A stretch of DNA of 28,911 bases from a virus. The notes beneath the pieces are model-generated. The model was given only the letters and a program-made list of their open reading frames with translations. It had not been told where the DNA came from and searched no databases. The DNA is taken from the IMG/VR virus record IMGVR_UViG_3300005527_000220, positions 1 through 28,911 of that record; one strand, given 5' to 3'. The stretch's first letter is position 1, and every line of letters starts with the position of its first letter. Below are positions 1 through 28,911 of the stretch, one piece after another. The position numbers and the translations under genes are program-made.

Positions 1-1073
1 AAAGTTATTGTTCTTCCGCCAGTGCCATCTTGAATTAGAACAAGAGAGAAGGTTTTAGCAAGACCATCTGATGGCGCATTGACGAATGTGAACACTGCAG
101 AAGAACTTAAAATATATTTGAACCAATTTGAAGTTGATAAGTCAACAGAAATTGAACCACCAGTTGTCGAACTTGCAATAAAATCTTTTGTAGATTTAAA
201 GTTTGCAGTGATATTACCCATAACAACATTTGCTGGAAGATTATTATATTCAATATTCCAAGCGCCAGTTGTCTCATTCCAGTGTAGATCAGCATTGGCT
301 GTACCTGCACCCTGACCGCGACGAACACGGAAGTATCCATCACCACCAGCAGCAGAACTGAATCGTAGAACGTATTTGTCGCCATCAGTTACAGCTGGAG
401 CAAGAATTGGATCCTCAACCGTTAATGTACGAACATATGCAGTAATAATATTGGCATTATCAATATTTGCCAAATTTCGAACAATTAGGTTTCCTGTTGC
501 TGTATTACTTGCAACATTTAGATTATATGCAAATACATTATTAGTTACATTCAGTGTACCAGTAACGTTTACATTTGCAAAAATATATGTGTGTGGATGG
601 ATGTTGAGTGTCACACCACCAGAGGCATTAGCGATGTTCATCGTATCGCCAACGTTGATTCTCACAGTTTGAACATTTACATTGAGTGTTCCATGCGTAG
701 CATTAGCAACTGTGACATTTGCACCATAGAATACAGTATTTGTATTGACTGCAAATAGATCCGTTGCACCCATACGGCGAAATTTGATATCACCAGCGTC
801 GACATAAAGGTGATTCGAAGAATTGTCAACTTCGATATTGAATACTGTGAGAGTGCCGTCGATATTCGTGTCATCTTTGACATCAAGTACAACACCACCG
901 CTTGCATTGTTTATGCGAACATAACCATGCTCAATAATGACATTGCCAGCATGCTTATAAAAATCGCCACGAGCAATCTCATTGACGTCATCTCTCAACA
1001 GATTTGTTGATATTCTCCATTGATTGAATGTATTGCTTGTTGTTACTTCTGCAACATTTATTGTATTTGCCAT
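1..1073 (-). CDS. Virion fibre-like beta-repeat protein, partial (C-terminus beyond left edge)
   Basis: The frame is open from an ATG at 1071-1073 to the left edge with no stop, so at least 357 residues are present and the C-terminus is missing. The start reads MANTINVAEVTTSNTFNQWR, preceded on its strand by GAGAAATAAC as a weak ribosome site. The first 210 residues are repetitive and beta-prone, rich in N, V, T and G, with recurring GTL(N/T)V turns such as GTLTVFNIEV and GTLNVTNNVF, typical of trimeric fibre or beta-helix proteins. From about residue 220 the style changes (EDPILAP, then YFRVRRGQG and LHWNETTGAWNIEY), which I recall from tail-associated proteins of cyanophage-type T4-like phages. 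It follows the coiled-coil gene by 1 base. I infer a tail-fibre or peripheral baseplate role; receptor binding is possible but not shown. Confidence 0.72.
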   Translation of the reverse strand, partial: MANTINVAEVTTSNTFNQWRISTNLLRDDVNEIARGDFYKHAGNVIIEHGYVRINNASGGVVLDVKDDTNIDGTLTVFNIEVDNSSNHLYVDAGDIKFRRMGATDLFAVNTNTVFYGANVTVANATHGTLNVNVQTVRINVGDTMNIANASGGVTLNIHPHTYIFANVNVTGTLNVTNNVFAYNLNVASNTATGNLIVRNLANIDNANIITAYVRTLTVEDPILAPAVTDGDKYVLRFSSAAGGDGYFRVRRGQGAGTANADLHWNETTGAWNIEYNNLPANVVMGNITANFKSTKDFIASSTTGGSISVDLSTSNWFKYILSSSAVFTFVNAPSDGLAKTFSLVLIQDGTGGRTIT

Positions 1074-1074
1074 G

Positions 1075-1302
1075 TTATTTCTCGCCGCCGACTGCCTTCA
1101 GTATTTGGGTTAGCATAGTTTTCATTTCTGAAACTTCTGATTTCAAAGTATTTATTTCTTCCTCGACCATCTTTGCTCTTCGCAATTCAGCAATCTTCTG
1201 TTGATGTTTTGCAACTGACGCCTTATTTGTGTTCAATATTGCAAAATTGTTCATATCTTTTACATAATGCAAATTATCACTCACTCTTGCTTTGTCGCTC
1301 AT
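1075..1302 (-). CDS. Small coiled-coil virion-associated protein (75 aa)
   Basis: This is a 75-residue soluble protein. The C-terminal part, from about residue 44 to 72 (EEEINTLKSEVSEMKTMLTQ), has hydrophobic residues in heptad spacing and should form a coiled coil. The N-terminal half (VKDMNNFAILNTNKASV) is polar and helical. No enzymatic motif or signal peptide is visible. The ATG at 1302 is preceded on its strand by GAGGGTTGAT, a good ribosome site. The gene starts 1 base before the stop of the 1060-residue protein and ends 1 base before the fibre-like gene, so the three are almost certainly co-translated. Small coiled-coil proteins beside fibre genes often act as trimerisation or connector pieces. 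That role is inference; I do not recognise a named T4 counterpart. Confidence 0.7.
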   Translation of the reverse strand: MSDKARVSDNLHYVKDMNNFAILNTNKASVAKHQQKIAELRRAKMVEEEINTLKSEVSEMKTMLTQILKAVGGEK

Positions 1303-1303
1303 A

Positions 1304-4300
1304 TCAACCCTCTGGTACAGCAGTGATTCTTAGATTTTTGACTCTTGGAATCAATGATTGGTCGCTAGTAATCATACACACCTTGATTTGGAAGTGCTTG
1401 AATGTTCCACCGATTGGATAAGAAACGCCATTCTCAATATAGTTGATTTTATTTTCATCAAGAGATGGTCGATATTCTAGCCCAATAAAGGTATTTGTAT
1501 TTCTAGAATAAACATCTTTCACCTTGCTCATCAACTTCCAGCTCTTATCTCCAATTGTTTCTGGATCATCTCCAGAACGAACTTTATAGTACACGAGAAC
1601 ATCAGTTCCTGTTGGACGAATTGCGTCCATGAATACTCTCAAGTCTCCAGATTCGAATCCATCTTCTAGAACAATTTCTCTTGTAACATATTTCGCAAGA
1701 ATATTACCACCACTCTTTCCATCTTCACCAGAAACAACTGCAGTTGCAGTTACATTTCCAGTTGGATTTGTTGGTGCATTGACAGCCACTGTTGGAGTAG
1801 TTACATAACCACTACCCATATGAGTCAGAACAATCGCATTGATCTTATTTGCACCGTCAGTATTTGCAACAGCAAATCCAGCTGCACCAGATCCACCGCC
1901 ACCAGAGATAGTGATCGCATATAATCCAATATTGTATGTTGGATTTGGGAAATATGCGCTCTTGAATGCAAGTGCTGCAGTATTCACAGTATTGTTTGAG
2001 CTGCCAACTACGATATTTGGAGTATTTGTATATCCAGTACCATAGTTTGTGATTGCAATTTTAGTATTTGACAATCCAGCATTATTGATTGAGAAGGTCG
2101 CTGCAGTAATTGCAAGTCTCTCTAAATTCAATATTGGTGAAATATCGGAATCAGAAGATGACATATCGACAGTTAGTAGAACGCTATTTGCGTTTCCTTG
2201 AATCAATTTTCTTCTGTTGATTGAGTTTTTAGCAGACTTATCAAGCAATGTTCCAAACTCAACTGGTCTATTTGGTTCAAGGTCAACACCAATGGTTTCG
2301 CGATCTAGAGTTGCAGAATACACGCCTTTCATTTTATAATCGATAAGTCCAACAGGGAAACTCAAATCAGTTGATGTGAGCATCACACGATCAATATCGA
2401 TATTCGCAACTGGTGGAGCATCTAGATTGAACGTTACACTGCCAGAACTATCAAAAACTGCCTTGTTTAGAACAAACATCAAATCTTGATTTTGATATGG
2501 CGTCCATGTCGTTGAGTTTTGTGATCGGAAGAATGATCCAGCATACGGCTGTTCTGAAATACGAACAGTAGATGTTGTACCAGTTCCAAGAACATCAGCA
2601 CCAAGTTCAGCAATGAACAACTCATAATCTGGAGAGTCTGAGCCAACAAGGATTGCATACTCGCGATTTGGTTCTAGGAACACAGGATCGTCAAATGTAA
2701 ACTTTGTGCTTGTTGTTGGATCATTTGTGCTTGGGAGAGATGATACCTTTACATCCTTTGCATTTACAGACTTAGATGCAAGATACTTCTTTGTTGGATA
2801 TCCGTTTTCTACTTCTGCAATTCGAACAGTTACAGGAAGTTGTAGAGAGCCTCTTGTCAAAGTTACAGAATTCTTTTCATAAGTTGCAAGAGATGGCTTG
2901 CTCTTGAAGAAAAGATCAATAGAGGTACAGTATAGACCATAATCCTGCTTATTTGATTTTGGCTTTGGCACAAAGAATGTCTGCGCCATGCCATCGCCTA
3001 ATGGGATTCTTGGAATTGTTGATGCTGTTGACCCAGTAACTGGAGGCTTTACTGGTGTTCCAGTTGCAGGTCTATCAGAAGGAGATGATGGAGCAACAGC
3101 GGAATTACCATCCGTTTCTGGTAGTGGTGATAATACAGGTGTTGTCTGAATACGCTGTGTCGTTTGTAGAATACCAGAAGCAGCATAAGTCGCAGCAGCA
3201 CGCATTCCAAAATCTGGATCATTATAACGAACAGTGTCTGTTATCGTAAAGATACGATTTCCTGTTTTGAATTTGAATCCAGGGAACGATGGGATGTGAA
3301 ATAATCCAGAGACTGCGCCATACTCATCGACAATTTGATTTCCGATAGAATATCGTGTTGTCGCGTCTGGTGTAAATGTTAGTGCACCTCCAAGACTTAC
3401 GACTGTTGTATTTGCAACAGTAGAGGTGCCTACAATAGATCTTGACTCACCAACACCAGTTCCTGAACAGAAGTAAATCAAATTTCCATTGATTGTTCCA
3501 CTATTGTCAAGGTTATTCAAGATAATTGTGGTAGAGTCAGAATTATTATTTGCAATCACACCAGATGAATGCTTATAAGAAAGCACTCTGCAATTTGCAG
3601 TAGAGGTGTTTTGAATACTTCTGATAAATGGAATTACACTTGTGTTCGTAGAATAGAATGATGTTCCAATATAACTTGTTGCATTTACAGCTGGGGCAGA
3701 TGTATTTGACGCATTCCAAATATATGACGAACTAGAGTTTGCTTCAAATTCGCCATAAATTGGTTCAATTGCAATCATTCCTTGTGCATTGATATACTTC
3801 ATGATTCCACGGAATGTTGCTCTATCATATCTCTGAGCTGAGTCAGATGTCTGATACACAATATCTCCTGGACTATATGAATTTGCAGCAACTGCAAGAG
3901 TACCAGCAACAGCAGCAATGTTTAGATTCAAATAATTTTGTTTCAAGTATACGATATTTGGACCAGATGTTGCTAGAACTGAGGCATATGAATTTGTGAG
4001 AAGAGAAATGACACCCTCTCCAGGATAAAATACATCAGCGGTCACAGTATCATTTATAGAAACAACATTAGCTCGAGCATATGCAATCTTTGTGTTTGCA
4101 TTCGCAGCATAAACTTGAGCACCCTCATTGAACATACCAGATATATTTCTGAGAATTAGTTCGTCTGCAATACTGCTTTCGATGATGGCAACAAATGTAT
4201 TACTTGTATAACTATCACCTTGATACAAATAGTCATTTTGAGTTATTGTTGTATTTGCGCCAGAAGAAACGCTTCTGCTGTCTGTATACTTGAGTGCCTT

Positions 4301-4486
4301 TTTGGCATCAATAACTACTTTATTTGATGACTGACAGAAACCATTTACTGCAACGTCATCGAAGAACATTCTTGCAGTTTTATAAGGCTTCATGTTGTAA
4401 GCCAAAAATTCAACTTCTCTCCCTCGGATATAAGGGATCAAATTTGTGTCGACGACAACTTTACCAGTCTGTGTTGTAATTGCCAT
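1304..4486 (-). CDS. Large multidomain virion protein (1060 aa), probable peripheral baseplate component
   Basis: The protein starts MAITTQTGKVVVDTNLIPYI, followed by RGREVEFLAYNMKP, an opening I associate with large structural proteins of cyanophage-type T4-like phages. Residues 1-440 are beta-rich. A Pro/Ser/Thr linker covers roughly 445-490. Residues 490-640 (AQTFFVPKP, then YCTSIDLFFKSKPSL and PNREYAILVG) look like a jelly-roll or lectin-like fold. Residues 800-920 carry GTGY/GSGY beta repeats that also occur in gp6, gp7-like and gp8 here. The C-terminal 140 residues (RPTGTDVLVYYKVRSGDD) form another conserved block. It lies 26 bases downstream of the DUF4815 gene, which usually travels with such a protein. 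The gap shows AGAG as a weak ribosome site. A fibre-anchoring or glycan-binding role is inference. It has no recognisable T4 gp9-gp12 sequence. Confidence 0.75.
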   Translation of the reverse strand: MAITTQTGKVVVDTNLIPYIRGREVEFLAYNMKPYKTARMFFDDVAVNGFCQSSNKVVIDAKKALKYTDSRSVSSGANTTITQNDYLYQGDSYTSNTFVAIIESSIADELILRNISGMFNEGAQVYAANANTKIAYARANVVSINDTVTADVFYPGEGVISLLTNSYASVLATSGPNIVYLKQNYLNLNIAAVAGTLAVAANSYSPGDIVYQTSDSAQRYDRATFRGIMKYINAQGMIAIEPIYGEFEANSSSSYIWNASNTSAPAVNATSYIGTSFYSTNTSVIPFIRSIQNTSTANCRVLSYKHSSGVIANNNSDSTTIILNNLDNSGTINGNLIYFCSGTGVGESRSIVGTSTVANTTVVSLGGALTFTPDATTRYSIGNQIVDEYGAVSGLFHIPSFPGFKFKTGNRIFTITDTVRYNDPDFGMRAAATYAASGILQTTQRIQTTPVLSPLPETDGNSAVAPSSPSDRPATGTPVKPPVTGSTASTIPRIPLGDGMAQTFFVPKPKSNKQDYGLYCTSIDLFFKSKPSLATYEKNSVTLTRGSLQLPVTVRIAEVENGYPTKKYLASKSVNAKDVKVSSLPSTNDPTTSTKFTFDDPVFLEPNREYAILVGSDSPDYELFIAELGADVLGTGTTSTVRISEQPYAGSFFRSQNSTTWTPYQNQDLMFVLNKAVFDSSGSVTFNLDAPPVANIDIDRVMLTSTDLSFPVGLIDYKMKGVYSATLDRETIGVDLEPNRPVEFGTLLDKSAKNSINRRKLIQGNANSVLLTVDMSSSDSDISPILNLERLAITAATFSINNAGLSNTKIAITNYGTGYTNTPNIVVGSSNNTVNTAALAFKSAYFPNPTYNIGLYAITISGGGGSGAAGFAVANTDGANKINAIVLTHMGSGYVTTPTVAVNAPTNPTGNVTATAVVSGEDGKSGGNILAKYVTREIVLEDGFESGDLRVFMDAIRPTGTDVLVYYKVRSGDDPETIGDKSWKLMSKVKDVYSRNTNTFIGLEYRPSLDENKINYIENGVSYPIGGTFKHFQIKVCMITSDQSLIPRVKNLRITAVPEG

Positions 4487-4512
4487 ATTTTTTCTCTATT
4501 TACTATTAGTCT

Positions 4513-7500
4513 CTATTCTCTATCATAATCATAGCGTTCAAGTTCTGCCTTTCCGCCACCACCGCCTGAATCAAGCGTGGCTGCACTATCTAGATTCAAT
4601 GGAGGTAGAACTGTTGGAACAGATGATTCATAATTTGGCTCAGGTTGAATAATTGTTATTTCTGGTTCAATTGGAGCAGGTGCCCAATATGATTCATTGA
4701 ACAATCCACCATTTGAGAATAAATTACCCGCACTAAAACCAGTTGCACCAAAGGTGAAATTTACGCCAAAATTGATTGGAGAAATTCTAAACCATGGGTC
4801 AAATTCGAATCCACCAAACTCTGGGTATGATGGGAGAATATTCAAATCTTCATTTGCAGGTTTTCTATCTCTGCCATCATCAATAATTGGTCTGAATGGA
4901 TCTTCTGGTGCAATGATAATAATATCATCATTGCTTGTTGGAGGTGGTGGAAGGAATGGATTGGTGATGATAATGACATCACTATTTCCTGTTGGTGGAG
5001 GTAGAGTTGGTGGAGCAGGTGGCTCAATTACTTTCTCTCTGATTACAGTTTCTTTTTCAATAATCTTTTCTGGAACTGTGATAACTTCTGGTTTCAATGT
5101 TTCTGAAACCCAAGTATCTGTTTCTGGGGTGAGAACAATGCTTCCATTGAACTGCCCAAACAAGAATGGTTGAACAGAAACTGCCTTATCAGAAGCAAGA
5201 CTTTGTACAATTGCTGGTTCTTCACTGTAATTCAAGCATACTGTTTTACGATTGAGTGCTGTATTCTCTCTATCGATTGTCTTTAGTCCCAAGGAGAAAA
5301 CCTTCATTGCAGGAATCATGAATCCATTTTCAAGAGCAACATTGAAGTCTGGGCTCTTATAATCAACGATGTTGAAGTTGGTGAAATTCTCACCAACAAT
5401 ACCGTATTTCTCTTTCTCAGTGCCATCTTCATATTGAGTTTTATCTGCCATCGCAAGTTTTTCAACATTGTTCAGCGATGTGAAGAACTCAACTCTCTCA
5501 AGTCTTTTATCCATCGATGCAATATCACGCATCGTATAGCGACGATTTTCACGATACTTCATACGAACTTCACGAACATCTGCCACGTATGGTGGTAGAT
5601 ACATTGTATACAAAGTCATTGAATCATCAGTATCTGCGGGTGGTAATGGCTGCGCTGCAGCTTTACCCTTGATAACTCTGAACTCTTTATCTTTTGACAA
5701 TACAAGTTTGTCGATACGAGGTAGATAATAATCATATGAGAGTTCAGATGTTTCATCAGGTGAAGGAATTTTAGGAATTGTATACCCACCTGATCCATCA
5801 CCCAATGTTTGAGTTGCTCTGAAATCTAAACAATCTCTTAGATTATAAACTGTGCCTGTTGAAGATGTATAGATCGGAATGATTCCATTTGTATAGTGAC
5901 TCTGTGGATATGAGTCTACTGAGAAGAACGTTGTCTTATCAGAAACCTCAGAGTAAATATGCTCATAATAATCCACATGAACCAATAGTTTTGCAATTGG
6001 TGAATCATATCCATCCTTCAAGATGATCTTGGCATGATCATAGCGATCATCTCTTTGACCATAATCGACATAGAAATTGTTCGTAATATCACGAACGTTA
6101 TTTGCATCTGGATAATGTGTTGTATTTCCAGCAAGAATCTTATTGATCTTTACAACATCAGGAACAAACAAACTGATTGAATCGCCAGGGCGAACAGTAT
6201 TGAACTGCGTGTTTCCTAAGAATACTAGTCCTTGCGCTGTGTTAATGTTTGCAACGGTTCCAAAATTCGAAACAGTAACTGTCACAGTACCATTTTCTGC
6301 TACAGGATATGTGAAGTTAGAAGAAGTTCCAGAGTAATCAGTATTACTATAGAAATTCTTAGTTCTAATTCTATCTTCTGCATCATTGACTTTCACAGAA
6401 ACAATAATATCAACTGCAGTTATGTCTGCGATATTTGTCTTGACTTTCAAAGATGATGAAGAGACTTCTACGTTTGATGCAGTAAGTTGAATAACCTCAC
6501 CGTTTGAGTAGATGGTATTTCCACCATTATTTCTTACAACAACGATTAAATTATCTTGAACAGATCCAGTTGATTGTGCCCATGGGATTGACTCATAACT
6601 TTCAAGACCATTTCCTTGAGAAATTGTAAACTCACCAACGGTAGAGTTATTGCTACGACCCAAAATAATCTTATTGTGCACATAGTCAACATTCTGAAGT
6701 GTTGATCGCTTTGCATATGTTCTTGGTAGTCTGAAAACTAATGCTTTCTTTTGTGTGTCTTCAAACGAAGTCTCGCCTGTTAGATATTTTGAATATCCAG
6801 AAACATTCATAGAAACGTTTGGCTTCACATCAGCAATATTAGAAGTCACATTACCAGAAATAACTGATTCTAATTGATCAATTTTGAAGTTCAGCTGAAC
6901 AACTGTTGCAGCGTTGGCAACCGCACCGCCAATCTTAGCGCCATCATCGAACTCTCGATCGAACGTCGCCTTTTTAGTAGAACCATCATAATGAATGATT
7001 GTTCTACTTTGATTTACAACATTAGAAGAATATGTATTCTGTCTAAAGATTTGTAATGGAGCAGCAGTACCAGTTCCAATTATTGTTTGCGAGAATTCAG
7101 TATTGACTGTGAATCGATTATTTGGGTCATCGATTGATACAACCTCACGAACATCATCGCCGATACGAACAACATCACCAATTGCAATATTTGGAGAAGC
7201 GAATACGTTTGCGGTTGCACTGTTTGCGTTTACTGTGTATCCACCCTTATATACGTTGGCTTTTGATACGTTACCGATTGCAGTCAGTGATACTGGAAGA
7301 ATCGTTACTGTTGCATTTACATAGGCGCTGCTTTTCTGAGAAAATTTATCGCTAAACGTGATTGATTTAGCATTATCAGAAGCACCACCGACCTTTGCAA
7401 CGATTGGTTCTAAAGAGATATTTGACAAATACAGTTTGAACGCACCGTTTGAATCGAATTGAGTATTTGATGCAGCGCTGTATCTAACAAAGTTTCTAAT

Positions 7501-8736
7501 TTCTGCTGAACCAATTTTTGTATTTTGATACGTTTGCGTATTTGCATTATAACCTAGACCGATATTCACTGATGATGTATCAACGCAGTGTAGATCAACC
7601 TTTTCTGATGCCAAGAAATTTGGGAAGCCAACAGAAGTTACTGTATTTCCGCGAAGTCCTGTGACAAATACATAATTGCCATATGAGATGTCGACGTCAA
7701 CTTCAGAAAGCGATTTTACATCTGCTGCGCTACGAGGTTTGTCAACATTGACCTTCATTGTGCCAAGTGTTTCAAACTCGAATCCCTTTACATAAGCCTT
7801 TCCTGGTTCGATCGCAATTGTATATTGATCATCGTCTAGACCGTTGACAATTGATGCACGGAATGGCTTGACTGTGTAGTCGCCAGATTCATCGTATGTT
7901 CTGCGAGCAAGAGTTTTCTCGAGTTCAGCATAAACTGGATATTTGACTTGTTTGGTAATAAGACCATTCTCAACACGCATGAGTTCGAAGAACTTCGATT
8001 CGTCGACAACAGTATCAAGTGGTCGTGTTGTTAGAACTAAACTAAATTGATAGCGATCAGCACCAGGAGCTTGGTAATTGAAAGAAGACTGTGCTGGGTC
8101 TAAAAGCGTTGTGTCAATCTCACTGTCAACAATTTCTTCGTTGATCTCTAGACCAATTTTGACATTTGCAGAAGAAGAATATGCGTTTACAACAGCAGTT
8201 TGATCGAGAACTTTTACAAAGTATCCATCTGCATAAAAGACACCTTCGTTGATAGAAACCACGGTGCCGAGACCGCTGGTGTTTGTGGATAGTGTTCTTG
8301 CCTCAGTTATCTCGCCAGCAACTCTAACAGTATCTGCAAAGCCGAATTCATTTCCTGTCATGTAGCGAACCATAAGAGTTGGGTCGCCTTCAAGTGGGTA
8401 ATAAGTTGCTAGAACCTTTGCTTGGACATTTCCAGAAGCATTTACAATGACGCGATTTTCAAAATCAGCAACATCAACATCAACCGTGTTATAGGTCTTT
8501 TCGAGTTTCACCCATTTGCAAGTATTGTCAAGTGTCATGTTTCCGCCGATAACTGGAGAGCCATCTTGGAAAACGTGATCACCAAATGCCTTGATTTGAT
8601 TCTGCAAAATAGACTGAATCTGTGTAAGTTCACGAGCCTGAACAGCACGACCAGGCTTGAAGAGAATCTTCATGTAGTTATTATCTAATGCGTTCTCTTT
8701 GAAATCGTCGTAATATGGATCTATGTTGAATTCCAT
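4513..8736 (-). CDS. DUF4815-family virion protein (1407 aa)
   Basis: The N-terminus, MEFNIDPYYDDFKENALDNN and then residues 31-50 AVQARELTQIQSILQNQIKA followed by FGDHVFQDGSPV, is the signature of the DUF4815 family of T4-like phage structural proteins. The DUF domain probably covers the first several hundred residues, including the conserved NEGVFYADGYFVKV stretch. A middle region near nt 7035-7262 contains the GDxVRIGxxxREVVS beta module shared with gp7-like and gp8. The C-terminal 270 residues are unusual: a charged helix (EKIIEKETVIREKVIE), then proline runs, a near-repeat of IIIT/IIIA plus NPF or DPF, an aromatic Gly-rich part and a final GGGGG followed by acidic and basic residues. The start has AGGT upstream. 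The biochemical role of the family is unknown; a large peripheral baseplate part is inferred from position. Confidence 0.85.
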   Translation of the reverse strand: MEFNIDPYYDDFKENALDNNYMKILFKPGRAVQARELTQIQSILQNQIKAFGDHVFQDGSPVIGGNMTLDNTCKWVKLEKTYNTVDVDVADFENRVIVNASGNVQAKVLATYYPLEGDPTLMVRYMTGNEFGFADTVRVAGEITEARTLSTNTSGLGTVVSINEGVFYADGYFVKVLDQTAVVNAYSSSANVKIGLEINEEIVDSEIDTTLLDPAQSSFNYQAPGADRYQFSLVLTTRPLDTVVDESKFFELMRVENGLITKQVKYPVYAELEKTLARRTYDESGDYTVKPFRASIVNGLDDDQYTIAIEPGKAYVKGFEFETLGTMKVNVDKPRSAADVKSLSEVDVDISYGNYVFVTGLRGNTVTSVGFPNFLASEKVDLHCVDTSSVNIGLGYNANTQTYQNTKIGSAEIRNFVRYSAASNTQFDSNGAFKLYLSNISLEPIVAKVGGASDNAKSITFSDKFSQKSSAYVNATVTILPVSLTAIGNVSKANVYKGGYTVNANSATANVFASPNIAIGDVVRIGDDVREVVSIDDPNNRFTVNTEFSQTIIGTGTAAPLQIFRQNTYSSNVVNQSRTIIHYDGSTKKATFDREFDDGAKIGGAVANAATVVQLNFKIDQLESVISGNVTSNIADVKPNVSMNVSGYSKYLTGETSFEDTQKKALVFRLPRTYAKRSTLQNVDYVHNKIILGRSNNSTVGEFTISQGNGLESYESIPWAQSTGSVQDNLIVVVRNNGGNTIYSNGEVIQLTASNVEVSSSSLKVKTNIADITAVDIIVSVKVNDAEDRIRTKNFYSNTDYSGTSSNFTYPVAENGTVTVTVSNFGTVANINTAQGLVFLGNTQFNTVRPGDSISLFVPDVVKINKILAGNTTHYPDANNVRDITNNFYVDYGQRDDRYDHAKIILKDGYDSPIAKLLVHVDYYEHIYSEVSDKTTFFSVDSYPQSHYTNGIIPIYTSSTGTVYNLRDCLDFRATQTLGDGSGGYTIPKIPSPDETSELSYDYYLPRIDKLVLSKDKEFRVIKGKAAAQPLPPADTDDSMTLYTMYLPPYVADVREVRMKYRENRRYTMRDIASMDKRLERVEFFTSLNNVEKLAMADKTQYEDGTEKEKYGIVGENFTNFNIVDYKSPDFNVALENGFMIPAMKVFSLGLKTIDRENTALNRKTVCLNYSEEPAIVQSLASDKAVSVQPFLFGQFNGSIVLTPETDTWVSETLKPEVITVPEKIIEKETVIREKVIEPPAPPTLPPPTGNSDVIIITNPFLPPPPTSNDDIIIIAPEDPFRPIIDDGRDRKPANEDLNILPSYPEFGGFEFDPWFRISPINFGVNFTFGATGFSAGNLFSNGGLFNESYWAPAPIEPEITIIQPEPNYESSVPTVLPPLNLDSAATLDSGGGGGKAELERYDYDRE

Positions 8737-8746
8737 GAACTTTTAC

Positions 8747-10780
8747 CTAAAATGACAGTACAATTTTTACTTGATCGATTTGATTATCTACACGAGTGAT
8801 ATTTGTTCTATTTTCCATGTATATCAAATCACCGCTAAATGGCTTTATCTCTGAGTTTGAGACCGATAGAATCGGAGTCGTAATTCCCGAGTTAGCACCA
8901 CGCACTTGAGCCGCAACAGGAAACACCCCTGTGATGTTATTTATGTACAGATAATTATCCCCTGCGGACCAGTGAGCAACATTCGCTACTGCATTGGCTG
9001 CAGCTAATGAGGAACCGATAAACACTGTTTCTCCATTCACAAACTCTGCGACGGTCGGATCGCTGACAATGAGGCGAGTCGTAGCACGATAATTTGTTAG
9101 ATTTGCATACCATGCACTATTTGCAATCAATGGATTTACAAGGAGACCGACTTGATTGAACTTGAAGTTCGTTGTAGAATCACTGATTGGAATCTTATTT
9201 CCATCTGTATCATCGTTCAATTCTACGCAAATCATTAGACTATGCGCACGAAGTTCTCTTGCAGGGTTCGACCCATGACCACCAGAAGGTCCGATTTGAA
9301 TATCGAACACAGCATTTGATCGATCTACATATGCAGTTTGAGTGTTTGCCGCATGGATAAATGGAGTGTTTACTTGCAGGATTGTATTATTTACAATTGA
9401 AACGACATTTCTAGAGACACCATTTATCGTGACAATGTCATTCACAAATACATTACCGAGGAATCTTGTCGTACTTGCATTCGCCGTGTTTGCATTCACA
9501 TAAGTTGAGCCATCAATATTGAATGTACCATTTAGAGTTGCAGGATCTAAACGATTTGCAAGAATATTGTTTGCTGTGATGGTTCCACGAGTGTAATTAT
9601 TACCACCGATCTGAACCGTCACTGAGGTGATATTTCCGTTTGAGACGCGAGCCAGTAATCTTGCATCAGATCCATCGGTATTTGTCACAGAAAGGAAACT
9701 TCCTGTATTTGTATTTCCACCAGCTGAGTAGCCAGAGCCACCCCAAAGAACTCGTACAATATCGATTCTTCCATCTTTAGATCCAGCAACCACAGCGCTG
9801 TCTGTTACAACTGGCATCCATTGCTTCGTGAAGAACTTTTGCTTCAGACCAGGTGGAATCGTATACATATATTTCCAGCGATATCCATCTGATGTAACGA
9901 TGAATGGATTCTCTGGAAGTTGTCCATCGATGTCGATCGTTGGTTCTACAGTAGAGATTGCATTATTGCCATTGAACAGGCATTTGAAAATTTGATCGCG
10001 ATTATTGCGAACATAAAAAGTGTTTGCAACTTGAGGATAAGTATTATCTCGTCGTTGCACTGTCACGCTTGAATTTGAATATGCAGCATTGGCATTTAGA
10101 GAAATAACTTTATTACTTCTGACAGAAACGACCTCGCGAGCATCTTCGCCAACAATAACAACATTACCTGTTCCAACATTACCAACAAAGTTTGCAGTTA
10201 TGCCAACGATAGTTTGACTATTTGAAAGTAGAGTTAGTGACTGACTTGAATTTGTATTCGAGAAAACACTATTCACAACGAGTGAGGTGTTATTCGTTAC
10301 AGAAACAACGCTCTTTGTTGTATTATTGATTGAAATTGTATCGCCAGGAAACAAATACGAAGTAAATGTGGTGCTAGTGCCTACCACAACATTAGAGTTT
10401 GTTGTAATACCGACTGTGCCACTTAGAGTTGTATTCGCATTAGAATTTGCTGAGCCAAGATTATGATAATCAACATAAGAGAAAATCTCAATATGATCTT
10501 CATATGTGTCATACGTCGTTCCAGATGCCCAGTCGACTCTAGAAATAACTGGTTGCATATCTGACTCATAAATCTTCTTCATACCAACCATACTATAGTA
10601 GAATTCATTTTTACTATTAGTGGTATAAATTACATTCTCAACATTAGCTGGATCATTTCCTGTAAAGGAATTTGATCGACCGATTGTAATATATGCATTA
10701 CAAACAGATGAGTTAGATAGATCGTCTTTGATTCTATCAATGAGAAAATTGCTAAAAAGAGGTGTTATGAGAGATTTCAT
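8747..10780 (-). CDS. 8: Baseplate wedge protein gp8
   Basis: T4 gp8 initiates and joins baseplate wedges together with gp7, gp10, gp6 and gp53. The match is clear at both ends. N-terminal NAYITIGRSNSF corresponds to T4 FITFGRSEPW, VISRVDW (79-84) to VIPRRDW, and DGYRWKYMYTIPP (298-310) to DGYVWEYLFEIPP. C-terminal SGDLIYMENRTNI (649-661) corresponds to SGEMIYMENRPPI. At 677 residues it is about twice the T4 length of 334. The excess consists of inserted beta modules at about 119-186, 187-244, 340-400 and 418-489, the same types as in the gp7-like protein. The gene starts 7 bases after the gp7-like stop, in the T4 order 6-7-8. Identity is secure; what the insertions do is unknown. Confidence 0.93.
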   Translation of the reverse strand: MKSLITPLFSNFLIDRIKDDLSNSSVCNAYITIGRSNSFTGNDPANVENVIYTTNSKNEFYYSMVGMKKIYESDMQPVISRVDWASGTTYDTYEDHIEIFSYVDYHNLGSANSNANTTLSGTVGITTNSNVVVGTSTTFTSYLFPGDTISINNTTKSVVSVTNNTSLVVNSVFSNTNSSQSLTLLSNSQTIVGITANFVGNVGTGNVVIVGEDAREVVSVRSNKVISLNANAAYSNSSVTVQRRDNTYPQVANTFYVRNNRDQIFKCLFNGNNAISTVEPTIDIDGQLPENPFIVTSDGYRWKYMYTIPPGLKQKFFTKQWMPVVTDSAVVAGSKDGRIDIVRVLWGGSGYSAGGNTNTGSFLSVTNTDGSDARLLARVSNGNITSVTVQIGGNNYTRGTITANNILANRLDPATLNGTFNIDGSTYVNANTANASTTRFLGNVFVNDIVTINGVSRNVVSIVNNTILQVNTPFIHAANTQTAYVDRSNAVFDIQIGPSGGHGSNPARELRAHSLMICVELNDDTDGNKIPISDSTTNFKFNQVGLLVNPLIANSAWYANLTNYRATTRLIVSDPTVAEFVNGETVFIGSSLAAANAVANVAHWSAGDNYLYINNITGVFPVAAQVRGANSGITTPILSVSNSEIKPFSGDLIYMENRTNITRVDNQIDQVKIVLSF

Positions 10781-10787
10781 TGATATT

Positions 10788-13700
10788 TCAATTTCCTGTT
10801 AGCGTTACAATACTAAATTTATGGCTAGTTGCAAGATTTGGAACAACATGATACACAGAAGAAGTCACATTTCCATAGAACCAAAGGTTGAGATCAATAT
10901 AGTTGCTTATAATTGCATTTACTCTAGCGTTTTGAGATGTTGCTCTCTTCAAGTAAATTATATCATTGGTATTAGATGAATAAGGCGAGTCAACAGTCAA
11001 AACAGTCGCATTAGAGATATTTATTACTTGTCTAACCTGGTTTGCAACCATGATATAGTCATTGGCTACCAATTGCGTTGTGAATAAAGTTCCAGTACCA
11101 ACAACAGTTGTATTAGTATCATACACAGTGACTGTTCCTGTTTGTGCTGTGTACACATTTGCAGTAGCAATATTCAATGAGACATTGTCTCCAACTACAA
11201 CATACTCACTCAACACATTCGCATTTCCTGATATGACGAGGCGAGTGTTTGATAGAATTTCAAGGGCTTTACCACTTGAATATGTTTGAAAATCACTATT
11301 TACGACAAAATGCGTCGCATTTGTTACAGAGATAACTTCTCTAACTTCTCCACCAATTCGAATAATATTATTTACAGAAACAATCGGAGCATCAGGATTT
11401 GGATCCGAGTTTCCTGCATAAAGTCCATCATAACGAGAGTTTGGAAGAGCAATAACCTCGTTTCCAGTGGCGTTTGAAGCGCCAAGAATTCGAAGGAACA
11501 TTGTATTACTTGTTGCTAAACCTTGTCCACGATAGATAAAGTCACCATATACTTGAAGTTGCGTATTGCTTACTACATTTGAAATGACTCTACTGATTGG
11601 AAGTCTGCCAACTGCAGCCTCATTATCGATGATCAATAGATCACCAACGTTTACTCTATTATTTGCATAATCAACGCTTGATGGGGCTGGAACAAACAAA
11701 GTAGAAGTGCCTACAACCACATTTGAGTATGAGTTTGCAACAGTAACTGTTCCAGCTCCAGCACCATCAGTTTTGTTCTTCGATAATATTGCAGTGACAT
11801 TTGAAGAATGCTCAACTGCTCTTTCAATTTCTTGCTTAGAAATAGTCTTTGCAATCAACGACATACCTGCTGGATGAGCAATATTTTTGATTGTCGTTTC
11901 ATAATCTACTAAATTTTTCTCTGATTCAACAACATAAGAGAAGTTATGATAGACCTTACTATCTTGAATAACTTTATCAGCACTAGTAAATCCATCAGTA
12001 TTCAAATAGAATCCGTTGAACTCGATCAATCCATTAGCGAAGAAGGCTTTTGCTTTCGCAAGACCATTACCATACTTCATTGGGTTTGGAAGCCCATCAG
12101 CAATAACTTGAGATGCATATTGCTCTGGAGCTGGAACGTTCATTGAAAGATTAGAGTTGCAATAAACGCCATTTGCTGTGATCAAATCTGAAGTATTGCT
12201 GAATACTCCAGAATAATCATATAATCTAAGAACACCAGTGGTTGTGTTATACGACTTCACATTTGCTCTAAATGTTGCCGTTGCTAAACTGCTTCCCTGA
12301 TAAGCATACTCAGTTTCGTAAAACACATTAGATTCTGGAACTGGATTGATAACAGTATCAAGAACCTTCATAGAAACGTTTGGTGTGGCAACATAATCAT
12401 AGCCACGATAAATGAGGCGAATATCTTTTACGCGACCAATTGCAGAAGTGTTTACAATATTTTCAACGCCATCGCCAAATAGATATGCCGTTAGCACTGG
12501 CTCTGTTCCATCTAAACGCTGAATAGTATTTCCAGTTCCTGTTTTCTTGAATTCGCTATTTACAACCAGATATGTGTTATTTACTACGCTCACAACACGA
12601 CGAATTTCATTATTGACTTTGATTAGGTGGCGAGTGTTCGCACCACTACTTCCAGCAAAAGATGTTCCTGTTCCGATAACTACGCGACTGCCAGTTGATA
12701 CATTTACTGTTCCTGTCAAAGAAGTCAATGTCTGACTTGCTCGTGTCACAAAAACTTCTGGTCGTGCAAGATATCCTTCACCTCTATTTGTAATCTCAAC
12801 AGATGTGATACGACCTCCTGCGCCGACAGTTTTTACTCGACCAGAACCACCATATCCACGACCATGAAATACAAAGGTGTCATTTACTGAATAATTCGAT
12901 CCGCCATTTAGAATGCGAACATGCGAGATCAAACCAAGATCTTTGAATGTCTGCCAAGTTTGTCTCTTTAGAACTCGTTGATCATCATTTTCATAATCAT
13001 ATGCTGCTGATAATTGAGTATCGTAATGAGACTCAATTCCTAAAGTTGGCGATTGTCTAAATCCAGCACCACCATTGAGAACAGAAACAAGTGCAATTCC
13101 ACCTGTATTCTCAGTCACAAAGTCTAAACATTGTATAAGTTTACTATCTGCATTTGCTGGAACATTATTGCTTGTCACTGAGTTTATAGTAAAGACCTTT
13201 CCGCTGCCACCTTCGTTGAGTGCGCGAAGCGTTTGACCCGAAAGAACTGTCTCAACAGTAAGTCCAGTTGCAACTTGAACATCGTATAACAAAAGACCGC
13301 CTGTGTTATTTGTTGGTCCACTCAATCCAAATATTGTATTATTAGGAGTTGCAACTTTACCTGTGAATTTTGCATCAATATAGTTTGTTCCATTTGCCCA
13401 GAAAAGTTCATTATTGATAAAATAATCGTCTTTATCTGTTTCTGTTACGTTCAATAGAACGTTTCTGTTGTTTAGAGTGAGTGCTTGCAAATTTGCAGCA
13501 CTAATAAGACTGCTGCTTGTATAATCGATTACAGATCGATCATATGTGATGCTCTCAGAAAAATTCTTTTCGCTATTTGCATCAACAGTCTCATTTAGAA
13601 CCACAACGCGCAAATCGGTGAAAGAGTTAGAGCGAGGATCATCGCCTGTGCTTCGGTAGACAATAACTTCTGTATTTGAATATAGACGATATCCATATCC

Positions 13701-14594
13701 AGGAAATCTGGTTGTGACGGATTCAATAGAACCAAGAGTTACATTACCGACAATTGCAACTGCGTCATTTGCTTCAACTGTAAGACCAAGACCACCAACA
13801 ACAACGATTGGATCACCGATGTTATAATATAATCCACGACGACGCTGTGTTGGATCTGTTCTAATATTCGAATCAACTTTGATATTAGAGATTGTACCAA
13901 CAATTCTTTCTAGAAACTCTCTTTCTTCACCTTGTTCATCGACATAAGTAATGCTAATTTTTTCGCCATTATTGAAATACTGCTTTACGTTTGAGACATA
14001 AATCTCAATAATTTCTTTTCCATTTGTTTTATCAATGGTTCGATTTGCAGTTTCAACAACACAAGTTGCACCTGATTCAGTTCCTGTTACAACTCTCTTA
14101 TTCAGAAGTTGCACATTTACACTTTTGTTTGAATCACTAGACGTAATCTGAAATGCTTTTGGTTTTAGCCATTTACCATCCGATGCAATTAAAATTTCTT
14201 CTTTCGGGTAAACAACTTCAATATCTTCGGCAAATAATGCTTTGAATAACCACTTGAGCGATTCTTCGCTACCTTTTTTGCTATAAAACTCTCTTGCACT
14301 TTTCAAAATCTTTTCAGTGCTGAGTGCAGTTCTTTCTGGAAAATATGGTAATATTTCTTGTTTGAAGTATCGAATAAACTCAGATGGTGTGCTATCAATG
14401 TCACGATATGAATCAATATTCATAGCATGATAGATTGTATTGCCAGCAGTATTAGAAACACCGTCTGGATTATTTGTTTCTAGCCATTGATAATACAACT
14501 CAATGAAACGCTGAAACTTTGGGTGATCTGCTCTGATAAAATCAGGTAACTGTGTTTGAACCAGCGCAGATATTGTTTTTTCTGTCACAGACAT
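10788..14594 (-). CDS. Large baseplate wedge protein, positional counterpart of gp7
   Basis: A 1268-residue protein between gp6 and gp8, where T4 has gp7 (1032 aa). I see no direct sequence match to T4 gp7, so the call rests on position, size and the cyanophage-type start (MSVTEKTISALVQTQLPDFI, then HPKFQRFIELYYQWLE). Residues 1-125 are helical (FYSKKGSEESLKWLFKALF). The middle holds GSNY/GEGY beta repeats (about 500-620). Four copies or part-copies of a VVGTGTxF...VNNTxLxVNS module lie near 627-695, 947-1036, 1074-1116 and 1152-1218. Residues 850-915 (FYLNTDGFTSADKVIQDSK, then HPAGMSLIAK) form a block I recall from many large T4-like virion proteins. The gp6 stop is 3 bases downstream of this gene's start, on the upstream side. 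A wedge-clamp role like gp7 is inference. Confidence 0.8.
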   Translation of the reverse strand: MSVTEKTISALVQTQLPDFIRADHPKFQRFIELYYQWLETNNPDGVSNTAGNTIYHAMNIDSYRDIDSTPSEFIRYFKQEILPYFPERTALSTEKILKSAREFYSKKGSEESLKWLFKALFAEDIEVVYPKEEILIASDGKWLKPKAFQITSSDSNKSVNVQLLNKRVVTGTESGATCVVETANRTIDKTNGKEIIEIYVSNVKQYFNNGEKISITYVDEQGEEREFLERIVGTISNIKVDSNIRTDPTQRRRGLYYNIGDPIVVVGGLGLTVEANDAVAIVGNVTLGSIESVTTRFPGYGYRLYSNTEVIVYRSTGDDPRSNSFTDLRVVVLNETVDANSEKNFSESITYDRSVIDYTSSSLISAANLQALTLNNRNVLLNVTETDKDDYFINNELFWANGTNYIDAKFTGKVATPNNTIFGLSGPTNNTGGLLLYDVQVATGLTVETVLSGQTLRALNEGGSGKVFTINSVTSNNVPANADSKLIQCLDFVTENTGGIALVSVLNGGAGFRQSPTLGIESHYDTQLSAAYDYENDDQRVLKRQTWQTFKDLGLISHVRILNGGSNYSVNDTFVFHGRGYGGSGRVKTVGAGGRITSVEITNRGEGYLARPEVFVTRASQTLTSLTGTVNVSTGSRVVIGTGTSFAGSSGANTRHLIKVNNEIRRVVSVVNNTYLVVNSEFKKTGTGNTIQRLDGTEPVLTAYLFGDGVENIVNTSAIGRVKDIRLIYRGYDYVATPNVSMKVLDTVINPVPESNVFYETEYAYQGSSLATATFRANVKSYNTTTGVLRLYDYSGVFSNTSDLITANGVYCNSNLSMNVPAPEQYASQVIADGLPNPMKYGNGLAKAKAFFANGLIEFNGFYLNTDGFTSADKVIQDSKVYHNFSYVVESEKNLVDYETTIKNIAHPAGMSLIAKTISKQEIERAVEHSSNVTAILSKNKTDGAGAGTVTVANSYSNVVVGTSTLFVPAPSSVDYANNRVNVGDLLIIDNEAAVGRLPISRVISNVVSNTQLQVYGDFIYRGQGLATSNTMFLRILGASNATGNEVIALPNSRYDGLYAGNSDPNPDAPIVSVNNIIRIGGEVREVISVTNATHFVVNSDFQTYSSGKALEILSNTRLVISGNANVLSEYVVVGDNVSLNIATANVYTAQTGTVTVYDTNTTVVGTGTLFTTQLVANDYIMVANQVRQVINISNATVLTVDSPYSSNTNDIIYLKRATSQNARVNAIISNYIDLNLWFYGNVTSSVYHVVPNLATSHKFSIVTLTGN

Positions 14595-14596
14595 AA

Positions 14597-16669
14597 TTAG
14601 CCCACAACTGGTGTGATGACTGTTGTTACGCTTCCAGGATCAGATAGATCCATAGTCACAATTTTATTTTGTGACGATGAGAATACTTTTCTTGCTGGTA
14701 TTGCATGAACGACTAGAGTTCCAAACGGATCAGATACAGAAACAGGTTGGAAATTGTTGATTTTCACAATACCTGTTTTATAATCAATGACACCGATATT
14801 TGCATCAATTGTTTTCTTTACTGGAGAAACTTCGTCAAAGTAATAGCTCTTTAGACGACCAGTTCTTCCCTGAAGGTTTACATCAAGTAGAGCGCCAATT
14901 CCACCACCACCAACAACTCTTGCGCTTGCTGATGTATAATCAGAACCAGTATTTGTGACCACAATTTTCTTTATTTGTCCATTTACAATCAGTGCTTCAG
15001 CTGTTGCGCCTTGTCCATCACCTTCGATGATTACTTCAGGTGTTGTTGTATACCCACTACCTGGAGCAAGAACAGAAATGTCATCAACTCCAGTGTATGA
15101 TTGGATAACTTCTTCGATATAGCAATCTCTCAAGACACCAGTATCATCATAGTATTTGAATGATGGAGCAATTTGTATATGATCACTCGCTGTTCCTTGG
15201 ATCAGTTCAGTATTGAAATCAAGTGTATAAGATAGACGTTTCGTGCTATCAGCAAAGAAACGTTTCTCGAGAGAGATGAAGATATCATTGCTGACAATTG
15301 AATTGTCGCAGTCATCAACAGCTCTAGAAATCTGAGAAACTCTAAAGATAGAATTGAAACTGTTTAGATTTGTTGATGCAAAACCGCGAATTGCAGCAAT
15401 AACTGCAGCGTTGACCTCAGAAGAAGTTTTATTGGTTTTTGTTGGATCATACCAAACTTCAGCGCGCACATTCACATAGTTATAATCAGCTGGAACATAT
15501 TCTGGTGTCACAGTAAGAACACTGAATGGCTTTAGAATATTTGTTTTGACATGTTCAATTTCAGTTGCAGTAATCTCATATCCACCAAGTGGCTTTGCTG
15601 AGAAGAATACCTTTCCATATACAGGAGGATTCACTTCCTCACCACCCCATACATTGACTGCATCAAAATATGGATAATCGCGATTGATCAATGCAATATA
15701 ATCGTTCTTTGTTACAGCACGATTTTGAGAAATGTATGCCTTTGGAGCAGTAAAGCGAATCTTATCGATAGTTTCTGCTGCGGCTCCAGAAGATGATTCA
15801 TTTACAAGAGTTATTGCAGTTGATGTATTTCCTGCCAGTAGTGTGTCTAAAAGTTTAAAAGTTCTTAATCCATTTGCATTCACACCACTAGTAACAATAT
15901 ATGATAAAACTACAATGTTTCCATCAGTGAGTTGTTTTCCAATTACACCATCACCAAAATAGATTTGATACTTGCCGTTCTTATTTTCCTCAAGATAAAA
16001 GACTCGAGCATCACTATCAACATTTGTTGCATCTTCTGAGAGAATATATGTTTCTTGATTTGCATTTTCTGCTGATACTTGCACTGAAACTTGTAGTGTA
16101 GAAGTGTCGATGTTTGAATCAGGGATTTCGAAATATTGTTTTGGATTCGTTTGAGCGTCGTATGTGAAAGTAAAACCAGTTGGTTGTCCTTCCTTTAATT
16201 CCAAGTTTTCAAGTTCAAATAATCCTGTCGAAGAATTTTTAGTTGCAACTCTACTTGATGGCGTCACAAAAATATAATTTGCACCATCTTTTGTCTCAGA
16301 AACAAAACGAGTAAATCTAGGAATTAGAACTCTAGAGTTTGAATCATTCGGAACTGGAGTGATCAACAAATCAACTGCAGCGCGAGCAGCAACTCTAGAG
16401 CGAGGAGTATATCCAAGAAGTTTAGCATGAGACACAACAGACTGACGAGTGAGTGCAGTATCAATAAACATCTCATTAGCAACCATATTCAAATAATATC
16501 CCATATAATGAGTATTATATGAAAGAAGATCAAGAAGCACAGACATGCCTGATCCTTCAAAATTATAATCGCTGAACTCTGACTGTGACTTTAGATATTG
16601 CTTTAGATTATCTCGAATTTTATCAAAGTCTAGTTCTGCGACTTTGAGTTTTGCATCTGAATTGGCCAT
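14597..16669 (-). CDS. 6: Baseplate wedge protein gp6
   Basis: In T4, gp6 dimers make the continuous inner ring of the baseplate and contact gp25 and gp53. The N-terminal 100 residues are diagnostic: FEGSGMSVLLDLLSYNTHYM, YYLNMVANEMFIDTALTRQS and VSHAKLLGYTPRSR follow the conserved gp6/gpJ-like block closely. The central region contains conserved gp6 elements (YFGDGVIGKQL, then VTKNDYIALINRDYPYFDAV). Length 690 compares with 660 in T4. Around 530-595 there is an inserted GSGYTTTPEV...NGQIKKIVVTNTGS beta repeat of the kind seen in the gp7-like, gp8 and 1060-residue proteins. The ATG directly follows the gp25 stop with no spacer, and the order gp25-gp6-gp7-like-gp8 supports a wedge operon. Confidence 0.95.
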   Translation of the reverse strand: MANSDAKLKVAELDFDKIRDNLKQYLKSQSEFSDYNFEGSGMSVLLDLLSYNTHYMGYYLNMVANEMFIDTALTRQSVVSHAKLLGYTPRSRVAARAAVDLLITPVPNDSNSRVLIPRFTRFVSETKDGANYIFVTPSSRVATKNSSTGLFELENLELKEGQPTGFTFTYDAQTNPKQYFEIPDSNIDTSTLQVSVQVSAENANQETYILSEDATNVDSDARVFYLEENKNGKYQIYFGDGVIGKQLTDGNIVVLSYIVTSGVNANGLRTFKLLDTLLAGNTSTAITLVNESSSGAAAETIDKIRFTAPKAYISQNRAVTKNDYIALINRDYPYFDAVNVWGGEEVNPPVYGKVFFSAKPLGGYEITATEIEHVKTNILKPFSVLTVTPEYVPADYNYVNVRAEVWYDPTKTNKTSSEVNAAVIAAIRGFASTNLNSFNSIFRVSQISRAVDDCDNSIVSNDIFISLEKRFFADSTKRLSYTLDFNTELIQGTASDHIQIAPSFKYYDDTGVLRDCYIEEVIQSYTGVDDISVLAPGSGYTTTPEVIIEGDGQGATAEALIVNGQIKKIVVTNTGSDYTSASARVVGGGGIGALLDVNLQGRTGRLKSYYFDEVSPVKKTIDANIGVIDYKTGIVKINNFQPVSVSDPFGTLVVHAIPARKVFSSSQNKIVTMDLSDPGSVTTVITPVVG

Positions 16670-17062
16670 TTAGCGTACTCGTTCTAAAAAGAATGTTACA
16701 GTTATAGGTTCAATTGTATTACGAACAAAGAAAGATAATGTTATATCATATCGATCTTCGTCGTAATTTGGAGCCGCAGTAATTTCTTGAATCTCAATTC
16801 TTGGCTCATAGTTCTTTAGAGTTTGAAAGATTGCATCTTGGATCAACGAAGTTGTGATATTGTCAATTGGCTCAAATAGAAACTTTCTTAGGTTTGATCC
16901 AAGTTCTGGTTTGAATGGTCTTTCATAGTGACCTGTGAGAAGAAGGTTTCGAATTGATTGTGCAATCGCGTTCTCGTTGAGTTTCTTCGAAATATCTTTC
17001 GTCACAGGGTGAGCCGTGAAGTCTAGATCAAAATCGGAGAATTTTCTAGCGATTAATGACAT
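16670..17062 (-). CDS. 25: Baseplate wedge protein gp25
   Basis: A 130-residue gp25 homologue (T4 132 aa), the wedge protein that primes sheath polymerisation and binds gp6. Conserved features are KFSDFDLDF near the N-terminus, AIAQSIRNLLLTGHYERPFK, LGSNLRKFLFEP and a C-terminal RYDITLSFFVRN. I chose ATG at 17060-17062 (MSLIARKFSD) over an upstream in-frame TTG at 17074, because it fits family length and leaves AGAAAAGA as a weak ribosome site. A CATAAATA late-promoter match lies 30 bases upstream, so gp25 is likely the first gene of a transcript running into gp6. Its stop abuts the gp6 start. Confidence 0.95.
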   Translation of the reverse strand: MSLIARKFSDFDLDFTAHPVTKDISKKLNENAIAQSIRNLLLTGHYERPFKPELGSNLRKFLFEPIDNITTSLIQDAIFQTLKNYEPRIEIQEITAAPNYDEDRYDITLSFFVRNTIEPITVTFFLERVR

Positions 17063-17091
17063 TCTTTTCTGCAACTCGTGGAATTATGTAT

Positions 17092-17099
17092 TATTTATG
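17092..17099 (-). promoter_or_regulatory. Candidate late promoter upstream of gp25
   Basis: Read on the minus strand the sequence is CATAAATA, matching the NATAAATA late promoter of T4-like cyanophages (TATAAATA in T4). Transcription would start near 17086, giving a leader of about 24 bases before the gp25 ATG. It overlaps the stop codon of the upstream 402-residue gene. One such match in a 32-base gap is unlikely by chance, although AT-rich coding regions here contain several chance copies. Confidence 0.55.
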
Positions 17100-18303
17100 C
17101 TGGATCTGGGAGTTCGCCAGTCACTCCAGGATATGGATCGGTGTAGCTGGATTCTAAATTTGTTGTAACGCCAGTTTGCAAACTAACCGAAACATCTAAA
17201 CTGATTGAGGTTGGAACTCCGACTAGTTTTAAAAATTTACAAAAATCAAACGTAAACCACTGGAACAATGCTCCCAAGCCGATTAGTTTAAAAAATTTGT
17301 TGATTTTAGCCATATACTTCTTAAGAAGATACATTGGCCACTGCTCTGCAAAGTTCTGTAGAGCCTCGACATATCGATGTATCTTCTCTTCAAGGCTAAT
17401 GACAAAGTCCTTTATCTCTCCACCGATTATCGAGGCAAGACTAAATCCGAATACAGATATACTCTCTATTGCAGATATAATCTGCTTTCGAATTTCATTT
17501 TTCAGTTTGGCTGGAGCATTCTTCAAACTCTCCACCAAAGAGGCGATTTTTGCTTCTATAATTGCTCCAATATCTAGTGTGAGGAGAGCAGGAAGGCTAG
17601 GAAGCCCAAGAGTGTCCCATATGGTTTTGAACTTACTGATTAATCCACCGATCGCTCCATGTATTAAAGCCATTGCTCCATTTTGGAGTTTCGCCATAAT
17701 ATAAGAAAAGATAATCTCTGCTCTGATCGCGATAGAGTTTACTCCATATCGAACACCATCATAGAATTGATAAACTTCAGGAAGTATTCCGAAAAGAGAA
17801 TCAACCTGTTCTGCAATCTGAGCCTTCAGTGAAGCCCGATAGGATGGGCTTGCGAATAACTGGACAATGTCAATCGAGATTCCCAAGACAGGAATAGAGA
17901 ATGATACTGGAAGAACCGAATTGATGATTTCAAGAAGTTTAGCCTGAACATAAAGATGAAACTCTTGACACAACGCAGTTATTCTTCTCTCCCACTCTTT
18001 ATCAGGAATGCTCACACCCTTATAGACGGGTTTAGATAGAGAAATGGGAAAATTGCCAAGAACCTTTTCTAAAGACGCAATCACCGACTTGACGCTTTCG
18101 ATTGCGCTTTCTATGGGAGCAATTCTTTTCAATAGTTCTTGTCTAACCTCGTCTCTAATTTCTTCTGCAAGCTGCCGTTTAATTCTTTCTACTTCTACAG
18201 TTAACTGTGATGGTAAATTAGCAATTTGAACAAACAGACTTGTGAGAGCTGCTTTGGTTGGCAGCAAAGTTCCATCACATGGCACAGATATAGCAATAGA
18301 CAT
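17095..18303 (-). CDS. Unrecognised 402-aa helical and hydrophobic protein of the spike locus
   Basis: I do not recognise this family. Residues 36-85 form a long charged amphipathic helix or coiled coil. From about 130 the protein alternates amphipathic helices with hydrophobic stretches: SFSIPVLGISIDIVQLF (134-150), a long apolar segment near 208-255 (GAMALIHGAIGGLISKF, then LPSLPALLTLDIGAIIEA) and SISVFGFSLASIIGG (281-295). The C-terminal 45 residues look extended and beta (SISLDVSVSLQTGVTT, then DPYPGVTGELPDPA). No signal peptide, PAAR motif or lysozyme motif is seen. Its ATG overlaps the gp5 stop by 1 base (TGATG), so it is translationally coupled to the spike gene and sits where T4 has the small genes 5.1-5.4. 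It could be a spike-associated, membrane-active or assembly protein; all of these are inference. Confidence 0.8.
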   Translation of the reverse strand: MSIAISVPCDGTLLPTKAALTSLFVQIANLPSQLTVEVERIKRQLAEEIRDEVRQELLKRIAPIESAIESVKSVIASLEKVLGNFPISLSKPVYKGVSIPDKEWERRITALCQEFHLYVQAKLLEIINSVLPVSFSIPVLGISIDIVQLFASPSYRASLKAQIAEQVDSLFGILPEVYQFYDGVRYGVNSIAIRAEIIFSYIMAKLQNGAMALIHGAIGGLISKFKTIWDTLGLPSLPALLTLDIGAIIEAKIASLVESLKNAPAKLKNEIRKQIISAIESISVFGFSLASIIGGEIKDFVISLEEKIHRYVEALQNFAEQWPMYLLKKYMAKINKFFKLIGLGALFQWFTFDFCKFLKLVGVPTSISLDVSVSLQTGVTTNLESSYTDPYPGVTGELPDPA

Positions 18304-19913
18304 CAGGCAGATCCACTAGAATTGCTTGAAGTTCTTTGAGCAGTGATTTGAACTTCTTCTAAAGTTTCTGTTTTAGGGAATATTCTTTTACCGATAGTTG
18401 TTGTAATAGCTGCAGCTGATTTTAAAGTTTTATCGATATCAGCCTGCAATTGAGAATCGACATTGAAATCGATATTCTTCGCAGCTGCTTTTATAGCAAC
18501 ATCATCGATCTTGGCATAAAGTGTATTCTTCAGATTATCTTTAAATCCTAGAATCTCACCTTTCTTCTCATTAATGCTTGCTTCGAAATTTGCGACCTTT
18601 TGCGTCAATTCTCCCAGAGGAGACTTGCCAATCAAATCTTGACCGAGGCTATTTGCAGCATCATTAAGTTTATTGAATACATTGCTGACTGTAGATGTGA
18701 TACCCTCAAGAGCCTTACCAATTGATAAGCCTTCTGTAGGAATTTTCTGCGCAGTAATCGTGACTTCTTCCAAACTAGGTACAGAATTTGATGATGCCAA
18801 TTCTGCATTTGTATTTGCGGCAATCGCTGCATCTTCAGCTGATGCTGCAGATCCACCACCTGTGAGTCCAGCACCAGAAGCAGACGTTGCAGATCCAGAT
18901 TGCATATTAATTTGTGCTGCTGGAATATCAACAACATCACCCTGCAGCGCTGCTGTCTCACCCTTGAGACTGAGTTTCTTATTCGCAGTTAGATTTGCAA
19001 CACCGAGAGCATTAATGTTCATATCTGAGGTTGATTCAGTAAAGTTCTTTTTGCTCTTAATTCGAACATCACCAGTTACTGAAAGATTATAGTTTCCAGC
19101 GACTTCGATATTCATGTTTCCACCGACTTTTAAATTACAATCTCCACCTACTGTCACAGAACACTTGCCATCGATATAAACATAATCCGAACCCATCACT
19201 ACAGTGTAGTGATCTTTCTGTATTCGCTCAACTCTGTTTCCGTTTGTGTCTACTTCAATATAAGAACCATTTCTATGAGCCCAGTGTATACGCTCTTTTC
19301 CTGGAGTATCATCAAATTCTAATGCGTGACCTGATTCTGTTTCGAGCGCATTATTATATGGATACTTCGGTGCATATGCAGGATTTGGTTCGCTCCAAGA
19401 TACGCCACCAGCAGATTGAATATTCTTTTTCTGGTTTTTCTTTCTTGTTGCGATCACAGTACCATCTGACTTACCACGAGCCAATCGATTTACGGTTGGC
19501 TCTTTTATGTACTTGTTTTTTGGATATTGTTCTGCTGAATCGTCTGGCTTTTTAGGGCGAACGCTGAGTGTTGTTCCAGGATCGCTAAATCCTTTTTGAT
19601 AGTTTGGTTTCTTGTCTGGCTTTCCTGGCAAAACCCCCATAATTGCTGGGTTCTGCGCACTATCACCGTCAATAAAAAACCCAAAAACCATATCACCTTC
19701 TTTTGGCGTATAACTATTTGGATTGTTTACTGGAATTACAGGATGTGCCCAAGGAAGCGTATCAGTTGGGATTTTGATTTTATCTTCCGTGTGCCAACCA
19801 AAGCAACGCACGCGGACACGACCAAGCTGCTCTGGATCATTGCGATCTTCTACGATCCCAATCCACCAGATAAATCCCTCAAGTCCGATAAAATTTTTCT
19901 TTGCTCCTGGCAT
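18303..19913 (-). CDS. 5: Baseplate central spike gp5, lysozyme-less, with C-terminal extension
   Basis: In T4, gp5 is the trimeric spike that punctures the outer membrane. Residues 12-100 are the OB-fold domain: WWIGIVEDRNDPEQLGRVRV (T4 WFVGVVEDRMDPLKLGRVRV), then IPTDTLPWAHPVIPV and GDMVFGFFIDGDSAQNPAIM. The T4 lysozyme domain is absent. Residues 185-335 carry the spike beta-helix with repeats such as VGGDCNLKVGGNMNIEVAG. After it comes a roughly 200-residue extension: a Ser/Ala/Gly linker, then SLEEVTITAQKIP (380-392), a helical segment with long charged helices, and TLEEVQITAQRTS (517-529) just before the end. I chose the ATG at 19911-19913, overlapping the gp27-like stop by 1 base, over the preceding GTG. 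The two ITAQ motifs resemble TonB boxes (see findings). Total length is 536 residues. Confidence 0.93.
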   Translation of the reverse strand: MPGAKKNFIGLEGFIWWIGIVEDRNDPEQLGRVRVRCFGWHTEDKIKIPTDTLPWAHPVIPVNNPNSYTPKEGDMVFGFFIDGDSAQNPAIMGVLPGKPDKKPNYQKGFSDPGTTLSVRPKKPDDSAEQYPKNKYIKEPTVNRLARGKSDGTVIATRKKNQKKNIQSAGGVSWSEPNPAYAPKYPYNNALETESGHALEFDDTPGKERIHWAHRNGSYIEVDTNGNRVERIQKDHYTVVMGSDYVYIDGKCSVTVGGDCNLKVGGNMNIEVAGNYNLSVTGDVRIKSKKNFTESTSDMNINALGVANLTANKKLSLKGETAALQGDVVDIPAAQINMQSGSATSASGAGLTGGGSAASAEDAAIAANTNAELASSNSVPSLEEVTITAQKIPTEGLSIGKALEGITSTVSNVFNKLNDAANSLGQDLIGKSPLGELTQKVANFEASINEKKGEILGFKDNLKNTLYAKIDDVAIKAAAKNIDFNVDSQLQADIDKTLKSAAAITTTIGKRIFPKTETLEEVQITAQRTSSNSSGSA

Positions 19914-21226
19914 CACTTACCCTTCTTTGATAATCTATTCAAGCCTTCTTTTGCGCCTGGAACTTCTTCAGCATAAGAATCAGATACTAATTCTGCAATT
20001 GATTCAAACATATCTTCTGTAAATTTATGATTCACAGAAGTGACTAGATATTTACCAGTTCTCTTTTTATCTAATTTTTTACTTGATTGATTTGCGGACT
20101 CGAACATTGGAAATTCGTAATTCACAACGTCACCAGCCTTGAGTTCAATATCTCCAGGAATTATAACTTTGATTTTGAAATGATTGAGCATAACCATATG
20201 CATTGCTCTTGGCAACAACCAATACTTTACGTCGTTACTCTTTTCTGACACTGTGTCATTGATTGAAAGATATGTTCTAAAAAATGATTCTTTAGAATCA
20301 AAAAGCGTTTGATCTTTAGCATTCTTGAATGTGTTCACAGGTTTGAATTTGTTTATCAAATTACCTTGGGATTCTGCAATGTTTAGATTGTAATCTGCAA
20401 AATCATAACTCTGATTGAATAGATCAACCAACATAAGTCTTGAAGAAAATGCTCCATTAGAGATCGATGTGAGCATATCAAAATCATTTAGAATATCTAG
20501 ATTATCGATAGAGTCTTTATTATTAGCAGGATCTCTCTCTGAATTCTTGATTTCATATCTCAATGTCTTATACGGTTTTTGTTTGATAAGAGTTTGAAGA
20601 GAAGTCAAATTGAAACCATTCTTATTTTCGAAAAAGAAATAACAGAACTTCTTTTGATCATATCCTCTTGCTGTCGCCCATTGAATGGCTTCAAGTGGAC
20701 GATAATTTGGAATAATAAAATCGAAATTTCCAGAAGTATCTTCCAGCGATGCAATTCTAGTCGCATCAACCTTGAGTTCTTGAGTTAGGATGTCAGAAAC
20801 AACATTCTTGATTTTTGTTGATTTATACGCCTTACTTACAAGCAATTGCTGAGACGTGATCATCTCATCTGAGCAAAAATGCAATTTATATGTTTGTCCA
20901 GAATCTGTGCTGGGAGAACGAGATGATGTTTTGAAAATTCTAAATGTTCTTTCGAACGGTCTAGACAATCCTGGCTTATCAACGCTGACTCTCAGATACT
21001 CGTTACCAACAAGATAAAAGTTGCTGAATACATCGTTACCATCATTGATCAAAATCTCTCCATACATAACACTTGCATATATGTCTTGAAAAATTTGCAT
21101 TTCAACATATATCTGTCTCAGATCAAGGCTTTGTCCACCTGAGTTGATAAGTTCCAAGGAATTGAATTTGAAATCCTTAGAACCAAATACTCCATCTGAT
21201 GAATTGTTCAGATATTCTTCAGCCAT
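19913..21226 (-). CDS. Baseplate hub protein, gp27-like
   Basis: A 437-residue protein directly upstream of gp5, with the features of the hub ring that carries the gp5 trimer (T4 gp27 is 391 aa). The N-terminal part (FNSLELINSGGQSLDLRQIY, then FQDIYASVMYGEILINDG) looks like the first tube-like domain of gp27/gpD-type hubs. RPLEAIQWATARGYD near 185-200 is a common element of this fold, and the C-terminal LKAGDVVNYEFPMFE with GKYLVTSVNHKF matches the end of hub domains. It overlaps the end of gp53 by 8 bases and the start of gp5 by 1 base. Sequence similarity to T4 gp27 itself is weak, so the call rests on these motifs and on the gp27-gp5 neighbourhood. Confidence 0.82.
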   Translation of the reverse strand: MAEEYLNNSSDGVFGSKDFKFNSLELINSGGQSLDLRQIYVEMQIFQDIYASVMYGEILINDGNDVFSNFYLVGNEYLRVSVDKPGLSRPFERTFRIFKTSSRSPSTDSGQTYKLHFCSDEMITSQQLLVSKAYKSTKIKNVVSDILTQELKVDATRIASLEDTSGNFDFIIPNYRPLEAIQWATARGYDQKKFCYFFFENKNGFNLTSLQTLIKQKPYKTLRYEIKNSERDPANNKDSIDNLDILNDFDMLTSISNGAFSSRLMLVDLFNQSYDFADYNLNIAESQGNLINKFKPVNTFKNAKDQTLFDSKESFFRTYLSINDTVSEKSNDVKYWLLPRAMHMVMLNHFKIKVIIPGDIELKAGDVVNYEFPMFESANQSSKKLDKKRTGKYLVTSVNHKFTEDMFESIAELVSDSYAEEVPGAKEGLNRLSKKGK

Positions 21227-21899
21227 TTGTCATCAATTGCCTAAATTCATTCTCAACTCTATCAAGATAGATTGGATCAAGGAGTCTAATTTTTCTTCTC
21301 TTTTCGTTTTCTTCTTGTTCATAAGTATAGATAGAAACTGCTTTATTCTTTTTCAAAATTGTTACAGTATATGTCGGATATGTGGCTGTCTCACTAGAAA
21401 TGATCAAAGAAGAATCTGCTTCCGTTGGAAGAGAGACAGTTTGATTAGCGATCGCATTTGTTGTATAATTTACAGAGTATTCACTGATTCTAGAAGATTC
21501 GATTGTCTCATTTAGAATAACACCAGCATACGCGGAAGTAGTTTTGATTTCTCTTTCATAATGATGAACAGTTGTTTGTGTTTCTTGTAGAGTCATAGAA
21601 TACTTATTTTGAATATACTTATCTAACACTGCTACGCGCAATGGCCAATCATAGTGTGGATTTATTATGTTATTGAACAATAGAATAATCCAACTTCTAT
21701 ATGGATCGCCATATGCTTTGTGCGCTAAAGTGTCAGGTGTATCTTCATCAACAATTAGATACTCATAAGAGAGTTCTACATTATTCGCAACTTCTTTGAG
21801 GAAGTTATTTCTTGCAAAAATGTTTGTTACTACATTGACATTGATTGTGTTTTTGTCAAAGGTATATAATGTTTTTGGGAATGACTCGAAATACTTCAT
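21219..21899 (-). CDS. 53: Baseplate wedge protein gp53
   Basis: T4 gp53 (196 aa) clamps neighbouring wedges to each other and to the hub. The LysM-like core is clear at residues 48-87: YLIVDEDTPDTLAHKAYGDP followed by SWIILLFNNIINPHYDWPL. The N-terminal MKYFESFPKTLYTF is also typical of the family. At 226 residues it is slightly longer than T4; the extra lies in a Ser/Thr-rich stretch around 115-185. The ATG overlaps the gp48 stop by 1 base (TAATG), and the end overlaps the gp27-like start by 8 bases. This suggests tight translational coupling of tube cap, wedge and hub genes. Confidence 0.95.
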   Translation of the reverse strand: MKYFESFPKTLYTFDKNTINVNVVTNIFARNNFLKEVANNVELSYEYLIVDEDTPDTLAHKAYGDPYRSWIILLFNNIINPHYDWPLRVAVLDKYIQNKYSMTLQETQTTVHHYEREIKTTSAYAGVILNETIESSRISEYSVNYTTNAIANQTVSLPTEADSSLIISSETATYPTYTVTILKKNKAVSIYTYEQEENEKRRKIRLLDPIYLDRVENEFRQLMTNG

Positions 21900-23083
21900 T
21901 AGTAACCTTCGTCGATAAGTTTCTTGTGCATAATTTCGACTTCTTTGAATCGAAGCTGCATGCTAATTTCCACTGGCATACCATCTTTGAATGCAGTCCA
22001 TTGGCCAGCACTTCCATAGTTTACGTCGATACCTTGCAATACGCAAGTTGATAATCTAGGCAAATTTGTGTTTCTATATGGACCTACCATAAATTCAATA
22101 TCAAATTCTGATGGTGGGATAAAGTATCTTCCACGACCATTAGATGGGATTTCTGGAGCAGCGAAGAATCTAAATTTCTTTATAATCTCTCGAATAGCCT
22201 CTGCTTCTTTTGCGTTTCTTGGAGCAAACTTGAAATCAAACAAAAATTCTCTATTTTGAATATTCTTGAACAATAATTCAACCTGAGGATTCAATGCCAA
22301 CCCAGCAGAGAATAATAAAACATCCGTTATGCCTGCACCAAAATTCCCAGTTTTCTCAGCAATTAAACCTGCAGCCTCAGCACCAGTTCCAGTTCCTCGT
22401 GTCGCGCCCAATCCTGCCATAACTGAACTTTCAGTTCCACCTAAAATATCACTGCCAACTTGAGCTCCCAAACCAGCCTTACCTAATGCCTGCGTCAAAC
22501 TCACTTGATCGTAATCATTCACCAATTGTTGAGTTACTGTATCTGGCATATAAAGAGAGATGGTCGCTGCAGCGCGACGAGTTTTACGAGTTAGGTCGAT
22601 CCCAGAAACAATAAAAGCGGAAGCCGCAATACCAATACCAGAAGAAATTGTACTGCCTGCAAGTTCACCTGCAAATCTTCCCAAGTCTTTAGGAGAACCA
22701 AGAGCAGCGGTTACAGCCTCTCCTGCATTATTGATGACACCTTCAGCGGCTATGATAGTTGTGAGACCTGCAGTTGTTCTTGATGCAGCATCATCTCCGA
22801 GAGCATTTGATGATCCAGCTCCCAACCCAGCTCTGCGGTTCGTGTCAGCGAAAGATGCTACGTTCTGAGTTTTCACTGAATATTCAGATTTGTTCTGAAT
22901 CATCGGAATAAACTTGATCCAATGAAGATGTCGTTCGGTGTTTCCTACGCTCAATGGAAATCGAAGGTCGTCAAATTTGAATGGATTTTTGACCAGGCTT
23001 TTATTTACTCCTGTGGGTGAATTGCTCAATGTAGGCTGAGCGTTTCGTTTTGCATCTGCAGGAGTAGATTGTTGATTTGCCAT
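21899..23083 (-). CDS. 48: Baseplate tube cap gp48
   Basis: T4 gp48 (364 aa) sits on the hub and, with gp54, starts tail-tube polymerisation. Here 394 residues include an N-terminal block (FDDLRFPLSVGNTERHLHWI, then KFIPMIQNKSEY) and a C-terminal tube-fold domain starting LNPQVELLFKNIQNREF (264-280), continuing FKFAPRNAKEAEAI and ending FKDGMPVEISMQLRFKEVEI. These are strong family signatures. Between them, residues 85-260 are unusually rich in Gly and Ala with apolar stretches (SGIGIAASAFIVSG). The ATG at 23081-23083 is preceded by AGGG with 7-base spacing. It is the first gene of the minus-strand baseplate run, divergent from gp4. Confidence 0.92.
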   Translation of the reverse strand: MANQQSTPADAKRNAQPTLSNSPTGVNKSLVKNPFKFDDLRFPLSVGNTERHLHWIKFIPMIQNKSEYSVKTQNVASFADTNRRAGLGAGSSNALGDDAASRTTAGLTTIIAAEGVINNAGEAVTAALGSPKDLGRFAGELAGSTISSGIGIAASAFIVSGIDLTRKTRRAAATISLYMPDTVTQQLVNDYDQVSLTQALGKAGLGAQVGSDILGGTESSVMAGLGATRGTGTGAEAAGLIAEKTGNFGAGITDVLLFSAGLALNPQVELLFKNIQNREFLFDFKFAPRNAKEAEAIREIIKKFRFFAAPEIPSNGRGRYFIPPSEFDIEFMVGPYRNTNLPRLSTCVLQGIDVNYGSAGQWTAFKDGMPVEISMQLRFKEVEIMHKKLIDEGY

Positions 23084-23093
23084 TTAGAGACCC

Positions 23094-23101
23094 TATAAAT
23101 A
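23094..23101 (+). promoter_or_regulatory. Consensus T4-type late promoter before gp4
   Basis: An exact TATAAATA lies in the 22-base divergent gap. T4-type late promoters have this octamer about 6 bases before the transcript start, so transcription would begin near 23107, on or inside the gp4 ATG at 23106. The location in the only divergent gap and the perfect match make it the best promoter candidate in the window. The closeness to the start codon is unusual. Confidence 0.7.
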
Positions 23102-23105
23102 CTTG

Positions 23106-23540
23106 ATGGCTTACAGCGGTAAATTTAGTCCGAAAAATACCAATAAATATTTAGGTGACCCCACGAACATATGGTATCGATCATTATGGGAACGCCGAGT
23201 AATGGTGCACTTGGACGATAATCCAAGTGTGATCGAATGGTCAAACGAGGAAATAATCATACCTTATTTATCGCCTATTGACAATAGTTGGCATCGATAT
23301 TTTCCTGACTTTTTCGTTCGAGTTCGAAATAAGACAGGTATATCAGAGGCGATGATTCTAGAAGTAAAACCAAAGAGTCAGTCCGTTCCTCCTCAAAAGA
23401 AAACTAAAATAACTCGAAGTTACATCAAAGAAGTTGTGACATGGGGCGTGAATGAGGCAAAGTGGAAAGCTGCAGTTGAGTATTGTAAAGATCGAAACTG
23501 GAAATTTAGAGTTATTACTGAGGACGATTTAGGAATCTAA
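23106..23540 (+). CDS. 4: Head completion protein gp4 (nuclease-like fold)
   Basis: A 144-residue homologue of T4 gp4 (also called gp50/gp65), needed to complete DNA-filled heads. The N-terminus MAYSGKFSPKNTNKYLGDPT and YRSLWERRVMVHLDDNP are family signatures. The PD-(D/E)XK-type nuclease core is visible: E29 in LWER, D68 in HRYFPDFFV and E86-x-K88 in ILEVKPKSQ. I chose ATG 23106 rather than the TTG just before it because the family begins at MxYSGKF. There is no Shine-Dalgarno sequence at a useful distance; AGAGA ends 16 bases upstream. A TATAAATA late promoter ends 4 bases before the ATG. The stop overlaps the next start by 1 base (TAATG). Confidence 0.93.
   Translation: MAYSGKFSPKNTNKYLGDPTNIWYRSLWERRVMVHLDDNPSVIEWSNEEIIIPYLSPIDNSWHRYFPDFFVRVRNKTGISEAMILEVKPKSQSVPPQKKTKITRSYIKEVVTWGVNEAKWKAAVEYCKDRNWKFRVITEDDLGI
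23265..23272 (-). promoter_or_regulatory. Weak candidate late promoter for gp48, inside gp4
   Basis: On the minus strand this reads GATAAATA, a NATAAATA match, in the antisense strand of gp4. The predicted leader to the gp48 ATG would be about 175 bases. The minus-strand run must start from somewhere near here, since the divergent gap holds no minus-strand match. ATAAATA also occurs by chance in this AT-rich DNA. Confidence 0.3.
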
Positions 23541-24091
23541 TGGCAACATCTCTTATCGATAAGGTCAACGCTCAACTTGCTGCTTCTGGAATCAAACCAA
23601 GAACTTCAGCAGCACAGGCTTGGCTCAGAGATCGTGTTTCGGCTCTTCGAATGCCATCAAACAGATCAAATATCCTCAATGACGCTAAAAGAATCTCAGC
23701 GAAAGCATTTGTTGGTAGAATGTATTTCTATCACTATGATCCAAAACTCAAAGATATTCTTCCTGTGTATGATAAATTTCCACTTGTAATTCCGATGGAA
23801 ATGTACTCAGATGGATTTCTTGGCATGAACCTTCATTATTTGGATCCAGGAAGTCGTTTGGCTCTCTTAGACAGACTATATGATTTCGTAAACAACGATA
23901 AATATGACGATACGACTCGATTCAATCTTTCTTATGCTTTGTTGGCTTCCTCTAGAAGATATAAATTGTTCGAGCCTTGTATCAAGAGATATCTGCTGAG
24001 TCACATTCGTTCCTCTTTGATCTATATCGAGCCTGACAACTGGGAAACAGCGATATTCTTACCTACCGAAAAGATGGTGTATAAAAAGTAA
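23540..24091 (+). CDS. Probable gp2-like DNA end protector / head completion protein
   Basis: A 183-residue protein. The core FVGRMYFYHYDPKLKDILPV, then YDKFPLVIPMEMYSDGFLG and MNLHYLDPGSRLALLDRLYD, belongs to a conserved T4-like phage family that I recall being annotated as DNA end protector (gp2), which in T4 sits on packaged DNA ends and shields them from RecBCD. The neighbourhood agrees: T4 also has gene 2 beside gene 4. The protein is shorter than T4 gp2 (274 aa) and I cannot align them by eye, so the name is tentative. The N-terminus is a basic helix (RTSAAQAWLRDRVSALR). It is coupled at both ends by 1-base TAATG overlaps with gp4 and the tube-fold gene. A generic virion protein is the alternative. 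Confidence 0.6.
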   Translation: MATSLIDKVNAQLAASGIKPRTSAAQAWLRDRVSALRMPSNRSNILNDAKRISAKAFVGRMYFYHYDPKLKDILPVYDKFPLVIPMEMYSDGFLGMNLHYLDPGSRLALLDRLYDFVNNDKYDDTTRFNLSYALLASSRRYKLFEPCIKRYLLSHIRSSLIYIEPDNWETAIFLPTEKMVYKK

Positions 24092-24840
24092 TGTTCAAGG
24101 TCTCAGACTTTCTAAATCACTTCGACAAACATAATGATTTTGCAAGAGCAGCGAAATTTGAAGTTCGCATCGCTCCTCCAACTGGAATTGCGGACCTTGC
24201 AACATACGATCTTCGCTTCCAATGCGAGACCACTGAACTCCCTTCATATAGTGTAAACGCGATTGATAACAGATACTACGGAGTTCCTGAGCCAATTGCA
24301 GCCAGTCCTGTTGCCTTTGGTGATATCACTCTCAATTTTATCTGCGCTGGTGACATGTGGGAAAAGAAACTATTTGATCGCTGGATGAACGGAGTTATTC
24401 CGATCAATAACTACAACCCTCGTTATAAAGATGAGTATATATCCTCTCAGATCGAGATCTGCCAGTTTGATGGTGTAGCGACAAGCGATAACATATCATC
24501 TCAAACTTCTAAAAAAATATACTCTGCAGTCTTATTCTCTGCATTTCCAATATCCGTTGGAACTCTTGCGCTCAATTGGGCTGGTGATGATATTCATCGT
24601 CTTCCAGTCACATTCAGATATGATTATTGGCTTCCAGGGAACTTCAACACGGCACTTCCTGCCTCTGAGCAGCCAAGACAATCACAAAACAGACCAAATG
24701 GTTCTACGCCACCAACAGCAGTAGGAAATAGAGGACAAGAGCGTACAATGCCACCAGTAGTGGCACCAGTAGTAAAACCAAAACCAGTAAAAGGTGGTGG
24801 TGGTGGATTTGCTGGTGGTGGTGCAACTGGAAGTTGGTAA
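24091..24840 (+). CDS. Tail-tube-fold protein, probable gp54-like tube initiator
   Basis: A 249-residue protein with the tail-tube signature of T4-like phages: FQCETTELPSYSVN, PIAASPVAFGDITLNFICAG, DMWEKKLFDRWMNGVIP, YSAVLFSAFPISVGTLALNW and LPVTFRYDYW. These belong to the gp19/gp54/gp48 fold. The separate gp48 at 21899-23083, and the position among hub genes away from the sheath gene, favour gp54 (tube initiator) over gp19, the main tube protein. The last 55 residues are a disordered tail, polar then proline-rich, ending in a run of glycines (KGGGGGFAGGGATGSW); such a tail would be unusual on a tube monomer. The ATG overlaps the previous stop (TAATG). Confidence 0.65.
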   Translation: MFKVSDFLNHFDKHNDFARAAKFEVRIAPPTGIADLATYDLRFQCETTELPSYSVNAIDNRYYGVPEPIAASPVAFGDITLNFICAGDMWEKKLFDRWMNGVIPINNYNPRYKDEYISSQIEICQFDGVATSDNISSQTSKKIYSAVLFSAFPISVGTLALNWAGDDIHRLPVTFRYDYWLPGNFNTALPASEQPRQSQNRPNGSTPPTAVGNRGQERTMPPVVAPVVKPKPVKGGGGGFAGGGATGSW

Positions 24841-24860
24841 ACTAAACTATGGAGTAAATT

Positions 24861-25580
24861 ATGCCTTTACCTAAAATTGAACATCCAATTCATGAAGTGT
24901 ATTTGAAATCCTTAGATAAGAAAGTTCGATACAGACCATTTCTTGTCAAAGAAGAAAAACTTCTACTCATGGCAAAAGAATCAGAGGATCTACAAGACAT
25001 TCTAAAAACAATCAAGCAGATCATTTCAAATTGCTGCTTAGATGATATCGATGTTGAGTCTCTTCCAATCTTCGATGTTGAGATGTTTTTCATACATCTA
25101 AGAATCAATTCTGTTGGTGAAACCTCTGATCTAATGTATACATGCGCACATGTTGTCAATGAAGAACCATGCAACCATGTTGTAGAATTTTCTCTTGATC
25201 TGAAGAACATCAAGTATAGATTCAGTGAACAGCATAATAAGATTATTGCATTGAATAAGGATATTGGTGTTTGTATGAGATATCCTTCATTGACTTTACC
25301 TCAATCTTTACTTGATGATAAGTTTCAAGATGGTGGATATGAAATTATATCAGAGTACCTAGATTACATCTATGATGAGAATCAAACTTATAAAAAAGAA
25401 GATATTAGCAAAGAAGAACTAGCTGCATTTTTCGATGATTTATCTCTTGAGCATGTAAAAGCAATAAAACAATTTTTTGTCAGCGCACCATCGGTTGTAC
25501 TAGAACAAGACATAACATGCCCAAAGTGTAATAATAATCATAATATGGTTTTGGAGGGCGTTCTAAATTTTTTCGAATGA
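24861..25580 (+). CDS. 26: Baseplate hub / tail assembly protein gp26
   Basis: A 239-residue member of the T4 gp26 family (T4 208 aa). The start MPLPKIEHPIHEVYLKSLDK with RYRPFLVKEEKLLLMAKES, and FDVEMFFIHLRINSVGE in the middle, are diagnostic. Four cysteines in two pairs (C95/C104 and C220/C223, the latter in TCPKCNNNH) suggest a zinc ribbon. GGAG at 24851-24854 with 6-base spacing is a good ribosome site. The gene ends LEGVLNFFE, and the codons for this end contain GGAGGG, A AAT TTT and T TTT TTC just before the stop. The next gene starts in the -1 frame with an ATGA overlap. A small coupled gene and then a tape-measure-like gene follow, as in tail assembly chaperone loci. Confidence 0.9.
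   Translation: MPLPKIEHPIHEVYLKSLDKKVRYRPFLVKEEKLLLMAKESEDLQDILKTIKQIISNCCLDDIDVESLPIFDVEMFFIHLRINSVGETSDLMYTCAHVVNEEPCNHVVEFSLDLKNIKYRFSEQHNKIIALNKDIGVCMRYPSLTLPQSLLDDKFQDGGYEIISEYLDYIYDENQTYKKEDISKEELAAFFDDLSLEHVKAIKQFFVSAPSVVLEQDITCPKCNNNHNMVLEGVLNFFE
25553..25574 (+). promoter_or_regulatory. Candidate programmed -1 frameshift site at the gp26 end
   Basis: In the gp26 frame the codons CTA AAT TTT TTC contain two overlapping X XXY YYZ heptamers: A AAT TTT (25565-25571) and T TTT TTC (25568-25574). GGAGGG (25553-25558) precedes them by 6 and 9 bases, close to the 10-base spacing of the E. coli dnaX stimulator. A -1 slip skips the gp26 stop and reads CGA ATG ACG CTT, fusing gp26 to the next protein. 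I saw no convincing downstream hairpin. Confidence 0.5.
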
Positions 25581-25771
25581 CGCTTGGTTATGATAGTCTG
25601 AAAAATTACTACGCAACGAATTTTACATTGATGCAACACCACAAATATTCGTTGTCAGAATTAGATAATCTAATTCCCTGGGAAAAACAGATTTATGTGA
25701 AACTCTTAGAAAATCATGTGAAGGAACAAAACGAAAAACTCAAATTGGTACAGGCTCAAAGAAGTAGATGA
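25577..25771 (+). CDS. Small gp26-coupled protein, probable tail assembly chaperone partner
   Basis: A 64-residue helical protein (MTLGYDSLKNYYATNFTLMQ, then HHKYSLSELDNLIPWEKQIY) ending in a charged tail. The IPWEKxxYVxLL pattern recurs in small proteins between gp26 and the tape-measure-like gene of T4-like phages. Its start overlaps the gp26 stop (ATGA) and its stop overlaps the next start (ATGA). The only strong ribosome-site-like sequence, GGAGGG, ends 18 bases upstream, too far for normal initiation. Expression is therefore probably by termination-reinitiation or by the -1 frameshift described above, giving a gp26 fusion. It is not T4 gp51 (249 aa) by sequence or length. Chaperone function is inference from the layout. 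Confidence 0.75.
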   Translation: MTLGYDSLKNYYATNFTLMQHHKYSLSELDNLIPWEKQIYVKLLENHVKEQNEKLKLVQAQRSR

Positions 25772-28308
25772 AAAGTAATATCTCAGACAAAGACATAAAA
25801 AAACTTCGAGAACAATTACGAGAACTCGAAGGAAAGACTTCTCAGAAGAGTGCGAATCTTCTAGAGGAAGCAATTCGTTCTGAGACTGAGGGGCTTGGTC
25901 TTGTTTCAACTCTAAGAAAACAAAGAGAGATTCAAGAGCAGTGGCAAATTGCAACTGAAAAGACCACAGGATTTTTGAGTGGATTTCTAGAAGGCTTTGT
26001 TGGGGAAAAGGCAGGTAGAGCACTTTCTCTCAAATATGCAAGAGCAAGCGACGAAGAAGTGAAAAAGGCTCGTGACTTTTTCGATAAGTTCAAGAAATCT
26101 GGCGAGAAACAAGAAAAAGTTTCTGCTAAAAAGAATGAAAGAGTTTCAAAAGATTTCAAATCTATAAAGAAGATTGTAGTAGGCATACAAAAAGATATTC
26201 AAACGATTCGAAAGGCTATGACTGGAAAGTCTTCACCAGATGTAAAATCCGCTCAGTATTATTTCGATGAGAGAATGGCTGGTGGTGGAAGATATAAAGA
26301 TCGCGAAACAAATAAAATCGTAAGCAAAGATGTTGCACTCAAAGGCAGAACTGAGAATCTAACAAAGGCTATTATGGCTGATGAAGATCCAATGATTCGT
26401 CTTGCAGATACAGTTGATTCTATTTGGAAGAGTCTTGGACCATCAACCAAAGCACAGAAAACTGTTCATGAACGACTTGATGAACTGGAGGATGATATCG
26501 AAGCTGCTGACGATAGTAGTTGGCTTGATCTCTTGGGTGGAGGCGGTGGTCGTCGCGGAAGAAGAGGTCGTCGTGGTGGTCGTCGTGGTGGCATGGGTCG
26601 TCGTGGTGGCATGGGTCGTGGTGGCGGTATGCGTGGTCTTGGAATGGGTGGACTACTTGCTGGTGCTGCAGGTGGTTACTTGGCATACTCTGCTGTTGAT
26701 TCATTTAGAGATCCGAATCTAGAACAGTATAATCCAGATTTTCTAAAAGAACAGGCGATCATGGCTCGTGAGGGTGGAGATGCTGGTGCTACATCAGCAA
26801 TTCAAAATCAGATTACAGCACAAAAGACAGATATAAAACTTCAAGCAGGAGCCAGTGCAGCTGGTGTTGCTGGAGCAGTTGGTGGCGCCGTTGCAGTCAA
26901 GAAGATAGCACAAACTGCTGTTGTGAAAGCAACAAAATCAAAAGTCTGGGATCTTTTTGTGAAGTTTGTTGCAAAAAAATCACCATCTCTATTTGCTAAA
27001 ATTGGAGCACGACTTGCCCTTGCTGGTGGTCTTGCAACTGTTCCAATTTTAGGTTGGGTGAGCGCAGCTATAACTGTTGTTGGTAGTGTTTGGCTGGCAT
27101 GGGATCTCTATCAATTATGGAATGAATTTTCAGCATTGAGTGATGCAGAGAAAGAGCTCTATGATGATAAAGTTATGAAGCAAGCAGAACAACAAAGTTC
27201 AGCGACAGCAGCAAAAACCCCAACAACATCAACACCTGCAGCAGGTCAAGTTGGGGCTGCTCCGAAGGCACCAGCAACACCATCATTATTTGAAAGTGCA
27301 TCAATCAATGTTGGATCTGCGGTTTCAGGTGCTATTGCAAGTGCTAAAAGTTTCTTTGGTGGCGGACCATCAGGAAATGATCTGGCAAAGTATGTTAGAT
27401 TGAAAGACAGCAGTGTAAATTTGAATGGGTTAAATCCTCAACTCAAAGAAAGATTTGCAGCACTTGCAAAAGAATATAATGAAAAGACAGGACAAAAGAT
27501 TCAAGTAAACTCAGGATATCGTAGTTCAGAAGAACAAGCAGCTCTATATGCTAAAATTGGTCCACCTAATGCCGCACCTCCAGGAAGAAGTCGTCATGAG
27601 AGTGGATTAGCAATTGACATCAATTCAACTGATGCAAATAAAGCAATTGAACTTGGATTGATGGCAAAGTATGGATTTGTTCGTCCAGTTCGTGGAGAGA
27701 CGTGGCATGTTGAACCGATTGAGTCTGCAAAACGTGGACCAACACCAGATAATCCATACAAACCAGGTGCTCCTGTTGCAGTGGCGAATAATGGCAAAGT
27801 TGCTTCACCAGAAACTGGATCGAAACCACCAGCAAGTGTGGCACCACAGAGTGCAGCACCACAGAGTGCGGCACAAAGTTCTGGTTCTTCAATGGTTGCA
27901 TCTTCTGCAGAACCAACACAATCAATTTCTACACAGAGTGCGGCACAAAGTTCTAGTTCTTCAATGGTTGCATCTTCTGCAGAACCAACACAATCAATTT
28001 CTACGGAAACAAGCAGTTCATATGCAAACAGCAGCGCGCCTGCATCAACAATTACACCAATTCAAAGTGATCTTGGTGCTTCTGTGCAGCAACAAAGCAG
28101 TCAATTGGCATCAAATCAAATGACTGCTCAAGCACCTCAGGCGCCAGTTGTTGTGAATAACACTACACAGACATCTGCGAATCCATCGGCTGCACCAAAA
28201 CAAAATATACCAAAAGCGAACGCAAGAACTGCAGATAGTTCATTCACTCGAGCATTGGCTAGAGACTTTTCTCACCCAACAGCATTTACAACTGTCACGC
28301 TGATATAA
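25768..28308 (+). CDS. Tape-measure-like hub protein with M15 (VanY-type) peptidase domain
   Basis: An 846-residue protein following the gp26/small-ORF pair, where a tape measure or gp29 counterpart is expected. Residues 1-250 are charged helices. Residues 256-293 form an Arg/Gly patch (GGGGGRRGRRGRRGGRRGG) running into an apolar Gly/Ala stretch (290-310). A strong membrane-type segment spans 413-450 (LALAGGLATVPILGWVSAAI). Residues 540-655 are an M15/VanY metallopeptidase: NSGYRSSEEQAALY (581-594), SRHESGLAID (608-617, with zinc ligands H610 and D617) and GETWHVEP (643-650, with catalytic E644 and ligand H647). The C-terminal 200 residues are Ser/Gln/Ala-rich, contain a 72-base tandem duplication, and end ALARDFSHPTAFTTVTLI. 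The peptidase would cut peptidoglycan cross-links or stems during entry. The tape-measure role is inferred; the peptidase motifs are complete. Confidence 0.8.
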   Translation: MKSNISDKDIKKLREQLRELEGKTSQKSANLLEEAIRSETEGLGLVSTLRKQREIQEQWQIATEKTTGFLSGFLEGFVGEKAGRALSLKYARASDEEVKKARDFFDKFKKSGEKQEKVSAKKNERVSKDFKSIKKIVVGIQKDIQTIRKAMTGKSSPDVKSAQYYFDERMAGGGRYKDRETNKIVSKDVALKGRTENLTKAIMADEDPMIRLADTVDSIWKSLGPSTKAQKTVHERLDELEDDIEAADDSSWLDLLGGGGGRRGRRGRRGGRRGGMGRRGGMGRGGGMRGLGMGGLLAGAAGGYLAYSAVDSFRDPNLEQYNPDFLKEQAIMAREGGDAGATSAIQNQITAQKTDIKLQAGASAAGVAGAVGGAVAVKKIAQTAVVKATKSKVWDLFVKFVAKKSPSLFAKIGARLALAGGLATVPILGWVSAAITVVGSVWLAWDLYQLWNEFSALSDAEKELYDDKVMKQAEQQSSATAAKTPTTSTPAAGQVGAAPKAPATPSLFESASINVGSAVSGAIASAKSFFGGGPSGNDLAKYVRLKDSSVNLNGLNPQLKERFAALAKEYNEKTGQKIQVNSGYRSSEEQAALYAKIGPPNAAPPGRSRHESGLAIDINSTDANKAIELGLMAKYGFVRPVRGETWHVEPIESAKRGPTPDNPYKPGAPVAVANNGKVASPETGSKPPASVAPQSAAPQSAAQSSGSSMVASSAEPTQSISTQSAAQSSSSSMVASSAEPTQSISTETSSSYANSSAPASTITPIQSDLGASVQQQSSQLASNQMTAQAPQAPVVVNNTTQTSANPSAAPKQNIPKANARTADSSFTRALARDFSHPTAFTTVTLI
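26569..26616 (+). repeat. 18-base tandem repeat encoding the Arg/Gly patch
   Basis: Two perfect copies of cgtcgtggtggcatgggt lie at 26581-26598 and 26599-26616. They are preceded by a partial copy and followed by a degenerate copy (cgtggtggcggtatgcgt). They encode RRGGMG units, in frame, within the tape-measure-like gene. The block is markedly more G-rich than its surroundings. Confidence 0.85.
27860..28003 (+). repeat. 72-base tandem duplication in the tape-measure-like gene
   Basis: Copies at 27860-27931 and 27932-28003 differ at one base (G at 27883, A at 27955), changing Gly to Ser. Each encodes 24 residues including SMVASSAEPTQSIST. A shorter 15-base near-repeat (gcaccacagagtgca, then gcaccacagagtgcg) lies just upstream. 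The near identity points to a recent duplication in a disordered linker. Confidence 0.9.
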
Positions 28309-28331
28309 AAAAGGGGGACCGAAGTCCCCCT
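28307..28331 (-). terminator. Intrinsic terminator of the gp32 gene with UUCG loop
   Basis: On the minus strand the sequence forms AGGGGGAC, a UUCG loop, and GTCCCCCT, followed by a run of T. An 8-base G/C-rich stem, a UUCG tetraloop and the U-tract make a textbook intrinsic terminator for the gp32 gene, which ends 28 bases upstream. On the plus strand the hairpin lacks a U-tract, so it should not stop the convergent operon efficiently. Its A-tract overlaps the stop codon of the tape-measure-like gene. Confidence 0.9.
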
Positions 28332-28359
28332 GAAAACATCTACGGTTTTCTAATAGAAA

Positions 28360-28911
28360 TTACTCAGCAGCAAGTTTCTCGAAGAATGCCATATCGTCAT
28401 CATCGACGGTGACATTTTCCGCAGTGACTTTCTTGGCAGGAGCAGAGCGAATGACAGGAGCATCAGCAATTGCATCATCAATCTGCTTTGCAACTGATGC
28501 AGCAGCACCACCAGCACCAAGAACCTTGTTCAACTTTGCCTTCAGTTCGTCATAGGACTTGAAGTTATCAGCCTTCAAGAAATCCTTGAGCGAATGCGCT
28601 GACTTCCAGACCTGCTCAATCTTCGCATCGTCGCCATTGAACAACGCAGCAGGAGTTTCAAACTCCGACTTGTCGTAGTTACGATAACCTTCGACATTAC
28701 GAATCTTGACCTTGAAGTTTGCACCCTTCCAGAAATCAAACGGATTCATTGGAGTCTCATCAGCAAACTGCGGCTCAAGTTGTTCCTTGATCTTGTCGAA
28801 AATCTTCTTTCCGAATTTGAACAAGAACACCTTACCTTCATTTTGCGGACGCTTTGCGTCAGAGATCACAAGAATGTTTGCAATGTAGGTCAACTTGCGC
28901 TTCTGCTTACG
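28360..28911 (-). CDS. 32: Single-stranded DNA binding protein gp32, partial (N-terminus beyond right edge)
   Basis: The frame is open to the right edge, giving the last 183 residues. T4 gp32 coats single-stranded DNA in replication, recombination and repair. Matches to T4 include YIANILVISDAKRPQNEGKV (T4 YIANILVIKDPAAPENEGKV), FKFGKKIFDKI, WKGANFKVKI, VEGYRNYDKSEF and FKSYDELKAKLNKVLG. The C-terminus has the acidic protein-interaction tail (DDDDMAFFEKLAAE). The zinc-binding and N-terminal cooperativity regions lie outside the window. Codon use differs sharply from the structural genes: I count about 23 AAG against 3 AAA lysine codons, consistent with a highly expressed gene. A strong terminator follows its stop. 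Confidence 0.95.
   Translation of the reverse strand, partial: RKQKRKLTYIANILVISDAKRPQNEGKVFLFKFGKKIFDKIKEQLEPQFADETPMNPFDFWKGANFKVKIRNVEGYRNYDKSEFETPAALFNGDDAKIEQVWKSAHSLKDFLKADNFKSYDELKAKLNKVLGAGGAAASVAKQIDDAIADAPVIRSAPAKKVTAENVTVDDDDMAFFEKLAAE

Follow-up and report, generated by a model that had tools for sequence, protein, structure and literature searches.

The window analysed here is a stretch of viral DNA of 28,911 bases, in which the gene of a gp4-like head closure (head completion) protein (23106-23540, plus strand) and that of a gp48-like baseplate tail tube cap protein (21899-23083, minus strand; phrog_230 match) are divergent neighbours separated by an intergenic region of 22 bp (23084-23105). 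On the plus strand this region contains the T4-type late promoter octamer TATAAATA (23094-23101), followed by the spacer CTTG (23102-23105) and the ATG of gp4 (23106-23108). The octamer thus lies 4 nt 5' of the start codon, at the coordinates given in the initial annotation, and its complement continues into GGG, part of the ribosome-site region of gp48. On its 3' side gp4 is followed by a gene for a gp2-like DNA end protector; the octamer precedes virion genes, which belong to the late class. The gp4 protein also matches the Pfam model of the TnsA-like endonuclease N-terminal domain (PF08722, 9.5e-22), which would give this head completion protein a nuclease-like fold. In the hub/tape-measure region (25768-28308), a protein of 846 residues has Arg/Gly-rich repeats and a VanY-type D-Ala-D-Ala carboxypeptidase domain (PF02557, 2.4e-9, residues 555-625). 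No tRNA gene was found in the 28,911 bases.

The start codon of gp4 appears to be correctly placed. The protein matches the head closure family phrog_218 (2.8e-57) with an alignment beginning at residue 1, ATG was found at the gp4 start in 78 of 78 relatives (among the matches listed, leaving out loci L075 and L081, whose matches lack the N-terminus), and the homologous ATG starts gp4 in the relatives that have a leader. These results agree with the earlier claim that the ATG at 23106 is the real start, and nothing was found in favour of the suggestion, made at the same time, that gp4 is also read from another start. The in-frame TTG at 23103 was rejected as a start, since in relatives the codon at -3 is TAG, GAG, TCT, TTT and others, even if TTG is still the commonest (26 of 68 short-spaced loci).

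The octamer occurs as a single perfect copy in the window when both strands are counted, and looser forms of it are not enriched there. Shuffled sequences contain 1.68 copies on average, thus the mere presence of the octamer is at chance level. To assess its placement, gp4 loci were collected by IMG/VR searches with the window protein, with proteins of its relatives and with RB14 gp4 (11 loci), and 16 loci of named phages were added. The matches listed comprised 317 gp4 loci, 316 of them with a start; after merging identical start regions and dropping loci with less than 50 nt of upstream sequence, 177 distinct start regions were kept. Loci with [ACGT][AC]TAAATA at 4-6 nt from the ATG were defined as the short class, consequently all of its 68 members carry this motif by definition. 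Among these 177 loci the distance between octamer and ATG was 4 nt in 42, 5 nt in 25 and 6 nt in one; no locus had a spacing of 7-17 nt, 76 loci had one of 18-50 nt (the long, or leadered, class), and in 33 the octamer was absent within 60 nt. In 20 of these 33 loci (L197, L265 and others) an octamer on the minus strand overlaps the gp4 start codon. Short spacing followed relatedness: among the matches listed, it was found in 63 of the 65 distinct viral contigs whose gp4 is at least 70% identical to that of the window, where the octamer stands 4-5 nt before the ATG, in 4 of 27 loci with 60-70% identity and in a single one (L207) of 85 below 60%, the more distant T4-like phages having mostly spacings of 18-50 nt. 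The two exceptions in the closest group are L143, where a minus-strand octamer touches the ATG, and L075, whose start was mis-called, as its match begins at residue 17. Calculated from the clade's own octamer rate, an octamer would fall 4-6 nt before the ATG by chance in about 0.0005 of the loci. A chance octamer was rejected on the basis of the shuffles, the bimodal spacing and this per-locus probability; because the spacing clusters at 4-6 nt across loci, it is the placement, and not the presence, of the octamer that is significant.

The position of the octamer is tied to gp4. In 66 loci its scatter was 0.52 nt (sd) relative to the gp4 ATG versus 3.63 nt relative to the divergent ATG. Moreover, the spacing is coupled to the base preceding the start codon: all 42 four-nt spacers, including the one in the window, end in G, and all 25 five-nt spacers end in a pyrimidine. 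A quick tree of gp4 required 2 changes for the short layout. The spacing and the -1 base changed 13 times each on it and coincided in every row; when independent pairs were counted, only one pair of coupled changes was on well supported branches and 13 were found on all branches.

Short spacing was also looked for at other genes. The contigs of 16 relatives and the window (689,908 bases in total, with G001, G003 and G013 included in part) contained 15 sites where TATAAATA stands 3-6 nt before the ATG of a long ORF; 55 permuted octamers gave 0.27 such sites on average and 2 at most. Thirteen of the 15 sites precede gp4, and one further gp4 was scored at 1 nt owing to a tandem ATG. The other two precede a HAD-like gene, a third copy of which has the octamer at 7 nt (L086, L113 and L115, 5-7 nt altogether). 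This gene was set aside as a second short-spaced case because the octamer overlaps the stop codon of the upstream gene. At other genes of the same contigs octamers were found 15-44 nt before the ATG (search range 13-45 nt), thus it is mainly gp4 that is short-spaced in this clade. An example for such a contrast within the same phage is the candidate leadered late promoter of a gp25-like gene in the window (CATAAATA, 17092-17099, minus strand), located 29 nt before the ATG. Between 60 and 110 kb of T4, 14 [TA]ATAAATA octamers have an annotated start at no more than 150 nt, and the smallest distance is 13 nt. The gp4 gene of the cultured Pelagibacter phage HTVC008M (L365:12944) is annotated as starting 5 nt past TCTAAATA, with T at -1; this is an ambiguous second case, since the Met homologous to the start of other gp4 proteins lies 42 nt downstream of the annotated one.

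A late promoter further upstream of gp4 was rejected, because none of the 64 short-spaced loci with enough sequence has another plus-strand octamer between -400 and -20. The initial annotation had pointed out that gp4 is not preceded by a Shine-Dalgarno sequence at normal distance, and this holds for the class: a Shine-Dalgarno tetramer was found in 10% of the short versus 50% of the long class, with median duplex energies of +1.1 and -3.3, respectively, although at a strict cut-off of -4.4 kcal/mol or better the two classes hardly differed (9% and 12%). In the window the pairing with the anti-Shine-Dalgarno sequence is weak (-2.9), and it involves bases upstream of the predicted RNA start. 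Bacteria are known to initiate translation on an AUG at the very 5' end of an mRNA (PMC9031893). A less structured 5' end of the putative leaderless gp4 mRNA was considered and rejected as the trend was opposite to expectation: the first 12 nt of the gp4 ORF are slightly more paired in the short class (mean unpaired 0.61) than in the leadered relatives (0.70).

To predict where RNA synthesis would begin, base frequencies downstream of the octamer were compared. In the leadered gp4 promoters (61 distinct) the highest purine frequency is at position 6 downstream of the octamer (0.82; A, 0.69), and T prevails at position 5 (0.77), where caution is needed as the pyrimidines of this plus-strand set overlap with sequence complementary to the ribosome site of the neighbour gene. 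The divergent minus-strand promoters (52 distinct) have a purine at position 6 in a proportion of 0.94 (A, 0.88) and a weaker preference for pyrimidine at 5. Purines are frequent also at positions 8-9. Leadered late genes of the clade itself (40 distinct) show a broad distribution, with the purine peak at position 5 (0.75) and 0.60 at position 6. In the five-nt class the A of the ATG occupies position 6, in the four-nt class position 5. Taken together, these frequencies suggest that RNA synthesis would begin at the AUG, 5-6 nt past the octamer. We read them to mean that transcripts of the five-nt class would begin at the A of the AUG, those of the four-nt class, including the window, at the A or at the preceding G. 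Two features do not fit easily: G at -1 of the four-nt class is unlike the pyrimidine usually favoured before an RNA start, and with the T4 numbering, in which the octamer spans -13 to -6 (PMC2988020), +1 of the four-nt class would be the U of the AUG, against a start at A or G.

If the latter numbering holds, the octamer could be a late promoter whose RNA starts inside gp4, at the U or G of the AUG, and serves only gp2 and the genes beyond it, gp4 being translated from a longer transcript. Besides the position of +1 at 4-nt spacing (PMC2988020), this explanation can draw on the G of the AUG, which after U makes a good initiator pair. It would, however, leave unaccounted for both the 4-6 nt spacing from the ATG and the base at -1 that is linked to it, and the DNA from -400 to -20, where the longer transcript would need its promoter, is antisense to gp48 and contains no T4-type plus-strand octamer in any of the 64 loci mentioned above; we therefore regard an internal start as quite unlikely. 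Even less probable, and in our view very unlikely, is that the octamer is not a promoter at all and has been preserved because its complement belongs to the gp48 leader and ribosome site (TATTTATAGGA, minus strand). A ribosome-site-like tetramer does adjoin the octamer in 57 of the 66 short loci, and in 35 of the 66 the octamer is exactly 10 nt from the divergent ATG. Such a role would not explain why the octamer keeps its distance from gp4 so much more strictly than from gp48 (see above) or why the base before the gp4 ATG is constrained. It is also countered by the replacement of TATAAATA by N-CTAAATA, a swap which should be tolerable to a late promoter, as this is the form described for Aeromonas phage Aeh1 (PMC2988020). 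Leaderless late mRNA of gp4, with 0-1 nt before the AUG, is thus the most likely interpretation, and the comparison of spacing, -1 base, upstream octamers and predicted start favours the leaderless late transcript that had been proposed from the window sequence.

Comparison of the relatives also revealed features on the opposite strand: the initial annotation had recognized the octamer before gp4 and missed minus-strand octamers inside the gene. The two divergent start codons are separated by a median of 22 nt in 66 short-class loci and of 43 nt in 74 loci of the long class. A minus-strand octamer was present upstream of the gp4 ATG in 73 of the 76 long loci, where it presumably serves the divergent gene, in 26 of the 33 loci without plus-strand octamer and in only 2 of the 68 short loci, in both of which it overlaps the gp4 ATG. 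Minus-strand octamers were found instead within gp4. In the window these are CCTAAATA (23148-23155, +42 in gp4, codons 15-17) and GATAAATA (23265-23272, +159, codons 54-56), both candidate late promoters of gp48. Among 67 short-class genes scored (one locus with less than 400 nt of gp4 was dropped) the two sites were occupied in 63 and 63, respectively, with no gene lacking both, as compared with 1 and 4 of 76 leadered genes, 11 of which have any internal minus-strand octamer. On the plus strand AATAAATA (23142-23149, codons 13-15) is present in 51 of the 67 short-class genes; its function is doubtful.

Both antisense octamers are read in gp4 as the codons TAT TTA, and these codons are frozen. 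Leu is encoded by TTA in 62 of 64 genes at codon 16 and in 62 of 63 at codon 55 (97-98%), whereas TTA makes up 27% of Leu usage in the clade. It may be asked whether the two octamers are merely by-products of the amino acid sequence, with gp48 being transcribed from elsewhere, because Leu16 and Leu55 are themselves conserved across the clade, and the codons of Arg30 (CGC, 80%) and Arg31 (CGA, 90%; about 23193-23198), which have no obvious motif, are also rather frozen. We think this unlikely, though it is the least improbable of the alternatives to promoters at these sites and before gp4. The two TTA codons rank first and second of the 33 four- and six-fold codons in synonymous freezing, and the conserved Leu codons 27 and 36 are without it (27-30%); Tyr15 and Tyr54 are the sole two-fold codons at 97% or above; most leadered relatives have K/R and I instead of these two Leu residues; and the intergenic minus-strand octamer is missing exactly where the internal ones occur. 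This last coincidence and the frozen codons suggest that the promoter on the gp48 side has moved into gp4. Transcripts from the two sites are predicted, by simple arithmetic, to start at about 23142 and 23259, with gp48 leaders about 59 and 176 nt long.

Considering both strands, we find it probable that a late promoter of the gp55/clamp type yields a leaderless gp4 mRNA and that the promoter on the gp48 side is located inside gp4. The first base transcribed by late RNA polymerase would be the A of the AUG or the G preceding it, and for the translation of gp4 ribosomes would recognize the AUG at the 5' end of the mRNA, with no Shine-Dalgarno sequence involved. The layout may go back to roughly a single event in a clade of uncultured T4-like phages, the shrinkage of the gp48-gp4 intergenic region from about 43 bp to about 22 bp. 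This shrinkage would have removed the gp4 leader together with the intergenic minus-strand octamer, leaving the late promoter of the gp48 side within gp4, at one or both of the frozen octamers. Of 14 related records searched, only 4 yielded a homologue of gp55, among them G020 and G025 of the short class; most of the others are fragments.

A more speculative extension, which we consider possible but doubtful, is that the late promoters of gp4 and gp48 point towards each other over the beginning of the gp4 coding sequence and that their transcripts exclude or silence each other, balancing head completion against baseplate assembly. RNA polymerases starting at about 23106 rightward and at about 23142 leftward would collide, and the 5' ends of the two RNAs would overlap and be complementary over about 37 nt (arithmetic), including the leaderless AUG. 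Leu16 and Leu55 of gp4 would then have been shaped by the promoters of the neighbour gene.

The arrangement can be compared with better known systems. The gene 4 - gene 53 region of T4 and RB14 resembles the window in having the same octamer, a divergent pair of gp4 and a baseplate gene, and a ribosome site of the neighbour adjoining the gp4 octamer. In T4 and RB14, however, the octamer is 26 nt before gp4, an AGGAG ribosome site is present and a minus-strand octamer lies between octamer and ATG, whereas the window clade is without leader, ribosome site and intergenic minus-strand octamer. Kyanoviridae phages (Melnitz, P-SSM2, S-8S55 and S-RSM4) also have TATAAATA or N-CTAAATA upstream of a divergent gp4, but at 23-43 nt. 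In Deinococcus-Thermus, a -10 region few bp before the ORF gives rise to leaderless mRNA, with a spacing requirement (PMC12340547). This is similar to what is proposed for gp4, except that cellular genes and the host RpoD are involved instead of a phage late sigma factor, and antisense promoter relocation is not described in the available text of that paper (PMC12340547).

Lambda cI is a repressor gene with a host-type promoter, not a late structural gene. It is named as a leaderless phage mRNA (PMC9031893), one beginning at the AUG, as proposed for gp4. According to a remark in the AR9 paper phage transcripts are often leaderless (PMC5312081), consequently leaderlessness in phages is not new as such. 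T4-type late promoters and leaderless mRNAs are each already known; in the open-licence PMC texts searched, no report was found of a T4-type late promoter that gives a leaderless mRNA or is relocated into a neighbour gene. Published late-promoter scans were restricted to intergenic DNA plus 10 bp (PMC3037559, PMC9004378), and scans of this kind would miss the antisense octamers in gp4. If our interpretation is correct, the late mRNA of an essential virion protein is leaderless in one clade of environmental T4-like phages, and gp55-type transcription can work from a promoter placed directly against the start codon. Promoter DNA would, moreover, constrain codons of a virion protein on the opposite strand, which can be detected through frozen synonymous codons. 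Gene callers relying on ribosome sites could mis-start genes of this kind.

The phage collection contained neither a near DNA match to the window nor an isolate of the short-spaced clade, the best gp4 identity in it being 58%. For the gp6-like baseplate wedge protein of the window, the best matches in that collection were the Pelagibacter phages HTVC008M and Mosig and the Melnitz phages (36-40% identity). In IMG/VR, a 40.5-kb contig (L235) encodes a gp4 protein identical to that of the window and has the same region upstream of gp48; it probably represents a very close relative.

Follow-up and report, generated by a model that had tools for sequence, protein, structure and literature searches.

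Organization of the gp26 junction

Is the small open reading frame (ORF) behind the gp26-like gene of a T4-like phage a gene in its own right, or is it the C-terminal part of a longer protein reached by a change of reading frame? The question is raised by the virus record IMGVR_UViG_3300005527_000220, whose full 28,911 bases are referred to here as the window. The record carries T4-like tail genes. Its minus strand encodes the tail tube cap, the baseplate wedge and further tail proteins, and its plus strand encodes the head closure protein, the DNA end protector, the tail tube, gp26, gp51 and an 846-aa protein. Related IMG/VR records suggest that the phage is of freshwater origin.

The gp26-like gene (24861–25580, plus strand, as are all features below; PF12322 T4_baseplate, PHROG 150) encodes 239 aa and ends in the codons TTG GAG GGC GTT CTA AAT TTT TTC GAA TGA. 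These contain two overlapping in-phase -1 heptamers, A AAT TTT (25565–25571) and T TTT TTC (25568–25574), with GGAGGG (25553–25558) lying 6 and 9 nt upstream of them. The 0-frame TGA stop (25578–25580) stands one codon, GAA, past T TTT TTC, an offset shared by 63 of 73 non-redundant relatives. The ORF after gp26 (25577–25771, 64 aa) lies in the -1 frame, and its ATG (25577–25579) overlaps the stop. After a slip, the -1-frame extension (25574–25771; gp51-like, PHROG 634) begins with CGA (Arg) and closes with a final TGA at 25769–25771, which gives a conceptual fusion of 238 + R + 64 = 303 aa plus stop. An earlier note, made from the letters of the window, had described both heptamers, the spacing of GGAGGG, the -1 frame and a fusion of about 303 residues, and each of these holds. 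Judging from the comparison of related sequences, we consider it very probable that one gene has two products here, with a frameshift at T TTT TTC making a short (TAC-N) and a long (TAC-NC) tail assembly chaperone.

Conservation of the probable slip site

Relatives of both proteins were gathered from IMG/VR and from annotated phages; 147 loci hold both parts, and they yield a non-redundant set of 73 junctions at ≤90% DNA identity. At all 147 loci the second ORF follows in the -1 frame relative to gp26. Near its end, the 0-frame gene has an in-phase X XXY YYZ heptamer at one and the same position in all 73 junctions (TTTTTTC 64 times, TTTTTTT eight times, TTTTTTA once). Two outcomes that the earlier note had regarded as speaking against recoding are absent, since the heptamer is broken by synonymous changes in 0/73 junctions and the second gene lies in another frame at 0/147 loci. 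Among five plus-strand genes of the window, any X XXY YYZ heptamer occurs in 6 of 1652 codon phases, and the T TTT TTC of gp26 is the sole in-phase TTTTTT[CT].

The earlier note had put forward both heptamers as candidates, and only one of them stands. A AAT TTT is present in just 28 of the 73 relatives and was rejected, so the slip site is taken to be T TTT TTC. Codon choice at this site departs from usage elsewhere in the same genes. The codon before the two phenylalanines (AAT, AGT, GAT, TCT, GGT or GCT) ends in T in 73/73 junctions, where codon usage would predict 46.8, and TTT encodes the first Phe in every junction, compared with a TTT usage of 73% elsewhere. The joint codon-usage probability of the slip-site bases is ~10^-25 (n=73), a value that treats the sequences as independent and does not fully remove their relatedness; it is still 10^-11 in 34 sequences at ≤65% identity, again with independence assumed despite kinship. 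The alignment thus points to synonymous constraint on the slip site that goes far beyond amino-acid needs, and the direction of this effect is not in doubt.

One subgroup, which includes Pelagibacter phage Mosig, shows a variant of the gene end (L001, L095, L099, L134, L139 and L148): the gp26 frame extends 21 nt beyond the usual stop and overlaps the extension.

The -1-frame extension and its start codon

The position occupied by ATG in the window holds CTA, ATA, TTA, GTA and other codons in relatives, with ATG in 9/73, so that the ATGA overlap of the window is a minority state. The residue encoded there varies among hydrophobics (L, I, M, V). Since this position is mostly CTA, ATA or TTA, the window ATG is probably not a needed start codon. 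In 60 of the 73 relatives the second ORF has no ATG, GTG or TTG in its first codons, and in 35 it has none before codon 17. A Shine-Dalgarno (SD) sequence at canonical spacing precedes the second ORF in none of the 73, in line with the earlier observation that the window's ORF lacks a well-spaced ribosome site ahead of its ATG.

Between the slip site and the ATG at +54, the first that is common among the relatives, lie the first 18 codons of the extension. Read in the -1 frame they have a pN/pS of 0.28, while the two other frames give 1.00 and 1.46; the extension codons before +54 are therefore under purifying selection. Internal initiation at the common ATG was rejected, because an SD at canonical spacing precedes it in 0/61 cases and the codons upstream of it are under selection. 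Taken together, the relatives suggest that the second ORF depends on frameshifting, having no start of its own in most of them, and that the ATG of the window is an exception.

In several annotated cyanophages, the gp51 stretch bears no annotated gene or a late-placed start, as in Synechococcus phage S-BM3 (L163, 3004–3190).

Candidate stimulatory elements

GGAGGG lies 9 nt before T TTT TTC in 36/73 relatives, the remainder carrying weaker forms or none, and about one third have no strong SD-like element. The Glu codon of the Leu/Val-Glu-Gly motif is GAG in 39 of the 47 sequences with Glu, compared with a background usage of 24%, and the Val and Leu codons preceding it likewise favour a final G. 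A scan with the 3' end of 16S rRNA gives a single peak, exactly at GGAGGG, with -7.2 kcal/mol against -4.5 kcal/mol in synonymous shuffles. GGAGGG is thus probably a Shine-Dalgarno-like stimulator of the slip. Such an upstream element is optional in the family of -1 frameshift sites, and here it is present and synonymously constrained in most, although not all, relatives. The synonymous comparison that the earlier note had proposed for the heptamer and GGAGGG accordingly finds both constrained beyond their amino acids.

A downstream stem-loop or pseudoknot is common at -1 frameshift sites and is not required. Folding of the downstream RNA gave a mean z of -0.55, equal to that of control regions, in a model that does not cover pseudoknots, and a downstream hairpin was rejected as stimulator. 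We give an even chance to the broader reading that a large freshwater and marine clade uses an upstream-only -1 cassette, in which an SD-like stimulator at a fixed 9-nt spacing and T TTT TTC, with synonymous sites under selection and no downstream RNA structure, would drive T4-like chaperone frameshifting.

Homology to T4 gp26 and gp51

The gp26 protein matches Pfam PF12322 with an E-value of 1.1e-57. With hhalign, gp26 of T4 and Acinetobacter phages aligns with the N part at 99.8% probability. The whole length of their gp51 matches the conceptual fusion, in 247 columns and at 99.0% probability; this alignment runs through the junction and pairs the extension with the C-terminal end of T4 gp51. 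Since T4 gp51 matches the whole fusion and T4 gp26 its N part, the two products are read as short and long tail assembly chaperones, and the record of Acinetobacter phage Berthold labels gp26 and gp51 both as tape measure protein assembly chaperones. The homology supports gp26 and its extension as a putative TAC-N/TAC-NC pair; the earlier proposal of a recoded chaperone pair gains from this homology and agrees with published T4-like chaperones. The AF2 model of gp26 (pLDDT 87) has no match in the PDB at E≤0.001, with the HK97 chaperone 2OB9 at rank 19 (prob 0.28), and no sequence relatives of gp26 were found in the PDB.

In the window and most relatives, a long protein follows the chaperone genes. 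In the window this is the 846-aa protein (25768–28308), for which a role as tape measure is plausible from its position and from weak tape-measure PHROG matches in just two relatives, Vibrio D481 and DLP6. The same protein contains a VanY/M15 peptidase domain at residues ~555–625, as if a tape measure bore a cell-wall hydrolase.

Distribution and variants among distant phages

T TTT TTC followed by a -1-frame extension is also found in Prochlorococcus P-SSM5, Synechococcus S-BM3, S-H9-2 and Bellamy, Pelagibacter Mosig, Stenotrophomonas DLP6 and Bhz51, Vibrio D481 and Aeromonas G2. At the slip position, Rhizobium RL2RES carries T TTT TTG (GAT TTT TTG). Ackermannviridae-type phages deviate from the T TTT TTC pattern, and T4 and Acinetobacter Berthold do without the frameshift, each having two separate genes.

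In Salmonella phage Se_AO1 (Kuttervirus; L159, 3789–3990), gp26 ends in GAG ATT TTC ATT TAA, without T TTT TTC, and is accompanied by an unannotated gp51-like -1-frame reading that has no early start codon, LIFEIDLLSYFVMCDELKAHGYSIFEISESMPWHL. Phages of this kind may slip at another sequence. In Vibrio phages 1.255.O (L154, 3714) and K444 (L155, 3723), gp26 ends in CTT TTT CGC TAA TG or CTT TTT GCG TAA TG; here a shortened T run is combined with an overlapping ATG, which may represent a state midway between frameshifting and initiation at a start of its own.

Proposed mechanism and alternative explanations

From these comparisons we infer a slip of limited efficiency. Most ribosomes would translate gp26 and terminate at the TGA, producing the 239-aa TAC-N, while a minority would shift backwards by a single base on T TTT TTC, probably aided by pairing of 16S rRNA with GGAGGG. 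The slipped ribosomes would continue in the -1 frame to 25771 and produce the 303-aa TAC-NC, which would consist of the common N part and a C-terminal domain. If the roles correspond to those in lambda G/GT, TAC-N would cover the tape measure and TAC-NC would bring in the tail tube subunits.

The overlap of ATG and stop invites a different account, namely that re-initiation by translational coupling at ATGA yields a free 64-aa gp51 and that the T run is incidental. The window does have this overlap, ATG recurs at the position in the nine relatives mentioned above, and some distant phages show TGATG or TAATG at the junction. This account is nevertheless highly unlikely, because 64 of the 73 relatives carry CTA, ATA, TTA or another non-ATG codon there, none has a canonically spaced SD, the slip site is conserved whatever codon stands at the ATG position, and Met is just one of several hydrophobic residues at that site. 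A milder version combines both routes in the window's clade: since the in-frame ATG overlaps the stop, frameshifting could make the long form while re-initiation at a gained ATG could also yield some free C-terminal protein. Besides the overlap itself, it is favoured by the fact that an NTG codon at this position is always ATG and never GTG, TTG or CTG. We regard it as rather unlikely, given that few independent lineages are involved, that ATG arises simply from the GAA TGA ending and that a free C-terminal product is not known to have any role.

Two further explanations concern the T run and the motif around it. Transcriptional slippage, in which mRNAs of altered length would fuse the frames, could draw on the homopolymer of six T, yet this is short beside the runs of about nine A or T known from bacterial transcriptional slippage (PMC5009743). 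The run also ends in C in 64/73 relatives, and the phase of the heptamer with the codons together with the spaced SD-like element fits ribosomal slippage, which leaves the transcriptional route extremely improbable. The remaining explanation was raised as a caveat in the earlier note: protein constraint on LEGxxxFF could generate the bases with no recoding at all. At the amino-acid level the caveat is borne out, as the L/V-E-G and F-F residues are conserved; it fails to explain the bases, since the invariable T before FF, the invariable TTT and the preference for GAG depart strongly from the usage of the same genes, and we assign it next to no probability. Ribosomal frameshifting at T TTT TTC is thus the reading we retain.

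Implications for annotation

The "baseplate hub assembly catalyst gp51" named in numerous cyanophage, pelagiphage and freshwater records is probably not encoded by a gene of its own and instead forms the C-terminal part of a protein made by frameshifting, which would explain why gp51 is often unannotated or has a doubtful start. The comparison also links the two-gene arrangement of T4 to a frameshift-kept arrangement in its relatives. In addition, some of these natural slip sites carry the SD-like stimulator and others lack it, and the set can be used to measure what determines chaperone ratios.

Comparison with known systems

In arrangement, the locus can be likened to lambda G/GT and P2 E/E', where a single start yields a short and a long form through a -1 shift close to the 3' end of a gene ahead of the tape measure, for which the window has the 846-aa protein as a candidate. 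The slip sequences differ, being G GGA AAG in lambda, T TTT TTG in P2 and T TTT TTC in the window. The dnaX cassette has an SD-like stimulator about 10 nt upstream of its heptamer, which GGAGGG resembles. Unlike dnaX, the window has no downstream hairpin that we could find, its heptamer is T TTT TTC where dnaX has A AAA AAG, and the gene is unrelated.

Within the T4-like phages, frameshifting is reportedly conserved in several groups, with separate genes 26 and 51 in T4. T4 itself has gene 26 and a full-length gene 51 where the window has a probable frameshift. According to PRFect (PMC10885494), citing Vladimirov et al. 2022, frameshifting is replaced in some T4-like phages by a short gene together with a longer, fused one, and PMC12846349, citing the same work, says that poly-T slip sites are known from the TAC-N genes of such phages. 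The chaperone locus of Vandenendeviridae and Andersonviridae (PMC12846349) likewise has a poly-T -1 site, GTTTTT, in a myovirus chaperone gene, supported by a similar argument; the window comes from another phage family and has another slip sequence.

The closest counterparts are the T4-like chaperones described by Vladimirov, Gautam and Davidson (2022, Virology 566:9-15), which likewise involve the gp26/gp51 families, the short and long scheme and a poly-T slip at the end of the short gene. Because T4-like chaperone frameshifting appears there, the frameshift proposed for the window is already known in kind. We found no mention of an SD-like element 9 nt upstream in the passages of PMC10885494 and PMC12846349 that treat T4-like chaperone frameshifting, and the SD-like stimulator may be a new detail of this system.
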